Shown one piece after another: positions 1 through 64,000 of a DNA stretch of 64,000 nucleotides. Each line of letters starts with the position of its first letter. Position 1 is the first letter of the stretch. The notes beneath the pieces were generated by a model. It had not been told where the DNA came from and searched no databases. It worked only from the letters and a program-made list of their open reading frames with translations. A program made the position numbers and the translations under genes. This stretch comes from Candidatus Bathyarchaeota archaeon (lineage in GTDB: Archaea; Thermoproteota; Bathyarchaeia; Bathyarchaeales; Bathycorpusculaceae). Location of the stretch: the NCBI GenBank assembly GCA_026014485.1, contig JAOZIE010000008.1, forward strand, positions 62,001-126,000, in the 5' to 3' direction.

Positions 1-1
1 C

Positions 2-805
2 CACCCCGACGGCACCTTGGACACCGCGGATTTCGAGGGCAAATTCAACAAAAACACCAAACTCGCCAGCTTAAGCCAAGTCAGCAACGTCAGCGGCGTC
101 ATAAACGACGTGAAACACATAGCCAAAGTCGCCCACGAGCATGGCGCCTTGATGCTGGTGGATGGCGCGCAGTCGGTTCCCCACATGCCCGTGGACGTGG
201 CGGATTTGGATGTGGATTTTCTGGCGTTCAGCGGGCACAAGATGCTGGGACCCACAGGCATCGGTGTGCTGTACGCTAAGAAGCCGTTGCTGGAGCAGAT
301 GTCTCCTTTCGAAGGCGGCGGCGAGATGATACGGGATGTCACTGTGAATCAGCAGACGGAGCGTTGTGGCATAAGCTGGAATGACCCTCCGTGGAAGTTC
401 GAGGCGGGCACCCCCAACATATGTGGCGCCGTCGCCCTCGCAGCAGCCATCAAGTACCTGCAGCATTTGGGTATGGCAGAAATTTTCCAGCATGAAAAAG
501 AGTTAACCGTGTATGCCATGGAGCAGATGCTTTCCTGCTGCACTAAACTGAGGCTTTACGGAACCACCGATGCCTCCCTCAAATGCGGCATCATGCCCTT
601 TGGCGTGGAAGGCTTAAGCAGCCACGACGTCGCACTGTTCTTGGACAACTACGGCGTCATGATACGCAGCGGCTACCACTGCGCCCAGCCTCTACACCAA
701 GTTTTCAACTTAGCATCCAGCGCAAGAGCCAGCTTCTACATCTACAACACCAAAGAGGAAGTGGACCGCTTCGTGAAGATTCTCAAGGAGATGGAGCAGT
801 TCTAA
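2..805 (+). CDS. sufS: Cysteine desulfurase, SufS/CsdA type (5' truncated by the window)
   Basis: PLP enzyme that takes sulfur from cysteine, normally for Fe-S cluster assembly. The frame is open from base 2, so the N-terminus lies outside the window. Visible motifs are the PLP-lysine motif SGHKMLGPTG (Lys codon at 239) and the C-terminal RSGYHCAQP, whose Cys (codon at 680) is the persulfide-carrying residue of SufS-type enzymes. The acidic DGAQSVPH stretch that contacts PLP is also present. The stop codon TAA shares one base with the ATG of the next gene, so the two are translationally coupled. Whether it serves SUF or tRNA thiolation cannot be told here. Confidence 0.9.
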   Translation, partial: HPDGTLDTADFEGKFNKNTKLASLSQVSNVSGVINDVKHIAKVAHEHGALMLVDGAQSVPHMPVDVADLDVDFLAFSGHKMLGPTGIGVLYAKKPLLEQMSPFEGGGEMIRDVTVNQQTERCGISWNDPPWKFEAGTPNICGAVALAAAIKYLQHLGMAEIFQHEKELTVYAMEQMLSCCTKLRLYGTTDASLKCGIMPFGVEGLSSHDVALFLDNYGVMIRSGYHCAQPLHQVFNLASSARASFYIYNTKEEVDRFVKILKEMEQF

Positions 806-1074
806 TGGCAACCCTAGAAGATTACGTGGCGCGCGTCGAAGGTACCTGCGGCGCAGAAAAAGATGTCATAGTCACCTTCCGATACGAAAAAAAGGAGCAA
901 GCCATCGCAAGCATACTCAAAAAAGCCACCCTCAAAAACAGCCTGCAGGGCATAATTCACGAGTTAACTTTCGATGGCATATCCTTCCGCGTTTACAGCA
1001 GCGGCAAAGCCATCTTCCGAAGCGTAAAAAACAGGGAAGAACTCAACCGCCTCTTGTCGACGCTTCTGCTTTAA
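805..1074 (+). CDS. Small conserved protein coupled to cysteine desulfurase
   Basis: An 89-residue soluble protein whose ATG overlaps the preceding sufS stop by one base. It is rich in Lys, Glu and Arg, with predicted alternating strands and helices and no membrane segment. It has one Cys, in GTCGAEKD near the N-terminus. I do not recognise a family. The tight coupling suggests a partner or accessory factor for the desulfurase, for example a sulfur acceptor or regulator, but this rests only on position. Confidence 0.7.
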   Translation: MATLEDYVARVEGTCGAEKDVIVTFRYEKKEQAIASILKKATLKNSLQGIIHELTFDGISFRVYSSGKAIFRSVKNREELNRLLSTLLL

Positions 1075-1079
1075 CGCCT

Positions 1080-2567
1080 TTATCTTTTAATCCGCACTTT
1101 GGTTCGGCTAATCCAGTTAAACACAGGCACGGCTGAACCCTTTAGCCAATTTGGCAGGGCGTCTTTTGCTTCTCTATGCAGCCCCAGCTTAGTTGCCAAG
1201 CGACCCTTTTTGGTGAGGCGAACAAAATACCGCGTTAGCGTGCATTTGGTGAAGCCGTTGTTTATCTTGAAGTTGTCCAGCGACGGGTGGTTGCCCATTC
1301 TGCCGTACATGAGCCACGACGCATTTTCCGCGGCGCAGACCTCCACCGCTTTTGCCACAAGCGCGTTGTTAAGGGCTTTATCCCAGTGTTTCTGCAGCGA
1401 AAGAATCTGCGCCATAACCGTTATCTGGTCACCGTCTACCAGCTGCACAAACCCCACCAATTCGCCTTCCAAGTATGCTCCGATGAAGGTGCTGTTGGCC
1501 GTAGCAAACAACACTCTTTTGACATCCTGCGGTCTCCAGCCGTAATGTGAAAATGCTCTGCCCTGCCGAATCGGCGTTTCATTGAAAATCCTGCTTATAC
1601 CCTCTGCCAGCTGCTCCGACGCCTCAACCACCTCGGTTTTCACGCCGCTTTTCTCGGCTTTGCGAATCATGTTCCGCGTTTTCTTTCCAACTTTAGCAAG
1701 CCACTCGCTGTAGGGGATGATTTGGAGAAGCGCGATGTTATCCTCTGCCCTCAGCCACTTGCTGGACGGTGCGTTGATGGGGCTGCACCATGTCCGCTCC
1801 ACAAAAGAGTATATGTCTACTCCCCGCTCTGCAAGCTTTGCAAGGAAACCGTCGGATGGGTAGCCGTCTTTTACGTATTCGTACTGTTCTTGGTACTTGG
1901 CGACTTTGGCAAAGCCCCGTTTTCGCACGGCTAAGTTGTCGAACTGGGTGTCCACTTGCAGAAGTGTCTTGAGCGTTCTGTAGTAGGGTCCTCTGTGGTT
2001 GAGCGTTCCCCGCTGGAACAGCCATTCAGGATGCACATGCAGGACCTCTCCTTTGTTGATGCTTTCTTTTGCTAACTGTAATGCTTGTTCACGAGATTTG
2101 TCGTAGCAAACACGGTCTAAATGTACGGTGGGAAAATCATAGAAAGACTTGAGCGGGAACTCTTTTGGAATTGGCGCTTTTGCCTCCCAGAGTTTTCTTC
2201 TCCACATCAGGCGGGCAAGCAAGCGGGCGGTGCCGTGAACCGTGTAGTACTTCACTTTACGTCCCGTCGCTTTCTCTAAGTTTTCCCATTCCACATACGG
2301 CTTTGTCGCCACATGCAGAGCAACTTCATGTCTTTCGGGATGCATCAAATCGAGAAGTTCCCTGTCGGGTGTGGTTTGGGGGGTGAAAAACCAATAAGCC
2401 ATGACTTCTTCAGGTGACTCGTTGACCATCTTGGCGATTATCTTGGAGTTTTTCACGTAGTCCCTGCTTGTTTTGATGTTTAGGGCTGTGAAAATGAAGC
2501 TTTGCAGCCGCGACGGGTAAGGATAGTCAACGTCAAGTCTTAACTTAATCATGGTGTCAGTAGCCAT
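1080..2567 (-). CDS. NodB-like deacetylase domain fused to a FemAB/GNAT-type acyltransferase
   Basis: A 495-residue cytosolic protein with two halves. Residues 1 to about 240 resemble a polysaccharide-deacetylase barrel: LRLDVDYP near the start, HEVALHV, and HVHPEW near 180, which would supply acidic and His metal ligands. Residues about 250-470 resemble a GNAT or peptidyl-transferase fold (KKTRNMIRKAEKSG, then EGELVGFVQLVDG and GRMGNHPSLDNFKINNGF). The ATG at 2567 lies about 25 bases after a TATA-like box at 2588-2597, so a leaderless mRNA is likely. It starts the glycan island. A deacetylase plus an N-acyl transferase on one chain suggests N-acyl remodelling of an amino sugar. The substrate is unknown. 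Confidence 0.65.
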   Translation of the reverse strand: MATDTMIKLRLDVDYPYPSRLQSFIFTALNIKTSRDYVKNSKIIAKMVNESPEEVMAYWFFTPQTTPDRELLDLMHPERHEVALHVATKPYVEWENLEKATGRKVKYYTVHGTARLLARLMWRRKLWEAKAPIPKEFPLKSFYDFPTVHLDRVCYDKSREQALQLAKESINKGEVLHVHPEWLFQRGTLNHRGPYYRTLKTLLQVDTQFDNLAVRKRGFAKVAKYQEQYEYVKDGYPSDGFLAKLAERGVDIYSFVERTWCSPINAPSSKWLRAEDNIALLQIIPYSEWLAKVGKKTRNMIRKAEKSGVKTEVVEASEQLAEGISRIFNETPIRQGRAFSHYGWRPQDVKRVLFATANSTFIGAYLEGELVGFVQLVDGDQITVMAQILSLQKHWDKALNNALVAKAVEVCAAENASWLMYGRMGNHPSLDNFKINNGFTKCTLTRYFVRLTKKGRLATKLGLHREAKDALPNWLKGSAVPVFNWISRTKVRIKR

Positions 2568-2699
2568 CTCATAGTGAAGCCCAACAGATTATAAATCCTC
2601 TGTTAACCCCCACATCTGATGAGCGCTCGTTTTCCGCCGTTAGTTGTTTGCAGCCCAAGGACGCGTTCCCTTTTCAGGATTTTATTCTTTGTCGTTTGG

Positions 2700-3965
2700 T
2701 CACTTTGAATAGGCGTGGATGGCTTTTTCGAAGGCGTTTTCCATATGCTCGGCATATTTTTCCCATGACAGGTTGTTTTTAACGTAGCTCTGAGCGGTTT
2801 GCCCCAGCTTTCTGCGTAAGTCCGGGTTATTTATGAGTCGTTCAATTTGTTCTGCGAGTTTTTCGGGTTTGCCATGTTCGACGACTACGCCGTTTACGTT
2901 GTTCTGTATGATTTCGGAGGCGCCGCACCTGTTGCTGACCACCACGGGTTTGGCGGCAGCCATAGCCTCAACAACCGCTAACCCCCATGTGATTTGCGCG
3001 GGAAACACAAAAACATCGCACGCCGCGTAGACCTCTGCCAGTTCCTCGTCGCTGCCGCTTCGCAAAAACAGCACCTTGTCCAGTACACCCTGTTTTTCGC
3101 AGAACCGCACCAACTCGTCTCTTCTGCCGCCGCCATCGAAAACCAGTTTGAGGTCGCTGTATTTTTCTGAAAGAATCTGCAGGGCTTTCACCGCGTCCGT
3201 TTGCCGCTTGTTTAACTCGATGTTGCCCACCTGCAGCAGCACGAAGCTTTTGTCTAAGCCATGTTTTTTCCTAACTTCTGTTCCCGCTGCCTTGATGAAT
3301 CGGTCAGTGTCCACACCGCTCCTAACCACCCTTGACGTTCGGTTGTATGCTTTGGTTACGTATTTGCCTGCGATGTTTGAAAGAACCATGATTTCGTCAA
3401 TGTAATTCACTGCGGTTTTGTCCAGCCCATTGTAGATGGGCCAGTTTATTCTGCGTAAGCCACGTCGAAGTTCGGGAACAAAAAACCAGAACGGCGGCTC
3501 ATTACACATCCAAACCACGGGGATGTTAAGTCTCTTTTTTGCCCAAACAGCCGCCCACTCGGAGGGGTAGTTATGGTTGTTTATGACGTCGAAGCCCTTG
3601 GGGATTTTTCTGCCAATGTTAATCATAGTGGGGACTTCGTAGGGGATGGTGTAGAATTGCCTGCCCATGTTCCTCTGCATGTACTCTCGAAGCGCTGACT
3701 TGCCCGTTGACGCCGCCTCTGCAGTTTGCTTGGTGGTTTTTTCCAGAGGTGTCAGCATCTTTGGCATTTTTTTGCCCAGCGGATGCGGAATCACGGTTAC
3801 GTTCAGGTTTCTGAGCATGTCTGGGTAGCTGTTTTCTTGGTTGACGGCGCTCACAAAAATCTCCACGGTGTGCCCCCGCTTCTGCAGTTCCGTGGCTAAG
3901 GTGAGTAGTTGTCGGTCTCCTCCGCCTCTTCCCAGCATGGGCGTGTGAATCATCGCTATCTTCAT
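2700..3965 (-). CDS. GT4-family glycosyltransferase
   Basis: A 421-residue GT-B fold enzyme. The N-terminal MIHTPMLGRGGGDRQL is the glycine-rich acceptor-side loop. The C-terminal half has LLQVGNIELNKRQ and the nucleotide-sugar binding block WGLAVVEAMAAAKPVV, with the second Glu of the E-x7-E motif. It probably transfers a sugar from an NDP donor onto a lipid- or surface-linked glycan. It is divergent from the nucleotidyltransferase gene across a shared TATA element at about 4002-4012. Donor and acceptor are not predictable from sequence alone. Confidence 0.85.
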   Translation of the reverse strand: MKIAMIHTPMLGRGGGDRQLLTLATELQKRGHTVEIFVSAVNQENSYPDMLRNLNVTVIPHPLGKKMPKMLTPLEKTTKQTAEAASTGKSALREYMQRNMGRQFYTIPYEVPTMINIGRKIPKGFDVINNHNYPSEWAAVWAKKRLNIPVVWMCNEPPFWFFVPELRRGLRRINWPIYNGLDKTAVNYIDEIMVLSNIAGKYVTKAYNRTSRVVRSGVDTDRFIKAAGTEVRKKHGLDKSFVLLQVGNIELNKRQTDAVKALQILSEKYSDLKLVFDGGGRRDELVRFCEKQGVLDKVLFLRSGSDEELAEVYAACDVFVFPAQITWGLAVVEAMAAAKPVVVSNRCGASEIIQNNVNGVVVEHGKPEKLAEQIERLINNPDLRRKLGQTAQSYVKNNLSWEKYAEHMENAFEKAIHAYSK

Positions 3966-4001
3966 GGGGCTGCCCAGCGCTTTTTAACGGTGTAGTTGAA
4001 C

Positions 4002-4012
4002 GCTTATATATT
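4002..4012. promoter_or_regulatory. Shared TATA element of two divergent glycan genes
   Basis: CTTATATATTTG is nearly symmetric and lies between the GT4 gene (minus, ATG 3965) and the nucleotidyltransferase gene (plus, ATG 4051). It is 35-45 bases from each start, so one element could serve both directions. A TTG at 4012 lies inside this box and is therefore unlikely to be a start. Confidence 0.55.
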
Positions 4013-4050
4013 TGTACTTTAAGAGTGAAACCAACTTGGGAGAACTCGGA

Positions 4051-4764
4051 ATGCGCAAAATTGAAACCGCAGTTATCCTCGTCGGCGGTTCAGGGTTGCG
4101 GATGCGTCCCTTAACCCATGACATGCCTAAATGCATGGTTCCGCTGCAGGGGAAGCCTCTGATTTACTGGATTTTGAATTGGCTCAAAAGCTACGGGTTT
4201 AAACACGCGGTTTTAGGCGTAGCTTACCAAAAAGACGTCATAATCAACTATCTGAAAGAGAACAGTCAAGGCTTAAAGATTGACTTCAGCGAACACACGG
4301 TTGAGGGCGAAACAGGTGAAGGGTTTCGTCTGGCAATCAGCAGGTTTGTTGACGACGAAGACTTCTTGGCTATGAACGGCGACGAAATCACCAACCTCAA
4401 CATAGAACGCCTAGAAGCACAGCACCTAAAGAGCAAACCCGCCGCCACAATCGCGGTTTCGCCTATGCGGTCGCCTTTCGGCATACTCGAAGTGGACGGA
4501 GACAACATCGTGGACTTCCACGAGAAGGTTCTGCTGGAAAACACGTTGGTCAGCATCGGCGTGTACATTTTCAACCGCCAAATTCTAGGGTACATACCTG
4601 AAACGGGCTCCATTGAGAAAACGGTTTTTCCGCTGCTGGCAAAGAAGCGGCTTTTGAAGGCGTTTCGGCTCAGCCCCCGCGAGTCTTGGTTAACTATTAA
4701 TAGTGTCAAAGAGCTATCTTTAGCCGAAAAAGAGTTCGCGTTAATCAGGAGACCCCAAACATGA
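4051..4764 (+). CDS. Sugar-1-phosphate nucleotidyltransferase
   Basis: A 237-residue NTP-transferase that makes an NDP-sugar donor. It carries the signature VGGSGLRMRPLT followed by PKCMVPLQGKPLI, the pyrophosphorylase GG-x-G-x-R...K motif. The metal-binding region FLAMNGDE follows at about residue 107. It lacks the C-terminal left-handed beta-helix of GlmU-type enzymes, so it matches the short RfbA/ManC catalytic core. ATG 4051 was chosen because the upstream TTG at 4012 lies in the TATA box. Its stop overlaps the next start as ATGA. Confidence 0.85.
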   Translation: MRKIETAVILVGGSGLRMRPLTHDMPKCMVPLQGKPLIYWILNWLKSYGFKHAVLGVAYQKDVIINYLKENSQGLKIDFSEHTVEGETGEGFRLAISRFVDDEDFLAMNGDEITNLNIERLEAQHLKSKPAATIAVSPMRSPFGILEVDGDNIVDFHEKVLLENTLVSIGVYIFNRQILGYIPETGSIEKTVFPLLAKKRLLKAFRLSPRESWLTINSVKELSLAEKEFALIRRPQT

Positions 4765-5732
4765 CCCGCGTGCTTATAACTGGAATCATGGGCTTCATAG
4801 GCAGCCACCTAGCCCAAAGACTCGTCAACGACGGCGCAGAAGTCTACGGCGTGGTTCGCCGCGTCGCAAACCGAAACCTCGACGTTATCAGCAACATAAT
4901 TCGCGATGTCACGTTAGTTTCAGGCGACGTATCCGACTACGTTTCCGTCCGCAACGCCGTCAAAACCGTCAACCCCGACGTGATTTTTCATCTGGCGGCG
5001 CTGTCGCCCGTGCGGGACTCGTTTGAGCGTCCCTTTGAGTATCAACAAGCCAACTACATTGGCACCATGAACGTGGCACATTCGATGCTTGAGCTTCAGG
5101 ACCCGCAGACACGCAAGCTGATTGCCGCGTCCACCGCTGAGGTCTATGGCATTCAAGCAAGTGAACCGTTGAAGGAGACGTTGCCGCTGCATCCGTCCAG
5201 CCCCTACGCAGCAAGCAAGGCAGCGGGGGACTTGTACCTACAGATGATGTTTAATTCCTTCAGCTTAAAAGGCACCGTTCTGCGTCCCGCGAACTCTTAC
5301 GGACGCAAGTTCGACGCAAGCTTCATGGTGGAGTACCTTGTAACCAAGATGCTTGCCGGGGAGAAAATCTACATAGGCGCCCCCGACTCAGTGAGGGACT
5401 ACATGTACGTGGATGACCACGTGAACGGCTACGTGCTTGCCATGAAGAACCCTGCGGCGAACGGGCAAGTCTACAACGTAGGCACCACCATAGGCGTAAG
5501 CAACCGCGAACTCGCGTTGATGCTTGCCGGCAAAATCGGCTTTAACCCGAAAAACATCGCTTTAGGCTCCTACCCGCCGGGGTATCCGTATCGTCCGCTG
5601 GTTTCAGATCAGTCTTCGATTGTGCTGGATTCCGCTAAGATACGGCAGCAGCTGGGTTGGCAGCCTACTGTTTCCCTAAGTGACGGGCTCGATAGGGTAA
5701 TCGGGTACTTCAAGGCAAAACGCCCCAAGTAA
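4761..5732 (+). CDS. NDP-sugar epimerase/dehydratase (extended SDR)
   Basis: A 323-residue extended short-chain dehydrogenase. It has the NAD-binding motif TGIMGFIGSHLA, a Ser-containing STAEVYG loop and the catalytic YAASK near residue 150. FHLAALSPVRDSF is the family NAD-ribose region. The sequence is closest in feel to GDP-mannose 4,6-dehydratase or UDP-glucose 4-epimerase-like enzymes. It is coupled by a 4-base overlap to the nucleotidyltransferase, so both probably act in sequence on the same nucleotide sugar. Confidence 0.85.
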   Translation: MTRVLITGIMGFIGSHLAQRLVNDGAEVYGVVRRVANRNLDVISNIIRDVTLVSGDVSDYVSVRNAVKTVNPDVIFHLAALSPVRDSFERPFEYQQANYIGTMNVAHSMLELQDPQTRKLIAASTAEVYGIQASEPLKETLPLHPSSPYAASKAAGDLYLQMMFNSFSLKGTVLRPANSYGRKFDASFMVEYLVTKMLAGEKIYIGAPDSVRDYMYVDDHVNGYVLAMKNPAANGQVYNVGTTIGVSNRELALMLAGKIGFNPKNIALGSYPPGYPYRPLVSDQSSIVLDSAKIRQQLGWQPTVSLSDGLDRVIGYFKAKRPK

Positions 5733-5819
5733 CCCTGCTTATTTTTTGATGCCGACGCGGTTTTGGGGAAAGCTTTATGCCCCCATTCAACGAAGTCCCT
5801 ATGAAGCTTGCGTTTGCCG

Positions 5820-6740
5820 ATGGGGAACCGTTTGATGTCAAACAAAAAGGTGTGTGGGGTGCCCAAGAAAGTTGATTTGGTTATGTGGACCTACAACGGC
5901 GCCGCCACGTTGCCCGCGGTTCTGAAGCGCATCGGCGAGGTTATTCCCGCAGGTTCTGTGTGCCAGCGGATAATTTCCGACGACAACAGCACCGACGCCA
6001 CCCGCCGAATCGCCGAGTCCCACGGCTGGACAGTGGTTCTTAACAAGGGCAGAGGCATCAGCGACAACGCCAACACGGCTCTTGGGCATGTGGAGTCCGA
6101 GTTTTTTGTGAGTTTTGAGCAGGATTTGCTTTTGGCGCGTGACTGGTGGAGCAGGGTTCCCCGCGCTTTGGCTGACCCCAAAGTGGCTGCCGCGTCTGGG
6201 ATGCGGTTTGCCGATAAGCCCCGTGGCGTGCGTAGACTGCAGCAGTACGTGGCAAAAAAGTACCGTGGCGAGGCGCAGTTAGAATCTTGGCTGCGGGGTA
6301 GGGAGATGGCGGCTTTCACTTTGGGCAAAACATTGGATAATACTGTGTATCGTACGGCGGCTGTGCGGGAAGTCGGCGGGTTTCCCAAGTTGACCTCCAG
6401 CAGCGGCGTAGACACCGTTCTAGCCTACGAAATGGAGCAGCACCGCTACCAGTGGTTCGTTGACTACGGCGTACAGTCCGTGCATCTGAGGATGGGCTTA
6501 AAACATGAACTCAGCCACCAGTTCTGGTACGCCAAACAACTGCCTGAAATGTGGCAGAAAATCAGTGAGGTAACCCGCAGGCAAGCGCCGCCCGTCACCC
6601 GCTTTAGCGTGGTCTACCGCTTCTTCATGTCGCCGTTCACAGGCTTGTTTATGGCATACAAAACCCGTGAGCCCACGCTTGCTTATGTGCACCCGTTGAT
6701 TCGGCTGTATTATTTGCGGGGTTACTTGGCTTCAGGCTAA
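5820..6740 (+). CDS. GT2-family glycosyltransferase
   Basis: A GT-A fold enzyme of about 306 residues. Near the N-terminus are MWTYNGAATLPAVLKR and IISDDNSTD, typical of GT2 enzymes, followed by FVSFEQDLLLARDWW as the acidic metal-binding region. The C-terminal third has basic and aromatic stretches that may associate with the membrane, but no clear transmembrane segment. ATG 5820 and ATG 5835 are both possible; GGGGAA before 5835 could act as a ribosome binding site. A TATA-like CTTTATG lies at 5773-5779. Confidence 0.8.
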   Translation: MGNRLMSNKKVCGVPKKVDLVMWTYNGAATLPAVLKRIGEVIPAGSVCQRIISDDNSTDATRRIAESHGWTVVLNKGRGISDNANTALGHVESEFFVSFEQDLLLARDWWSRVPRALADPKVAAASGMRFADKPRGVRRLQQYVAKKYRGEAQLESWLRGREMAAFTLGKTLDNTVYRTAAVREVGGFPKLTSSSGVDTVLAYEMEQHRYQWFVDYGVQSVHLRMGLKHELSHQFWYAKQLPEMWQKISEVTRRQAPPVTRFSVVYRFFMSPFTGLFMAYKTREPTLAYVHPLIRLYYLRGYLASG

Positions 6741-6742
6741 AG

Positions 6743-7777
6743 CTACGCTTCGGTTTTGAGGCAGCGTTCGATGTAGCGGGTCCACACGGGCAGGGGCGAC
6801 TTAAGCTTTGCTTGGGCAGCTTTCGTGTCCATTCTGTATTGGTGCGGGTTTTGCAGGATTTTTTTGGCGGCTTTGATTATGTCGTTGGTGTTTGGGCAAA
6901 TCTGGATGGGGAAACCTTTCGCGTGAAGGTAGCGTGCCTGCACATCCCAGAAGTGAAAATTAATTGTGGGGACGCCTGCCAGCGCGGTTTCTCTGCAGGC
7001 GGTTCCGCCGCTGCCCACCATCAAATCGATGTAGGGGATAAGCTGCGCCGTCAACACAGGCTTAGGCTGCACCCACACATTGCTTAGCGTCTTGAGCCGC
7101 TGCTTCTCCTCCTCGTAGCGGGGCAGATAAACGACGGTGGCGAGTTTGCTGAGTTCCTCCAGCAGCCGCTGACTGTCCACTTTGACTTCGCTGCAGTAGC
7201 TGGCTTTGTACTCGATGTCTCGGAAGAGAACCACCGGTTTTCTGCCGCGAAGCTCCTCAAGGAACTTGGGCTGTGCGAATTTGGTTTTGAGCCACGCGCA
7301 CTCCTCTAGCCCGTCGTAGTGGATGATTCGGCTTTTGGCTATGCCATATTTGCTCCATGTCTTCCCAAAGCATTTGGGGGCGACCAGCCAGTCCACTAGC
7401 GGCGAAGCAAGCTTAGCCACATGATACGCAAAAACGGTGTCATTAGCATACACAATGGGGATTCCCAGCCCAAACGCGGTGCGGATAGCCGCCACATCGC
7501 CGTGCGCCCACAACACTTTGGGGTAGCCGACGCGGTCAAACAGCTCCAGAAACCCCAGCGTGCGTTTGGCATCCGCCGCCAACTTCTCTTTGGGGGTGTC
7601 GCCGTAGTCGCCCACCGTCTCGTAAGCCACACCCAAAACATCAAGCATGTCAGTGGTCTGCGTCTGCCGCTTAGCCGTAACCAACGTGCTATAACCCTTC
7701 TTATGCAGACAAGGAAGCAAACTGTGAATGGCTATGCTAATTTTAGGAGTAACCGTATCCAACCAAACATCAGGCAT
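6743..7777 (-). CDS. DUF354-family predicted glycosyltransferase
   Basis: A 344-residue protein of the archaeal DUF354 family, which has a GT-B/UDP-GlcNAc 2-epimerase-like fold. Seen: PDVWLDTVTPKISIAI at the start, LWAHGDVAAIRTAFGL, the family block YANDTVFAYHVAKLASPLVD, and the C-terminal VGSGGTACRETALAGVPTINF, which resembles a nucleotide-sugar binding loop. No catalytic activity is established for the family. It is convergent with the GT2 gene, with two bases between stops. Its position in a glycan island supports a sugar-transfer role. Confidence 0.75.
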   Translation of the reverse strand: MPDVWLDTVTPKISIAIHSLLPCLHKKGYSTLVTAKRQTQTTDMLDVLGVAYETVGDYGDTPKEKLAADAKRTLGFLELFDRVGYPKVLWAHGDVAAIRTAFGLGIPIVYANDTVFAYHVAKLASPLVDWLVAPKCFGKTWSKYGIAKSRIIHYDGLEECAWLKTKFAQPKFLEELRGRKPVVLFRDIEYKASYCSEVKVDSQRLLEELSKLATVVYLPRYEEEKQRLKTLSNVWVQPKPVLTAQLIPYIDLMVGSGGTACRETALAGVPTINFHFWDVQARYLHAKGFPIQICPNTNDIIKAAKKILQNPHQYRMDTKAAQAKLKSPLPVWTRYIERCLKTEA

Positions 7778-7883
7778 CTGCAATCAAATAGGAAGGGAGC
7801 ACCACTGCTGTAATAAGTTTTATCCATAACACTAGACGGGCGATAGGCTGCAAAGAGACGCAAGAGACAGTGAACAAAAAATT

Positions 7884-7944
7884 CTATTTGGATGCCCATA
7901 TTGATTCGTTGCAGAAATCTATAGGGGGTAGGTCGCTATTGGCG
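7884..7944 (+). repeat. Dispersed repeat, copy A
   Basis: A 61-base segment that is about five-sixths identical to 38045-38104. It starts CTATTTG, has the shared core ATATTGATTC, then AAATCTATAGGGGG, and ends AGGTCGCTATTGGCG. It lies in the spacer between two minus-strand genes. In one frame both copies read YL-x3-IDS-x-QKSIGG, and two of the differences between copies in the conserved stretch are silent third-position changes. It may be a relic of a coding element. The spacer 7778-7976 holds nothing else that I can support. Confidence 0.7.
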
Positions 7945-7976
7945 GATTTTCAAGCCAAAAGCAGGTTCGAAAATGG

Positions 7977-8804
7977 CTACTGTGGCTTTTTTTGTTTTGT
8001 GAGCCATTCGCGGTACTGCTTGTCTACTTGCATGGCGGCGTTGAGCAGTGTGCTTGGTGCCAGTGAGGTTACGTAGCGGATGTCTTTGGGTAGGCAGTGT
8101 CTGCCGATGCCGTCTCGGGCTTCAGGCAAATCCACATTCCACTTCGTGTTCATAGCCGCACGTAGCGCCTCAAAATCCATGCCGATTTTTGCGCACAGCA
8201 TCTTCAGGTCCTCCGCAAACGCAATCTGCAGGAAGCGATGGCTGTTTTCAGTTATCTTACACATCTCCGCCACCTCCGCCGACGGGCAAGCGTGCAGCGG
8301 AATGCCAAAAACATCGCGGTACAGCGTCAGCCCTGCTTGTAGGCTTTCGTCGTTTACGGCTCCGATGACGCGAAGCTGGTTCACGCCGTGCTCCTTTGGC
8401 TGGTCTGCCCAGTACCTGTGCGGCGCATGCACAAGGCGGACTTTGCCCCCAAACGTCTCCGCAAAAACCTTCCTACAGGTGCCTGGAACGATGGTGCTTT
8501 CGATGGAAACCAACGTAGAAGCGACTGCGGTTTGGCTGATTTTTTTGCAGACGTCAAAAACCGCCGACAAGTTGGGGCAGCCCTCCACTTGGCTTGTAGT
8601 TACCGAGATGATGTAGGCGTCGACTGCGGGGATTTCCTCCCAGTTCGCCGAGGCGGCGATGCCTGCTTTGGCAGCGTTCTCAACCGCGGAGGCGCTGATG
8701 TCGTACCCGTAAACCTCCAGCCCCTTCTCTTTAGCGTACTTTGCAACTGGAAAACCAATCTGCCCCAAACCAGCAATGCACACTTTCGGTTTGCCCTTGC
8801 TCAT
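7977..8804 (-). CDS. Short NDP-sugar dehydrogenase (UDP-glucose/GDP-mannose dehydrogenase family)
   Basis: About 275 residues with an N-terminal Rossmann domain (KVCIAGLGQIGFPVAKYA), the STIVPGTCRKV substrate loop and a central helical domain. The C-terminal GIGRHCLPKD holds the catalytic Cys motif of UDP-sugar dehydrogenases. Full-length relatives are about 430 residues and carry a further C-terminal nucleotide-sugar domain, which is absent here: only about 40 residues follow the Cys. ATG 8804 was chosen; a GTG at 8867 in the same frame is possible. It is downstream of the HAD and ATP-grasp genes in one operon. Confidence 0.75.
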   Translation of the reverse strand: MSKGKPKVCIAGLGQIGFPVAKYAKEKGLEVYGYDISASAVENAAKAGIAASANWEEIPAVDAYIISVTTSQVEGCPNLSAVFDVCKKISQTAVASTLVSIESTIVPGTCRKVFAETFGGKVRLVHAPHRYWADQPKEHGVNQLRVIGAVNDESLQAGLTLYRDVFGIPLHACPSAEVAEMCKITENSHRFLQIAFAEDLKMLCAKIGMDFEALRAAMNTKWNVDLPEARDGIGRHCLPKDIRYVTSLAPSTLLNAAMQVDKQYREWLTKQKKPQ

Positions 8805-8873
8805 AGTCAACGCTCCCACGTTCTCCGAATTCACCGTGGCAGAATTCTTAAGCTTTTGCCTTCCCACTGTTTT

Positions 8874-9371
8874 TCATTTTACACGCAGAAACTGGCAGCC
8901 CACAGCCTTCGCTGCTTGCTCGTCGTTGTCCATGTTGCCCACAAACAGGATGTTCTGCATCGGCACGTTGAGTTTCTGAGCCGCCATTTTCAGCTGTTCA
9001 GCCCTGTTAACTGAATCTTCCCGCGTAATCACCGCGTTGAAGGACAGCTTAAATTTGTCTATGAGGACTTTGGCGGCTTTCCTGCTCTGCATCGTGACCA
9101 ACGCTTTAGGTTTATCTGTATGCGCCCGATAGACGCGTATGCCTCCCTCATGGACGATGGTTTTCGGTACAGAAGCCATTTCATACCTTTCCCAAGTGTC
9201 AAAGAGTCGCTTGCGGGTTTGAAAATCCGTGATTTTCGGAAGAGTCTCCAGAATCGGCTGAACCTTTTCTGTACCCATGATTTGCTTGAAGTCAGCAAAC
9301 ATCGCCCAATAGTTTATGGGTAAATCCACAAGCGTGCCGTCAAGGTCAAAAATGAACGCTGCCGTTATCAC
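8874..9371 (-). CDS. HAD-superfamily phosphatase
   Basis: A 165-residue cytosolic hydrolase with motif I FIFDLDGTLVDLP at residues 6-18, a motif II Thr in ALVTMQSRKAAK, and motif IV LFVGNMDNDEQAA. The cap domain is short and helical. Its start overlaps the stop of the ATP-grasp gene by 4 bases (ATGA). In this operon it may remove phosphate from a sugar phosphate or an activated intermediate. The substrate cannot be deduced. Confidence 0.8.
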   Translation of the reverse strand: MITAAFIFDLDGTLVDLPINYWAMFADFKQIMGTEKVQPILETLPKITDFQTRKRLFDTWERYEMASVPKTIVHEGGIRVYRAHTDKPKALVTMQSRKAAKVLIDKFKLSFNAVITREDSVNRAEQLKMAAQKLNVPMQNILFVGNMDNDEQAAKAVGCQFLRVK

Positions 9372-10441
9372 GTGTACATGGCTCCCAGAACTTTGCCGTC
9401 TTTAACTAGCCTTGCAGGCGCATCCATGTGCCTAACCCAGTAGACGTCAGCAGGCAAAACGTTGTACTTGGGCAACTGCGGAACGGTCTCCTTGAAAGCC
9501 AACCGCGCATACAAATAGGGAATGTTAGCGCCAAAATCCCGCCGCAGCGTTTTGCTGGCAAAGCTAAAGAAGTAGCTGGTTGTGAACATCCTTCCCGGGT
9601 TAATCTCCGTCACACACGGCGCACCCGCAGCGTTCTCCTTCAAATCCACGCTGGCTATCCCACTAAACTCCGGGTCTATAGATAAAACCGCCTCTGTCCC
9701 CGCCCTGTTCACAGCGTCATCATGCACCGTCCGCTGAACCGCAGGCGTCCCCGTGATTCCCGAAGGCGCCAAATACGCATAAATATACTCCAAACGCTCC
9801 CGAGCCATCGAAGTCACCAACTCACCCTCCTTCCACAGACTGTGAAACGCGATGTTTCTGCCCGGCAGATGCTCCTGCGCAATGAACTCCCAGTCCACGC
9901 CCCTGCCCCGCCAATACTTAATCCACGCAACAGCAGTTTCCCTATTATCCGCAGGTGTGCTTCCCTTGCCCCCAGCGCCGTGCCTCGCCCTAACCCATAT
10001 AGGGCTACCGAACTCCTCAAACGCCCTGTCAATGTCACCGTCACCACGCACTTCAATGGTTCGAGCAACCGGCACATTCTTTCTGCGCCACACCGTCGCG
10101 GACTCCAACTTGTCTTGACACGCCTTCACAGCGGCTTTAGACGGCAAAAAAACGGGGGCAGCAATTTTGTCGCGTTTCTCTGAAACAACCTCCACCTCCA
10201 CATCGGGCTGCGCATGCAAAAACTCGATTTTCTCCTTGCGGATAATCTCGTTTAACCTGTCGATGTAGCCGTCGTCTTTCGCTTTGGGAACCTGATACTT
10301 CTGGTTAGTGATTGCCAAATTCACGAAATACTCGTTAGAGTCGGTGCCGACCAAAAACATCTCTTCTGAAGCAGCACGCAGCGACATCGTAAAATTTATG
10401 CCTGCAGGTCCACCCGCACCCGTACACAGGATTCGTTTCAT
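9368..10441 (-). CDS. ATP-grasp ligase, CarB-like
   Basis: A 357-residue protein with an N-terminal pre-ATP-grasp Rossmann-like domain (RILCTGAGGPAGINFTMSL), a central ATP-binding hairpin (IWVRARHGAGGKGST) and the metal-binding VTEINPGRMFTT near residue 300. Such enzymes couple ATP hydrolysis to forming a carboxylate-amine or carboxylate-thiol bond through an acyl phosphate. ATG 10441 is chosen over an upstream in-frame GTG. A TATA-like AAATATAAAT (minus strand) lies at 10510-10520. It is the first gene of the ATP-grasp/HAD/dehydrogenase operon. Confidence 0.8.
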   Translation of the reverse strand: MKRILCTGAGGPAGINFTMSLRAASEEMFLVGTDSNEYFVNLAITNQKYQVPKAKDDGYIDRLNEIIRKEKIEFLHAQPDVEVEVVSEKRDKIAAPVFLPSKAAVKACQDKLESATVWRRKNVPVARTIEVRGDGDIDRAFEEFGSPIWVRARHGAGGKGSTPADNRETAVAWIKYWRGRGVDWEFIAQEHLPGRNIAFHSLWKEGELVTSMARERLEYIYAYLAPSGITGTPAVQRTVHDDAVNRAGTEAVLSIDPEFSGIASVDLKENAAGAPCVTEINPGRMFTTSYFFSFASKTLRRDFGANIPYLYARLAFKETVPQLPKYNVLPADVYWVRHMDAPARLVKDGKVLGAMYT

Positions 10442-10676
10442 ACCATCCACGCCCAACAAAACTCAAGCAACCACGACTGCCGAGTTTGTTGCCATTATGA
10501 GACGCACCGATTTATATTTATTCTCAAACACGCACGACCCAACAGCCACACCCCATTCGCGCAAACAGCCGTCGCGGGCTTTGATTGTAGACTTAGCTGG
10601 GGGAAGCTGGCGGTATTTTGGGGCTGCAAAAAGTTAATTAAGAAATTATTCGCTGAAAATATAAGAGGTACACGTT

Positions 10677-11135
10677 TTGTCTTGGGAAATAATTAATGAA
10701 GATACGCTTAGCAAGATAAAGCAGCAGAAAGAGTTTGAGGACCAAACAGCAAAGAAGTTGACTCCGCTGTATGAATCAGCAAAAAACCCGCTCATTAAAC
10801 TGTTTCTTCACTGCATAATCTTGGACACCATGAAACACTCCGAGACCTACCAGATGATTATCGACTTAAACTCCAATGCACTCATGGGCAAGGAAAGCAA
10901 AGGCGTCGGGAAACAGGAACTGGCAAGTCACGTAACCGAAGAAGCAAGCATGCTAAAGCAGGCAGAGGAAATTAGCGAAGTTGTCAAAGACAAAAAAGTC
11001 AAACAGCTTCTCATCAACATAGTGGAAGACGAAAAAAGACACCACAAAGCACTAAAAGAAATGCTTGAGATGCTGGAGAAAGAATCCGCAGAATGGGACG
11101 CCTACCTATACGACCTGATAACAGGCTTCCCCTAA
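10677..11135 (+). CDS. Ferritin-like four-helix protein
   Basis: A 152-residue all-helical protein. It has the E-x2-H type pairs expected of a ferritin-like diiron fold: TMKHSETYQMI, SHVTEEASML and VEDEKRHHKALKEML. It starts with TTG, seven bases after AGAGGT, a good ribosome binding site; no in-frame ATG lies nearby. Length and helices fit the rubrerythrin-like group without the rubredoxin domain. It may handle iron or peroxide, but the number of metal ligands is not certain by eye. Confidence 0.65.
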   Translation: MSWEIINEDTLSKIKQQKEFEDQTAKKLTPLYESAKNPLIKLFLHCIILDTMKHSETYQMIIDLNSNALMGKESKGVGKQELASHVTEEASMLKQAEEISEVVKDKKVKQLLINIVEDEKRHHKALKEMLEMLEKESAEWDAYLYDLITGFP

Positions 11136-11430
11136 ACCCCTTTTATCCGCCAGTTTCTCCGCATAACCTGCCCCTTTTTGATTTAACAAACAGGACACCC
11201 CTCAAACTGCTTGATTTGACTTAACCAGTCAAGCACAACTTGAGCAGGAAGCCGTTTATCCAGCTAAAAAGCCTTCAAATCCCCAACTTAACAAAACACT
11301 TAGCCGCCCCAACAAAGAAACACCTCAAAGAGCCCGCCGCAATCAACAAAACTTATCAACCAGAACAGAATCCAATACTGTAGCCTCTGACTCTACAGAG
11401 CCAAGCAAAAACGAACCAAAACAACATCAA
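11136..11430. other. Non-coding spacer before tRNA-Val
   Basis: The 295-base spacer has no convincing gene on either strand. It is A/C-rich on the plus strand. Two small inverted repeats are visible: TTGACT/AGTCAA with a 5-base loop at about 11216-11232, and CTGTAG/CTACAG at 11376-11396. The first could end the upstream ferritin-like transcript. Confidence 0.4.
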
Positions 11431-11505
11431 GGGCCGATCGTCTAGCCTGGTTAGGACGTTGGCTTTACGAGCCAAAGGTCGCCGGTCCGAATCCGGCTCG
11501 GCCCA
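11431..11505 (+). tRNA. tRNA-Val (anticodon TAC)
   Basis: A 75-base cloverleaf. The acceptor stem GGGCCGA pairs with TCGGCCC, the anticodon stem TTGGC pairs with GCCAA around loop TTTACGA, and the T-arm is GCCGG TCCGAAT CCGGC. The anticodon TAC reads valine codons. CCA is encoded directly after the discriminator A (11506-11508). No intron is seen. Confidence 0.95.
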
Positions 11506-11535
11506 CCATTTCTATAAGCATCCGTTTTTGATTAG

Positions 11536-12303
11536 TTACGCGGGCTTCAGAATCGTCCGTGTTTTCTTTGGGTTGAAAACGGTGAATTTGGTTTTCCTGA
11601 GTCTTCTGCCGATGCGTCCGATGAGCCCTGTGGCGTCCGTGCCCAACTTGCACACTAACGCGTGCTCAAACATGCTTAACTCTTCTACTTCAATGATGTC
11701 TCGGTCAAGTCTTTCCTGCCTCACTGCGGCGTCTACCTCAAGACGGGATGCACCCAGAATCAGCAGTCTATCCAGCAGAGATTCTTTCCATGAGAGGAAC
11801 TCCTTAACTTGCCCCTGATGCAGCTCTGCTTCCACGCGGTTTTCCTCGGCGTTCACTTGGAGAACCTTGATTTCTAGGGGTAAATTTTCACTTATGCCCC
11901 AGAGTTCAGCCAGTTTTCTAAGAGGCATCTCTTTTCCGTCTGCGAGTTGAGATTGCAGCCGCTTCAGAGATATAGCAGCATAGGTTGTTTTCGGCTGTAG
12001 CACTCCTATGTCAACGAGGAGTTCTTGTTTGACGGGGTCAAGGTTTGTTACGAAGCCTTTTAAAACCGCAAATTTTTTCACGTTCTCTAAGCTGACTGGG
12101 CAGAACCCTGTTTCTCTCTCTAACAGTTTAGTGGCTATTGCTTCGTCTTCGCCTGAAACCTCCAACTGGACCCACTTGCCCGCTAACGTGCCCCCTACGG
12201 TTGCTTTTACACTTAGGTCTCCCAACAGACCTGAGAGGGTTTTGTCTATTTGCTTTAACTGGTGACTGTTGTAGATTTTCGTTAGCAACGTTAACTCGGT
12301 CAA
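11536..12303 (-). CDS. DUF2110 family archaeal protein
   Basis: A 255-residue soluble protein that matches the archaeal DUF2110 family in length and in the LLTKIYNSHQ start. It has a middle region that resembles a small beta-barrel (KFAVLKGFVTNLDP, LLVDIGVL) and a C-terminal basic tail (GRIGRRLRKTKF). That suggests nucleic acid binding, though no function is established. Its ATG overlaps the stop of the HD gene. It is the last gene of the TFE-HD-DUF2110 operon, so a link to transcription or RNA is plausible. Confidence 0.7.
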   Translation of the reverse strand: MTELTLLTKIYNSHQLKQIDKTLSGLLGDLSVKATVGGTLAGKWVQLEVSGEDEAIATKLLERETGFCPVSLENVKKFAVLKGFVTNLDPVKQELLVDIGVLQPKTTYAAISLKRLQSQLADGKEMPLRKLAELWGISENLPLEIKVLQVNAEENRVEAELHQGQVKEFLSWKESLLDRLLILGASRLEVDAAVRQERLDRDIIEVEELSMFEHALVCKLGTDATGLIGRIGRRLRKTKFTVFNPKKTRTILKPA

Positions 12304-12827
12304 AGGTCTTCAACCAGCTTGGTTATTTCGTTGTGGATTTTGCGGACTCTCTCCGCGGCTTCAAACAGTTTTTCCTGCCTAAGCTTGTTTATGGTTGACT
12401 CAATAGGCTCCCTTTTGGATGTGTCAACTAGCTTATCCGAATTAGAAACAATTTTTTGTTCTAAAGTAACTGGCATATAGTTGCCCTTTGGCCAACCTAG
12501 CTCTTTTGCTTCAGCATCGGTTATGCCGCCGCCCATGTGCCGCTCAATAATGGCAATTACCCCTTCAGGTAACCCCTGCTTTCGGGCTATCTCCGCTCCA
12601 GCAACCACATGGTCAACCGAATGCGTTTTTGACCGCCCGATGTCATGCAAGAGCCCGCCGATTTCCACAAGGTCTACATCCACTTCTAAGCCTTTCTTTT
12701 TGCATGCCTGCGCCGTTTCCACAGCGATTTCAGCCACCGCCTTGCAGTGTGCGATGACTTTAGGTGGGCAGTGGTTTTCTTGCAGTAGTTTTAACGCTTG
12801 CTCCCTAGAGGGAAGCTTGCTACTCAC
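12300..12827 (-). CDS. HD-domain phosphohydrolase, TIGR00295-type
   Basis: A 175-residue HDIG protein. Metal-binding residues are seen in order: the His of IAHCKAVAE, the HD pair in GGLLHDIGRSKTH, the His of IIERHMGGG and the Asp of SNSDKLVD. This matches an archaeal HD hydrolase family whose substrate is not known to me. It starts with GTG inside the 3' end of the TFE gene and overlaps DUF2110 by 4 bases, so all three are translated from one message. Confidence 0.85.
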   Translation of the reverse strand: MSSKLPSREQALKLLQENHCPPKVIAHCKAVAEIAVETAQACKKKGLEVDVDLVEIGGLLHDIGRSKTHSVDHVVAGAEIARKQGLPEGVIAIIERHMGGGITDAEAKELGWPKGNYMPVTLEQKIVSNSDKLVDTSKREPIESTINKLRQEKLFEAAERVRKIHNEITKLVEDL

Positions 12828-13332
12828 CCAGTTCCTTCCTTAACTGCTCAACTTTCTCTTCCAATTTCACAATCATTCTTTCATTGTCGGAGTGTGCCAG
12901 AGCTTTCCCGCAGACCCCGCAATGGAAAACCTGCTCCACGGCTTCCTCAAAAGTTAATCGCCTGCAACCGGGTGTGTTGCAGTAGTAAAAATCGTGGGTT
13001 GCTTCATATTCAAGCCGCACGCTAAGTTTTTCTAGAACTCTGCGTTTCTGGCTCAGGATGAATCCTTCCAGTTGGTCAGGTTGAAGTCTCCAGTGAAAAA
13101 TAAACCATCCCGTTTTGGGGTCTCTTGTTCTCCGTAGACTCACCAGTGAGTGGTCGTAGAGTTTGTAGAGGATTTTGCGGACGGAATTTAGCCTGATGCC
13201 TGTTTTGTTGGCTATCTCGTCGTCCGTTATTTCATCTAGATTCTTAAGGTTCTCAATTAATGTAACTGCCTCTTCTTCCCCTAAAGAAGATGCGACCTTC
13301 ATCAAAGTTGCGTCGTCAATAGTTGATAACAT
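12820..13332 (-). CDS. tfe: Transcription initiation factor TFE, alpha subunit
   Basis: A 170-residue archaeal homologue of TFIIE-alpha that helps open promoters with RNA polymerase, TBP and TFB. Residues 1 to about 90 form a winged helix (EITDDEIANKTGIRLNSVRKILY). Residues about 118-146 form a zinc ribbon with Cys pairs CNTPGC and CGVCG. A C-terminal coiled coil (EEKVEQLRKELGE) follows. It is the first gene of a three-gene operon with overlapping stops and starts. See 36220 for a candidate beta partner. Confidence 0.92.
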   Translation of the reverse strand: MLSTIDDATLMKVASSLGEEEAVTLIENLKNLDEITDDEIANKTGIRLNSVRKILYKLYDHSLVSLRRTRDPKTGWFIFHWRLQPDQLEGFILSQKRRVLEKLSVRLEYEATHDFYYCNTPGCRRLTFEEAVEQVFHCGVCGKALAHSDNERMIVKLEEKVEQLRKELGE

Positions 13333-13389
13333 AGTCTGTTCCTTAAACAGTATATTACTTCATTGTCCTTCCATAAAACTCTTCTTAAT

Positions 13390-13962
13390 TTAAACGTCAA
13401 AAAAGTCCATGCCCACGTTATGCGACTCTATTCTTTTTCCTCTTTCCTGAGGAATAATCTTCATTTTGGCGTTTTCGAACGTTTTGTCCAGTGTTTCTCC
13501 TTTAAAGAAGCGGTCAAGGAAAATGGCGAGTGCAGCGCACTCAGAATGGGGCTGATTGCCCACTGCAACGTTAAAGTCAGAAACCTCAGCCGAGTAGAAT
13601 TCTCTGGGCACCTTCTGGCTACCCACCAGTACCAACACGTCTTTTGCGGTGCTCCATATTCTTTCTAAAACGTTGCTGGTCTGCAAGTTTTCGCCGTAAA
13701 CAGTCAAATGAGCCACCACGCCGCCTTTGCCTTTCCAATCCCTGACTACAGTTTTCCATTTGGTGCCCATTTCAAAAGAGAACTCTCCGCCCCATCTTTC
13801 GTTGACTTTCTTCACGGTTTCCTTGATTTTTTCATCCGCAACATCTGAAAGAACAAACCCTGCCGCGCCCAACGCTCGTGCCGTGAGTGCAACGTGGGTG
13901 GTCAGCCTTACATCTCGCTGTGGTCTGTGGCCCCACCTTAAAATCATGATTTTCTGTTCCAT
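13390..13962 (-). CDS. trm56: tRNA (cytidine-56-2'-O)-methyltransferase
   Basis: A 190-residue SPOUT methyltransferase that modifies C56 in the T-loop of archaeal tRNAs. Family marks are ILRWGHRPQRDVRLTTH at the N-terminus and the knot region VGNQPHSECAALAIFLDR near residue 145. The ATG at 13962 was chosen because an upstream in-frame start would sit inside hflX and the family starts just before the RWGHR motif. It lies ten bases downstream of the hflX stop. Confidence 0.9.
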   Translation of the reverse strand: MEQKIMILRWGHRPQRDVRLTTHVALTARALGAAGFVLSDVADEKIKETVKKVNERWGGEFSFEMGTKWKTVVRDWKGKGGVVAHLTVYGENLQTSNVLERIWSTAKDVLVLVGSQKVPREFYSAEVSDFNVAVGNQPHSECAALAIFLDRFFKGETLDKTFENAKMKIIPQERGKRIESHNVGMDFFDV

Positions 13963-13972
13963 TTCGGATTCT

Positions 13973-15232
13973 TCACTGTGTTTTTGTCGCTGAGGTTTCC
14001 AGTTTTCCGTTGAGTTCCTCAACGCGGCTCTTCACTTTCTCGACGAATTCGGGGTCCGCTTCAAAAACAACCTGCACCGCGTTTTCGGTGTAGTCTGCTT
14101 TTTTCACGTCGGCTTTACTGTAGACCCAAGACATCAACTGCATCGTTTCGCTTTTCACCGGAACCGTAAAGGAAGCCTCAATGTATCCCTCAAGCTTTTT
14201 CAGTATCTCCTTCCGCAGCACATCAAGGTTTTTGCGTTTCAAAGCGGAAATCAGGATGGGATTTCTGGTTTTCTCTTTCAACGCCTCAATTTTCTCTTCT
14301 ACTTCTGCGTCGGTTAACTTGTCGATTTTGTTCAGAGCCGTGATAATGGGAACTCCTGCGGCTCCGATGCGTTCGATGGTTTCTTGGCAGGTTGTTATTT
14401 TCTTCTCGACGCTGTTTAGGGGTTCGTTTATGTCAAGCACCAAGATTATGAGGTCCGAATAAATGGTTTCTTCCAGCGTGGAGTGGAAAGCTTCAACCAG
14501 CGTATGGGGTAGCCGGTCGATGAAGCCCACGGTGTCGGTTAGCAGGAATTTTCTTTTGGAAAACTCTATCAGCCGCGTGGTAGTCGAAAGCGTGGTGAAT
14601 AACGTGTTGTTGACCCTTGTGGTTTCCTCTGCGAGGGCGTTGAACAGGGAGCTTTTGCCCGCGTTTGTGTACCCCGCCAGCGAGATAGAGTGGAATCCGA
14701 GTTCTGTTCTTCGGTCGCGCTGCAGAACCCGTTTTCCACGGATTTTCCCGAGTTTCTTTTGGATTGTGTGAATCTGCCGTTTAATGGCTTCCGTGTAAAC
14801 ATCAGCTTCGTAGATGCCTATGCCCATGAAACCCGGTTGCTCTCCCCTTTTGAACAGCCGCACTTTTTCTCTGGCGTGTCTGCGTTCATTTTTCAAGGTT
14901 GCAAGCTGGATTTGCAGGTTGGCTTCGGTTGTTGTGGCTCGTTTGGTGAAGATTTCCAGAATCAACTGGAATCGGTCGATGATTTCGATTTTGGTGGCTT
15001 TCGCCAAGTTGTAGGCTTGAACTGTTCTGAGGGTGTTGTCAAAAATTATCTTTTCAGCGCCAGTTTCCTTGGCTAAGTCTGCAAGTTCCTGAACTTTTCC
15101 CGCGCCGATTTGATATCTAGCATCGGCTCTTCTGGTTTGCTCCATTTCCGCGGCGACTTCGTAGCCCGCAGCCTCTGCCAGCCTTCTAAGTTCGGGTAAG
15201 CTTGAGGGTTCACGGTTTAAGCGGCGCTGCAC
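13973..15232 (-). CDS. hflX: Ribosome-associated GTPase HflX
   Basis: A 419-residue GTPase. The N-terminal HflX domain contains RYQIGAGKVQEL, and a coiled coil leads to the G domain. G1 is GYTNAGKS at residues 187-194, G3 is DTVGFIDRLPHTLVEAFHST, and G4 is NKID near 295. HflX binds the large ribosomal subunit and rescues stalled ribosomes. The start is GTG at 15232; no better codon lies between it and the end of the MBF1 gene. Its neighbours (trm56, mbf1) fit a translation operon. Confidence 0.93.
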   Translation of the reverse strand: MQRRLNREPSSLPELRRLAEAAGYEVAAEMEQTRRADARYQIGAGKVQELADLAKETGAEKIIFDNTLRTVQAYNLAKATKIEIIDRFQLILEIFTKRATTTEANLQIQLATLKNERRHAREKVRLFKRGEQPGFMGIGIYEADVYTEAIKRQIHTIQKKLGKIRGKRVLQRDRRTELGFHSISLAGYTNAGKSSLFNALAEETTRVNNTLFTTLSTTTRLIEFSKRKFLLTDTVGFIDRLPHTLVEAFHSTLEETIYSDLIILVLDINEPLNSVEKKITTCQETIERIGAAGVPIITALNKIDKLTDAEVEEKIEALKEKTRNPILISALKRKNLDVLRKEILKKLEGYIEASFTVPVKSETMQLMSWVYSKADVKKADYTENAVQVVFEADPEFVEKVKSRVEELNGKLETSATKTQ

Positions 15233-15255
15233 TATGATGGCTTTCGTCTTGGGGT

Positions 15256-15792
15256 TTACTCTCCCTTGCCTTTCTTGCCTATTTTGATGGCGTCCCCCAA
15301 GGTGAATTCGTGGCTTGCTGTTTTGGGTAACGAAACTTTTTCTTCTGAGACGGGAACAAGAAGCTTGATTTTCAGATTATGCTCCAGTTTTGAGACCAGC
15401 AGGTTGTTGGGTTTCATTTTGCCTGTTTCGATTTTACGCAGAACCGACTCTTTCTCGTTGATTTTCTTGCCTAAATCTTCATGGCTTAAACCCGCATTCT
15501 TTCGGGCATCTCGGATGACTTCTGCGTAGTCTTCCACTATTTCTTGGCTGGTGTCCACTCTTGCTTTTATCACTCTTTTTCGAATTTGGATTGGTCCCTG
15601 AATCGGTTTAGCTTGCCCTGTTGCCGTTTGTCTCTGAGGCGTTAAGGTTGGCTTGGCGGGTTCTTCCCACGCTACCTTTCCGTGTTTTGAACATTCAGTG
15701 CATACTGTAAGTTTGGCGCCTTCAATAATTACGCGCATGGGCGCTTCCCTGATTTTGCGTCCGCAGACTTCGCATCGCAACGAATAATTCAC
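15256..15792 (-). CDS. mbf1: Multiprotein bridging factor 1 homologue
   Basis: An archaeal MBF1 of about 178 residues. The N-terminal zinc ribbon has CEVCG near the start and CTECS about 30 residues later. A Pro/Gln-rich linker follows, then a Cro-type helix-turn-helix (VIRDARKNAGLSHEDLGKKI). MBF1 works at the ribosome or as a transcription co-factor. GTG 15792 fits best, because the family begins just before the first CxxC; TTG 15780 is the alternative. It is divergent from the PUA gene across only 36 bases, so both mRNAs probably have very short leaders. Confidence 0.88.
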   Translation of the reverse strand: MNYSLRCEVCGRKIREAPMRVIIEGAKLTVCTECSKHGKVAWEEPAKPTLTPQRQTATGQAKPIQGPIQIRKRVIKARVDTSQEIVEDYAEVIRDARKNAGLSHEDLGKKINEKESVLRKIETGKMKPNNLLVSKLEHNLKIKLLVPVSEEKVSLPKTASHEFTLGDAIKIGKKGKGE

Positions 15793-15828
15793 CCAGATTA
15801 TTTTTATTGTATAACCCAAGGTTTATAC

Positions 15829-16338
15829 TTGTCGAACAAGAAACGGCTTATTTACGGTGAAAAAAGCGTGGATACCCCCATAAGACGCGTAAGAAGCACA
15901 GCAGACTACCAATTCGGCAAAGGCATAGGAGACACCCTTTTCCCAGATAACGTCACCGTCGAGTTCAGCCGCTCCACAGGCAGGATACGCTACATCAACC
16001 TGAACGGCAACCGAATCGCCACGTTGCGCCCCACAGATGGGCTGCTTTCGCTGAGTATACCTGCAGCTCAGTCCCTAGCCAAAAAATGCCCTTATGCGCA
16101 CTGCTACGTCACCGTCCGACAGGACATCGCCCCATTTGTCGTTAAAGGCGGAGATGTCTTTGCTGCACATGTTGTCAAAGCTGACCCAGAAATCCACGCA
16201 AAAGACGAGGTTATCGTTCTTGACGAAGCTGGGCAGGTGGTGGCGGTTGGGCGTGCAGCATTGTCCAGCGTGGAGATGTCGGCTTTCAAAGCAGGGGTTG
16301 CAGTGAAGGTTCGGCATGGAAGGGGCGGCGAAAGTTAA
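15829..16338 (+). CDS. PUA-domain RNA-binding protein
   Basis: A 169-residue protein. The first half is of unknown fold. The C-terminal about 80 residues form a PUA domain: VVKGGDVFAAHVVKADPEIHAKDEV, then GQVVAVGRAALSS. PUA domains bind RNA and occur with tRNA- and rRNA-modification enzymes. The N-terminal half resembles the pre-PUA region of archaeosine transglycosylase-related proteins, but no catalytic motif is seen. It starts at TTG 15829 near a TATA-like stretch, so a leaderless mRNA is likely. Confidence 0.75.
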   Translation: MSNKKRLIYGEKSVDTPIRRVRSTADYQFGKGIGDTLFPDNVTVEFSRSTGRIRYINLNGNRIATLRPTDGLLSLSIPAAQSLAKKCPYAHCYVTVRQDIAPFVVKGGDVFAAHVVKADPEIHAKDEVIVLDEAGQVVAVGRAALSSVEMSAFKAGVAVKVRHGRGGES

Positions 16339-16380
16339 GTATATGAGTGGCTGAGATAGAGTAAAACAAGGCGAAACAGT

Positions 16381-16734
16381 ATGCAAAGACGTATGAACCC
16401 CCGAGATGCACGGCGCATGATGCAGCGCATGGGCATGAACATGCAGGGTGTAGACAACGTTGAAGAAGTCATCATCCGCACCCCCACAAAGGAAATCGTC
16501 ATCGAAGCCCCCGAAGTCGCCATAGTCAACATGCAGGGACAAAAGATATTCCAAGTCGCAGGCGGACAAGTAACTGAACGCGCGCCTGAACGCAAAGCCG
16601 CAACAGCCAATTTCTCCGAAGAAGACGCGCAGCTTGTGGCGGGCCAAACTGGCAAGAGTCTTGAGCAGGCAAAGGCAGCGCTGGAGGAATGCGAGGGCGA
16701 CTTGGCAAGAGCAATTCTGCTACTTCAGTCTTAG
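16381..16734 (+). CDS. nac: Nascent polypeptide-associated complex protein (archaeal NAC)
   Basis: A 117-residue chaperone that binds nascent chains at the ribosome exit. The N-terminus is Met/Arg-rich and would contact rRNA. The NAC domain reads VEEVIIRTPTKEIVIEAPEV...MQGQKIFQVAGG. The C-terminal UBA domain reads DAQLVAGQTGKSLEQAKAAL...GDLARAILLL. Archaeal NAC works as a homodimer. A TATA-like box at 16335-16342 lies about 40 bases before the ATG. Confidence 0.93.
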   Translation: MQRRMNPRDARRMMQRMGMNMQGVDNVEEVIIRTPTKEIVIEAPEVAIVNMQGQKIFQVAGGQVTERAPERKAATANFSEEDAQLVAGQTGKSLEQAKAALEECEGDLARAILLLQS

Positions 16735-16751
16735 ACAGGCAGCGGGCACCT

Positions 16752-16760
16752 TCTTTATAT
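16752..16760 (+). promoter_or_regulatory. TATA box of the PfkB-family kinase gene
   Basis: CTTTATATAA lies about 25 bases before a GTG at 16784 and 34 bases before an ATG at 16793. The spacing favours a leaderless or near-leaderless mRNA that starts at the GTG. Confidence 0.6.
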
Positions 16761-16783
16761 AACCTGTCGGTTTACGTTTTCTT

Positions 16784-17719
16784 GTGAATTTGATGGCTGC
16801 AACAAGCCCCGATGTCGCGGTGGTCGGGCATTTCTCAGCGGACTCCATCAAGTTGCCCAGCAACGCCAAACCATACCCCATTTTAGGCGGCGCCGCAGCC
16901 TACGTTTCACTATCGGCTAGGCAGCTTGACGCTTCAGCCATGGTTATTTCAAAAGTCGGCGCCGATTTCCCCAAAACTTACCTTAAGAGGCTCAGAGGGG
17001 AAGGCGTCGACGTTACCCACGTCATCAAAACCCCTGAAGAGGCGACAACCAGTTTCGAGCTTACCTATAACCAAGACCTGTCGTCTAGGACTCTCAGGTT
17101 GAGACGTCACGGTTCCCCTATTCTTCCAAGTGAGTTGCCCCGTTTTCTGCATGCCAAAGCCGTTCATGTTGCGCCCATCGCCGATGAAATCTCCTTCGAA
17201 GTCGTTGCGCAGCTGAAGAGTTGCGGTGACCTTTTGTGTTGTGACCCTCAGGGTATGACGCGGCGTTTTGATGCAGACGGCAACGTGGCGTGTTGTGCTC
17301 AACTGGATAGGCGAATTTTGCCTTTGGTTGATGTTTTCAAGTGTTCTGTTGACGAAATCAAAGTTTTAACAGACAAATCTGAACTCAACCAAGCCATAAA
17401 CGCCGTCCACGACTTCGGACCCAAAATCGTTATAGCCACAATGGGCACAGCGGGCTCCGTGTTTTCAGTGCAGAATGAAATTCGTCGTGTTCCCGCCTGC
17501 GAGTCCATGCGGGTTGTTGACCCCACAGGCGCGGGCGATGCCTTCATGGGCGGCTTTCTTGCCGAGTACACCCGCAAAAAAGACCTGTTTTGGTGTGCCT
17601 GTGTGGGTTCCGCGTCTGCTTCGCTGGTGGTTGAAGATGTGGGAACACGGTTTTTCGGCGACAAAGCAGAGATTTATCGTCGAGCACGTGTTGTTTATGA
17701 AAAAGAAATAAAGCAATGA
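16784..17719 (+). CDS. PfkB/ribokinase-family sugar or nucleoside kinase
   Basis: A 311-residue kinase. The N-terminal GGAAAYVSLSARQL is the first PfkB signature. The C-terminal VDPTGAGDAFMGGF holds the anion hole and catalytic Asp of the second signature near residue 250. The substrate (sugar, sugar phosphate or nucleoside) cannot be told; the archaeal setting allows inosine- or fructose-kinase-like roles. The start could be GTG 16784 or ATG 16793. Confidence 0.85.
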   Translation: MNLMAATSPDVAVVGHFSADSIKLPSNAKPYPILGGAAAYVSLSARQLDASAMVISKVGADFPKTYLKRLRGEGVDVTHVIKTPEEATTSFELTYNQDLSSRTLRLRRHGSPILPSELPRFLHAKAVHVAPIADEISFEVVAQLKSCGDLLCCDPQGMTRRFDADGNVACCAQLDRRILPLVDVFKCSVDEIKVLTDKSELNQAINAVHDFGPKIVIATMGTAGSVFSVQNEIRRVPACESMRVVDPTGAGDAFMGGFLAEYTRKKDLFWCACVGSASASLVVEDVGTRFFGDKAEIYRRARVVYEKEIKQ

Positions 17720-17759
17720 ACCGTATTGTACTCTTTAACATCATGTGAGGCGCACAACG

Positions 17760-17969
17760 TTGGGTCGCATAGATAAAGGCGTGAAGTGCAGCGTAGTTGG
17801 CTGTAGCAGAGACGCTGAACGTTCTATTTCCATAGATAAAGCTCGGTCTGCAGGGTTAAAGATAGGTAGCGCTGAGAAACGTGCTTACCTGTGTAAGGAG
17901 CATTATAAAGAGTTCAAGAAGAAATCTAAGAAAGATAAGACCCTTGAAAAGTGGCGTTACGGCGCATAG
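17760..17969 (+). CDS. Small basic zinc-binding protein upstream of ThrRS
   Basis: A 69-residue protein with Cys pairs: KCSVVGCSRDAER near the N-terminus, and YLCKEHYKEFKKKSKKDK after the middle. The Cys/Cys...Cys/His set suggests one zinc site, followed by a strongly basic tail ending EKWRYG. I do not know a named family. TTG 17760 was preferred over GTG 17745 because GAGG lies nine bases upstream of it. It sits 15 bases before the ThrRS gene and is likely co-transcribed, so an RNA- or ribosome-linked role is possible. Confidence 0.65.
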   Translation: MGRIDKGVKCSVVGCSRDAERSISIDKARSAGLKIGSAEKRAYLCKEHYKEFKKKSKKDKTLEKWRYGA

Positions 17970-17984
17970 GAGCCTGAATGAGTA

Positions 17985-19862
17985 ATGCGGATACTTCAAC
18001 TTCACTCTAACTTTATAGCTTATACTCCCGTGCAAAAAGAAATCCAGATAGCCGAGGAGGCAGAAAAAAAAGAAAACCGCGTCGAAGAAGTCGTGGTGCT
18101 GTTCACCGCCGTTGAAGAAGGCGACAGCGAAGCGTTAGCGCAGAAGGCAATCGACGATGTCCGCGCGTTTCTGGGCAAACAGAAGACGAACCGCGTTTTG
18201 ATTTACCCCTTCGCCCACCTGAGCAGTAGCCTGAGCAACCCAAACGACGCCCTCAAAGTCATCAAAGCCATGGAAACCTACGCCAAAGAGAAGGGCATAG
18301 AAACCTACCGCGCACCCTTCGGGTGGAACAAGCAGTTCACAGTATCCATCAAGGGTCACCCGTTAGCTGAGCAGGCACGCGCATACGCCCCCGCCGCTGA
18401 AGCTGACCAAGCCAAGAAGGAAGCGGAACCCGTTTCTGCGGCGTTGAAGGCTGAAGATAAAATGCAGTCTTTTTGGCATGTTCTGCTGCCTGATGGCTCT
18501 TTGGTTCCTGTTGAGGAGTTCAGGTTCAAGGGGCATGGTAATCTGCAGAAGTTTTCGCAGTATGAAATCAAGAAGGCGCGTGCAGTTACCTCGATGCCTC
18601 CGCATGTGTCTTTGATGAGGCGGCTGGAAATTGCTGATTACGAGCCTGGCAGCGACCCTGGAAACCTTCGTTGGTACCCTAAGGGGCGCATGATTAAGTC
18701 GCTTCTGGAGCAGTATGTTAATTTGCGGATGAACCAGTACGGCGCCATGGAGGTGGAAACGCCCATCATGTACGACTTTAACCACCCCAGTCTATCAAGC
18801 TACCTGAATCGTTTTCCCGCCCGCCAATATGTCCTTAAATCCGAGGATAAAGACCTGTTTTTGCGGTTCGCTGCCTGTTTTGGGCAGTTCCTTATGGCTC
18901 ATGATGCGCAGTTCAGCTACAAGCAGATGCCTGTTAAACTGTACGAGTTGACGCGCTACAGTTTCCGACGGGAGAAAAGCGGCGAAGTAGTCGGGTTAAA
19001 GCGTTTGCGTGCCTTCACGATGCCTGACTGCCACGCGTTCTGCATTGATTTAGAGCAGGCAAAACAGGAGTTCCTGAAACGCTTCGACATGTGTATCGAA
19101 GTTTTAAGCACCATCGGGCTAACCAAAGACGACTACGAAATCGCCATGCGCTTCACAAGGGGCTTCTACGAGGAAAACAAGGCTTTCCTTGCAGAGTTGG
19201 CAAGCACTTTTGGCAAGCCCATGTTGGCTGAGGTTTGGAACGAGCGGTTCTTCTACTTTATTCTCAAATGGGACCTCAACTTCATAGATAACCAAAACAA
19301 AGCCGCCGCGCTGAGCACCGACCAAATCGACGTGGAAAACGCGAAGCGCTACGAAATAACCTACGTGGACGAGAAAGGCGAAAAACAGCATCCGCTGATT
19401 CTGCACTGTAGCCCAAGCGGCGCCATCGAACGCGACGTCTACGCGCTACTGGAGAAAGCTTACCGCGAACAAATGCAGGGCAAAGCACCCATGCTGCCGC
19501 TGTGGCTCTCACCAACGCAGGTGCGGCTGATTCCCATATCCGACAAGTACATGGGCAAAGTCGAAGAACTCGCCCAAAAAATTGAGGCTGCCTGCATCCG
19601 CGTAGACATAGACGACAGCGCCAGTACGCTACAAAAGAAAGTCCGCGAAGCCGAACAGGAATGGATACCCTACGTTGTAGTTATCGGCGAAAAAGAAGTT
19701 GAATCAGGAAACCTGTCGGTGCGTGACCGAGAAGCCAAAGCCCAACAAACCATGACTGCGGATACGCTGGTGGCAAAAATTGCCGCTAAAGTCGCAGGCA
19801 AACCCTTCAAGCCGCTGCCGCTACCACGAAACCTCAGCAAACGCCCCCAGTTCCACGGATAA
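17985..19862 (+). CDS. thrS: Threonyl-tRNA synthetase, archaeal type
   Basis: A 625-residue class II synthetase. The N-terminal domain of about 140 residues (MRILQLHSNFIAY...) is the archaeal D-aminoacyl-tRNA deacylase-like editing domain, which differs from the bacterial N2 domain. The catalytic core includes YELTRYSFRREKSGEV (motif 2) and LRAFTMPDCHAFC, with zinc ligands. The C-terminal anticodon-binding domain starts near LWLSPTQVRLIPIS. AGGAGCC lies upstream of ATG 17985. Confidence 0.95.
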   Translation: MRILQLHSNFIAYTPVQKEIQIAEEAEKKENRVEEVVVLFTAVEEGDSEALAQKAIDDVRAFLGKQKTNRVLIYPFAHLSSSLSNPNDALKVIKAMETYAKEKGIETYRAPFGWNKQFTVSIKGHPLAEQARAYAPAAEADQAKKEAEPVSAALKAEDKMQSFWHVLLPDGSLVPVEEFRFKGHGNLQKFSQYEIKKARAVTSMPPHVSLMRRLEIADYEPGSDPGNLRWYPKGRMIKSLLEQYVNLRMNQYGAMEVETPIMYDFNHPSLSSYLNRFPARQYVLKSEDKDLFLRFAACFGQFLMAHDAQFSYKQMPVKLYELTRYSFRREKSGEVVGLKRLRAFTMPDCHAFCIDLEQAKQEFLKRFDMCIEVLSTIGLTKDDYEIAMRFTRGFYEENKAFLAELASTFGKPMLAEVWNERFFYFILKWDLNFIDNQNKAAALSTDQIDVENAKRYEITYVDEKGEKQHPLILHCSPSGAIERDVYALLEKAYREQMQGKAPMLPLWLSPTQVRLIPISDKYMGKVEELAQKIEAACIRVDIDDSASTLQKKVREAEQEWIPYVVVIGEKEVESGNLSVRDREAKAQQTMTADTLVAKIAAKVAGKPFKPLPLPRNLSKRPQFHG

Positions 19863-20110
19863 GAGTAATCATGCCCTTTTTCCGCATTCTATTTTGCCAG
19901 TATGGTTTTTTTTTACTACTTCTTCGTCCGCACTTTGGGTAAAAAACACTGCAATTGAGTTAGGACGGAATCGTCGCAGGTACACAAAGTTACCTTTTCG
20001 AGCAGCGTACTACGCTTTCTACTCTGAGAAAATTTATGCTTTACTTTTCTCACACTCTTTCTTTATACTGTCCAGATTTTCGAAGGCACAGTTAAGATAG
20101 GACTTAATAA

Positions 20111-20251
20111 TTAGAAGAATGGGTTTCTTTTTGGGGGTTTTCCAAATATGATCGCAGCTTTCTTTTTCTTTGCGTAGAACGTGACAGTCTCTTTTTTCGG
20201 GACCATCTTTGTTGCCGTGAATGTTACTTTTTTCGTTCCTTTTTTCGGCAT
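20111..20251 (-). CDS. Small basic protein of 46 residues
   Basis: A short gene in the 590-base spacer between thrS and the aminotransferase. It reads MPKKGTKKVTFTATK... and ends KPPKRNPFF. It has GGGGAGA just upstream of its ATG (20251), an excellent ribosome binding site, and an AT-rich box before that. It is about one-third Lys/Arg and has no Cys and no membrane segment. Predicted strands (KVTFTATK, ETVTFYAKK) suggest a compact beta fold that might bind nucleic acid. No family is recognised. The rest of the spacer (19863-20110 and 20252-20451) shows only T-rich stretches and TATA-like boxes. Confidence 0.6.
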   Translation of the reverse strand: MPKKGTKKVTFTATKMVPKKETVTFYAKKKKAAIIFGKPPKRNPFF

Positions 20252-20451
20252 TTTTTCTCCCCAGATAATATTTGTTTTCTGGATATAAATTTAAGGTCTA
20301 TGCTCAATTGAACTGAGAGCCAGCGACACTACAACATAGATAGAAAAAGGAAACAAGCGGTTCATTTCTCACTATGAATCGTATAGTTCATTGGCAAAAG
20401 CTATAAGAAATCAGTGTGCTATATGAAGAGTTCAGCTTTCGAGGGAAAACT

Positions 20452-21348
20452 ATGAGCAAAAAAGAAGAGCTGCAAATCTACATAGACGGGAAATATTACC
20501 TGAAGTCAGAGGCGAAAGTCAGCGTTTACGACCATGGCTTCCTGTATGGGGATGGCGTTTTCGAGGGAATTCGCGTCTACGATGGTGTAGTTTTCAAGCT
20601 GAAAGAGCATGTGCAGAGGATTTACGCTTCAGCGCATGCTATGATGCTTAAGATACCGATGACTCAGGAAGAGATGGTGCAGGCAGTTGTTGAAACAGTC
20701 AAAAAGAACAACCTGAAAGACTCTTACGTGCGCCTTATAGTTACGCGGGGCGTTGGCGACTTAGGTTTAGACCCACGTAAATGCTCTCTTCCTTCAGTTA
20801 TTATCATAGCTGACCACATTGTGCTCCACGACGGGGAAGCTAAAACCAAAGGCATCACAACCATGGTTTCATGGGTAAGACGAAACCCCGTTGACGGTTC
20901 CTCTCATGAAATCAAATCCCTCAACTACCTCAACAGTATAATGGCGAAAATAGAAGCCAACATGAGCGGCGTAGACGAAGCCATCTGCCTCACCCCAAAC
21001 GGGTGCGTGGCTGAAGGCGTAGGTGAAAACATCTTCATGGTCAAAAACGGCAAAATCTCTACTCCGCCCACATCAACAGGCGCCTTAGAAGGCATAACCA
21101 GCAACGCAGTCATGGAACTCGCCAAGAAGCTGGGCTACGAAGTAGTAGTGGAGAACCTCACGATGTTCATGCTTTTCAACGCCGACGAACTGTTCTTCAC
21201 GGGCTCCGCAGCCGAAATCGTGCCTATCCGCATGGTAAACTGGAGACAAATCAACAACGGCGCCGCAGGCACAATCACCAAAAAGCTGATGGCTGAATTC
21301 CGAAAACTCACCCGCGACCCAACACAGGGCACAGCCGTTTACTCCTAA
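20452..21348 (+). CDS. ilvE: Branched-chain amino acid aminotransferase
   Basis: A 298-residue class IV PLP aminotransferase for the last step of Val, Leu and Ile synthesis. The N-terminal VSVYDHGFLYGDGVFEGIR and the PLP-lysine region SHEIKSLNYLNSI are typical, as are GCVAEGVGENIF and TSTGALEGITSNAV. GAGGG precedes ATG 20452 at good spacing. The longer in-frame extension to 20416 lacks a ribosome binding site. It converges on the next aminotransferase gene through a perfect hairpin. Confidence 0.93.
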   Translation: MSKKEELQIYIDGKYYLKSEAKVSVYDHGFLYGDGVFEGIRVYDGVVFKLKEHVQRIYASAHAMMLKIPMTQEEMVQAVVETVKKNNLKDSYVRLIVTRGVGDLGLDPRKCSLPSVIIIADHIVLHDGEAKTKGITTMVSWVRRNPVDGSSHEIKSLNYLNSIMAKIEANMSGVDEAICLTPNGCVAEGVGENIFMVKNGKISTPPTSTGALEGITSNAVMELAKKLGYEVVVENLTMFMLFNADELFFTGSAAEIVPIRMVNWRQINNGAAGTITKKLMAEFRKLTRDPTQGTAVYS

Positions 21349-21357
21349 ACCAAAAAA

Positions 21358-21371
21358 GGGACATGTGTCCC
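21358..21371. terminator. Hairpin between convergent aminotransferase genes
   Basis: GGGACATGTGTCCC is a perfect inverted repeat followed on the plus strand by CTGTTTTCTT. It lies between the stop of ilvE (21348) and that of the minus-strand aminotransferase (21380). It may end both transcripts. Confidence 0.55.
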
Positions 21372-21379
21372 CTGTTTTC

Positions 21380-22612
21380 TTATTTCTGTTTTTTCATGAA
21401 CCGCTCTAACTCGTTAAACGCATACTCTAGCGTTTCAAGGGGCGGCAGGAAAACCGCGCGGGCATGTCCAGCGCCGTAAACAGGGTCAAAGCCTGAGCCG
21501 TTCACGATTAGCACGTTTGTTTCCCTGAGAAACTCCACTACGAACTGCAAGTCCGATTTCCACCGTGTGCCCACGTCGTGGATTTTGGGGAAAATGTAGA
21601 ATGCCCCTTCAGGTTTGCTGCAGCTTATGCCCTCGATTTCGTTGAGCCGCTTCCACGAGTAATCTCGGCGTTCTCTGAGTTTCTCAACAACCTTTTTCAT
21701 GTGGTCTTGGGGTCCGTCAAGCGCTGCAACTCCAGCCTTCTGAACAGGTGTGTTCGCGCACAGGCGAATGCGGCACTGCTTCTCCACCGCCTGCTGTAGC
21801 GTGTCGAGTTCCCCGTTCTGTCCTCTAAAGTACATGTAGCCCAGCCGCCACCCCGTCATCTGATAGGCTTTCGAGAAACCGTTAAATCCCACCACAGACA
21901 CGTCTTTGGCTAATTTGGCGGTGCTGACAAATTCCTGTCCGTAAGTTATCTGGTCGTAGATTTCATCTGACAAAACCAGCAACTTGTGCTCCGCCGCCAC
22001 ATCCAGCATTTCCTTAACCACTTTCGGTCCATACAATGCACCCGTGGGGTTGTTCGGGTTAGTTATAACTAAAGCGCGGGTCTTCTCCGAAACTTTCTTG
22101 CGGAGGTCATCAACATTGGGCTGCCACCCTTCTTCCTCGACGGTTTCATAAGCAACTGGGGTACCGCCAAAGAATTTGGTGTAGGAAATGTAGGGTGGAT
22201 ACGTGGGGCCCGGCAAGAGGATTTCATCGCCTTTCTCAACCAACGCGGCAAGCATCATTTCTATGCCTTCAGAGATGCCCTCCGTAATCAAAACGTCTTC
22301 TGGCGTGATGTCTACGCTGTTTACAGTTTTCTCTTTTCGCGCAACTGCTTCCCTAAGCTCCGGTAATCCCTCTGAGGGTGAATAGTAATTGTCGTTTTCT
22401 GTCACTGCTCTGCAAAAGGCTTCTTTAACGTGCGGGGGCACGGTGAAGTCGAAAGCTGCGGGGTCTCCGATGTTTAGGTAGCAAATTTTTCTTCCTTCCT
22501 TCACCAGTTGCTCAGCGTAGGGTATAACGTCCCGTATGGCATACTCGATGTTTGCTGCTCTGCTGGTGACTTTAACGTTCGCCACAGTTTTAGCCTTCAA
22601 GAATGCACTCAT
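21380..22612 (-). CDS. Class I/II PLP aminotransferase (AspC/AlaT-like)
   Basis: A 410-residue aminotransferase. Seen are ITNPNNPTGALYGPKV, the PLP-lysine motif GFNGFSKAYQMTGWRLGYM and a final REDTNV-like region with the substrate Arg near GAGHARAVFLPP. AAGGAG lies six bases before ATG 22612, so the long upstream extension in the same frame is rejected. It is probably an aspartate-, alanine- or LL-DAP-type enzyme. The archaeal group with N-terminal VTSRAANIEYAIRDV is often annotated as alanine transaminase. Confidence 0.88.
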   Translation of the reverse strand: MSAFLKAKTVANVKVTSRAANIEYAIRDVIPYAEQLVKEGRKICYLNIGDPAAFDFTVPPHVKEAFCRAVTENDNYYSPSEGLPELREAVARKEKTVNSVDITPEDVLITEGISEGIEMMLAALVEKGDEILLPGPTYPPYISYTKFFGGTPVAYETVEEEGWQPNVDDLRKKVSEKTRALVITNPNNPTGALYGPKVVKEMLDVAAEHKLLVLSDEIYDQITYGQEFVSTAKLAKDVSVVGFNGFSKAYQMTGWRLGYMYFRGQNGELDTLQQAVEKQCRIRLCANTPVQKAGVAALDGPQDHMKKVVEKLRERRDYSWKRLNEIEGISCSKPEGAFYIFPKIHDVGTRWKSDLQFVVEFLRETNVLIVNGSGFDPVYGAGHARAVFLPPLETLEYAFNELERFMKKQK

Positions 22613-22828
22613 ATTGCTCCTTGTAAAATAAAGCTTCCGAGAAAAAACCCCACGTAGCGCGGTTTGAACGCTGTTGTTGACTTGGAGGCAGCCGCTTGGA
22701 GTTAAAAAACAGGATGCCCCCACGTAAGCTGGTGCCCTATGCATCCTTTTGGTTCGCTAGTTTTCAGCACCCTTTTATTTTTCGAAGAGGTAGTTATAGT
22801 CTCTGAAGCATTCTACAGGTGTCATGGC

Positions 22829-24640
22829 ATGTTGGGATGGAACGGCAAATTCTTACGAGCGAACCTGAGCACTGGCGCATTCAACACGCAAACATACAGC
22901 AGTAGCTTCGCTTCCAGCTTCATTGGCGGCAGGGGCTTTGCAGCAAAATTCCTCTGGGATAACCTTCCCCGCGGCACCGACCCGTTGTCGCCCCAGAACC
23001 TGCTTATCTTCGCCGCTGGTCCCCTAACAGGGTTCCCGTTGCCCAACAGCGGCAAGCTTGTGGTGGCTTCTAAAAGTCCCCTCACTGGCGGCTACGGCGA
23101 CGGCAACATCGGTACCTTCGCGGTGGTTCAAATGCGCAAGGCAGGCTACGACGCCATCATCGTGGAGGGCAAAGCCGAGAAACCCACGGTTTTACACGTG
23201 AAAGATGGTGCAGTGGAGTTTTTGGATGCAACAAACCTGTGGGGGTTAAACAGTTTTGAGACTGAAAAGCATCTACACAAGACATATGGACGCGCGGCAG
23301 GCATCGTTTCCATCGGGCAGGGCGGCGAGAACCTTGTCAAGTTTGCCTGTGTGGTTTCCCAAGAGGGCAGGGCAGGCGGGCGACCCGGCATGGGCGCCGT
23401 CATGGGCTCCAAAAACCTCAAAGCCATAGTAATCGAGGGCACAGGTTCGCTTTCTGCGGCTCATCCCAAAGAGCTCAAGGAGGCGGGTGCGGCGGGTTAC
23501 AGGGAAATCCTTGGTCGCCCAAACTACAAGACTTGGAAGCGCATCGGCACTTTAGGCACCGTTGACTGGGCTAACCTGAACAGCGCACTGCCCACATGCA
23601 ACTACCGTGAAGGCATTTTTGCCCAAGCCGAAAACATTAACGGTTTCTCTGCGGAAGCCATCAAGGTCTCCAATCGGGGCTGCCCTAACTGTAACATGAC
23701 CTGCGGCAACGTCGTCAAAGACGCAGCAGGAAAAGATTCAGAGTTGGACTACGAGAACGTGGCGATGCTGGGCAGCAACATCGGCTTAGGAGACTTAGCA
23801 GAGGTTTCCGTGTTGAACCGCCTGGCAGACGAGTTCGGCTTAGACGCCATCTCATTGGGCAACGTGTTGGGTTTTGCCATGGAAGCCTCCGAAAACGGCT
23901 TAACCCAAGACAAGTACCCGTGGGGAAGCTTCAAACACGCAAAGCTGCTCTGCGAAGATATAGCTTACAGACGCGGGTTTGGTGACGTTTTAGCTGAGGG
24001 TGTCCGAGTTGCAGCCGCGAAAATCGGCGGAGGCTCCGCTAACTGGGCAATGCACGTGAAGGGCTTAGAGGTAAGCGCTTACACCTGCCAAACAGTGCCT
24101 GGGATGGCTTTGGCTTACGGAACCAGCCCCATAGGCGCCCATCACAAGGACGCTTGGATTCTGGCTTGGGAAACGACGCATGACCGCTTCAGCTACGGCG
24201 AAGAAAAAGCGGATTACCTTATCGCCACTCAGCATGCTCGAGGCGTCTTTGAGTGCCTTGGCGTCTGCCGTTTTCCGATGGTGAATGTGGGTTTTAACCG
24301 CGAATGGTACCCCAAATACCTCACCTTAGCGACGGGCGAGGAGTACACGTGGGATGCCTTCAACTTGGTGGCGGAGCGCGTTTTTAACCTCATGAGAGCT
24401 TTCTGGATACGAGAACACAACGGCGAATGGTCAAGCCAGATGGATTCTCCGCCCCCCCGATGGTTCAACGACCCCTTAACCGAAGGCCCCCTAAAGGGCT
24501 CAAAGCTTAACCGACAAAAATACGCCGAGCTTCTGCAGAACTACTACAACAAAAGAGGCTGGGACAAAAACGGAGTTCCAACAAAGGAGACGCTAAAGCG
24601 GCTGGGGCTGTCGGATGTGCCCTTGCAGCTTGGGCTTTAG
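22829..24640 (+). CDS. aor: Tungsten-dependent aldehyde:ferredoxin oxidoreductase
   Basis: A 603-residue member of the AOR family, close to the usual 605. These enzymes oxidise aldehydes to acids with ferredoxin as acceptor, using a bis-pterin tungsten centre and one [4Fe-4S] cluster. Cluster ligands are the C-x2-C-x3-C of NRGCPNCNMTCGN at about residue 300 and the late Cys in VFECLGVCRF near 500. N-terminal blocks GGRGFAAKFL and AAGPLTG...GKLVVASKSPLTGGYGDGN are family standard. ATG 22829 matches known starts. It converges with ProRS with a 4-base overlap of the 3' ends. Confidence 0.95.
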   Translation: MLGWNGKFLRANLSTGAFNTQTYSSSFASSFIGGRGFAAKFLWDNLPRGTDPLSPQNLLIFAAGPLTGFPLPNSGKLVVASKSPLTGGYGDGNIGTFAVVQMRKAGYDAIIVEGKAEKPTVLHVKDGAVEFLDATNLWGLNSFETEKHLHKTYGRAAGIVSIGQGGENLVKFACVVSQEGRAGGRPGMGAVMGSKNLKAIVIEGTGSLSAAHPKELKEAGAAGYREILGRPNYKTWKRIGTLGTVDWANLNSALPTCNYREGIFAQAENINGFSAEAIKVSNRGCPNCNMTCGNVVKDAAGKDSELDYENVAMLGSNIGLGDLAEVSVLNRLADEFGLDAISLGNVLGFAMEASENGLTQDKYPWGSFKHAKLLCEDIAYRRGFGDVLAEGVRVAAAKIGGGSANWAMHVKGLEVSAYTCQTVPGMALAYGTSPIGAHHKDAWILAWETTHDRFSYGEEKADYLIATQHARGVFECLGVCRFPMVNVGFNREWYPKYLTLATGEEYTWDAFNLVAERVFNLMRAFWIREHNGEWSSQMDSPPPRWFNDPLTEGPLKGSKLNRQKYAELLQNYYNKRGWDKNGVPTKETLKRLGLSDVPLQLGL

Positions 24641-26079
24641 TAGCTTCGGGCGAAGTAGGCTACGTCTTTGGCTTTCTGTCCGCAGTAAATGCAGCCCGTT
24701 TGCGGTTCTTCTTTCTTGAAGGGGATGACTCTGATGGTGGCGCCTGTTTCCTCCTTGATTTTTGCTTCGCAGTCTGCGTTGCCGCACCATGCTGCCTTAG
24801 CGAAGCCGCCTTTGCCTGCCATTACCTGCTTGAATTCGTTGTAGGTCTTCACTGCGGCAGTGAGCTGTTCCAGGTTCGCTTTGGCTTTGGCGTAGAGGTC
24901 ATTCTGGATTTCCTCAAGCAGCTTCTCTACTGCGGCGACGGCTTCGTTTTCTTTTATGAAGCTTTTCTGTTTTATGTCTCGTCTGGCGATGGTGACCTGC
25001 TGTTGTTTGAGGTCTCGGGGACCAATTTCTATGCGGACAGGGATGCCTTTGAGTTCCCACTGGTTGAATTTCCAGCCTGGCGTGTACTCCTGCCTGTCAT
25101 CCAAAATCACGCTTAACCCCGCTTCACGGAGTTTGTCGGCGATTTCTTTGGCTTTGGCGGCTATCTCGGCGGGTTCGGCGCCCTTGTATGGAATCGGCAC
25201 CACAACCACTTGGGTGGGTGCTATTTTGGGGGGTAGAACTAAGCCTTTGTCGTCGCCGTGAATCATAATTAGTGCGCCTATGGTTCGGGTGGTTATGCCC
25301 CAGCTGGTCTGCCAAACCTTGTGCTCTTTTTCGTCTTCGCCGATGTACTTTATGTCGAACACGTGGGCGAAGTGTTGTCCGAGGTTGTGGCTGGTTCCCA
25401 TCTGCAGCGCCTTTCCGTCGGGCATCATGGCTTCCAAAGCGGTGGTGTAGTCGGCTCCTGCGAATTTTTCGCTGTCGCTTTTGACGCCTACAACTACTGG
25501 GATGGCCAGATAATTCTCCATTATGTCTTGGTATTCTTGGAGGGCGTACTTGACTTCGGCTTCTGCTTCCTCTTTGGTGGCGTGGGCGGTGTGTCCCTCT
25601 TGCCAGAGAAATTCGCGTGTGCGCAGAAACAGCTTGGTGGCTTTGGTTTCCCACCGTACAATGTTGCACCACTGATTAATCTTCAGGGGCAGGTCACGCC
25701 AACTGCGTATCCACTTGGCGAATGTAGCGTACATGATTGTTTCGGAGGTTGGGCGAACCGCAAGTTTCTCCTCCAGCGGCGTGTTTCCCCCTTGGGTGAC
25801 CCAAGCGACTTCAGGGGTGAAGCCTTCGAAGTGTTCAGCTTCCTTCTTTAGGAATCCTTCAGGTATGAACATGGGAAAGTATACGTTGCGGTGACCCGTT
25901 GCCTGGATTTTTCTGTTCACGATTGCCTGGATTTTCTCCCACATGGCAATGGCGTCTTCGCGGAGAATCATGCAGCCCTTGACAGGCGCGTAGTCTGCTA
26001 AACCTGATTTGAGGATGACTTGCGTGTACCACTCTGAGAAGTCTTCGTTTTTCTTGACTGTTACTCCAACGTCCGACAT
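24637..26079 (-). CDS. proS: Prolyl-tRNA synthetase, archaeal/eukaryotic type
   Basis: A 480-residue class II synthetase. It has RPTSETIMYATFAKWIRSWRDLP, motif 2 RWETKATKLFLRTREFLWQEGHTAH and motif 3 around GITTRTIGALIMIHGD. The C-terminal zinc-binding extension typical of archaea contains CGNADCEAKI and CIYCGQKA and ends at Tyr. ATG 26079 is chosen. A TATA-like TTTTATATTC lies about 35 bases upstream, and the longer frame to 26217 would run through it. It has no editing domain of the bacterial type. Confidence 0.95.
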   Translation of the reverse strand: MSDVGVTVKKNEDFSEWYTQVILKSGLADYAPVKGCMILREDAIAMWEKIQAIVNRKIQATGHRNVYFPMFIPEGFLKKEAEHFEGFTPEVAWVTQGGNTPLEEKLAVRPTSETIMYATFAKWIRSWRDLPLKINQWCNIVRWETKATKLFLRTREFLWQEGHTAHATKEEAEAEVKYALQEYQDIMENYLAIPVVVGVKSDSEKFAGADYTTALEAMMPDGKALQMGTSHNLGQHFAHVFDIKYIGEDEKEHKVWQTSWGITTRTIGALIMIHGDDKGLVLPPKIAPTQVVVVPIPYKGAEPAEIAAKAKEIADKLREAGLSVILDDRQEYTPGWKFNQWELKGIPVRIEIGPRDLKQQQVTIARRDIKQKSFIKENEAVAAVEKLLEEIQNDLYAKAKANLEQLTAAVKTYNEFKQVMAGKGGFAKAAWCGNADCEAKIKEETGATIRVIPFKKEEPQTGCIYCGQKAKDVAYFARSY

Positions 26080-26300
26080 AGCTATCTGCCCTGTTGTTTC
26101 TATTCTCCAGAATATAAAACGTACCGTAGAAAACCAGAGATGCTGATGCTGCCTGCTAAAGTAGCCCGTTGCAAGCGCTTCCCTTTTTCTTTGCATCCAA
26201 GAGAGCAGTTTTCCCATAGCAACTTTCTGTACTCAGTACGGGCAGGCAAAAAGCATTTATCAAAGAACGGCTTCCATTTTCTACTGTGGGGGGAACTGGT

Positions 26301-26762
26301 GTGAGAAGAAAATTTGGCCTAGCCCTGATTGCCCTTTTGGCATCCTACGCCGTAACGGTGTCTCTTCTGCTTGGAGCTTTCTCCCCTGATCTGGTTTCTC
26401 AGACAAAGCCGCCGCTGGTGACGTTTAACTGGGAAACTTTGCAAACAAACGCCGCTCAAGGTGGCTCAGTCAACATAAACTGCACCGTGTTCAACACTTC
26501 CTATAATCAGTCCGCGAAAACAGGCTTCCGTGTTCTGCTTGCCGCCATAAACAACGAAACCTACTGGTACAACTGTAGCCTTTGGAAAGACATCTTTACC
26601 CGGTCCTTCACTCCTGAAATGCTGCTTCTGGGACCCCGCGAACAGCAAACGGTGACCTTGACCTTAACTTTAGCCTCTGATGCACCAGTTGGAACATACT
26701 CTTTTGCGTTGCAGGGCTTCAGAAACAATTTGAAGCTGAACGTAACTCCCACCAGAATATAG
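26301..26762 (+). CDS. Secreted or membrane-anchored protein with an Ig-like beta domain
   Basis: A 153-residue protein. An N-terminal signal or anchor segment (RRKFGLALIALLASYAVTV) spans about residues 2-25. The rest is a beta-rich domain with several N-glycosylation sequons (NCT, NTS, NET, NCS). The end, ASDAPVGTYSFALQG...LNVTP, resembles archaeal Ig-like folds. GTG 26301 was chosen because GGGGGAACTG lies directly upstream. Function is unknown; it precedes the collagen-like protein and may share its surface. Confidence 0.6.
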   Translation: MRRKFGLALIALLASYAVTVSLLLGAFSPDLVSQTKPPLVTFNWETLQTNAAQGGSVNINCTVFNTSYNQSAKTGFRVLLAAINNETYWYNCSLWKDIFTRSFTPEMLLLGPREQQTVTLTLTLASDAPVGTYSFALQGFRNNLKLNVTPTRI

Positions 26763-26885
26763 CGTGGCTCCACTTTTTCTTTTACTGCTCTAATTAGCAA
26801 AACAGGTGAGGTTTACCCGCTTGTTAAATCAGCAAGATGCCTGTTGCTTCCTGCTTATCAACAATCAAGAAAGCATATATTGGGG

Positions 26886-28784
26886 ATGTTCAAGAAATAT
26901 GCGGGGACAAGAAATTTGGAAAAACCATTTGTAACCAAAGACAAGTTTTTAGTTGGAATAATAATCGCAATTTTAGCTGCAAGCTTAATTTCAGTTGCTT
27001 TCTCCATGCAACTCTCCGTCGGCCCCCAAGGTCCTAAAGGCGACAAAGGCGACACGGGTGCTACTGGTGCTACTGGTTCGCAGGGTCAAGCTGGACCCTC
27101 AGGCGCTCCTGGCGAAACAGGCGCTACAGGGTCACAGGGACCCCAAGGCGAAACGGGAGCAACGGGTGCAACAGGAGCAACCGGCGCTACGGGAGCATCT
27201 GGTGCTACGGGACCGCAAGGTGACACTGGAGCAACGGGTGCTACGGGAGCAACGGGTGCTACTGGTGCTACTGGTTCGCAGGGTTTACAGGGAATACAGG
27301 GTGTTCCTGGTCCTCAGGGGCCATATTTGCCTGACTATGACAGTGGCTGGGTGAACCTAACTGACTTGGAGGGGCAGTATTACCCGCTGACCCATGGTTT
27401 GAACGACAGCGAAAACTTGCTTGTTGACATCACTGGAAAGACCTCGGCGGACGGCTCTGTGCATGACCAGTATTTGGGGCTATCTCGAGTTTACAGTCCA
27501 GGGTTTAACCTGACTTATTCTGTGAATGGCTCAGAAATCTACGCAGAAGATATGGTTCAGACCTACGATGGAGGGTACCTATTAACTGGGTCCATAATGC
27601 CTGACAATAGTAGCGAAGACATCTTTGTGCTTAAAACTGACGCTTACGGCGTGATGCAGTGGAACAAAACCTACGGTGGATCAAACGATGAATTCGGCAG
27701 GGTCCTCTTATTGACAAGTGATGGTGGCTGCGTAATTATGGGTCCTATCTACCTTGACTTCGAGAATGGCACTTATCTTGACAAGTTGTTTCTGATGAAG
27801 CTTGATGCATCTGGCAATCTTGTTTGGAACCAAACTTACGGCGAAATGGATGATGAATACGGTCGTGATGTCATACAAACAAGCGATGGCGGCTTCATTA
27901 TAGCAGGCAGCTTATACTCAGCGACCAACGGAACTCAATACGCTTTGTTGCATAAAACGGATGCTAATGGCAATTTGCAGTGGACTAAAACTTACATTGG
28001 AGCTTCTGACTTAAGCGCTGCCCGCATAATCCCCGTTGATGATGGATATGCGGTCGCTGGCTACTTGACGACAATAACTGTCTCTGGGAACGATACCAGT
28101 TATGATGATGACATCTGGCTGTTCAAAACCGACTTGACTGGGAACATGCTGTGGAATATGACTTACGGGGGGTTAGACGATGAGTATGTTGATTCTCTGT
28201 CTCAGACTCCCGAAGGCGGATATCTGCTCTTAGGTGATGCCTCCAATTACAGCGAAGATACCTACTCCAGCAGCGTACTTATGCTTAAAACGGATGCTTC
28301 TGGAAACCTGCTGTGGAACACTACTCACGTTATGTCCAGCTTCACCGTGCCAGAGAACATTACTGAATTCACAGCTGCAGAGTACTACGCGACAAACGCT
28401 ATTCCCACAGTTGACGGCGGATACTTGTTTAGCGGTCTAGAAGAAACCATTCACGTGAGCAACGACTCTTACTCCTTTGAGGTTCAGTCGCTGGTTACCA
28501 AATTCGACGGACAGGGAAATGTGCAGTGGACAAGAAGCTATGGCGACGAAGGCTACACTCTACTGTTCACCGTAATTCAAACGCGAGACGGCGGCTACGC
28601 ATTAGCAGGCTTCAAAACAGACGCAGAATTCGAAGCATACCAGCTGTACATAGTTAAGACAGCCGTCAACGGAGAAGTCGGCTTAGCCATGACGGGCTTA
28701 ACAGACAACGCAGTCACACTGTACCGCGGCGAAAGCGACCCCTACTGGAACTACGTCCGCGTAAGACTCTGGGTAATCGAATAG
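26886..28784 (+). CDS. Collagen-like surface protein with a seven-repeat beta-propeller
   Basis: A 632-residue protein. An N-terminal basic tail and one membrane segment (about residues 21-43) anchor it. Residues 46-146 are 33 unbroken Gly-X-Y triplets rich in GAT, GPQ and GET, as in bacterial collagen-like stalks. After a spacer come seven repeats ending in DGGY-like motifs ([56 protein letters not shown]), which fits a seven-bladed propeller. It closes with [13 protein letters not shown] and [12 protein letters not shown]. Many NxT/S sequons suggest glycosylation. Probably an adhesin or a binding module; the ligand is unknown. Confidence 0.8.
27021..27323 (+). repeat. Gly-X-Y coding repeat (collagen-like tract)
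   Basis: About 300 bases of imperfect 9-base coding units, mainly variants of GGTGCTACG and GGAGCAACG, encoding GAT triplets. Codon use varies between units (GGT/GGA/GGC, ACG/ACT/ACA), so it is not a recent exact expansion. Confidence 0.85.
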
Positions 28785-28844
28785 CCAACCAACCCAAACC
28801 ATCCCATCTCTTCTTTTTCTTTTTTCTGTGCTTCTTTTGATTCG

Positions 28845-29462
28845 TCAAGTAACTTGATAGTTCTTGTGGATGGTGTTTTTCTCCAGTTTCCTTAGCACGA
28901 ACTCCACGGGAAAAACCCGTAGCCCTCGGTTTTTTACTGGAACCTCTTTGGGTTCGGTAAACCCGCGTTTTTCTCGCTTTAGAAACTCGATTTTTACGTG
29001 TAAGCCTCCGCCGTAGCCTCCTATCCCTAAGCTTGATGTGACAACTCTGTGGCAGGGAACCAGCGGCACAAACGGGTTTGACGCCATAACGTTGCCGACT
29101 GCTCTTGCTCCGCCTCCTGTAGCCGCCGCGACTCCGCCGTAAGATGCCACGTACCCCACGGGAATCAACGTAACTGTTCTGAGCACAAGCTGAGTGTAGA
29201 CGGACAACCGCTCCATGTCCAACGGAACCTCCTGCGGGGTGCCTTTGCCCTCGTAAATATTCTTCATAAGGGCGAGCACGTTCTGGGCAAACGTTGAAGG
29301 TGCAGCAACGACGTGGCGCGGCGTGTTGGGGGGCAATTTTTTATTTAGGCTCTCTTGAGTTGTCTTCTCGTCGTAGCCGAATGATGCAGCCGCCACACGT
29401 TGTTCTCTGCAGGCAACTCCGAACCATGCAGTTCCCAGATTCTTAACGTAGACTTCCAGCAT
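28845..29462 (-). CDS. ogt: Methylated-DNA-protein cysteine methyltransferase
   Basis: A 205-residue suicide DNA repair protein that removes alkyl groups from O6-alkylguanine. The active site is VPLVPCHRVV near residue 140, preceded by the helix-turn-helix VGYVASYGGVAAATGGGARAVGNVM. The N-terminal domain (KNLGTAWFGVACREQRVAAASFG) is family-like. ATG 29462 is chosen; a longer N-terminus up to 29528 would run toward the divergent proteasome gene. The C-terminal tail of about 45 residues is longer than usual. Confidence 0.9.
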   Translation of the reverse strand: MLEVYVKNLGTAWFGVACREQRVAAASFGYDEKTTQESLNKKLPPNTPRHVVAAPSTFAQNVLALMKNIYEGKGTPQEVPLDMERLSVYTQLVLRTVTLIPVGYVASYGGVAAATGGGARAVGNVMASNPFVPLVPCHRVVTSSLGIGGYGGGLHVKIEFLKREKRGFTEPKEVPVKNRGLRVFPVEFVLRKLEKNTIHKNYQVT

Positions 29463-29597
29463 ACTCTTCTGTTTACCTGCAGTTTCGACGCCCATTTTAG
29501 CGTTTTGCCAAAACCATTCGGTTTCCAAAAGAATTTGGCTTTGCGATTAAGCTTAATAGTTGGTCTTGTGTTATCCAACAGGAAAAGGTGCAGATTT

Positions 29598-30242
29598 ATG
29601 GAAGGATATGGACCTCAACCGCAACCCTCTCAGTCACAAGCCCAAGGCATGATGTGGATTCCAGGCGCAACCACCGTTGGTGTCGTGTGCAAAGACGGCG
29701 TAATTTTAGCTGCTGAAAAACGCGTCTCCTACGGCTACTTCATAGCCAGCAAAGGCGGCAAAAAAGTTTTCAAGCTAACTAACACCATCGGCGCAGCCTG
29801 CGCGGGACTCGTCAGCGACATGCAGGTTCTCGCCCGAGACGTGGAAGCCAACGCAAACCTGTTCAGCATGGATGTGGGTAGGAAAATCAGCGTCCGCGCC
29901 GCAGCTAAACTCATGAGCAACATCCTCTTCAACCGCCGTATGGCTCCGCTGATAACGCAGACCATCGTGGGCGGAATCGATGATGAAGGTCCTTCGCTGT
30001 GGGTGCTGGATGTTCTCGGCTCGGTGTTACCCGACGACTATGCTGTGGTGGGTTCAGGAACTGAAATCGCAATGGCCGTCGTAGAGGAAGGTTACCGTAA
30101 AGACCTGACCGTTGTCGAAGCCAAAAACCTTGTGACCCGCGCCATCAAATCCGCTATTAGCAGGGACGCCATGAGCGGTGACGGCATAGACTTCTTGGTC
30201 ATAACCAAGGAAGGCGTGGCGGAAGAAACCATAAAATTCTAA
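29598..30242 (+). CDS. psmB: Proteasome beta subunit, predicted non-catalytic (Ala at the Thr1 position)
   Basis: A 214-residue 20S proteasome beta fold. Aligned by eye to the catalytic family GTTTVG, the sequence here is PGATTVGVVCKDGVILAAEKR, so the residue that would be nucleophile Thr1 is Ala (GCA). Other core residues are kept: Glu17 in AAEKR, Lys33 in KGGKKVF, and Asp166 and Ser169 in SRDAMSGDGID. The leader before it is unusually Gln/Pro-rich (GPQPQPSQSQAQG). It resembles the inactive second beta subunit known in some Sulfolobales, which mixes with a catalytic beta. Its sequence also shares the RxSYG and ISVxAAAKL blocks of that group. Confidence 0.85.
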   Translation: MEGYGPQPQPSQSQAQGMMWIPGATTVGVVCKDGVILAAEKRVSYGYFIASKGGKKVFKLTNTIGAACAGLVSDMQVLARDVEANANLFSMDVGRKISVRAAAKLMSNILFNRRMAPLITQTIVGGIDDEGPSLWVLDVLGSVLPDDYAVVGSGTEIAMAVVEEGYRKDLTVVEAKNLVTRAIKSAISRDAMSGDGIDFLVITKEGVAEETIKF

Positions 30243-30307
30243 ACCTCCCACTTCTACATGTTTCAAGCGGGGATAGCATGCGCGCTGTGCCCTGAGGAGA
30301 TGAATCT

Positions 30308-30934
30308 GTGCCGTTTGAATTAAGTGACGAAGAGGGAAAATTCCTAATCCAGCTTGCCCGAAACACGGCGAAGACTTTTTTGGAAACAGGCAAAACGCCC
30401 CAGCCTCCACAAGACACGCCAAAGAAGCTGTTTGAGAACTGCGGCGTATTCGTCACCATAAACACTGTTAGCGGCAGAGGCAAAGGGCTTCGCGGATGTA
30501 TCGGTTACCCGTATCCGACTAACCCGCTTGTGCAAGCCGTAATTGACAACGCCATCAACGCCGCCACTCAGGACCCCCGATTTGAGCCGCTGAGCAAAGA
30601 GGAGCTTGACCGCGTCGTTTTTGAGGTTAGCGTGTTGACGCCGCCTGAAGCCGTCCAAGTGGAAAAGCCTCTGCAGTACTTAGAGCAAGTAAAAGTCGGC
30701 GAGCATGGTTTAATCGTGGAGAAAGGCTTCTGTAAGGGTCTGTTGCTTCCGCAGGTGCCCGTGGAGTGGGGCTGGTGCAGCGAAGAGTTTTTGTGCCAAT
30801 GCTGCGTCAAAGCTGGGTTGCCGCCTGACAGTTGGCTCACCAAAGGCGCCAAAGTGTATCGGTTCAAGGCAATTGTTTTTGAGGAGGAAACCCCCAGCGG
30901 CGAAGTGAAACGCAAAAGCCTCGCCGACGCATAG
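30308..30934 (+). CDS. AMMECR1-family protein
   Basis: A 208-residue member of the widely conserved AMMECR1 family. The invariant LRGCIGYPYP is at about residues 57-66. Other typical blocks are AATQDPRFEPL, LIVEKGFCKGLLLPQVPVEWGW and FLCQCCVKAGLP. No biochemical activity is established. In archaea it often sits near radical SAM or MEMO genes, but not here. It starts with GTG preceded by GAGGAGATG. It follows psmB by 65 bases and may share its message. Confidence 0.9.
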   Translation: MPFELSDEEGKFLIQLARNTAKTFLETGKTPQPPQDTPKKLFENCGVFVTINTVSGRGKGLRGCIGYPYPTNPLVQAVIDNAINAATQDPRFEPLSKEELDRVVFEVSVLTPPEAVQVEKPLQYLEQVKVGEHGLIVEKGFCKGLLLPQVPVEWGWCSEEFLCQCCVKAGLPPDSWLTKGAKVYRFKAIVFEEETPSGEVKRKSLADA

Positions 30935-30935
30935 T

Positions 30936-32075
30936 TTAGCGGTTGACTTCTTCGATGATTTCGGCTGCGCGGCTCAGCCCGTTGGTTTTGTTCGACGCCT
31001 CGTTCAACGCTTCCATGTTGGCGCTGTATGTTTCGCGGTTTTCTTCGATTTCTCGAACAGCATCCGCCAACTGATTTCTGTTTTTTGCCACTATTGAGCA
31101 GCGCATATCCGCCAGTTTCGCCGCATTCGCCAACTGCTCAGGCTGCGTCGGGATACAGATGCTTGGCTTAGCGTACTTCACGGTTTCAAAGCATGTTATG
31201 TGTCCGCCGCTGAAAACCACAATAGACGCGTTCCGCATGGCTTCCGCCCGCTCCTGTGCAGACAGCCACGAGTGAATTTCACAGTTGCCCACCTTGACGG
31301 TTTTCCGCTCTCCTGGAACTCCAAGGCTGATTATGCTTTTCACGCCCCGCTCTGTAAAGACGGGGGCAAGCATGTTCAAGAGTTTAGCTCTTGTGCCGTA
31401 TGGTCCGCTAACGGGGGCGAACACGTGGTTTTCCGACGTTTCGGTCGGTTTAGTGTCAAAGAAGCTGCCTGTGTACTCTGTTTTTTCTGTAATTCCGGCA
31501 TCGTTTAGGTTGCCAATGTTGTATTCGCATATTGTGTGCGGCGGCTTATTGTCGGGGATGATGATTTTTCTGCAGTTCTTCACGTACCGTTCGGTTATTC
31601 TTTCGCCTGGGCTAAGCAGCGAAGAGAACCCGTAGCTTGGTCTAATGAGGTTGGTTATGTAGATGTCGGGGATTTTCCATCTTTGCGCCATCCGCAGCGC
31701 GTTTAGGTCGCCGTCTGCTATGAGGGCGTCGGGGGCGATTTCGTAGATGCGTTTTCTGAGGTCGTAGTAGCGGTGGATGATCTCCATGGCGTTGGAGGTT
31801 TTAAGCTGGAACTTGTCGGCTTCGCCGTCGTAGACGGGCAGCGGAAACAGGATGTTGATGAGTGACGCCGACGTGATTATGCCGCTGCTGTTCTCGTACC
31901 ACGCCACTGGGGTAACGGGATAAACGTTTTTGAATTCCTTCTTTAGCAGGTTGTAGGCTTTACCGCCTGAGAAAAAGAAGACCTCGTGCCCCCGCTGCTC
32001 CAAAAGCCTGCCCAGCGCTGCTGTGCGGGAGGCGTGTCCTAAGCCCAGTTCGGAGCAAGCATACAGCAGTTTCAT
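30936..32075 (-). CDS. MurG-like glycosyltransferase
   Basis: A 379-residue GT-B enzyme. The N-terminus MKLLYACSELGLGHASRTAAL is the G-x-GHxxR acceptor loop of MurG/MGD-type enzymes. The C-terminal half has SIVVFSGGHITCFETVKYAKPSICIP, the nucleotide-sugar binding loop with Glu. Many archaeal relatives act on dolichol-linked or surface glycans. It is convergent with the AMMECR1 gene. Substrates are unknown. Confidence 0.8.
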   Translation of the reverse strand: MKLLYACSELGLGHASRTAALGRLLEQRGHEVFFFSGGKAYNLLKKEFKNVYPVTPVAWYENSSGIITSASLINILFPLPVYDGEADKFQLKTSNAMEIIHRYYDLRKRIYEIAPDALIADGDLNALRMAQRWKIPDIYITNLIRPSYGFSSLLSPGERITERYVKNCRKIIIPDNKPPHTICEYNIGNLNDAGITEKTEYTGSFFDTKPTETSENHVFAPVSGPYGTRAKLLNMLAPVFTERGVKSIISLGVPGERKTVKVGNCEIHSWLSAQERAEAMRNASIVVFSGGHITCFETVKYAKPSICIPTQPEQLANAAKLADMRCSIVAKNRNQLADAVREIEENRETYSANMEALNEASNKTNGLSRAAEIIEEVNR

Positions 32076-32188
32076 AAGCAGACATGCGTGAGTAGCTTAT
32101 TTTAATTCTATCCCAAACCGTGAAGGAAACCGACGCTGAGGGCAAGAGAGCAAGAAGTATTTTAAGCCTAAACGCAAGAATAGAAGCC

Positions 32189-33049
32189 ATGTTTGTGCCG
32201 CGCAGAATTCTGGAAGAGAAACTCACCAAACTCCTCGCAGAAGACATCGGTCTAGGCGACGTAACAAGCTCCGCCGTTATCCCATCAGAATGCACCGCCG
32301 AAGCTGAAGTGATAGCCAAAGCAGAAGGCACGGTGGCAGGAGTCGAAGAAGCTTTGGTTCTGGCAGAAGTTCTTGGACTCCAAGTTGATGCAGAAGTTGA
32401 CGACGGTGATGAGGTCCAAAAAGGCGAGGTGCTGGTGAGGCTTTACGGTGACGCAGCCACCATATTATCCGTTGAGCGGACGCTGCTGAATTTGATGTCA
32501 CGGATGAGCGGCATCGCCACAGCCACAAAGCGCTTGACCCAGAAAATCAAGAAAGCCAAATTGAAAACCCGCATAGCGGCAACCCGAAAATCCGCGCCTG
32601 GCTTGCTGTATTTTGACAAAAAAGCCGTTTTAGTCGGCGGCGGCGACGCCCACAGGCTACACTTGGACGACCTGATACTCATAAAAGACAACCACTTAGC
32701 GTTGGCTGGAAGCCTGCAGGAAGCGTTGAAGCTTGCCAAACTTCATGCTTCGTTCAGCAAGAAAATCGAAGTGGAAGTAACAAATTCCGTTGACGCGCTT
32801 AAAGCTGCAGAGCTTGGCGCTGACATCGTGATGCTGGACAACTTTGCTCCTGCCCAAGCCAAAGAAACGGTTGCTTTGTTTAAGAAGGAGGGCTTTTATG
32901 GCGAGGTGCTGTTGGAGGCAAGCGGCGGCATCTCCTCAGAGAACCTGCTGGAGTACGCTGAGGCAGGGGTTGACCTGATTAGTTTAGGCGAGTTAACTCA
33001 CAGCGTCAAAGCTTTAGACATAAGCTTAGAGATAGTCAATGCCGCGTAG
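32189..33049 (+). CDS. nadC: Nicotinate-nucleotide pyrophosphorylase (carboxylating)
   Basis: A 286-residue quinolinate phosphoribosyltransferase of NAD synthesis. It has LAEDIGLGDVTSSAV at the N-terminus, LMSRMSGIATATKRL, the substrate-binding ATRKSAPGLLYFDKKAV, GGGDAHRLHLDDLILIKDNHL and the C-terminal LEASGGISSENLLEYAEAGVDLIS. ATG 32189 is likely leaderless behind the AT-rich box at about 32157-32163; the upstream frame to 32120 lies inside the promoter. nadA and nadB are not in the window. Confidence 0.95.
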   Translation: MFVPRRILEEKLTKLLAEDIGLGDVTSSAVIPSECTAEAEVIAKAEGTVAGVEEALVLAEVLGLQVDAEVDDGDEVQKGEVLVRLYGDAATILSVERTLLNLMSRMSGIATATKRLTQKIKKAKLKTRIAATRKSAPGLLYFDKKAVLVGGGDAHRLHLDDLILIKDNHLALAGSLQEALKLAKLHASFSKKIEVEVTNSVDALKAAELGADIVMLDNFAPAQAKETVALFKKEGFYGEVLLEASGGISSENLLEYAEAGVDLISLGELTHSVKALDISLEIVNAA

Positions 33050-33059
33050 CATCAGCCGT

Positions 33060-33752
33060 TTATATGCCCGCCAACAGCAGCACGAGAACAATAAGGTTCA
33101 TGCCTGCATGCGCCGTCGCAGAAACCGTGTAGTTCCAACGGTAATACATGTACCCCAACGCGAGTCCCGTTGTGAAAGCAGCAATCGTGTACACAAGTTG
33201 CGGGTCAAAGTGGAACAGCCCAAAGACTAACGATGAAATTATAACCGCTACCGCGAAGGAAAACTTTGGGGGCTTTGACTTGGAAAACGATTTGAAAATT
33301 GAGTTCTGCAGGAAGCCTCGGAAGGCGAATTCCTCGCAGATTCCCGCTAAGGCTAACGAGGCAGCAACCGCTGCAAGTCCTGAAGGGGTACCGCTAAGAC
33401 CTGTGAGGAGTGCGTTGGATTGTTCGACTGCGGTGCTTTCTCCAAAGATTAACAATAGCGTGTTTGAAACGGCGATGTTCACGAGAAGCAGCAAAGCGGC
33501 GCAGGCTAAGCCGATGACGATGTGTTTGGGGTTCTCGTCAATTTTTACGTAGTTTCTGATGTTCACCCGTTTGGTTAACAGGTAGATGAGGGGAACGGCG
33601 AGGATGAGCAGTTCGCCTACGATAAGGGCGGTGGCGTCTCCGAACGCAAACTGGACCATCATGCTCAAGTAAACAAAGATGAAGAAGGTAACTACGATAA
33701 CTAAGCCTGCTTCTCCTGGCGAAACGGTTTTGGGTCTTTGGCTTTCCAACAT
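33060..33752 (-). CDS. CPBP-family intramembrane metalloprotease
   Basis: A 230-residue membrane protein with about seven hydrophobic segments. It has the CAAX/CPBP motifs GICEEFAFRGFLQNSIF (EE-x3-R) near residue 138 and FGLFHFDP (F-x3-H) near 180. A third His lies in the last helix (SATAHAGMNLIV). Members cleave or process membrane proteins or prenylated substrates; no target can be named. It is convergent with nadC. Confidence 0.85.
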   Translation of the reverse strand: MLESQRPKTVSPGEAGLVIVVTFFIFVYLSMMVQFAFGDATALIVGELLILAVPLIYLLTKRVNIRNYVKIDENPKHIVIGLACAALLLLVNIAVSNTLLLIFGESTAVEQSNALLTGLSGTPSGLAAVAASLALAGICEEFAFRGFLQNSIFKSFSKSKPPKFSFAVAVIISSLVFGLFHFDPQLVYTIAAFTTGLALGYMYYRWNYTVSATAHAGMNLIVLVLLLAGI

Positions 33753-33834
33753 ATGCCGCCCCTTCCTTCTATTTCCTCTCTGACGCAGACAAAAACCTTT
33801 GCCTAAACCCTTGAATCCGGATCAATTCTACGGG

Positions 33835-34440
33835 TTAACTCTTGACGTGTCCCTGCTTGATGTACCATTCTGCGAACTTGTGAATCGCCTGTGCCCGATG
33901 GGAAACCCTGTTCTTCTCTTCAAGGGTCATTTCCGCAAACGTCTTAGCCTTTCCCTCTGGCTGGAAAACAGGGTCAAACCCGAAGGCAGACTTGTCCTGT
34001 GTCTGCTCCTGTGTGGTGATTTCTCCTGTTGCTTGGCCTGTGAAGCATACGGTTTCGCCGTTTTCGCTGTCGCAGTAGGCTATGGCTGAACGGAACGTGG
34101 CTTTCCTGTCTTTGACGTTTTCCATGAGCTTTAGCAGTCCCTTGTTTGCGACTGTTTGGTAAACGTAGGCGGCGTAGGGTCCAGGGAATCCTTTGAGGGC
34201 GTCTACGAATAAGCCTGCGTCTTCCACAATCAGTGGCAGGCGGCAACGTTTGTAGGCGTCCTGTGCGCTTACAGATGCAATTTCGGTGAGACTGTCGCTT
34301 TGAATCTCCACGGCTTTAGCTCGAAGCATACCTGTTGCTATTCCATGCTGTGCCAGCACGACGCGTGCTTCATTGAATTTGTGGATGTTGCCCGTGGCGA
34401 AGATGACCACTTTGCCTTTCAGCTCGAAACTGCCGTTCAT
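33835..34440 (-). CDS. rdgB: XTP/dITP diphosphatase (RdgB/HAM1)
   Basis: A 201-residue house-cleaning pyrophosphatase that removes deaminated purine nucleotides. It has the N-terminal IFATGNIHKFNEARVVL with the substrate Asn/Lys, LPLIVEDAGLFVDALKGFPGPYAAYV, and the C-terminal FGFDPVFQPEG and KNRVSHRAQAI. It lies three bases downstream of Bud32 and is probably co-transcribed with the KEOPS pair, a common archaeal arrangement. Confidence 0.93.
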   Translation of the reverse strand: MNGSFELKGKVVIFATGNIHKFNEARVVLAQHGIATGMLRAKAVEIQSDSLTEIASVSAQDAYKRCRLPLIVEDAGLFVDALKGFPGPYAAYVYQTVANKGLLKLMENVKDRKATFRSAIAYCDSENGETVCFTGQATGEITTQEQTQDKSAFGFDPVFQPEGKAKTFAEMTLEEKNRVSHRAQAIHKFAEWYIKQGHVKS

Positions 34441-34443
34441 CCC

Positions 34444-35094
34444 TTATGCTTCCTGTTGCCTTTCTGCTACGTAGCGCCCTCTTTTTTCTATTTCCCTTAT
34501 TTTCTCTAAAACCGCCGCTGCCGCATCTGCCCCCCGCGCGGCGCCGTAGCCTTTCAGGACGGCGTGGAAGCATTCGTCGGCAACTTGGAAATGTGTGCTC
34601 TGCAGCGCCCGCCTAAACAGGTGCAGGTCCACGCCTTGTGCTTCCAGCTCCCCGGAGCGGTCGCCAAGACCAAAGTCCACAAAGAAAATTCTGCCCTCAT
34701 CTGTCAGAATCATGTTTGACGTTGTCAAGTCACCGTGAACCAGCCCGTGACTGTGCAGCGCACCAATTAGCCCCCCAACTTCCACGCAGAGCCTGCACCT
34801 TTCGGTTGGGGAAGCCGCATCCAGCAGCTGCTTGATTTGTTTGCCTTGGATGTACTCCATGGTTATTTCGCCGTTTTCTACGTCTACAAGGAAAACCGTC
34901 GGCGTCGCCACCCCCGCCCGTTTTGCTTCATGCATCAGTTGCGGTTCATGTACTGTGCGGTAGCGTCTGATGGTTTGGTCCAGCTGTTTTGGGCGGTAGC
35001 TTTTGGGTAACCTTGCTTTGATGACGACGCGTTTGCCGTGCCAGTCGGCGAGGTAGAGGCTGGCTTCGGCGCCTTTCTTTATGAGCGTTTTCAT
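34444..35094 (-). CDS. bud32: KEOPS kinase/ATPase Bud32
   Basis: A 216-residue minimal protein kinase that acts as the ATPase of KEOPS, the t6A tRNA-modification complex. It has KKGAEASLYLADWHGKRVVIKARL with the ATP lysine, HSHGLVHGDLTTSNMIL as the catalytic loop and IFFVDFGLGD as the metal-binding DFG. The ATG at 35094 overlaps the kae1 stop as ATGA. An upstream in-frame extension lies within kae1 and is rejected. Kae1 and Bud32 are separate genes here, not fused as in some archaea. Confidence 0.95.
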   Translation of the reverse strand: MKTLIKKGAEASLYLADWHGKRVVIKARLPKSYRPKQLDQTIRRYRTVHEPQLMHEAKRAGVATPTVFLVDVENGEITMEYIQGKQIKQLLDAASPTERCRLCVEVGGLIGALHSHGLVHGDLTTSNMILTDEGRIFFVDFGLGDRSGELEAQGVDLHLFRRALQSTHFQVADECFHAVLKGYGAARGADAAAAVLEKIREIEKRGRYVAERQQEA

Positions 35095-36119
35095 GGCTGC
35101 TTCACCCATGGAACATCCACTTTGTCTACGCGCCACCGCAGCTTCACAAAACTCTCCGCTACAGGAACCGTCAAGCCATACGTGTAAGCAAGCACGCCTG
35201 TCCACGCTATCATGGCGCCGTTGTCGGTGGCGTACTGCTGGGGAACCACGGTGAAGTTGGCGTCGTGCTCCGCCGCGATTGAGGCAAGCATGGCTTGGAG
35301 GCGTTTGTTGGCGGCGACTCCGCCTGTGAGCAGCACCTCCCGCTTTTCCGTGTGCGCCAGTGCTCGTTCGGTGACTTCGGTGACCATAGAGAACGCGTTT
35401 TCCTGCAGGCTAAAGCAGACATCTTCCAAGCTGAAGGCGCCTTTCTGCAGGGCGGTGGAGGCGGCGGTGAGTAGCCCGCTGAGCGAGAGGTCCATGCCTT
35501 TGACGACGTAGGGCAGCGGAACCAACTGTTTGCCTTTGGCGGCGAGTTGCTCGACGGCGGCGCCCAGCGGCAGCCCTTTTTTGTGTTTGAGTCCTGCTTC
35601 CCTCGCGAAGACGTCTAGGCAGTTGCCTAGGGCGATGTCGAGGGTTTCTCCAAACACGCGGTATCTGCCTGACGCGTAGGCGGTGACCATGGTGTTGCCT
35701 CCTGAAGCATACAGGGTTAGGGGGTCTTTGGCGTGGGTTTGGAGTTTGCCGATTTCTATGTGTGCTACGGAGTGGTTGACGCCTACCAGCGGCTTGTCTA
35801 TGTAGCTGGCGAGGGCGCGGGCTACGGTGGCGCCTGTCCGCAGGCACGGTCCCAGTCCTGGTCCCTGCGCGAAGGCGATGGCGGTGAGGTCTGCGGGTTT
35901 GATTTTGGCTTGGGTTAGGGCTTCCTGTAGCACTGCGGGGGCGGCTTGGGCGTGGTGTCGGGCGGCTTCGCGTGGGTGTATGCCTCCTGTTTCTGGTATG
36001 TAGGCGCTGGAGGTGTTGGCTAGGATTTCGCCGTTGAAGTCTGCTATGCCAACGCTGAAGTCATCTGCGGTGGATTCGATGCCAAGGCAGAACTGCTGGT
36101 TTTTTTGGTTTATTGTCAT
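35091..36119 (-). CDS. kae1: KEOPS catalytic subunit Kae1 (t6A synthesis)
   Basis: A 342-residue ASKHA-fold protein that transfers the threonylcarbamoyl group to A37 of tRNA. It has GIESTADDFSVGI at the start, ETGGIHPREAARHHAQ, the metal-binding NHSVAHIEIGK, the phosphate-loop-like LYASGGNTMV and the C-terminal LLTGGVAANKRLQAM. It is coupled to bud32 by an ATGA overlap. Its promoter is shared in the 100-base divergent spacer with the TFE-beta-like gene. Confidence 0.95.
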   Translation of the reverse strand: MTINQKNQQFCLGIESTADDFSVGIADFNGEILANTSSAYIPETGGIHPREAARHHAQAAPAVLQEALTQAKIKPADLTAIAFAQGPGLGPCLRTGATVARALASYIDKPLVGVNHSVAHIEIGKLQTHAKDPLTLYASGGNTMVTAYASGRYRVFGETLDIALGNCLDVFAREAGLKHKKGLPLGAAVEQLAAKGKQLVPLPYVVKGMDLSLSGLLTAASTALQKGAFSLEDVCFSLQENAFSMVTEVTERALAHTEKREVLLTGGVAANKRLQAMLASIAAEHDANFTVVPQQYATDNGAMIAWTGVLAYTYGLTVPVAESFVKLRWRVDKVDVPWVKQP

Positions 36120-36186
36120 TTGGTGTTGGTTCCTTCATTGCGGTTTAGGCTTTTTTGGGTACATGTTTTTATCTTGCCACCTGCGC

Positions 36187-36197
36187 TTATATATACT
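36187..36197 (+). promoter_or_regulatory. TATA box of the TFE-beta-like gene
   Basis: CTTATATATAC lies about 27 bases before ATG 36220. The mRNA is therefore likely leaderless. Confidence 0.6.
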
Positions 36198-36219
36198 GCA
36201 TTTATTGGATTGACCTGTG

Positions 36220-36669
36220 ATGCCGAAGCGTAATGATTTGGAGCAGCGTGCTCTACATTTTGTTGTAAATACGGGTTATCAAGGCGTTTTGCAGTCGGAG
36301 CTATGGCGGGAGTTAAACGCGAGCAGCCGTGAGGGTTCGCGGGTCGCCATCAAGTTGGAGGAGAAGGGGCTTATCCGTAGGGAGAAGGAGCTTGAAGGCG
36401 GACGGTGGACGTACAGGCTTTACCCGAAGCGTATGCCTGCCAGCATCGAAACCATCGTGGATTGTCCGTGTTTGATGTGTCAGGATAACGCGCGGTGTGA
36501 CCCAACGACTGTGACTTCGCCTAAGAGCTGCGAGAAGCTAACTGTATGGATTATCGGTTTAGATAAGCCAAAAGAGGAACTTGCTGTTGACTCTGACTCT
36601 GTCGATGCGGTTCCTGAGGCGCCTGTGATGGGTGAAGTTTCCAGTGGGCAAGACGAAAACGTGGATTAG
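36220..36669 (+). CDS. RPC39/TFE-beta-like winged-helix protein with a Cys cluster
   Basis: A 149-residue protein. Residues 1 to about 70 form a winged helix (GVLQSELWRELNASSREGS, then EEKGLIRRE). Residues 82-104 carry five Cys in the pattern C-P-C-L-M-C, then C93 and C104. That arrangement is like the [4Fe-4S] domain of TFE-beta and of its eukaryotic relative RPC39. The C-terminal 40 residues are acidic. It probably pairs with TFE alpha (12820-13332) in transcription initiation. An alternative is a stand-alone Fe-S sensing regulator. It overlaps the RlmE gene. Confidence 0.7.
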   Translation: MPKRNDLEQRALHFVVNTGYQGVLQSELWRELNASSREGSRVAIKLEEKGLIRREKELEGGRWTYRLYPKRMPASIETIVDCPCLMCQDNARCDPTTVTSPKSCEKLTVWIIGLDKPKEELAVDSDSVDAVPEAPVMGEVSSGQDENVD

Positions 36670-37267
36670 TCAGCGCAAGAAGGAGTACTACTACAAGAAG
36701 GCCAAAGCGGAGAACTACCGTAGCCGCGCCACCTACAAGCTTGCCCAAACCATAGAGAAGTACCATTTTATCCGCTACGGCGACGTGGTGGTGGATTTGG
36801 GGGCGGCGCCCGGCGGCTGGATTCAGTCTGCGCGGAAAGCCGCAGGCAAGAACGGCTTCGTTTTAGGTGTAGATTTGAATCCGATTGAACCCTTCGAGCA
36901 GACCTACATCCGCACAATTGTCTGTGACTTGACGGATTCAGGTGCAGTGCGGGAGATTTTGAGTTTTCTTCCGACAAAGGCTGATGTGGTGCTGTCGGAT
37001 ATGTCGCCTAACATAATTGGCGTTTGGGAAGTGGACCACGCGCGGCAGATTGATTTGGCGACGAAGGCGCTGGAGGTTGCACAGCAGATTCTGTGTCCGC
37101 ATGGGAACTTCTTCACGAAGGTTTTCCAAGGTGACCTGCTTGACCAGTATTTGGCGAAGGTTAAAGTGGCATTCGACGAGGTTAAACTCATCAAGCCCAA
37201 GGCTAGCCGCGCTCAAAGTAGCGAAATGTACATTCTTGCGTTGGGGCTGAAGGTTCCTGAAGAGTAA
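36644..37267 (+). CDS. rlmE: FtsJ/RlmE-type rRNA 2'-O-methyltransferase
   Basis: A methyltransferase of about 207 residues that methylates a ribose in large-subunit rRNA. It has YRSRATYKLAQ, the SAM motif VVDLGAAPGGWIQSA and the K-D-K-E tetrad: Lys in RATYK, Asp in LSDMSPN, Lys in FTKVFQG and Glu in SSEMYIL. The start is GTG 36644, with GGTGA eight bases upstream; GTG 36632 is possible. It overlaps the 3' end of the TFE-beta-like gene in another frame. Confidence 0.92.
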   Translation: MGKTKTWISQRKKEYYYKKAKAENYRSRATYKLAQTIEKYHFIRYGDVVVDLGAAPGGWIQSARKAAGKNGFVLGVDLNPIEPFEQTYIRTIVCDLTDSGAVREILSFLPTKADVVLSDMSPNIIGVWEVDHARQIDLATKALEVAQQILCPHGNFFTKVFQGDLLDQYLAKVKVAFDEVKLIKPKASRAQSSEMYILALGLKVPEE

Positions 37268-37310
37268 AACTAATTTTCTCTAAAGCCCACTTACCCGCTG
37301 GTGATACGGC

Positions 37311-38003
37311 TTGAGAATTGTCTGTGCAGATTCCGCAGCTGCCGTTCTGGACGAAAAGTTTGCACCCGTGACGTTGGTGGCTTCCGTTGCTGTGCTGGTT
37401 GAGCCGCCCTACCGCGAGGCACACATACGCTTGTCAGAGCCCATTTGGCTGGCAGTGGACGACAGCTTCGATGTCATCGTTGAGGAGGCGCAGCTTTGTC
37501 AGGCGCTGCTGGAAACCGTAACAGCCGATGTCGTGCACTTGGACACTTCGCTGGGTGGTGTGCCCGTGGATGAGTTGTCGCCTGTAGAGTTGTCGAATAT
37601 GCGTCTGTCCAGCCGCGCACGGGTAAACCTGCTAAAGATTCTGCCTAAGCTGAGGCGCACAGCAGGGGAAATCCGACGCAAACACGAAATCGAAACGTTA
37701 GCTATGGGCAAGGAAAGCGTCGCTGTCCGCATAGCAGAGTTAACCGCAGGTTCCGAGGCAGTGCTGTACGCCTGCACAGAAGCGGTCGAAGAGAAAACGC
37801 CTCTGCTGCTTGGATTACCCATAAAATGCACCCACCGCATAAGCAACGACGCAGTGTGTCTGCATTCGCTTATGCCCGCCGAACACGACGTACGCGGATA
37901 CGCAACCGACAAAAACGGTGTCCTCCAAAAAGTCACGTTGACAGAGATGCCAAACCCCACCGCAAGAGGCTTCAGAACAATAAAAATAACCCCCAACCCA
38001 TAA
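37311..38003 (+). CDS. Uncharacterised archaeal protein, possibly DUF4152
   Basis: A 230-residue soluble protein that starts with TTG (MRIVCADSAAAVLDEKF). The first half is beta-rich, with LVEPPYREAHIRLSEP and a repeated VVHLDTSLGGVPVDEL segment. The second half is helical with basic residues (LRRTAGEIRRKHEIE). The start and the VEPPYREA block remind me of the archaeal DUF4152 family, which has no known function; this is recollection only. No catalytic motif is obvious. It lies 43 bases after rlmE and may be co-transcribed. Confidence 0.6.
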   Translation: MRIVCADSAAAVLDEKFAPVTLVASVAVLVEPPYREAHIRLSEPIWLAVDDSFDVIVEEAQLCQALLETVTADVVHLDTSLGGVPVDELSPVELSNMRLSSRARVNLLKILPKLRRTAGEIRRKHEIETLAMGKESVAVRIAELTAGSEAVLYACTEAVEEKTPLLLGLPIKCTHRISNDAVCLHSLMPAEHDVRGYATDKNGVLQKVTLTEMPNPTARGFRTIKITPNP

Positions 38004-38044
38004 CGCCCAAAGCATCCACGTAACCCGTTGAAAACAAAAGAAGC

Positions 38045-38104
38045 CTATTTGCCGCCAAATATTGATTCAGTGCAAAAATCTATAGGGGGAGGTCGCTATT
38101 GGCG
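38045..38104 (+). repeat. Dispersed repeat, copy B
   Basis: A 60-base near-copy of 7884-7944, lacking one T within the G-run. It lies in the 335-base spacer between the DUF4152-like gene and uS15. The shared frame reads YL-x3-IDS-x-QKSIGG; after the G-run the missing base shifts the frame relative to copy A. CGCCAA near the left end and TTGGCG at the right end form a 6-base inverted repeat. The remainder of the spacer (38105-38338) has a 74-codon open frame with no recognisable features and then the uS15 promoter region. Confidence 0.7.
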
Positions 38105-38338
38105 TTTTCTGCAGTCAAACCAACATGGAACCCGCAACGAGGTTGGGGTGCGGACTGGCTGAAAGGTAGTTTAGTTAACTGTTTAGCCCGTTGCTATATG
38201 CCTGGGGGTTATAGCAGAAAATTGTGGCGGCAAGTAAGGCAACCGCATGTTGATAGACGAGGATTTTTGGGGCTTCTACAGTTATTCTTAAATATGCGTT
38301 TCATGTGGGTAAAGGTGCAATAAGTTAAGGTAATAGCT

Positions 38339-38779
38339 ATGCCAAAGCAGGAAAAAGGAAAATCACATTCGATTCGTCCGGTAAGCAGAAGACCACCTAA
38401 CTGGTGCAAATACGAGCCAGAAGAAGTCGAAGCATTCATCATTAAACTCGCCAAGGAAGGCCACAACCAAAGCAGCATAGGCACAATTCTGCGAGACCAA
38501 TACGCCATTCCACTGGCAAAGCCGATTACAGGCAAAAGCGTCAGCCAAACCCTCAAAGAAGCCAACCTCGCTCAAGCCCTGCCCGAAGACCTCAGCAATC
38601 TGATGCGCAAGGCAAAACGCATGGCAGTCCACATGGACAAAAACAAGAAAGACGCCCACAACAAACGCAGCATGGTTATGATTGAAGCCAAAATCCACAA
38701 GCTCGGCAGATACTACAAACGCAAAGGCGTCTTAGAAAAGAACTGGAAGTTTAAACCAAAAATCGCTTCCATCGCATAA
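38339..38779 (+). CDS. rps15: Small-subunit ribosomal protein uS15
   Basis: A 146-residue archaeal/eukaryotic-type uS15, longer than the bacterial 89-residue form because of an N-terminal extension (KGKSHSIRPVSRRPP). It has IGTILRDQYAIPLAK and the C-terminal MVMIEAKIHKLGRYYKRKG, the rRNA-binding helices. It heads a cluster with the DHH nuclease and Pcc1. The AT-rich TATTCTTAAATATG at about 38284 may be its TATA region. Confidence 0.95.
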   Translation: MPKQEKGKSHSIRPVSRRPPNWCKYEPEEVEAFIIKLAKEGHNQSSIGTILRDQYAIPLAKPITGKSVSQTLKEANLAQALPEDLSNLMRKAKRMAVHMDKNKKDAHNKRSMVMIEAKIHKLGRYYKRKGVLEKNWKFKPKIASIA

Positions 38780-38897
38780 CACACGCGCAAACGCGCACAA
38801 CCTTCTTTTCCCCATAATTCTACTTTTCACGCGCAAAACATAACAGCAACCCCGCACACACCTTCTTCAAACCGCCTAACCTAAAGAGCGAACCAAC

Positions 38898-40367
38898 ATG
38901 CCCCAAGAACCAGACCCAACAGACACCCAAAACTTCCTAAAAGACGCCAAGGCAGCCGCCCAAGTCATCCAAGAAACAATACAAAACGACGGCTTCATAC
39001 ACATATTCAGCCACCTAGACGCAGACGGCATCGCAGCCGCAGCCATCATCTCCAAAGCACTCCAACGGCAACACGCACGCTACCGCGCACGTATAACCCA
39101 ATGGGTCGACGAAAAAATCGCCACTGAAATCCAAGCCGACAAACCCGAACTGCTCATACTTACCGACTTCGGAAGCGGCTACCTAGAACTTCTCACCCAA
39201 CAGCTTCCTAACCAAAAAATCGTCATACTAGACCACCATCAACCCACAGGAACAAACCAAAACCCCAACATCACCCAAGTCAACCCCCATCTACACAACA
39301 TGGACGGCGCAACAGAAGCCAGCGGCTCCACCGTTACATACCTCGCCGTCAAAGAACTGCACCCGCAAAACACTGACCTGTCCCCCACCGCCATTGTCGG
39401 TGCACTTGGTGACATGCAAGACCGATACAACCAACGGCAACTAGGCAGATTAAACACCATACTTGTCCAAGACGCCCAAAAAGTCGGGTTGCTTAAAGTG
39501 GAAAAAGACCTCACCTTCTTTGGCAGAGAAACCCGTCCCATTCACAAAACCCTCTCATCCACCACAAACCCTTTCCTTCCCGGTTTAAGTGGGGAAGAAG
39601 ACAAATCCCTTGCCTTCCTTAGCAGCCTCAACATTCCCCTCAAAAGCAGCGAGAAATGGCGTAGCCTCAGCGACCTAACCGAAGACGAAAAAAAACGCCT
39701 CTGCAGCGCCCTAGCCGAACATCTGCTCTCTAAGGGGTTGCACTACGAAATCACCAACCTCATTGGGCACATTTACACCTTTACCGCAGAAGAGCCCTCC
39801 ACGCCTCTTCGGGATGCACGGGAATTTGCGGTTCTTCTCAACAGTACTGGACGTATGGATCGACCCAGTTTGGGCATAGCCGTTTGTATGGGTGACCGTA
39901 AAGCTGCGCTGCAAGAATCCAACCAAGTTCTAGAGGATTATCGTAAAAGCATTAGTAAATATCTTAACTGGGTCTGGGAAAAACCCGAACGCCTCAAAGA
40001 ACTCGAAAACATCTATGTTGTCAACGGCGAAGATTTCGTCAGCGAAAAAATCATCGGCACCATCTCCTCCATACTCATAACTAGCCTTCCTAACCCTCAA
40101 AAACCCCTCATCGCCTACGCCAACGTCCCCAACGAAGGCCTAGCCAAACTTTCCTCCCGAACCACAGACATGGCAATCCGCAAAGGCATCAACTTGGGCA
40201 TAGTGATGCGGGCAGCCGAGCCGTTAGGCGGCAAAGGAGGCGGACACAACATAGCCGCAGGCGGTCAAGTGCCCATAGACAAAGCCGACGAATTTGTTAA
40301 AGCCGCCAACGACTTAGTAGGCAAGCAACTGCGGGGAGAGAACGTTGAAAGCGACAATAACTCTTGA
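38898..40367 (+). CDS. DHH-family single-strand exonuclease, archaeal RecJ/GAN-like
   Basis: A 489-residue DHH phosphoesterase. It has IFSHLDADGIAAAAII (motif I), LTDFGSGYLE (motif II) and VILDHHQPTG (motif III, DHH). A C-terminal DHHA1 domain ends in PLGGKGGGHNIAAGG. Archaeal relatives (GAN) bind GINS and act in replication or repair. The position after rps15 and before pcc1 matches a conserved archaeal neighbourhood. The 3' end overlaps pcc1 by 23 bases. Confidence 0.9.
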   Translation: MPQEPDPTDTQNFLKDAKAAAQVIQETIQNDGFIHIFSHLDADGIAAAAIISKALQRQHARYRARITQWVDEKIATEIQADKPELLILTDFGSGYLELLTQQLPNQKIVILDHHQPTGTNQNPNITQVNPHLHNMDGATEASGSTVTYLAVKELHPQNTDLSPTAIVGALGDMQDRYNQRQLGRLNTILVQDAQKVGLLKVEKDLTFFGRETRPIHKTLSSTTNPFLPGLSGEEDKSLAFLSSLNIPLKSSEKWRSLSDLTEDEKKRLCSALAEHLLSKGLHYEITNLIGHIYTFTAEEPSTPLRDAREFAVLLNSTGRMDRPSLGIAVCMGDRKAALQESNQVLEDYRKSISKYLNWVWEKPERLKELENIYVVNGEDFVSEKIIGTISSILITSLPNPQKPLIAYANVPNEGLAKLSSRTTDMAIRKGINLGIVMRAAEPLGGKGGGHNIAAGGQVPIDKADEFVKAANDLVGKQLRGENVESDNNS

Positions 40368-40596
40368 GTACGGCAACTCAGAAACAGCCGCAGCAGTCGC
40401 CGACGCGGTTTCACCCGACAACTCCACAGCACCCTCTGGGCTAAGCGTGAAAACTGAACATAAAGGCACTTGCGTGGTGACTGAGATAAACTTGAACGGC
40501 GCAGTTGCCACGTTCATAGCCACAATCGACGACCTTCTTGAAAGCGCATCCACCGCCGAAAAAACCCTACACATAATCAAAGAAAAACAGCCCTAA
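40345..40596 (+). CDS. pcc1: KEOPS subunit Pcc1
   Basis: An 83-residue protein with the Pcc1 fold pattern: KATITLEYGN, a middle strand pair (LSVKTEHKGTCVVTEINL) and the closing helix FIATIDDLLESASTAEKTLHII. Pcc1 dimerises the KEOPS complex through Kae1. It starts with TTG inside the 3' end of the DHH gene. Together with kae1 and bud32 it gives three of the KEOPS subunits in this window; Cgi121 is not seen. Confidence 0.85.
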   Translation: MKATITLEYGNSETAAAVADAVSPDNSTAPSGLSVKTEHKGTCVVTEINLNGAVATFIATIDDLLESASTAEKTLHIIKEKQP

Positions 40597-40693
40597 CCCC
40601 GCAACAGAAGCCACCCTTATTTATCTGCTAAAACGCTTGCTCTTTGTTTGTTTTCTGAAAGTTAATATTTGTTTTTCAGCTTATTGAGATGCT

Positions 40694-41191
40694 ATGTCGT
40701 TTCATGTTCGCCGCAGAGACCGCGAAATCACCGACGCCGCCGAAATGCGTGCCGTCCTCAAAACCGCCAAACACGTCACCATCGCGCTTTGCCTGGGTGA
40801 TGAGCCGTATTTGGTTTCGTTAAGCCACGGCTACGACGAAGAAAATAGTTGCCTATACTTTCATTGCGCCCCTGAAGGCAAAAAACTAGTTTACGCGCAG
40901 GCAAACCCCAAGGTCTGGGGGCAGGCGATGTTGGATTTCGGCGTCACCGACGAATGTGACTACGCCTACACTTCGGTGCATTTCTCAGGTACAATGCGGC
41001 TGATTGAAGATTTAGCTGAGAAACGCCATGCCATGGAGGTTCTGGTGAGGCAGCAATCCAAAACCCCTGAAGCTAAACTGGCAAAAATCTCCCCCGAAAA
41101 ACTCGCCAAAACCACAATGCTCCGCATCAACATCAACGACTTGACGGGCAAGAAGCACCAAAACCCAAAAGTCAACACAAACACACCCTAA
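40694..41191 (+). CDS. FMN-binding split-barrel protein (pyridoxamine oxidase-like)
   Basis: A 165-residue protein of the PNPOx-like/NimA family. It has VTIALCLGDEPYLVSLSHGYDEENSCLYFHCAPEGKKL, the flavin-binding barrel with the His before Ala-Pro-Glu-Gly-Lys (phosphate contacts), and the closing TSVHFSGTMRLIED. Members bind FMN or heme and reduce small molecules such as nitroimidazoles. The real substrate is unknown. ATG 40694 follows an AT-rich stretch. Confidence 0.8.
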   Translation: MSFHVRRRDREITDAAEMRAVLKTAKHVTIALCLGDEPYLVSLSHGYDEENSCLYFHCAPEGKKLVYAQANPKVWGQAMLDFGVTDECDYAYTSVHFSGTMRLIEDLAEKRHAMEVLVRQQSKTPEAKLAKISPEKLAKTTMLRININDLTGKKHQNPKVNTNTP

Positions 41192-41271
41192 ACCCAGCCA
41201 GCTACGCAACAGTTTTGCAGTTTCCCGAGAAAAGTTAATTAGCTAAGGCATATGTATTGTTTCGGCGTCTT

Positions 41272-41346
41272 GCCCAGGTAGTATAGTTCGGTCTAGTATA
41301 TGCGGCTGTCGCCCGCAGGACCCGGGTCCGAATCCCGGCCTGGGCG
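41272..41346 (+). tRNA. tRNA-Asp (anticodon GTC)
   Basis: A 75-base cloverleaf. The acceptor GCCCAGG pairs with CCTGGGC, and the anticodon stem TGCGG pairs with CCGCA around loop CTGTCGC. The T-arm is CCGGG TCCGAAT CCCGG. The discriminator is G, and CCA is encoded at 41347-41349. No intron is seen. Confidence 0.95.
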
Positions 41347-41452
41347 CCACTTCCCTTTTACAAACTAACATCCGCTTCGAAAGGCTTACGTGCTTCTTGT
41401 TTTATTTTGGGCGGTGGGTTTTTTGTGCTGTTTTTGTGTGGTTGTTAATCAC

Positions 41453-41490
41453 AATATTTATATCGGTATCGACATATCTATTCCGATATG
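41453..41490 (+). promoter_or_regulatory. Promoter with PadR-type operator, copy 1
   Basis: A TATA box (AATATTTATA, 41453-41462) runs into TATCGGTATCGACATAT and, after a short gap, CCGATATG. The segment 41461-41490 is nearly the same as 43328-43360 in front of the padR gene. It covers the TATA box and the expected start site, as a repressor operator would. It drives the small protein/CooC-like/ABC ATPase genes. Confidence 0.65.
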
Positions 41491-41501
41491 TTGGTGTAGA
41501 T

Positions 41502-41621
41502 ATGGCAATTAAAGGCATTCAGGATGTGTATATGTTGAACTCTTCTGTATCTATCAAAACGATGAATAAACAAGGGTTACAAAACCCATTTTCAAAGAAA
41601 AAAACGGGGGCAAAACCATGA
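41502..41621 (+). CDS. 39-residue protein coupled to the CooC-like ATPase
   Basis: A short frame starting ATG 41502 (MAIKGIQDVYMLNSS...) that ends in a basic tail (NPFSKKKTGAKP). Its TGA overlaps the ATG of the next gene as ATGA, which argues that it is translated. The start lies about 15 bases after the expected transcription start. A longer in-frame reading to 41397 would run through the promoter and is rejected. No family is recognised. It may act as a leader for translational coupling or as a small partner protein. Confidence 0.5.
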   Translation: MAIKGIQDVYMLNSSVSIKTMNKQGLQNPFSKKKTGAKP

Positions 41622-42376
41622 AAATTCTAATCTGTGGAAAAGGCGGCAGTGGAAAAAGCACCCTCGCCTCCCTTCTGGCAAAAAATCTACTCACCAAAGG
41701 ATACCGAGTTCTCGTCGTAGACACAGACGAATCAAACTACGGACTCAGCACCCAACTTGGCATGGAAGACCCCAAAGCACTCATGGACCAACTCGGAGGA
41801 AAAGCAGCCATACTAAACAAACAGTTAAGCGCATTCAATGCCGGCAAACCCGTAATCACACTCAACGAATCATGGACCATCGACGAAATCCCCAGTGAAT
41901 GCGTCACAAAAAAAGGCGACTTGTACCTGATGCAAATCGGAAAAGTACACCACTTTGAAGAAGGATGCGCCTGCCCCATGGGCGGATTAGCCAAAGATTT
42001 CGTGTGCCAACTAAACTTAGCACCAAAAGATGTTGCAATAATTGACACTGAAGCTGGGACCGAACATCTAGCCAGAGGTGTAGCAAGTGGCGTCGATGTC
42101 GTTTTAATGGTTTTGGACCCATCGTGCGAATCCATTAAACTGTCCGAAAAAACCTCTGCAATGGCCAGCGAAGCACACAAATCCGTCTACTTCATCCTCA
42201 ACAAAATCAACGCAAGCCTCGCCGAAACAATGCTAAACAAGTTAGGCAAAACTCGAGTAATCGCCCAAATACCCTTCAACCAATCCATCCAACAAAAAGG
42301 GCTAACCGGAGAAGAACTAGAAACAGACGTCCCTGAAATCGAAGCAATCGCGAATTTTGTAATTCAAAACTCGTAA
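41618..42376 (+). CDS. cooC: CooC-like nickel-maturation ATPase (MinD/ParA superfamily)
   Basis: A 252-residue P-loop ATPase. The deviant Walker A is CGKGGSGKSTLAS, the next Asp motif is VLVVDTDESNYGLS, and EEGCACPMGGLAKDF holds the Cys-x-Cys characteristic of CooC, which binds metal at the dimer interface. IIDTEAGTEHLARG is the Walker B/switch region. CooC inserts nickel into CO dehydrogenase; no CODH gene lies in this window. It is expressed from a PadR-operator promoter, just before an orphan ABC ATPase. Confidence 0.85.
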   Translation: MKILICGKGGSGKSTLASLLAKNLLTKGYRVLVVDTDESNYGLSTQLGMEDPKALMDQLGGKAAILNKQLSAFNAGKPVITLNESWTIDEIPSECVTKKGDLYLMQIGKVHHFEEGCACPMGGLAKDFVCQLNLAPKDVAIIDTEAGTEHLARGVASGVDVVLMVLDPSCESIKLSEKTSAMASEAHKSVYFILNKINASLAETMLNKLGKTRVIAQIPFNQSIQQKGLTGEELETDVPEIEAIANFVIQNS

Positions 42377-42422
42377 GCAACCTCAACGAATACCCAAACA
42401 GGTCTCAAAGCAGGTACCAAAA

Positions 42423-43166
42423 ATGAAAATGAAAATCATAGATACGACTTTTCCCTACGAAAACGAAAATACTGCCTTAGACAACATCCAGCTGAATGTT
42501 GAAACAAATGATGTCCTATCCATTTTAGGACCCACTGGCGCAGGAAAAACGACCTTACTAACACATATCCGCAGTCTGCTGGAGACCTGTGGCGACACAG
42601 TCATGGTTGACGGTGAAGAACTCCGCAGAATGGGTCCTATTGAAGCTGTTAAAAAGATGCGGTCTGTGCCTCAGCGAACTGGTTTCTCGAAAGCTACTGT
42701 TTTCGATTCTGTGATGCTTGAACAAACACCTCCTGTTTCAAAAAAAGACATTGAAATCGCGCAGGACCTCATAGGCCAGCTTGGTTTAAGCGAGGTTTCT
42801 TTGAAGCATCTTGATGAAATAAGCATTGGTGACCTGCAGAAGGTTCAGCTTGCTCAGGCTTTGGTTAAGAAACCAAAAGTTCTGTTGCTTGATGAACCGA
42901 CCAACAATTTCGATGTATCTACTCAGCATCAGATAATGTCCGCGATTGTTGACTTTGTGAAACGAAACGACTCAACAGCAATCATGGCGCTATATGACAT
43001 TAATCTCGCATTGTGTTGCTCTAACAAATTTGCCATGTTAAAAAACGGAAAAATCTTCACTGCTGGACAATGCGACGTTATCACACCTGAGAACATAGAA
43101 GCGGTCTACGGTTTTCCTGTAAATGTAGTAAATTTCATGGGTAAACCCATGATAATGCCGCTATAG
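42423..43166 (+). CDS. Orphan FecE/BtuD-like ABC ATPase with degenerate motifs
   Basis: A 247-residue ABC ATPase. Walker A LGPTGAGKTTLL and Walker B PKVLLLDEPTNNFD are intact. The LSGGQ-type signature is replaced by ISIGDLQKVQLAQAL, and the H-loop reads ALYDINLA, so the switch His is Tyr. Its end (VYGFPVNVVNF...MIMPL) aligns with that of the BtuD-like ATPase at 51144, so both come from the same importer family. No permease or binding protein is adjacent. It may be regulatory or serve the importer encoded 8 kb away. It follows cooC by 46 bases. Confidence 0.8.
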   Translation: MKMKIIDTTFPYENENTALDNIQLNVETNDVLSILGPTGAGKTTLLTHIRSLLETCGDTVMVDGEELRRMGPIEAVKKMRSVPQRTGFSKATVFDSVMLEQTPPVSKKDIEIAQDLIGQLGLSEVSLKHLDEISIGDLQKVQLAQALVKKPKVLLLDEPTNNFDVSTQHQIMSAIVDFVKRNDSTAIMALYDINLALCCSNKFAMLKNGKIFTAGQCDVITPENIEAVYGFPVNVVNFMGKPMIMPL

Positions 43167-43190
43167 CGCCGCCTGAAAATCCTTCGGCTA

Positions 43191-43221
43191 ACCCCATCAG
43201 ACCTGATGGTCCTTGTGGGGT
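43191..43221 (+). terminator. Stem-loop after the orphan ABC ATPase gene
   Basis: CCATCAG (43194-43200) and CTGATGG (43203-43209) form a tight hairpin. ACCCC (43191-43195) and GGGGT (43217-43221) could close an outer stem. The two pairings partly compete. It lies 25 bases after the stop of the ABC ATPase gene and before the padR promoter. Confidence 0.45.
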
Positions 43222-43327
43222 GTGGGCTATAGCACGTTTCTATTGGACTTCTGCCTGTTGTGGATTAATTCAAAATCAATCCTGCAGCTTGTAGTTGTGG
43301 CTAACTTTTTCGCGAAAAGCTTATAGC

Positions 43328-43360
43328 TATCGGTATCGATATATGTCTGTATCGATATAG
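43328..43360 (+). promoter_or_regulatory. PadR-type operator, copy 2 (autoregulatory)
   Basis: TATCGGTATCGATATATG is followed by TCTGTATCGATATA, ten bases before the padR ATG. TATCGATA is itself palindromic and appears twice. Nearly the same sequence lies at 41461-41490. This fits PadR repressing both its own promoter and that of the CooC-like operon. Confidence 0.65.
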
Positions 43361-43370
43361 GGTGTGGCTG

Positions 43371-43844
43371 ATGACAAACGGATTACTCAAAATGTGTATG
43401 CTAAAAATAATCTCCATGGGCGAAGTTAGCGGATACCAGATCATAAAGCGCGTTGAAACGTTAATAGGCAAGAAACCCAGCGCAGGTTCGGTTTACCCCC
43501 TGCTAAAATCTATGCAAGACCAAGGATGGATAGTTGGGAAAAAAACGGGCAATAAGATTCTCTATGAAATAACTGATCAAGGGAAAGAAATCATTCAGAA
43601 ACACGATTTATTGAAGGAGCATATCTCTCAAAAAGTTCGTGAATCCATTTTGCTGGCCCACAACACATTCGAAGATTTCACTTTGGCACTGAAAAAAGAT
43701 TTCCATCTTACCTTCATTGAAACTTTGGATACCCTAAGTCCCTTGTTAAGTGAACTTTCAAGGCTCAAAGCAGAAGGTGTAGACCCCGAAAAAATCAACA
43801 AGGTCCTTTCCAAAGCAAGAGACGAGCTGCAAAAACTGAAGTAA
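43371..43844 (+). CDS. PadR-family transcriptional regulator
   Basis: A 157-residue regulator. The N-terminal winged helix reads MLKIISMGEVSGYQIIKRVE...KPSAGSVYPLLKSMQDQGWIV...GNKILYEITDQGK, the classical PadR pattern. The C-terminal helices form the dimer arm and probably sense a ligand. GTG 43362 is an alternative start. It is followed by an MFS exporter gene, the usual drug-efflux partner of PadR, and by a methyltransferase. It likely binds the two operators described. Confidence 0.9.
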   Translation: MTNGLLKMCMLKIISMGEVSGYQIIKRVETLIGKKPSAGSVYPLLKSMQDQGWIVGKKTGNKILYEITDQGKEIIQKHDLLKEHISQKVRESILLAHNTFEDFTLALKKDFHLTFIETLDTLSPLLSELSRLKAEGVDPEKINKVLSKARDELQKLK

Positions 43845-43920
43845 GATGCACGACCGGAAATTCCGCTCTCAAGATGAGGGGGTATTTCGACGGTTTGTTT
43901 TTCTCAACGCTGGTGGCGAA

Positions 43921-45156
43921 ATGAACATGGATGAAAGTTCAAATCGTATTAGAAGCAAGCAAACTCGGTTTGGGCTTTCTCCTAACCTCCTAATCTTCAT
44001 GACTGTCTTCATAGACATGACGGGGTTTGGGATGGTGATTCCCCTGCTTCCTTTCTACGCGGCAACTTTTCAGGTAGGCGCTTTCTGGATAGGTGTTCTA
44101 ACCGCAGCTTTCTGCCTTATGCAGTTCATTTTTTCACCGATATTAGGCCAATTATCTGATAGAATGGGAAGAAAACCTGTTCTTTTACTTTCTATTCTTG
44201 TTTCCAGTGCAAGTTTCACTCTTTTTACCCTGTCAAACTCTTTCTTTTTACTTCTCCTCTCCCGCATAATCGCTGGCATCGCAACAGAGGGCGCTGTAGC
44301 CCAAGCGTACATTGTTGATATAACAAACGAAAAAGAACGAACCAAAGGACTAGGCAGAGTAAGTGCCGCCCACGGCGCTGGCCTCATAATTGGACCCGCC
44401 ATCGGAGGTTCCCTTAGTATCTTCGGATTCTGGGCACCCGGAATTACTGCGGTCGCTTTAACTTTGCTTAATCTTCTGTTTGTTTTCTTTTTCCTGCCTG
44501 AATCTATAGGGCAAAAACATCCTCCCCAGAGGAAAACCGTCGTCTTGGACTATTTTGTTGGTCTACCAAGAAAAATTGTGGACTTGATCTCCAGACCCTT
44601 GATTGGTTATGTATTGACTATTTTTTTCCTTCAAGGCATTGCCCATTCAACTATCCCAGTTATTTTACCTTTACTTGGGGCATCTTTTTTTGGATTTGGA
44701 GCTGTGGAAATGTCTTATTTGTTCATCTATATTGGCTTCACTGAAATCATCCTGCAGGGTTTCCTAATTGGAAAGATTTCACGAAGGTTTGATGACGTTA
44801 AACTAATTGCAGTTGGGGCTCTTCTAATGATGTTGGGGATGCTGTTTGTTTCTCTCAGCCCAAACTTTTTGCTCTTTATACTTTCCGTAACCCTAGTGGC
44901 GTGTGGTATAGGGATTCTGATGACGGTGGTGAGAAGCTTTATTTCGAAAAGAAGTTTGGCAAGTGAACAGGGGAGTATTATGGGCATAACTAACTCTGTA
45001 TTAAGCATCGCAACAATTTTTGGGCCCCTTATTGGCGGCTTCCTCTTCGATTTTGTGGGATTGAACGTGCCGTTCCTCCTTAACGCAATCATGCTGATGG
45101 CTGCATTTGCTTTCAGCATTAAAATAATTCAAAGCAACAGAGGAGAAAAAGAGTAG
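43921..45156 (+). CDS. MFS drug/metabolite exporter
   Basis: A transporter of about 411 residues with 12 hydrophobic segments. The loop between helices 2 and 3 reads GQLSDRMGRKPVLLLS, the MFS signature. VIPLLPFYAATF in helix 1 and GAGLIIGPAIGG in helix 5 fit the tetracycline/multidrug H+-antiporter group. ATG 43921 has GGTGG upstream; ATG 43846, two bases after padR, would add 25 residues. Probably controlled by PadR. The substrate is unknown. Confidence 0.88.
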   Translation: MNMDESSNRIRSKQTRFGLSPNLLIFMTVFIDMTGFGMVIPLLPFYAATFQVGAFWIGVLTAAFCLMQFIFSPILGQLSDRMGRKPVLLLSILVSSASFTLFTLSNSFFLLLLSRIIAGIATEGAVAQAYIVDITNEKERTKGLGRVSAAHGAGLIIGPAIGGSLSIFGFWAPGITAVALTLLNLLFVFFFLPESIGQKHPPQRKTVVLDYFVGLPRKIVDLISRPLIGYVLTIFFLQGIAHSTIPVILPLLGASFFGFGAVEMSYLFIYIGFTEIILQGFLIGKISRRFDDVKLIAVGALLMMLGMLFVSLSPNFLLFILSVTLVACGIGILMTVVRSFISKRSLASEQGSIMGITNSVLSIATIFGPLIGGFLFDFVGLNVPFLLNAIMLMAAFAFSIKIIQSNRGEKE

Positions 45157-45831
45157 TTGTCAACTCAAATAAATTGTCATCTGCCGTGGAGTGGATTATT
45201 TAGTTTGAACCCTGTGAAGAAAAATCAGTGTAGTCATCATCTCAATAACAAAGGGGCTGCCCGTAGGTGCGGTTCCAGCAGTTATGGGATGCATGATCCA
45301 AAAATTGTTTTTCGTGAACTAAACCTCAAGGTAGGCGACTGTTTTCTTGATGTGGGCTGTGGATCTGGAGATTATGCGTTGTGTGCTTCAAAAATTGTTG
45401 GTGATTCTGGATTGGTGTATGCGTTTGATGTATCGCCAATGGTGATTGAGGGTTTACTGGACAGGCTTACTTCTCAAGGAGTTAGGAACGTGAAAGCCCG
45501 CGTCTCGGACATCACCTGCCCCTTACCCTTAGAAGACAACTGCATCGATGTTTGCTTCATTGCCACCATGCTCCATATAATTGACCTTGCCAAAAACGGA
45601 GAAAAAATATTCACCGAACTTCTCCGTGTTTTAAAAACCAACGGACAACTATCAATCATCAACTGCAAAAAAGAAGAACAACCCTTCGGACCACCCATAC
45701 ACATGCGGCTATCACCCACAGAAGTCGAAAACACCGCAAAACTATGCGGTTTCAAAAAAACAAACCTAATTGACCTCGGATACAATTACCTGATAACCCT
45801 CAAACACCCAAAAAACAAAACACCCCCTTAA
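45157..45831 (+). CDS. SAM-dependent methyltransferase (UbiE/Methyltransf_11-like)
   Basis: A 224-residue class I methyltransferase. The SAM motif CFLDVGCGSGDYALCAS begins near residue 63, followed by YAFDVSPMVIEGL and the motif-III region LLRVLKTNGQLSIINCKK. It starts with TTG immediately after the MFS stop codon, so it is translationally coupled. It carries several extra Cys and His near the N-terminus (CSHH, RRCGSS). Context suggests it modifies a toxic or signalling compound handled by the exporter; that is inference. Confidence 0.8.
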   Translation: MSTQINCHLPWSGLFSLNPVKKNQCSHHLNNKGAARRCGSSSYGMHDPKIVFRELNLKVGDCFLDVGCGSGDYALCASKIVGDSGLVYAFDVSPMVIEGLLDRLTSQGVRNVKARVSDITCPLPLEDNCIDVCFIATMLHIIDLAKNGEKIFTELLRVLKTNGQLSIINCKKEEQPFGPPIHMRLSPTEVENTAKLCGFKKTNLIDLGYNYLITLKHPKNKTPP

Positions 45832-46032
45832 CCCAAAACCCAAAAAACCCTCAAAACAAACCAAACCCGCTCCCCCCTCACACCTCAACCTCCAACCCCC
45901 ATCCACCACTCACACCAAAGCAACACCTACACCCCACATCCACAACACAAACCCCAAACACCTCCACAAAAACAAACCCAAACCACACCTTAAACCATAT
46001 ACAACCCCCCTCAATAGACCAGAAGGTTAAGA
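45832..46032. other. Extremely A/C-rich spacer
   Basis: Nearly 200 bases of plus-strand A and C with almost no G: about three G in the 180 bases 45841-46020. There is no open frame with coding character. It lies between the methyltransferase stop and the first palindromic promoter. Its composition mirrors the G/T-rich stretches at 46261-46365 and 48271-48380. Confidence 0.7.
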
Positions 46033-46062
46033 TTTATATACTTGGATGGATAATCCATCCAA
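46033..46062 (+). promoter_or_regulatory. Promoter P1 with 21-base palindromic operator
   Basis: TATA box TTTATATA (46033-46040), followed by a perfect palindrome at 46042-46062: left arm TTGGATGGAT, central A, right arm ATCCATCCAA. The expected start site, about 25 bases after the TATA, falls at the end of the palindrome on an ATG (46062). The same operator core is found in P2 and P3. It drives the leader-peptide/structured-RNA region. Confidence 0.75.
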
Positions 46063-46232
46063 TGAACAAGTTGCAAAGCGTTGGAGTCAGCCACTGGATC
46101 CGTGTTTCGTCACAATCGCGGTGTAACTTGTAAGTCCGTCGTAGATGCAGCCGTAAGCCGAGCCGTTGAGGTTGCGGACTTGCCTCCCGTAGCCTCAACG
46201 GCACAAATTTTGGTTTTTTCAATTTTTATATG
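46062..46232 (+). ncRNA. Candidate regulated small RNA or leader-peptide transcript
   Basis: Downstream of P1 is a leaderless 23-codon frame (ATG 46062 to TAA 46133, starting MNKLQSVGVSHW). Two overlapping stems follow: AAGTCCG (46132-46138) with CGGACTT (46175-46181), and GCCGTTGAGG (46162-46171) with CCTCAACGGC (46193-46202). The order left1-left2-right1-right2 means they are either mutually exclusive or form a pseudoknot. A U-rich tail (ATTTTGGTTTTTTC, 46207-46220) follows and would end the transcript. No known RNA family is recognised. It could be a stand-alone sRNA or an attenuator-like leader. Confidence 0.5.
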
Positions 46233-46373
46233 TGCCTAGAGCGGTTGGCAGGACTGTTGCTGTTTTTTGGTGTTGCGTTTTTGGGTTGTTTTCTTTTTTG
46301 AGTTTTGTTTGGTGTTTGTTGTTGGGTGATTTGTTTTTTGTGCTGGTTTGTGTTTTGGTTTGTTAGCCTAAAA
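46233..46373. other. Extremely G/T-rich spacer
   Basis: On the plus strand 46261-46365 is almost only G and T, in runs such as GGTGTTTGTTGTTGGGTG. No coding frame is supported. It precedes promoter P2. A shorter G/T-rich stretch lies at 48271-48380 before P3. Confidence 0.65.
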
Positions 46374-46403
46374 CTTATATGTATGGTTGGATAATCCAAC
46401 CAT
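46374..46403 (+). promoter_or_regulatory. Promoter P2 with palindromic operator
   Basis: TATA box CTTATAT (46374-46380), followed by a perfect 21-base palindrome at 46383-46403: left arm ATGGTTGGAT, central A, right arm ATCCAACCAT. The core TTGGAT-A-ATCCA is shared with P1 and P3. The ribosome binding site GGAGG (46416-46420) and the ATG at 46430 follow. Confidence 0.75.
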
Positions 46404-46429
46404 TAACGAGGGTGTGGAGGAACAAACAA

Positions 46430-48220
46430 ATGAAAACCCGACAGTATATCTCTGTAGTTATCTTGGTAATTATTTTGTTTTCGGCTTTAACGGCTTCTTT
46501 AGCGTTTTCTTTTAACGCTACTTCTATTAAAATTGCTGGTCTCGAATCTTCTTTGGACTCTCAGGACAGTCAACTTGACCTGTTCAATGAGCTTCTCAGC
46601 AACCAAGATGCTCAACTCGACAAACTTAACCAGACTCTTGCTGCCCAAAACAACACGCTTAACGAGTACAACCAAACCATTAGCGGTCTCCAACAGCAGC
46701 AAAATCAAGATTTAACTAACCTGACTGCGCAAATCGCCGATTCAAACAACCAAATAATCGATTCCCAAAACCGCCTTCTTGCTGAATACAATCAAACCCT
46801 AAGCAGTCTTCAGCAGCAACGTAATCAGGATTTAGCGAACCTGACCGGGCAAATTGACGCTTACTCTTCTGATCTATCTGGTCAAATTGGCGAATATTCT
46901 TCTGTTCTGAACAGTCAAATTGCAGACTTGGAGTCTCGGTTGCCTGTCCAGCAATACGACTACATAATTTATTCTTCCCCGGGCAATGACGACTTTTACG
47001 TTGCACAAAACGGGCAGACAGGTGAAGTTGATTTCAACTCAACCGATGCGGCACAGGTAATTAACAGTGCTCTCGAAAACGGTAACAGTGTTTTTGTGAA
47101 GAGTGGCATCTACATTTTAGGGTCTGATGTTATTTGTTATAACAAAAAGAACTTGATGTTGGATGGTGAAGGTGCAACTTTGAAGTGTACTCACCACAAA
47201 ATAATCATACGTGGCTCAACATATTTGGCTTCACAGAATAATCGTGTTTCTGGCTTTATAGTTGCGAATGGCGGCGTCAGGATTGAGAATTCTGCTAGGA
47301 CAACAATCACGAACATGATTTTTGAAAGCTGTGAGGTCGGGGTTGAGCTTGTTAACACGAACACTTGGTCGGAATGTACAAAAATTGATGATTCACATTT
47401 CATTACCTGCACTGAAGGCATAGCTTTTCGAACCCCCAGCCCGGGGGCTACAGGTTCCTATGGGAATGCTGCGATTTCGCGTTGTTATTTTAACCTCCGT
47501 GATAATTCCATTGCTATAACAGTAGAGCGCGGGGCAGAATTTACTGATGGTCAAATGCAGAATGTCCGCATCTGGATATGTGGATATTCTGCGCAGCAGT
47601 ATAATCAAACTGGGCTCAAAATCAGCGGTTCCCTATTTCAAACAGTGATGGAGGGCGTGGTTTTTGAGTCGTTTGCATACGGGAACCTGAGTGATTCAGA
47701 GGTTTATGCCGTGTATATCGATACAAATTACCAAACTCCTATCCTTCAGGCAGGCATCACTTTTCTTGGTCCTTGGACAAATATAATTTATAATCCTACA
47801 AACAGCGAGGTCCAAGGTGAAGGCTTAGGGGTTGCCTTTAAACAGGAAAACATAACCATCCCCGTGAGTGCTTCTTCAAACTACCTGAACGAACCAACTG
47901 TTATTCAGGTGGCGCCTTCCACCATTACGAACTTTAAAGCGCTACTTATGGTCAACGGGGATTTTAGCCAAAACGAGACAATCACGGTTCGATTCCGCCT
48001 TGGTTTTGTTGATAAAGACGTTGCGGCAGGCTCCGGGATTGTGGAGAAGACCTTTACTTCTTCTTCTTCGTTGTGGCTGAGTGATGATGACCTGTTAAGG
48101 CTGATGCCCTTAAAAGATATGGTTCGGTCAATTTTAGTGGATGCCAAGGTGGACTCTGACTCTGCGGATGCAACTGTTCAGGTTAGCGTGTTTGGTGTAA
48201 CTACGTGGTCTGCAATGTAG
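46430..48220 (+). CDS. Surface protein: membrane anchor, coiled-coil stalk, right-handed beta-helix
   Basis: A 596-residue protein. One N-terminal membrane segment (about 8-30) is followed by a coiled coil (about 38-180) rich in Gln and Asn, with a repeated unit (EYNQTISGLQQQQNQDL and EYNQTLSSLQQQRNQDL) and many NxT/S sequons. Residues about 195-470 look like a pectate-lyase-type beta-helix: DAAQVINSALENGNSVFVKSG, then stacked short strands (ISGFIVANG, ITNMIFESC). The end is a beta domain. It resembles tail-spike or adhesin designs. It shares its operator with a metal/corrinoid importer, so it may bind a ligand or surface related to uptake. Confidence 0.7.
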   Translation: MKTRQYISVVILVIILFSALTASLAFSFNATSIKIAGLESSLDSQDSQLDLFNELLSNQDAQLDKLNQTLAAQNNTLNEYNQTISGLQQQQNQDLTNLTAQIADSNNQIIDSQNRLLAEYNQTLSSLQQQRNQDLANLTGQIDAYSSDLSGQIGEYSSVLNSQIADLESRLPVQQYDYIIYSSPGNDDFYVAQNGQTGEVDFNSTDAAQVINSALENGNSVFVKSGIYILGSDVICYNKKNLMLDGEGATLKCTHHKIIIRGSTYLASQNNRVSGFIVANGGVRIENSARTTITNMIFESCEVGVELVNTNTWSECTKIDDSHFITCTEGIAFRTPSPGATGSYGNAAISRCYFNLRDNSIAITVERGAEFTDGQMQNVRIWICGYSAQQYNQTGLKISGSLFQTVMEGVVFESFAYGNLSDSEVYAVYIDTNYQTPILQAGITFLGPWTNIIYNPTNSEVQGEGLGVAFKQENITIPVSASSNYLNEPTVIQVAPSTITNFKALLMVNGDFSQNETITVRFRLGFVDKDVAAGSGIVEKTFTSSSSLWLSDDDLLRLMPLKDMVRSILVDAKVDSDSADATVQVSVFGVTTWSAM

Positions 48221-48241
48221 GCTGACGTGTTAACCTTGTTT

Positions 48242-48290
48242 GCCCTCATTTCCCCTTTTAGGGCGAATCTGTTTTTGTTTGTGATTTTTT
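48242..48290 (+). terminator. Hairpin and T-rich tail after the beta-helix gene
   Basis: GCCCT (48242-48246) pairs with AGGGC (48260-48264), followed by T-rich sequence (CTGTTTTTGTTTGTGATTTTTT). It is 20 bases after the stop codon. Confidence 0.5.
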
Positions 48291-48423
48291 ACGTGTGTTT
48301 TAGGTGTGTCTGGTTGTTGGTTTGCTGCTGGTGCCTTTTTGTTTGCTTTGGGGTGGTTTTTGGGTGGGTTGGTTTGTTCAACTTAGGTTGTTCAACTTGT
48401 GATTAATTTGGGTTAAACTAACG

Positions 48424-48453
48424 TTTATATAATTTTCCTTGGATAATCCATCC
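48424..48453 (+). promoter_or_regulatory. Promoter P3 with palindromic operator
   Basis: TATA box TTTATAT (48424-48430), followed at 48437-48453 by CCTTGGAT, central A and ATCCATCC. This is a slightly imperfect copy of the operator in P1 and P2 (core TTGGAT-A-ATCCA). Two TTGTTCAACTT repeats lie just upstream (about 48375-48400). It drives the small protein and ABC importer operon. Confidence 0.7.
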
Positions 48454-48473
48454 ATAAACCTGGGGAACATACC

Positions 48474-48740
48474 TTGCAGTTTCAACCCAAATCCTCATTT
48501 CCATTAAGCTCAACAGCGAGTCAAGAAAAAACGACGCTGTTTCAAGTTCTGAATATTAATAACCCCACAATGGGGAACCCCATTCTTAGCGGACTGATGA
48601 AGCAGTTTTGTACTGAGATGAACAGGTGCCACTTACTTTTGGACGAATCAAACGTTACATCTGTTGCTTCATTGGTTTATGCCAACCTGTTTCACGATCC
48701 CGGGATAACTTTTAGCGGACTTGGAGGTGAAAAATCGTGA
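48474..48740 (+). CDS. Small protein at the head of the importer operon
   Basis: An 88-codon frame from TTG 48474 (MQFQPKSSFPLSS...). A shorter start at ATG 48571 (MGNPILSGLMKQF) is also possible. Its TGA overlaps the GTG of the binding-protein gene, so coupling is likely. It has a few Cys and His (FCTEMNRCHLLLDE) that could bind metal. No family is recognised and no signal peptide is seen. It may be a regulatory leader or a small cytosolic partner. Confidence 0.5.
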   Translation: MQFQPKSSFPLSSTASQEKTTLFQVLNINNPTMGNPILSGLMKQFCTEMNRCHLLLDESNVTSVASLVYANLFHDPGITFSGLGGEKS

Positions 48741-50083
48741 AGAAAACGTTCCTTGCGCTTATAACGGTTATACTTATAGCGGTTATTGGCGCTTCCTCTT
48801 TCGGTATATATTCAATTTACAATCCTTCAGCTACTCCTACTCCTTCAGCCAGTCCTACTCCTGAGCCTACTGCAACTCCCACTGTTACTGCCTCTCCCGA
48901 ATCCACCCCAACGCCTACTTTGACCCCTTCCCCCTCTGCTTCAGTGACCTCTTCGCCTACTGCAACTCCTGAGGCTTCTCCATCCGAGACTCCCCAGGTA
49001 ACCTCTACTCCTGAGCCTACGCAATCTGTTGCGCCTTCTGCTTCTCCATCTGTTGCGCCTTCTGCTTCTCCATCTGTTGCGCCTTCTGCTTCTCCTACTG
49101 TTCAGCCCACGGTGACTGCTACTCCTACTCCTGAACCTACTGCTTCCCCGACACCTTCGCCCACTCCAAAACCTGAGAGCATCACCTATACAGATGTAAC
49201 TGGAGCAAACGTTATCGTGAAGCTTCCAGTGAACCGTGTAGTTTCAGTTATGGCAACTGACCTTGTCACAGCAATCGGTGCTCACGACAGAATTGTGGGT
49301 CGTGGCAATATTGATGCCACCGGGCTTTCTCTTCTTCCCGCAGCCATTGCGGATATACCTGTAGCTGGAAGCGTTGAGACTGTTCTGGAGATGGCCCCTG
49401 ACTTGGTTATTGTAAGTGAACTATACGGCGACGCAAACGTTGAGTTGCTGAGAAACGCTGGACTAGCAGTTATCGTCGATAGGACGGTGCAACCAAGACG
49501 TTCGATACTTGTACACAACTTAGGTATAATGCTGGATGCAGAAGAAATGGCTGAGGAATTCAACTCTTTCGAGGCTCATTACATGAACCTCGTTACAGAA
49601 CGCGTTCAAAACCTAACGGATAGCCAGAAGCCCACAGTTTACTTCGAATTCTACATGCCTGGATACAGTTGCGGTCCAGGGAATTCCTTCCATGACTTGA
49701 TAGTCGAAGCTGGTGGAATAAACATTGCTAACGAGACTGTTGCGATGCCTATTTTGAGTGCTGAGTATGTGCTAGAGAAGAATCCTGACATTATCGTTAG
49801 GATGTTGACGTACTTGGATGGTTTCGAATTGTCTTCCTTCAAGTATCTGCAGACTGAAATGATGTCTCGAGCTGGCATGAGTGAAGTCACCGCCGTAAAA
49901 AATGGTGATGTCTACATCGTTAGAGATGCTGTAATCGTCTCACGGGAAACCATTGGATTGCTGTACTATGCGACATGGTTCCACCCTGATTTATTCGCAG
50001 ACATTGACCCCGCAGCTGTAGACGCCGAGTATCTTCAGAAGTTCTACGGAGTATCCTTGACAGGAGTCTACACGTATTCATGA
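48737..50083 (+). CDS. ABC-importer substrate-binding protein (BtuF/FecB type) on a Pro/Ser/Thr stalk
   Basis: A 448-residue protein. It has an N-terminal membrane anchor (about 4-25) and a linker of about 115 residues made almost only of Pro, Ser, Thr, Ala and Glu, with three copies of SVAPSASP. A two-lobed metal/cobalamin-binding domain follows: RVVSVMATDLVTAIGAHDRIVG, MAPDLVIVSELYG, and a long helix with FNSFEAHYMNLV. Family members bind vitamin B12, cobinamide, heme or siderophores. The ligand is not readable. It starts with GTG and overlaps the permease gene by 4 bases. Confidence 0.85.
   Translation: MKKTFLALITVILIAVIGASSFGIYSIYNPSATPTPSASPTPEPTATPTVTASPESTPTPTLTPSPSASVTSSPTATPEASPSETPQVTSTPEPTQSVAPSASPSVAPSASPSVAPSASPTVQPTVTATPTPEPTASPTPSPTPKPESITYTDVTGANVIVKLPVNRVVSVMATDLVTAIGAHDRIVGRGNIDATGLSLLPAAIADIPVAGSVETVLEMAPDLVIVSELYGDANVELLRNAGLAVIVDRTVQPRRSILVHNLGIMLDAEEMAEEFNSFEAHYMNLVTERVQNLTDSQKPTVYFEFYMPGYSCGPGNSFHDLIVEAGGINIANETVAMPILSAEYVLEKNPDIIVRMLTYLDGFELSSFKYLQTEMMSRAGMSEVTAVKNGDVYIVRDAVIVSRETIGLLYYATWFHPDLFADIDPAAVDAEYLQKFYGVSLTGVYTYS
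49025..49096 (+). repeat. 24-base tandem repeat in the binding-protein linker
   Basis: Three nearly identical 24-base units beginning TCTGTTGCGCCTTCTGC encode SVAPSASP repeats of the extracellular linker. The near-exact DNA identity suggests recent slippage or unequal exchange. Confidence 0.85.
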
Positions 50084-51153
50084 GCTCAACAGAAATAAAA
50101 ACGCAGTACACTAAAGCCAAAGCGAGAAAATTTCTCGCGCTTTTTCTAGTTTTTATAGCCTTAATAATAACAATTATACTTTCCATAAGCCTCGGGGCGG
50201 GGTCTCCTCGATTTTCTGAGGCGGCAAACGTAATTTTTTCTAGAGCTTTTCCATTTCTCAATATTGCTCCCGAAAACTCAATAACTCAGTTTATAATAAT
50301 GGATGTTCGGTTGCCAAGGGTTTGTTTGGCCATTCTAGCAGGAGCAGGACTTGCCTCTTCTGGAGCCACAATGCAGGGCGTGCTGCGGAACCCTCTTGTT
50401 TCCTCCTATATCTTGGGTATATCTTCAGCTGCAGGGTTCGGTGCAGCGCTGGCAATCGTCTTCGGAGTGAGCGTTTTTACACCTATAGGCGGTTACGTTG
50501 TCGTTGGAAACGCTTTCGTATTTAGCCTTTTAGCGATGTTTACTGTGTACGGAATTGCCCGCGTGAGGTCCATAAATACTGAAACAGTAATTTTAGCAGG
50601 GGTCGCCGTTGGTTTTCTTTTTTCAGCCCTGCTTTCTTTAGTTCAGTTTGTTGCGCCTGAATATGAGGCGTTGAGGTCGGTCGTTTTCTGGCTTATGGGC
50701 GGGTTAGGTTCCGCGAAATGGCAGAATATCCTGATAATTCTACCCATCATCGTAGTTACGCTTCTACTTATGTCCAAGAAGTCTTGGGACCTTAACGTCA
50801 TGAGTCTAGGTGAAGAAGTTGCTACCAGCGTCGGCGTGAATTCTAAACGCACGCTTACCGTCTGCATGGTGCTGGCTACCTTAGCAACTGCCAGCATAAT
50901 CGCCTTCACAGGCGTAATAGGCTTTGTATGTTTAATTTCTCCTCACATCTCAAGAATGATGATCGGCAGCGACCATCGGTTTTTGATACCTTGCAGCGTA
51001 CTCGTAGGCAGTGTTTTGCTCTTAGGGTCTGATACTGTGGCGCGGTTAGTGCTTGCGCCCACAGAACTGCCTGTAGGAATTGTAACATCGTTGTTGGGTG
51101 TACCGTTCTTCATTTACATGTTGCTTAGTAAAAGGAGGCAAAGTTGGCGTTGA
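50080..51153 (+). CDS. FecCD/BtuC-family ABC permease
   Basis: A 357-residue permease with about ten hydrophobic helices. Characteristic blocks are MDVRLPRVCLAILAGAGLASSGATMQGVLRNPL, GISSAAGFGAALA and the coupling region with GVIGFVCLISPHISRMMIG near residue 285. It forms the membrane pore of the importer with the ATPase at 51144. ATGA overlap upstream and a 10-base overlap downstream show a tight operon. Confidence 0.93.
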   Translation: MSSTEIKTQYTKAKARKFLALFLVFIALIITIILSISLGAGSPRFSEAANVIFSRAFPFLNIAPENSITQFIIMDVRLPRVCLAILAGAGLASSGATMQGVLRNPLVSSYILGISSAAGFGAALAIVFGVSVFTPIGGYVVVGNAFVFSLLAMFTVYGIARVRSINTETVILAGVAVGFLFSALLSLVQFVAPEYEALRSVVFWLMGGLGSAKWQNILIILPIIVVTLLLMSKKSWDLNVMSLGEEVATSVGVNSKRTLTVCMVLATLATASIIAFTGVIGFVCLISPHISRMMIGSDHRFLIPCSVLVGSVLLLGSDTVARLVLAPTELPVGIVTSLLGVPFFIYMLLSKRRQSWR

Positions 51154-51980
51154 AATTAGTAATAGACAATCTATCCTTCAATTATGCGTCTTTCGCTGTG
51201 CTGAAAGATATCAACATCAAAGTTGATGTAGGTGAAGTCTTAAGCATTGTAGGTCCAAACGGGTCGGGTAAAAGTACTCTCCTAAAATGCATAAACAGAA
51301 TACTGAAGCCCCAGCGGGATACGATTCTAATTGATGGACGATGCACCACCAAGATAAGCATAAAAGAAATGTCCAAGTTGATGGGGTATGTTCCTCAAAG
51401 TTCAATCAGCACCTTTCCGTTCACCGTTTTTGATATAGTGCTTATGGGGCGCAGACCTTACATCAACTGGAACCTCAGCGAAAACGACAGTCGAATAGCT
51501 GCGGAAATGTTGGATTTTCTAGGCATCGGTTCGCTGGCTATGCGCCACTTTAACGAGTTAAGTGGAGGCGAGCAGCAAAAAGTTGTCATAGCACGAGCCC
51601 TTGCACAGCAACCGCAAATCCTGCTCTTCGATGAACCTACAAGTTCCCTTGACATCAAGCATCAACTGGAGATTCTGTGCATACTCAAGAGTTTAGCTCA
51701 AAACTTGTCGTGTTCTGTTGTGGTGTCTATTCACGATTTGAATTTGGCAAGCCGATTCTCAGACACAATGGTTATGCTCAAAAAAGGGCGAATATTCGCC
51801 GTTGGCTCTCCTGAGGAAGTCTTAACTGAAGAAAACATTGCAGCGGTGTATGATATCAAGTGTAAAGTGACGCATTCGCTCTTGGATAAACCCCAAGTTG
51901 TTCCCCTGATATCTGAAGACCGCGTAGTTAGGTCTCTGAACTTACCTACTCAAGCTCCGCTTCCCACTCAACGGCTTTAG
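51144..51980 (+). CDS. BtuD/FecE-family ABC ATPase
   Basis: A 278-residue importer ATPase with full motifs: Walker A VGPNGSGKSTLLK, signature ELSGGEQQKVVIARAL, Walker B ILLFDEPTSSLD and H-loop SIHDLNLA. TTG start at 51144 with AGGAGG eight bases upstream. It completes the SBP-permease-ATPase set. The paralogue at 42423 has lost the signature and switch His, so this is the motor. Confidence 0.93.
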   Translation: MALKLVIDNLSFNYASFAVLKDINIKVDVGEVLSIVGPNGSGKSTLLKCINRILKPQRDTILIDGRCTTKISIKEMSKLMGYVPQSSISTFPFTVFDIVLMGRRPYINWNLSENDSRIAAEMLDFLGIGSLAMRHFNELSGGEQQKVVIARALAQQPQILLFDEPTSSLDIKHQLEILCILKSLAQNLSCSVVVSIHDLNLASRFSDTMVMLKKGRIFAVGSPEEVLTEENIAAVYDIKCKVTHSLLDKPQVVPLISEDRVVRSLNLPTQAPLPTQRL

Positions 51981-52106
51981 GCAGGCTTTTCCATGTCTGC
52001 CTTTTTCGTTGTTGCTGGGTTCTTGCGTGGCGGTATTCACCGGAAAAAAGTTTGCCTCAAAGAAAGCCAGCGTGTGAAACATTACCTGTATATGGAGGGT
52101 TGTTGA

Positions 52107-52763
52107 ATGTTGCATAGAAGTTGGGCAAGCATGACTTGCGGGCTAAAAGATTTGGTTGAGGGGCTACTGGAGGTTAAGGCTCCTGGTCCGCCGCTGTCTT
52201 TTTCAGTATTTCACTTGTTTTATGCTCTGGAAATGCTTTCTGAAAAAACCGTTGGACGCAACAGACTTGCTGAACACCTAAATGTGGGTGAGGGTGCCAT
52301 ACGTACCATAGTGCGTCGATTTGTCGAGGCTGATTTAATGACGACCTCCCAAATGGGATGTTGCCTTTCTGTCAAGGGTTTGAATCTTTGGCGGGGGTTT
52401 GAATCGGTTTTTCCATTGCGCGCTGAGTTCTTGCAGACCGAGTTGACTCCATGCGAGCATAATTACGCTTTTTTGGTAAGAGGCTGTAGCTGTAGCGTAG
52501 GGTCTGGTATTGAGCAACGGGACGCAGCGGTTATGGCTGGTGCAATACGCGCCTTGATTATCGTTTTTCGAAATGGACGTTTACGCATTGAATCGGTCAG
52601 TGAAGACATTGGAGACGTGTTTCCTGATGCCGCAAGTCAGATACTTCAGGAACTCAACCCCCAAGACAACGACATCATCGTAGTTGCTGGAGGCGATACC
52701 TCTTTAAACGCTAAACGCGGGGCTTTCGCAGCTAGTTGGTCGCTTCTTGACGGAATCGGCTGA
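52107..52763 (+). CDS. Winged-helix regulator with a Cys-rich sensor domain (DUF4443-like)
   Basis: A 218-residue protein. Residues about 30-95 form a winged helix (EMLSEKTVGRNRLAEHLNVGEGAIRTIVRRFVEADLM). The C-terminal half has CEHNYAFLVRGCSCSVGSGIEQRDAAVMAG and a closing IIVVAGGDTSLNAKRGA. This arrangement reminds me of archaeal DUF4443 regulators. The Cys and His residues could bind metal. It sits 127 bases after the importer operon and is a candidate for the protein that binds the P1-P3 palindrome. That link is inferred from position only. Confidence 0.65.
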   Translation: MLHRSWASMTCGLKDLVEGLLEVKAPGPPLSFSVFHLFYALEMLSEKTVGRNRLAEHLNVGEGAIRTIVRRFVEADLMTTSQMGCCLSVKGLNLWRGFESVFPLRAEFLQTELTPCEHNYAFLVRGCSCSVGSGIEQRDAAVMAGAIRALIIVFRNGRLRIESVSEDIGDVFPDAASQILQELNPQDNDIIVVAGGDTSLNAKRGAFAASWSLLDGIG

Positions 52764-52829
52764 GTATCCGAAAAAACAAAACGTGCTTTTTGCTGATGAA
52801 TACGAGAACGACCGTGCATAGCCTGAGGC

Positions 52830-52867
52830 GTAAGTGCCGATTAGCTCTAAATATCTCGGGCGCTTAC
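52830..52867. terminator. Strong stem-loop between convergent genes
   Basis: GTAAGTGCCGA (52830-52840) pairs with TCGGGCGCTTAC (52856-52867), giving about eleven pairs with one bulge and one G-U. A perfect palindrome, GAGCA-C-TGCTC, lies near 52878. The spacer separates the regulator gene from the minus-strand surface-protein gene; both transcripts could end here. Confidence 0.5.
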
Positions 52868-52973
52868 TAAAGCCAAGTTGAGCACTGCTCTTACCGAAAA
52901 AACCGCGGTGAACAATCCCTTCATTCTTAATTTGGACTAAAAAGAAAGAAGACGGGTGGATGTTCCTATGTCT

Positions 52974-53969
52974 TCAGGGTATCTTGGTTTTTTTGACTTT
53001 GGACCAGATTGCGAAGGCAGCCGCGAACGCTGTTAGTGCGCTTAACGCCCCAAACGCCGACTCGGGAACTACTGTTATGTGACCTAAGATACAGATGTTG
53101 GTTGAAGTGGTTAACCCAAAGGTGTCTTCTATGCCTATCAGGTCTTGGTTGTCAGGATTAGTTAAATCCACGTACCTCTGAGGCCAGACGCTGTGGGTAG
53201 CTGCTTGAATCTGTATAGTTGAGCCCAACGCAGTGTCTGAGGGAACTTGCACGGCAACCTGCACCATTCCTTGACTGTCCGTGAAACCCTCGGCTGGAAC
53301 CACATACGTCGAGTTTAGCTGTATGCTTGAGCCGTCGCTATTTAGTGTAGCTGTGAACTGGACTTTGACGTTTAGCCGTGGCGTCCCCACAGCGTCTTTG
53401 AGTTGCGCCGTGAACGTCAACGTTTGGCCTGGGCTGCCCTGCACGGAGGCACCGTCAACAGTTATGGGTGCTACCCAACTTAAGTTGTCCCCTTGCCGCA
53501 CCACATCTTTGCCGCTTGCTATGTTTGCCAAGGTGGTGCCTTCGTTGTTTACGGTTACGTCCAGCCAAGGTTCAGACACGTAGCCCGGGTCCAGCAGTTT
53601 CCATATGGCTACTTGGTCTACTGCTGCATCGTGGCTGTTGCCTGGGTCATACCATGATAGGACGTAGCTTACTGCCCTCCAAGTTGATGTGTCAGAAGCT
53701 GTTGTTAAAGTAGCGGTGTACGTGCTGCCTATGTAGACGGTTCTGTCGGGGTCCATGCAGTAAGATAGGGTTTGATAGGTGGTGGAGCCGCTGGTTATCC
53801 TGATGGGTATCTGTCCCACCCAGTGGCCACTGTATGAAATTCCAAGTCCACCATGTGAACTCGGGTCCAGTATGGTAACTGTATAGGTTGTTTCTGCATA
53901 AACAACTGCGGACATGGCCGTAACAAACAACAGCAAAGTTGAAACCGCGACTACTGCTTGTTTTCTCAT
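52974..53969 (-). CDS. Secreted protein with a thioester (TED/TQXA-like) domain and an Ig-like repeat
   Basis: A 331-residue protein. Signal peptide about 1-25 (AVVAVSTLLLFVTAMSAVVYA). Residues about 27-140 look like a thioester domain: the Cys in LSYCMDPDRTVYIG (Cys71) and the Gln in VDQVAIWKLL (Gln119), with WRAVSYVLSWY between. This is the arrangement that forms a Cys-Gln thioester in Gram-positive adhesins. Residues about 160-280 are an invasin/Big-type Ig-like domain (TLTFTAQLKDAVGTPRLNVKV). The C-terminus has PESAFGALSALTAFAAAFAI plus a basic tail, a typical archaeal surface anchor. It could bind host or particle surfaces covalently. Confidence 0.65.
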   Translation of the reverse strand: MRKQAVVAVSTLLLFVTAMSAVVYAETTYTVTILDPSSHGGLGISYSGHWVGQIPIRITSGSTTYQTLSYCMDPDRTVYIGSTYTATLTTASDTSTWRAVSYVLSWYDPGNSHDAAVDQVAIWKLLDPGYVSEPWLDVTVNNEGTTLANIASGKDVVRQGDNLSWVAPITVDGASVQGSPGQTLTFTAQLKDAVGTPRLNVKVQFTATLNSDGSSIQLNSTYVVPAEGFTDSQGMVQVAVQVPSDTALGSTIQIQAATHSVWPQRYVDLTNPDNQDLIGIEDTFGLTTSTNICILGHITVVPESAFGALSALTAFAAAFAIWSKVKKTKIP

Positions 53970-54060
53970 GTGACATACGTCTTCTGTGTTTTTGGTTGCA
54001 TCATCGTGTCGCAAAACTTGATATAAGCGAGATTTCCGTTTTTTCAATGAGTCCGTTTCC

Positions 54061-54069
54061 GATATATTG
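54061..54069. promoter_or_regulatory. AT-rich promoter element between the thioester protein and nre
   Basis: GATATATTG lies in the divergent spacer. Placed here it would start transcription near 54094 on the plus strand, which supports ATG 54199 over the TTG at 54067 as the nre start. Confidence 0.4.
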
Positions 54070-54198
54070 AATAATGCGACAGTTGACACCGTGTTTTTCT
54101 CGGATTTTCTGCCTGGTTCTGCCCTGCGGCTTTACGACGGCTTTGAGCTTCTGTCTGCGGAAAACATATCAGAACATCGTGTCCATATTTTTAGCAAG

Positions 54199-55554
54199 AT
54201 GACTGCCGCCCAAGAAGACCGCGGAAACCCAAATCCTGCTAACTCTGCCAACTGGCTACTGGATGTTATAAATCAGGTGAATCATTCCGTGTTGGATGAA
54301 AACCCGATTGCTACGAGGGTTCGCCAGAGCAGCCAGTGCGTTCTCTGTAAGGGCGCCAGAAACCTTTGCGGCAAAACCCGCTGCCCCCTCTTGGTCAAAG
54401 TAAACTATTTCCTCAAAAGCGTCCCCCTGCTCAGCAGCGAAGACATCGACGGCGCTTCGCCCCCCAGCGTTTTCATAGGCAGAATCGGCTACCCAAACGT
54501 CTATGTTGGTCCGCTTGTGCCTCCCGTTCACGAGGACACCACCGTTTTTGACTTGCCTGAAAGGTGGTTTGGCAAATCCCTTGACGAAATCGTTGGGTTC
54601 CGCAGCTTACTCGTCCGCGGCAAACACCGTGTTAACGTGCAGGATTTTGCTTCGGCAGGCAAAATTATGGATCAAACCCGAGAGCTGGCTTTGGCGGATA
54701 ACTGCGTGGATTTGGAGTTGAACCTTACCAAGAAGCCCCGCGGCAGCATATCGATGGATGACGAGGTTCAGCCGTTTGGTCCGTCGGCGCCTATTCGGGA
54801 CTTACATGTGGGTAACTCCCGCTTTAACCATCATGTGGAGAAAGCCTACTATGACAGTGATTTGAGGGCGACGGAGGCAGTGCAGGAACTGTACAGCCGA
54901 GGCGTGTTGGTGAGCAAAATCCAGAAGGCTTTCAGCGTAGGCGCCTTTGGCATCGAAAAGAAGCGTCGCCTTGTTCCCACACGATGGAGCATAACCGCCG
55001 TTGACGACATCATAAGCAAAAGCCTCATGGAGCAAGTCAAAACTTTTCCTGAAATCAACGAGTACCGCGTCTACGAATCCATCTATCTAGACAACGTTTT
55101 CGAAATCCTGATGATCCCCGCCGCGTGGAGCTACGAGTCCATGGAGGCCTGGTACCCCGGCACCACCTGGAACCCCAACGGAAACAAAGTCGTTATCTAC
55201 AGCGACAGCGAAGGCTACAGCGGCAGAACCACTTACGCGCAGATAGGCGGATGCTACTATAGCGCGCGGCTAGCCACCTGCGAGTTGCTGGTGAAGGAGA
55301 GGCGCCAAGCAACCGTTGTTGTCTTGAGGGAAGCCCGACCCGGCTACATTATGCCCATCGGCGTTTGGCAGGTCCGAGAGAACGTACGCAACGCCATGCG
55401 GCAGAAGCCTCTCAAGTTTAACACGTTGGGAGACTCGTTGAAGTACGTTAGCGGCAAATTTGAGATTCCCATGCAGCAGTGGATTGTTCAGGGCAAGTTG
55501 CTGCGAAAGGCGCTTTTCCAAAAACGGATAAGCGACTTCTTCAGCGGCAAGTAG
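54199..55554 (+). CDS. nreA: DNA repair protein Nre
   Basis: A 451-residue archaeal Nre protein. The N-terminal zinc motif is QCVLCKGARNLCGKTRCPLL, with four Cys. PSVFIGRIGYPNVYVGPL and FHVEK/FNHHVEKAYYDSDLRATE are family blocks. The C-terminus ends QKRISDFFSGK, a PCNA-interacting motif (Gln, Ile, Phe-Phe). Nre proteins act in repair of alkylation or cross-links with PCNA, as known from haloarchaea. An in-frame TTG at 54067 would add 44 residues that the family does not need. Confidence 0.9.
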   Translation: MTAAQEDRGNPNPANSANWLLDVINQVNHSVLDENPIATRVRQSSQCVLCKGARNLCGKTRCPLLVKVNYFLKSVPLLSSEDIDGASPPSVFIGRIGYPNVYVGPLVPPVHEDTTVFDLPERWFGKSLDEIVGFRSLLVRGKHRVNVQDFASAGKIMDQTRELALADNCVDLELNLTKKPRGSISMDDEVQPFGPSAPIRDLHVGNSRFNHHVEKAYYDSDLRATEAVQELYSRGVLVSKIQKAFSVGAFGIEKKRRLVPTRWSITAVDDIISKSLMEQVKTFPEINEYRVYESIYLDNVFEILMIPAAWSYESMEAWYPGTTWNPNGNKVVIYSDSEGYSGRTTYAQIGGCYYSARLATCELLVKERRQATVVVLREARPGYIMPIGVWQVRENVRNAMRQKPLKFNTLGDSLKYVSGKFEIPMQQWIVQGKLLRKALFQKRISDFFSGK

Positions 55555-55556
55555 TC

Positions 55557-55585
55557 GTCCGTAGGTCTTCTACGTGTACACGGAC
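55557..55585 (+). terminator. Inverted repeat after nre
   Basis: GTCCGT (55557-55562) pairs with ACGGAC (55580-55585) directly after the stop codon. The rest of the spacer to 55779 shows only a TATA-like AATTTATACT at about 55731-55740 before mscS. Confidence 0.4.
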
Positions 55586-55779
55586 AGTCTACTTCGGCAA
55601 GTTTTTGCTGTTACACTGAAAAAAGCAGGGAACTGGTGTATTCTGTCAACAGGGTAATTGCCCGAATTTCACGGGGTTCGGCTTTGCGTAACTTGTTTTA
55701 TCACTAGAACGCTCATTGGATTAGGTAACATAATTTATACTAGGGCCGCTAATCTGATTTTATCTCAACTGATACGTTG

Positions 55780-56601
55780 ATGTATATGGCTGAATTAATT
55801 ACTCAAGAACTTCTTAGACAGATTCTTCAGGCTGTATTGATTTTTGTTTTTGCATTTGTGTTGGTGAAAGCAATAAACCATGTTTTATTAAAGACGACTG
55901 ATTGGACAAACGTTGATAGAAAGAGAATAGTGGCAAATTTTCAACGATTCGTTCAGATAATTGGATACTTAATTGCATTCGTTTTGATTCTTTGGACTTT
56001 TAACATCAATGTAACTGGCTTGGTTGCTGGTCTTGGGGTAGGCGCATTGGTTATTGGTTTTGCGCTTAAAGACCTTATTGAGAATTGGGTTTCTGGGCTG
56101 CTTATATTTTCGGGAAAAACCTTCAAAATTGGTGACGTAATTTCTGTGGGGACCCTGAAGGGTGTGGTTACTGAGGTTAGTTTACGTACTACGACGCTGA
56201 AGACTTATGATCGAAACATGATAATAATCCCCAATTCGGTCTTGCTTAGAGAACGGATTGTAAATCTTACTGGCGGTAACAAAGAAACGGTGGCTTCTCT
56301 AGTTTTTTCTGTCGACTACATTTTTGATGTACCCACGGTTAAAAGCTTGATTCGAGACGTTTTGCTCAGTCATAGGGAAGTGGTGGTTGATGAAAAGCGA
56401 AGGCGAGAGATTCGATTCATTGTCAGAAATAAGGAGTGGGCTACCGAAATAGAGACGCTGTTTTGGGTTTCCTCCGCTGAAAGGGAAGAATTCATTAAAT
56501 CCGAAATTACTGAGCGCGTTAAAGAAAAATTTGTTGAGGAAAAGATTTTGCCTCCCCTTCCTAGTGTTATGCGAAAAGACTATTTAGGTCCTAAAAAATG
56601 A
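55780..56601 (+). CDS. mscS: Small-conductance mechanosensitive channel MscS
   Basis: A 273-residue channel. There are two or three membrane helices; the pore-lining helix is LVAGLGVGALVIGFALKDLIENWVSG, with the Gly/Ala packing of MscS. The beta domain follows (FKIGDVISVGTLKGVVTEVSLRTTTLKTYD) and then an alpha-beta C-terminus. It releases solutes on osmotic downshock. It heads a membrane-stress group with three small membrane proteins and CorA on the other strand. Confidence 0.93.
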   Translation: MYMAELITQELLRQILQAVLIFVFAFVLVKAINHVLLKTTDWTNVDRKRIVANFQRFVQIIGYLIAFVLILWTFNINVTGLVAGLGVGALVIGFALKDLIENWVSGLLIFSGKTFKIGDVISVGTLKGVVTEVSLRTTTLKTYDRNMIIIPNSVLLRERIVNLTGGNKETVASLVFSVDYIFDVPTVKSLIRDVLLSHREVVVDEKRRREIRFIVRNKEWATEIETLFWVSSAEREEFIKSEITERVKEKFVEEKILPPLPSVMRKDYLGPKK

Positions 56602-56608
56602 GCGCTTT

Positions 56609-57031
56609 TTAGCTGCCATTAGTGGGTTTTACCTGTAAAAAAATTAAGCCTTCGTTTGCCAAGTCTACTTTGATTTCCAGTCCAAGGGCATTATATGATG
56701 CACCGGTTAACGCTGGAAAACTTTGGGTTTGGTTTTCGGAAGTTACTTGGAAAAGGTTTTGTTGCCCTGCGGGGAAGTAACTGAAAACGTAATGTGTATC
56801 TTTCTGGTCGTAGTCAACGGATTGATACAACGCTAAGTTTAGAGTTGTGTATTCAGTTGATTGTTCAGGTGTCTCATTGAAAAGGGATGTTAAAAAGGGG
56901 CTTGCAAGAGCAATGATGGCAACGGCTAAACTTACGAGAAGTATTATTGCTAATGCCTTTTTGAAAATATGTGCTGGCTCGCCAGAGGGTTTTTGTTCAG
57001 CAATACCTGCTGCTTTGACAAAGGTAACCAT
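56609..57031 (-). CDS. Single-pass membrane protein of unknown function
   Basis: A 140-residue protein. A cytosolic N-terminus of about 25 residues is followed by one membrane helix (ALAIILLVSLAVAIIALASPFL) and an extracytosolic beta-rich domain with YQSVDYDQKDTHYVFSYFPAG and two sequons. ATG 57031 has GGTGAAG upstream. No family is known to me. It is convergent with mscS, with seven bases between stops. Confidence 0.55.
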   Translation of the reverse strand: MVTFVKAAGIAEQKPSGEPAHIFKKALAIILLVSLAVAIIALASPFLTSLFNETPEQSTEYTTLNLALYQSVDYDQKDTHYVFSYFPAGQQNLFQVTSENQTQSFPALTGASYNALGLEIKVDLANEGLIFLQVKPTNGS

Positions 57032-57145
57032 CTGCTTCACCAACTGGCTTTTAACATGTACTTATGTATGAATGGAAAAAATAAAAAAGTATTGATTGTT
57101 TACCGAATCTTGCTTGGAGTAAATCGAGTTGATTGTTGATGTTTG

Positions 57146-57637
57146 CTATGAGTAGAGCCATCCTGTGATTGCTTTTCGTGAAGCGCGAATTGCTTTCACT
57201 GCGAAAAAGAAAACGAAAACCACGACTATGATTAGAAGGCTTCCACTTACGGCAGGGTTAACGTTGACTAGAAGGGGATAGTACAGTAAATACAGAATTA
57301 CTACGAAAATGGAATAGAGTACCTGTTTTGAAACAACATTGCCGTCTTCACGGATCCATCCTCTTTTGACGAGGTATTTTCGGGCGGGAATTGCGGCGAA
57401 TGCATCAATGAGCTTTTTGAAGCCTCCGACTGCTTTGGAGATGCATATTGTGAAACCTGCCAGAATTAAGACCGTGCACAAAAGCCCCACACTTGAACCG
57501 AGGGCTGCTGCCATGGGGAGGAATAATAGGACGCCGAAAATCCAAATTAAGAGCGCCGACAATAAGCTCTGCGCTGTCTTTGCGCCTTCAGCGTGAAATA
57601 CTCGCTTCAAGTTCTCTGCATCTTTTATTGCGCTCAT
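57146..57637 (-). CDS. Four-helix membrane protein
   Basis: A 163-residue protein with hydrophobic segments at about 22-45, 50-70, 105-125 and 130-150, separated by a basic loop (GGFKKLIDAFAAIPARKYLVKRG). It shares topology with, and looks distantly paralogous to, the gene at 57680 (first helix LLSALLIWIFGVLLFLP versus LSVGAAILIWLAGKLIFVP). Function unknown. The cluster with MscS and CorA suggests a role in osmotic or ion balance. Confidence 0.55.
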   Translation of the reverse strand: MSAIKDAENLKRVFHAEGAKTAQSLLSALLIWIFGVLLFLPMAAALGSSVGLLCTVLILAGFTICISKAVGGFKKLIDAFAAIPARKYLVKRGWIREDGNVVSKQVLYSIFVVILYLLYYPLLVNVNPAVSGSLLIIVVVFVFFFAVKAIRASRKAITGWLYS

Positions 57638-57679
57638 TTGTTTGTCCTTCTGTTTAGTAAAAAAATGGGGGTTTGGTGT

Positions 57680-58288
57680 TTATTGATTCTTTGCTTGTTT
57701 CTCCAACTCTTCGGCGGCTTTTGATGTGTATTTGCCAATTATGGTTGCTACTGCTCTGCTGCTTCGGTAGAGCGCGAAGATTGCCCATATTACAATCAGT
57801 ACTAAGAGGATGGCTGGAATCGCTGGGTGTATTGTTGCTAGGTAATCTTGGAACAAGAGGTAAGTTAGCGATATGACAATGACGTAGATAACTCCATCTA
57901 GAGCTGTTCGGTAGCTGTTGAATTCTGATCTGTTAACTTCTCCGCTGGCTTTTCCAAAGTGGTATGCCATTAATCCTGCTAGACCGCCTGTTAATCTGCG
58001 GATGTCTATGAATACTGTGAAGATGATAATTGCCAATGCAACTGCGATTACTGCGCCTACGATGGATGTCACTGGGTACCCCAATAGTTGGTCTGTTACT
58101 CCTTGGGCTAAGGGGACAAAGATTAGTTTTCCAGCTAGCCAAATTAGTATGGCTGCGCCCACTGATAGAATTACTCTCGCACCAACTTCTCGTACTGCTC
58201 TTGCTGATTCCGCGTACATTTCAGCGCCGAACTTTTTGGATTCGTTTTGGTTGGTTGTAGTTTTAGTTGCTTCTTTCCCTTCTGCCAT
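57680..58288 (-). CDS. Four-helix membrane protein, paralogue of the preceding gene
   Basis: A 202-residue protein. A charged N-terminus (MAEGKEATKTTTNQNESKKFG) is followed by four membrane segments (about 38-60, 68-92, 120-140 and 145-165). A loop reads IDIRRLTGGLAGLMAYHFGKASGE, and the C-terminus is a charged helix (SKAAEELEKQAKN). It lies 42 bases upstream of the 57146 gene in the same operon. No family is recognised. Confidence 0.55.
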   Translation of the reverse strand: MAEGKEATKTTTNQNESKKFGAEMYAESARAVREVGARVILSVGAAILIWLAGKLIFVPLAQGVTDQLLGYPVTSIVGAVIAVALAIIIFTVFIDIRRLTGGLAGLMAYHFGKASGEVNRSEFNSYRTALDGVIYVIVISLTYLLFQDYLATIHPAIPAILLVLIVIWAIFALYRSSRAVATIIGKYTSKAAEELEKQAKNQ

Positions 58289-58410
58289 AGAAAACACCAA
58301 TGCAGTATTATGTATATCAAAATGGTTATAAGTATTGTTAAAAACTTATTTGAACGCGTAAGGGAAACACCTGCAACTTATTCTAAAAGACTGCGCTTCA
58401 CGGTTCTTTT

Positions 58411-59487
58411 TCATTTCTGCAATATCCATTTCCTCTTTTTGAAGTAAGCTAGCATCACGACTGCTATCAAAACCATAGCTAACAAGACAAGCGGGTATCC
58501 CCACTGTGCACTAAGTTCAGGCATGTATGTAAAATTCATCCCGTAGATACCCGCAACTAAAGTCAACGGGATAAATATGGTGGCTATGATTGTTAGAACC
58601 TTCATCACTTCGTTCATTCGGTTGCTGACGCTGGAAAGATAAATATCTAGCATTCCCGAGAGCACGTCACGAAACGTTTCCACCGAATCGATAACTTGAA
58701 TCGTGTGGTCATATACATCTCGCAGATAGATACCTGTGGCTTTGCTGATTAACCCTGACTCGCATCTCTCTAAGCCATTTACGACCTCTCGTAGGGGCCA
58801 AACATACTTGCGCAAAGCGATGCTTTGTCTCTTTAGGTTATGTACAACCTGAACGGTGGCGGGTTCGGGGTTAGCGATTACTTGGTCTTCTATGTCTTCG
58901 ATTTTCTCTCCTAACTTTTCAAGAACTGCAAAATAGTTGTCTACCACCGCGTCTATCAGCGCGTACAAGAGGTAGTCGGCGCCCATTTTTCTGATTTTTC
59001 CCTTTTCATTTCTTAATCTTTCTCTGACTGTGTCAAAAACGTCGCCCTCGCTTTCTTGGAATGACAACACCAAATTTGAGTTGAGAATCAGACTAAGCTG
59101 TTCGGAAATAATCTCGTTTCCTTGTTGGTCATACCGTAGCATCCTCAAAACAACATAGATGTAGTGCCCAAAGTCCTCCATTTTTGGGCGTTGCTCAGTG
59201 TTTGCGATGTCCTCCAGAGTAAGCGGGTGAAGATTGAAGTGTTTCCCGATTTTTTCGATGACATCGACTCTTTGTAATCCATCAACGTTTATCCACGTAA
59301 CACCCTCTTTATTCGCGGAGTCAAACGTTTCGTCAATTTTCTTGTTTTCTTTTTCTTCAAAATGCGTGTCGTCGTAGCTGATGCTTCGGATCCGTGTTTT
59401 TTCCGTTTTCTGCTTGCCGACGTAAACTACTGTTCCTGGGGGTAAACCTGCTTTCTTGGCGCTGCCTCTGGACGCGGGTCGGGTCAT
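58411..59487 (-). CDS. corA: CorA-family divalent metal transporter
   Basis: A 358-residue Mg2+/Co2+ channel. A long soluble funnel domain (for example WINVDGLQRVDVIEKIG, FHLHPLTLEDI) leads to two C-terminal membrane helices with the selectivity motif YGMNF. The extracellular loop is TYMPELSAQWGYP, and the basic end is KKRKWI. This is standard for the family. It stands at the end of the membrane-stress cluster. Confidence 0.95.
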   Translation of the reverse strand: MTRPASRGSAKKAGLPPGTVVYVGKQKTEKTRIRSISYDDTHFEEKENKKIDETFDSANKEGVTWINVDGLQRVDVIEKIGKHFNLHPLTLEDIANTEQRPKMEDFGHYIYVVLRMLRYDQQGNEIISEQLSLILNSNLVLSFQESEGDVFDTVRERLRNEKGKIRKMGADYLLYALIDAVVDNYFAVLEKLGEKIEDIEDQVIANPEPATVQVVHNLKRQSIALRKYVWPLREVVNGLERCESGLISKATGIYLRDVYDHTIQVIDSVETFRDVLSGMLDIYLSSVSNRMNEVMKVLTIIATIFIPLTLVAGIYGMNFTYMPELSAQWGYPLVLLAMVLIAVVMLAYFKKRKWILQK

Positions 59488-59765
59488 AAATTATTTTTAT
59501 CCTCTGGAGGAATCATATAAGTTTTTCATGAAGTCTCTTGTTGGTTCGATATATTTTTCAACAACGTTTCAGGGTGCCCGCGCGAGAAGACGCAGACGGC
59601 ATTAATGCTTCTCATTTTGATTTTACGGGGTTCCACCTTACTGCGTCAAGGCTAACTTGGGCAAAGCAGAAGCCAACCTTCTCGTGGAAATGCTCTGCAG
59701 AGACACGCCTCTGCGGCTTGCAACTAAGCTAAACCTGGAAAAACTCTCGGCGGATGATGCTATTT
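59488..59765 (+). pseudogene. Spacer with a possible decayed coding fragment
   Basis: The 278-base spacer between corA and the pyrophosphatase gene contains plus-strand open frames that look protein-like but do not join. One (59538 on) contains VPAREDADGINASHFDF. The other, opened by a frame change at 59621, contains KANLGKAEANLLVEMLC and ATKLNLEKLSADDAIF and runs into the pyrophosphatase 3' end. There is no start or full domain. It could be the remnant of a broken gene or chance. Confidence 0.3.
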
Positions 59766-60311
59766 TCACTGTCCAGGTTTTTTTCCGTCGAGTTGGCGGT
59801 ACTTCTCCATTGCGTAGTTGATGACTTCCATGGCTTCTTTGGCGTTTTTCCACTCTTTGGTTTTTGCCCACTTGTGCGGTTCCAGCCGCTTGTAGGTTTC
59901 AAAAAATTCCTGAATCTCCACCAGCTGATGCTTGTAGACGTCGCTTATGTCTTTGTAGTCTTCGAACCGCCTGTCGCTGACCAGTACACTGAGGATTTTT
60001 GCGTCTAAACCTGCCTCGTCTTCGATTATCAAGGCGCCGATGACTCGAACTTTAACTACGCAGCCAACATTAAGCGACGCGAAACTCAGCACCATAATGT
60101 CGAGGGGGTCGCCGTCGTCGTACCACGTTTTCGGGACAAACCCGTAATCCACGGGGAAAACCACCGACGAAGGAATAACCCTGTCCAAAACGAATGCTTC
60201 CCACTCCTTGTTGTACTCGTATTTGTCTCTGGAGCCGCTGGTGACTTCGATGACCATGTTTAACTGTTCAGGTGGATTATCGCCTGCTGGAAGGTCTCGC
60301 CAAAAATTCAT
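59766..60311 (-). CDS. ppa: Soluble inorganic pyrophosphatase, family I
   Basis: A 181-residue enzyme that hydrolyses PPi to phosphate and drives biosynthesis. It has VIEVTSGSRDKYEYNKE, FPVDYGFVPKTWYDDGDPLDIMV (the Asp cluster that binds Mg2+) and the C-terminal KHQLVEIQEFFETYKRLE. Length and motifs are typical. Confidence 0.95.
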   Translation of the reverse strand: MNFWRDLPAGDNPPEQLNMVIEVTSGSRDKYEYNKEWEAFVLDRVIPSSVVFPVDYGFVPKTWYDDGDPLDIMVLSFASLNVGCVVKVRVIGALIIEDEAGLDAKILSVLVSDRRFEDYKDISDVYKHQLVEIQEFFETYKRLEPHKWAKTKEWKNAKEAMEVINYAMEKYRQLDGKKPGQ

Positions 60312-60350
60312 GCCGTTTCTCTCCGCTCAGAGAAAACGCGGTTTCGGTAA

Positions 60351-61160
60351 TTAAGCTTTCTTGGAGACGTCGCCGCTCTTTGGTTTGAAGAAGGCTTCCA
60401 GCTTTGTGTTCCCCGGTTTTTTAAGAACTTCCGCACAGGTTTTCGGGTCTAACGGTTTGAACTCCAGCCCCATCGTGACCAGCATCCTCTGCACGTCTTT
60501 GCCTAGGCTTGGCGCAACCAGCACGGCGCGGACTTCGCGGTTCACCTTCGCTTTTATGGGCTCCACGTACTTGGCAAGTTGCAGCGCCGCATCTTTCGAC
60601 GCGGTTCTCCGCTTAACTTCGACGATGACGAGTTTCCCGTTTTGGTCTTCGCCGTAGATGTCCACAAATCCTGGTTCCACATGCTTTTCCCAGCTAATCG
60701 GCTTGAATCCTTCCTCAAAAAGCTCGGGTTTGAGCAGGATGGCTCGGTGCATATCGTCTTCGGTGGCGTGCAGCAGGAAATCCCCTGCGTCGGTTAATGC
60801 GAGGGTGGAAACCATGTAGACGGCGTCGAAGGTTACGCGGACGTTTTCACGGGGCTTCTGGCGTACACCGTGCACTTCCAACTCGTCATCTTTTTGTTGG
60901 ACGTGGAAGACGCTGCCTGCGGGTTGCCAGTTGACGGGTTCGTAGCCGACTGGACGGTGAACCAGCAGTGAGCCATCTTCTTTTATTATCAGGAGTCGCT
61001 CGCCTGGCTCCAGCGTGGATCTTGCGCGTCCGCTGTAGTGGACATGGCAGTTGCCTGCCGCGACGAGGGTTCGCCTCTGAGAGAGCGCTTTCTCCATAGC
61101 CGCGGCGGCTTCCTCCAGCGTCGGGTTAACCAGAACGACTGCTTTAGTTGTTGAGGGCAA
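60351..61160 (-). CDS. nucS: Endonuclease NucS/EndoMS (mismatch repair)
   Basis: A 269-residue PD-(D/E)xK nuclease that cuts mismatched or branched DNA. The N-terminal DNA-binding half has RSTLEPGERLLIIKEDGSLLVH. The catalytic core is EPGFVDIYGEDQNGKLVIVEVKRR, with Asp and Glu-x-Lys. The C-terminus has KLEAFFKPK, a degenerate PCNA-binding motif (Asn in place of the first Gln, then Leu and Phe-Phe). In organisms without MutS/MutL it carries mismatch repair. Confidence 0.92.
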   Translation of the reverse strand: MPSTTKAVVLVNPTLEEAAAAMEKALSQRRTLVAAGNCHVHYSGRARSTLEPGERLLIIKEDGSLLVHRPVGYEPVNWQPAGSVFHVQQKDDELEVHGVRQKPRENVRVTFDAVYMVSTLALTDAGDFLLHATEDDMHRAILLKPELFEEGFKPISWEKHVEPGFVDIYGEDQNGKLVIVEVKRRTASKDAALQLAKYVEPIKAKVNREVRAVLVAPSLGKDVQRMLVTMGLEFKPLDPKTCAEVLKKPGNTKLEAFFKPKSGDVSKKA

Positions 61161-61253
61161 GTGCTTTCTACCAAACTGTTTTAGAAGCGGCTATTGTACA
61201 TAAGAGTTCTGAAGGCTTTGGCTGTGAGCAGTTGGAGACAGAAGCGTTCGGTT

Positions 61254-61790
61254 ATGCGGCGATACGATTTGACGGCGCAGATGTACGACGAACGGTACCT
61301 AGAGGAGCAGGAAGCCAAATACAAAGCCGCCTTAGAAGACCTAAACCTGCGCCCAACCGCGGCAGTTTTGGATTTGGGGTGTGGAACAGGCTTATTCTTT
61401 AGTTACGTAGCCGACAAAGTTGCCATGGTGGTTGGCGTGGATGCTTCAAGGAAGCTGCTGGCTCTGGCAAGAGACCGCGCCAAGGCGCTCGGAAACGTGT
61501 ATGTGGTTTTGGCAGACGCAGACCACCTGCCGTTTAGACGCGGCTTTTTTGGATTCGCGTTCGCTTTCACGGTTCTGCAGAACATGCCTAAACCTGCAGA
61601 GACGCTTAAGCATCTGGTGGAGGCTTCGGCGGAGGATGCGCGTTTCGTGTTGACTGGGTTGAAGGCGGCTGTTTCTCTGGAGCAGTTCGGCGCGTTTTTG
61701 GAGGCGGCTGGATTGCAAGCTGTTTCTCTCAGGAATAACGATGCACTTCGCTGTCACGTTGTACGGTGTATTCAACGGGGAAACCGTTAA
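61254..61790 (+). CDS. Class I SAM-dependent methyltransferase
   Basis: A methyltransferase of about 178 residues with AAVLDLGCGTGLFFSYVA (SAM motif), VVGVDASRKLLALAR and the motif AFTVLQNMPKPAETLKHL. ATG 61254 starts at RRYDLTAQMYDERY, a typical N-terminus; upstream in-frame TTG or GTG codons are possible. Substrate unknown. It is divergent from nucS. Confidence 0.8.
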   Translation: MRRYDLTAQMYDERYLEEQEAKYKAALEDLNLRPTAAVLDLGCGTGLFFSYVADKVAMVVGVDASRKLLALARDRAKALGNVYVVLADADHLPFRRGFFGFAFAFTVLQNMPKPAETLKHLVEASAEDARFVLTGLKAAVSLEQFGAFLEAAGLQAVSLRNNDALRCHVVRCIQRGNR

Positions 61791-61858
61791 TTCTTGGTCT
61801 TTTAGTGAAAAATCGGATTTCTATCTTTATCACGGTTGATTAACTTCATTTTTCAAGC

Positions 61859-61870
61859 AATATTTATATC
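61859..61870 (+). promoter_or_regulatory. TATA box of the polyferredoxin gene
   Basis: CAATATTTATATC lies about 95 bases before ATG 61956, giving a leader of roughly 65 bases. GGTGGAAAAG lies at 61944-61953 as the ribosome binding site. Confidence 0.55.
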
Positions 61871-61955
61871 ACCAGAACCCCACTCAAACTTCCAATAGAT
61901 AGTTATGGGGTGCCCTTTTCGCATCCTGTGTTGCATCTATTATGGTGGAAAAGAT

Positions 61956-62891
61956 ATGCCGTACAAAAACCAAAAACTCGACACGGCACAAGCCCTGACG
62001 TTAGAGTGGATTTTGCAAGTTAAAAACTACAAGTTAACCCTCGACAAGAACCTCTGCGTGGGCTGCCAAATTTGCAGTTTAGCCTGCCCCAAAGAAGCCA
62101 TAACTGTCACCAAGCAGCCGAAGGTGGCGGGTGAAGCGGCTAAGAAGGGGAAAGTTGACATTGACTTGGCTAAATGCATCTTCTGCGGCATCTGCGACGT
62201 CATCTGTCCGTACGGTGCAGTGAAAGTTACGTTGAACGGCGAGCATATCTTGAACGTGGTGGATAAGGAAAGTTTCCCGCAGCTTGTCCGCGACATAAAA
62301 ATTGACACTCGCAACTGCCCCAAGGACTGTGTTGCCTGTGTTGAAGCTTGCCCCCTGGGTCAGCTTAAACTTACTAAAGTAACCTACGACGGCAAACCTG
62401 TTGAAAACTTGGACGCGTTGTCTCCCAGTCAAAGGCAGCACGTGAAGGTAACTGTTGATATCCCTGAAGATAAGTGCCCCACCTGCAGAGTCTGCGAGTA
62501 CAAGTGCCCTGAAGGCGTAATTAAAATGCGCAAAACCTTCGAGGGAAAAATGGCGATAAACACCTCCAAATGCCCCGAAGGATGCCACGACTGCGTAGAC
62601 GTCTGCCCCATAACAGGCACATTAACGGTTGCTGACAACGGCAAAGTTCAGGTTAACGAGTTAACATGCACCTACTGTGGCGCCTGCAAAGTCGTTTGCC
62701 CCGTAGATGAAGCTTTAACGCTGAAGCGAACCAACGTGTTACACACCCCCATACATTCAGGCGCATGGAACAAGAGTCTAGAACGCATCGCTTCTCCTTT
62801 GGATGCGGCTAAGGAACTGAAGGCGAAAAGCGGCATGAAAGCCCAGAAAATGGTCAGCAAACGTTTCGTAACTGAGGAAGTTATTAAATAA
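61956..62891 (+). CDS. Polyferredoxin with six [4Fe-4S] motifs
   Basis: A 311-residue iron-sulfur protein. Six Cys blocks are seen: CVGCQICSLACP, CIFCGICDVICP, CPKDCVACVEACP, CPTCRVCEYKCP, CPEGCHDCVDVCP and CTYCGACKVVCP. Two of them (third and fifth) have the longer C-x3-C-x2-C spacing. It probably wires electrons between ferredoxin-linked enzymes and the HdrA encoded next. The layout resembles MvhB- or FwdF-type polyferredoxins but has fewer clusters. No membrane segment is present. Confidence 0.88.
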   Translation: MPYKNQKLDTAQALTLEWILQVKNYKLTLDKNLCVGCQICSLACPKEAITVTKQPKVAGEAAKKGKVDIDLAKCIFCGICDVICPYGAVKVTLNGEHILNVVDKESFPQLVRDIKIDTRNCPKDCVACVEACPLGQLKLTKVTYDGKPVENLDALSPSQRQHVKVTVDIPEDKCPTCRVCEYKCPEGVIKMRKTFEGKMAINTSKCPEGCHDCVDVCPITGTLTVADNGKVQVNELTCTYCGACKVVCPVDEALTLKRTNVLHTPIHSGAWNKSLERIASPLDAAKELKAKSGMKAQKMVSKRFVTEEVIK

Positions 62892-62940
62892 GCAACAGAC
62901 CTGAAGCGCCAAAAGAGCCATTAAAAACCCTGCAACAGCA

Positions 62941-62980
62941 ACTGAAGACCTTCGCGTAGACGTCTTCGTGGTCCGTCAGT
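62941..62980 (+). terminator. Stem-loop between polyferredoxin and hdrA
   Basis: ACTGA (62941-62945) and GACC (62947-62950) pair with GGTC (62970-62973) and TCAGT (62976-62980), giving a two-part stem with a small internal loop. An alternative GAAGAC/GTCTTC pairing overlaps it. It is probably a terminator for the upstream gene. I see no match to the archaeal SECIS pattern here. Confidence 0.35.
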
Positions 62981-63023
62981 GATTTTGGTTTATGTTAAAA
63001 CTGGCGCTGGTTTAAAGCAATGC

Positions 63024-63031
63024 TTATATCG
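63024..63031 (+). promoter_or_regulatory. TATA box of hdrA
   Basis: GCTTATATCG lies about 70 bases before ATG 63095. It argues against the ATG at 63020 as the start and for ATG 63071 or 63095. Confidence 0.5.
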
Positions 63032-63094
63032 ACAGGTGCTCAAAAGAAGGAAAGCGGTAAGAAAGAAGAAATGGTTATTGAGGAATGTTATAGA

Positions 63095-64000
63095 ATGAGC
63101 AATCCACAAACACAAAAACCATCTGAAGCTCCCAAACAGGCAGAACCTTTGCGTGTTGGAGTTTTTGTCTGTCATTGCGGTTTGAATATCGCTGGGACTG
63201 TGGATGTTAAGCAGGTGGTTGAGTATGCTAAAACTATACCTGATGTTGTTCTTGTTAAGGAGAATCGGTATACGTGTGCTGACCCTGGACAAGAAGAAAT
63301 CCGAAAAGCCATAAAAGAATACAAGCTAAACCGTGTTGTCGTAGCCGCCTGCAGCCCCAGAATGCATGAGCCGACATTTCGGAAAACCGTAAGTGAGGCA
63401 GGGTTAAATCCCTTTGTGTTTGAAATGGCGAACATACGTGAGTTCGCTTCGTGGTGCCATCCCAGTACTCCAAAAGAAGCTACAGAAAAAGCAAAAGATA
63501 TTGTAAGAATGGCTGTGGCCAAAGCGCGGTTGCTTGCGCCTCTAGAAACCATGGAGGTTCCTGTAAATAAAAACGCCTTGGTTATCGGCGGGGGAATTTC
63601 CGGAATCAACTCCGCTTTAGATTTGGCGAATATGGGTTTCAAAGTGTATCTTGTCGAGAAGAACGAGAGCATAGGCGGCCACATGGCACAACTTGACAAG
63701 ACCTTTCCAACTTTGGATTGCAGCATATGAATCGAAGGCCCTAGGATGGTCGAGGTATTACGCCATCCTAAGGTCGAAGTAATATCTAACGCAGACATCC
63801 TCAAAGTGGAGGGGTTCGTAGGTAACTTTAGAGTAAAAGTTCGCAAGAACCCTCGATACGTCATTGCTGAACGATGCACTGGCTGTGGGGAATGCAAAGA
63901 CGTCTGCCCAATAGAATATCCCAATGAGTGGGACTTGAACTTGGGCGTAAGAAAAGCCATTTCCATTCCGTTTGACCAAGCAGTGCCTCTTGTATACTCG
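63095..64000 (+). CDS. hdrA: Heterodisulfide reductase subunit A with an in-frame UGA (candidate selenoprotein; 3' end outside the window)
   Basis: HdrA is the FAD-containing bifurcating core of heterodisulfide reductase-type complexes. Seen: [14 protein letters not shown] (residues 21-34), [13 protein letters not shown], the FAD motif [15 protein letters not shown] near 163-177, and [12 protein letters not shown] (200-211). Codon 212 is TGA (63728-63730). The same frame then continues for 90 codons with full HdrA character: [16 protein letters not shown], a ferredoxin block [12 protein letters not shown], and [17 protein letters not shown], to the end of the window. HdrA proteins normally have Cys at this place (DCSxC). 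The simplest reading is UGA decoded as selenocysteine. ATG 63071 is an alternative start; the N-terminal tail before residue 20 is longer than usual. Confidence 0.88.

Follow-up and report, generated by a model that had tools for sequence, protein, structure and literature searches.

Archaeal NikR, DtxR/MDR1, and Fur control regulons for metal and cofactor supply through palindromic sites, and archaea are important makers and users of vitamin B12. One metagenomic study implicates Thaumarchaeota in global cobalamin production (PMC4303638). In bacteria, the B12 target set including cbtBA is regulated by riboswitch (PMC8123684). The bacterial cobalamin riboswitch, an RNA aptamer (RF00174), governs btuFCD, cbiMQO, cbtBA, cobaltochelatase, and cbiB. 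Two protein systems come close to the one described below: the CggR/SorC-type repressors, with a winged-helix DNA-binding domain, and PH0730 of Pyrococcus horikoshii (PDB ID: 2p8t; DUF4443, PF14544), a structural-genomics entry without assigned function. Here, we report a palindrome in Bathyarchaeia that precedes the same kind of targets as the bacterial riboswitch and that is the switch of a vitamin B12/cobalt uptake regulon across many archaea, with DUF4443 probably as its binder. Taken as a whole, the reading that a DUF4443 protein represses a cobalamin/cobalt regulon through this palindrome, with a second regulator at some of the promoters, has in our estimate a probability of roughly three in four.

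The window, i.e., the whole stretch of 64,000 nucleotides analyzed (contig JAOZIE010000008.1, positions 62,001 to 126,000), holds the following features of the system.

46033–46040, plus strand: TATA box of the RNA promoter (sequence)
46042–46062, no strand: operator 1, perfect 10-1-10 palindrome TTGGATGGATAATCCATCCAA, arms TTGGATGGAT-A-ATCCATCCAA (sequence, window motif scan, class 17-mer search)
46060–46210, plus strand: structured RNA behind operator 1 (fold z-scores, homologues, covariation)
46374–46381, plus strand: TATA-like box CTTATATG of the beta-helix gene (sequence)
46383–46403, no strand: operator 2, perfect 10-1-10 palindrome ATGGTTGGATAATCCAACCAT, arms ATGGTTGGAT-A-ATCCAACCAT (sequence, window motif scan)
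46430–48220, plus strand: secreted coiled-coil and beta-helix-like protein (no Pfam family)
48391–48418, plus strand: degenerate second element (TTCAAC..TTAAT..GTTAAAC) upstream of operator 3
48424–48431, plus strand: TATA box of the importer operon (sequence)
48437–48453, no strand: operator 3, perfect 11-bp core TGGATAATCCA, right outer CC retained, left outer arm degenerate with GG changed to CC (sequence, window motif scan)
48474–48740, plus strand: 88-aa deletion remnant of a ChlI/ChlD-type cobaltochelatase subunit (matches chelatase residues 1–40 and 628–664)
48737–50083, plus strand: BtuF-type substrate-binding protein (PF01497, 1.8e-21)
50080–51153, plus strand: BtuC-type permease (FecCD, 2.9e-90; BtuC model best)
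51144–51980, plus strand: BtuD-type ATPase (Pfam)
52107–52763, plus strand: DUF4443 winged-helix protein, candidate repressor, a diverged paralogue of the C7:155430 copy (PF14544 5.6e-22, context, tree, structure)

A sequence-only reading of this window had claimed that three promoters carry a TATA box and a common palindrome over the expected transcription start, that the palindrome is unlike the Fur, DtxR/MDR1, and NikR boxes, and that an uptake regulon lies under it. Each of these points holds. The pattern TTGGATNATCCAA with up to two mismatches has nine matches in the window against 2.5 expected, a number reached in 0 of 100 shuffles, and its sequence differs from the boxes named. The operator centers lie 18 to 21 bp past the first T of the TATA box, with a mode of 19 across genomes; because of this distance of about 19, the operator reaches from about −18 to about +3 relative to the expected start, a position from which we infer repression by the bound protein.

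The targets in the window needed some correction. The third had been taken as a small protein plus a BtuF/C/D-type importer: the importer stands, and the small protein, which has no Pfam family, turns out to be a chelatase with its middle deleted, since its residues 1–40 align with chelatase 1–40 and its residues 40–76 with chelatase 628–664. The BtuC and BtuD of the window are 73% and 72% identical to their copies on C9 and the promoters can be aligned, which together with the chelatase stub indicates that the operon in the window is paralogous to the one on C9, with its own chelatase deleted to this stub. The coiled-coil/beta-helix surface protein does have operator 2 ahead of it; its start, however, is ATG 46430, preceded by GGAGG, and not 46379, which falls inside the operator.

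In the genome as a whole, where sites were located by pattern search and by inspection of the stretches around the matches, the core occurs seven times, against none for the reversed control. TATA-flanked operators stand ahead of a ChlI/ChlD-type chelatase of 677 aa with BtuFCD behind it (C9:92438), ahead of CbiM-CbiQ-CbiO (C2:199481), and ahead of BtuFCD, a diphthamide-synthase-like ATPase, and CobS (C7:191329, minus strand); Pfam supports CbiM (2.9e-55), CbiQ (1.6e-45), CobS (3.2e-40), and the periplasmic-binding proteins. The seventh site (C7:113347) has neither a TATA box nor a B12 gene beside it. Divergent to the BtuFCD-CobS operon in two loci (L068 and L027:9471-9971) is a PgpA-like protein (PF04608, below cut-off), possibly CobZ, the archaeal α-ribazole phosphatase.

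The same arrangement recurs in related genomes. The core is found in 56 of 61 relatives, clearly exceeding the control, and the strict 17-mer GGATGGATAATCCATCC was counted 65 times, spread over 57 of the 257 genomes of the class, the reversed control giving 0. Stretches fetched around the matches with gene content ignored gave 95 distinct operator places, of which 62 have a TATA-like hexamer on exactly one side at 14 to 30 bp (3.8% for random positions). The outer GG/CC, not required by the 11-mer search, is conserved in more than 80% of TATA-flanked sites, some of these sites having come from the 17-mer search, which itself demands it. In 53 of 64 TATA-flanked orientations, the genes that come next on the same strand are B12/cobalt genes: BtuFCD, CbiM, chelatase subunits, or an ECF substrate component with a DUF4430-like membrane protein after it. 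Fragments of CobN and CbiB from operator loci were confirmed by Pfam; of two ECF substrate components tested, one passes its Pfam cut-off, and the DUF4430 match stays under the cut-off in the Bathyarchaeia copy, exceeding it in a homologue from Methanodesulfokora. With a common operator before corrinoid and cobalt importers and chelatase genes, the substrate theme of the regulon is cobalamin/cobalt, and random scatter or loss at orthologous importers, either of which would have counted against the earlier claim, is contradicted by these counts. We regard it as nearly certain that an archaeal cobalamin/cobalt regulon has the palindrome GGWTGGATWATCCAWCC as its operator. In the ECF genes (L204, L177, L180, and similar), ATGGATAATCC is often contained in the operator, so that gene callers will give these proteins a spurious MDNPSN-like N terminus inside it.

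The cobalamin riboswitch model RF00174 gave no match in any of 61 relatives, whereas 8 of 14 control genomes were positive, and there was no Rfam match at 45900–46450 that would place an RF00174-type aptamer in the leader. The B12 target set therefore appears here under a DNA operator with a proposed protein, in contrast to the RNA aptamer of bacteria, and the operator regulon suggests how archaea without B12 riboswitches control their B12 supply.

In the mechanism we propose, a winged-helix dimer of the DUF4443 family would bind the palindrome over the start region just past the TATA box and, when corrinoid (less likely cobalt) is ample, exclude RNA polymerase; falling supply would then allow transcription of BtuFCD, CbiMQO, CbtBA, the ECF importer, and cobaltochelatase, and in this genus of the structured RNA as well. 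As to the signal, the aligned DUF4443 family members have no His and no Cys among their invariant residues, which weakly favors a corrinoid over a bare metal, and we lean modestly toward a corrinoid. Direct sensing of cobalt or another metal, within a regulon that is itself real, is the less probable choice, if a serious one: the cobalt importers CbiMQO and CbtBA are among the targets, but so, equally, are the corrinoid importers BtuFCD.

The case for DUF4443 as the repressor begins with the protein itself. The 52107–52763 product also matches PF22167 (2.3e-09) and combines the PF14544 C-terminal domain with a winged-helix N-terminal domain, the family and fold of PH0730; its AlphaFold model (pLDDT 92.9) matches 2p8t with TM scores of 0.68/0.79. 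Its winged-helix DNA-binding domain is similar to that of CggR/SorC-type repressors (PF21715, 6.7e-06), and in fold comparison this half resembles DNA-bound CggR (7oyk). It is not a CggR/SorC repressor, since only the DNA-binding half was matched and the SorC sugar-phosphate-binding domain gave no match, and those repressors differ in operator and targets. Pfam found no Fur, DtxR/MDR1, or NikR domain in it either, and DUF4443 gave no match to these families. The operator, targets, and role put forward here for the PH0730 family are proposals of the present analysis; the term DUF4443 did not occur in the literature searched, nor was an archaeal B12 repressor found there, though an early prediction on B12 regulation (2003) might precede ours.

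The genomic link between DUF4443 genes and the operator is recurrent, a phylogenetic footprint over relatives that are not independent. The genes lie within or divergent to operator-bearing ECF/BtuFCD operons in seven families (f1, f6, f7, f13, f15, f25, and f27). Among loci fetched solely for holding DUF4443, a near-perfect site (at least 15/17 within 2.6 kb) is present in 13 of 16 with B12 neighbors versus 2 of 54 others; both exceptions adjoin cobaltochelatase. In Nitrososphaeria, 25 of 42 loci have GGATGGTTTATCCAACT or a close variant about 60 to 100 bp upstream of the DUF4443 gene, compared with 1 of 713 windows drawn at random from these loci; the other 17 have no recognizable operator site. 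In the Nitrososphaeria loci inspected, DUF4443 faces a gene pair with the operator variant in between, and in both pairs tested by Pfam (2/2) this is CbtB and CbtA (PF09489, PF09490). Single sites were also seen before DUF4443 in one Methanodesulfokora and one Methanomassiliicoccales locus. In one Methanomassiliicoccales genome, DUF4443 is fused to DUF2111 (L374:4855-5844).

The distribution of the family is wider than that of the strict site. DUF4443 is present in 198 of 257 class genomes, including families without the strict 17-mer; in several families the sole copy adjoins a GPN GTPase and not a B12 gene, and three operator-bearing, incomplete genomes (G121, G173, and G109) gave no DUF4443 match. 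The genome under study has a second, GPN-GTPase-linked copy, C7:155430. The window copy is a diverged paralogue of it that moved beside the importer operon, and the C7:155430 copy may be the main trans-acting one.

Binding of the palindrome by some other, unrecognized regulator (ArsR, DtxR, or the like) is unlikely: such a view can point to DUF4443 binding being a prediction and to DUF4443 occurring where no strict site was found, but it leaves aside that the site adjoins DUF4443 genes in two archaeal classes and that no further regulator family recurs among the operator neighbors, the MarR/DUF7839 gene excepted. We consider the DUF4443 family the best candidate for the repressor of this operator and quite likely the right one, its binding being predicted. 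The suggestion in the sequence-only reading that the 52107–52763 product be tested as regulator is, in this sense, well founded. A named operator, a protein family with a solved structure, and defined targets make the proposal directly testable, also in cultured ammonia-oxidizing archaea.

In most of the genomes carrying it, the MarR/DUF7839 gene (L026:8577-9428, i.e., C2:198576-199427) stands divergent to cbiM; in G048/G057 its divergent neighbors are chelatase genes. Most members of the genus have the palindrome in the stretch between the divergent genes, so that one could take the MarR/DUF7839 protein for the palindrome binder and DUF4443 for a mere neighbor. We judge this quite improbable. 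The gene is present in only 15 of the 61 relatives, and the palindrome with its TATA box and B12 targets is kept without it, e.g., in G003 (95% complete) and G018 (100%). What tracks the gene instead is a second promoter element, TTCAACC-N5-TTAAC-N4-GTTAA (46 matches versus 0 for the control), located upstream of the TATA box in the promoters of cbiM and of several chelatase/BtuF genes. Of the 15 relatives with the gene divergent to cbiM, 11 have the element, versus 0 of the 46 without the gene (p = 3e-9). Since the element follows the gene and the palindrome persists without it, the MarR/DUF7839 protein, whose Fe_dep_repress match in Pfam is sub-threshold only, is predicted to be probably the binder of the second element and would act through it at these promoters. 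In the window, an additional TTCAAC half-site is found at 48377, near the degenerate copy of the element.

The first target had been described as a structured RNA or leader peptide, and it is the RNA that holds. The segment 46060–46210 folds better than shuffles (z about −3.75 to −4.2) into a 5′ hairpin (46066–46131) and a 3′ hairpin (46162–46202) followed by a T-rich stretch. An Rfam search gave no match, also at a lax threshold, and a plain DNA search in relatives returned short, mostly T-rich fragments; covariance models found homologues in three further genomes of the genus (G001, G005, and G006), in every case immediately after the operator. When the four sequences are aligned, 90.6% of the cells of the 3′ hairpin are paired and 5 of its 16 pairs show two-sided changes, with 1 of 500 shuffles as high and slid versions at 45% paired or less. 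By eye, the linker around GTAGA..AGCC is conserved and the 5′ hairpin is variable yet complementary. The alternative, a leaderless micro-protein or leader peptide (MNKLQSVGVSHWIRVSSQSRCNL), has going for it an ATG (46062) where a leaderless transcript would be expected to begin; we rejected it as highly improbable, for the 23-codon micro-ORF is confined to the window copy and is missing in G001, G005, and G006, where both hairpins are retained. A likeness of the RNA loops to the B12 box of the cobalamin riboswitch was also dropped, as there is no RF00174 signal and the motif varies between homologues. In another genus, G142 and G145 carry structured RNAs (L173:7620-7764 and L175:8118-8262) that are 89% identical to each other, unlike the window RNA in sequence, and likewise behind the operator; G146 (L176) has a third, different one there.

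We propose that the window RNA is a B12/cobalt-starvation RNA. It can be likened to bacterial metal-starvation RNAs such as RyhB, structured non-coding RNAs that share an operator with uptake genes; it differs from them in its unrelated sequence, its archaeal host, and its cobalt/B12 context. If true, it would be a rare case of a metal- or vitamin-regulated archaeal small RNA. More tentatively, and with odds we put slightly below even, DUF4443 may be a corrinoid-sensing repressor that is widespread among archaea (Bathyarchaeia, Nitrososphaeria with their ammonia oxidizers, and further lineages) and takes the place of the B12 riboswitch; in Bathyarchaeia it may also drive this RNA, which would then be an archaeal counterpart of RyhB.

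The view that the palindrome is scattered as a repeat, or arises by chance, and regulates nothing can be set aside as having next to no probability. All that speaks for it are weaker matches lying singly within genes (e.g., C2:235709), against control counts of 0 versus 7 in the genome and 0 versus 65 in the class and a coherent set of targets.

The beta-helix protein was found as an operator target in this genome only. In G212 (L200:8057), a TATA-flanked operator lies ahead of two pilin-like secreted proteins, and with the beta-helix protein of the window in mind, the operator may repeatedly have surface proteins among its additional targets. Elsewhere in the window, 26844–28784 encodes a protein in which a repeat-rich domain comes after collagen-like GXX repeats.
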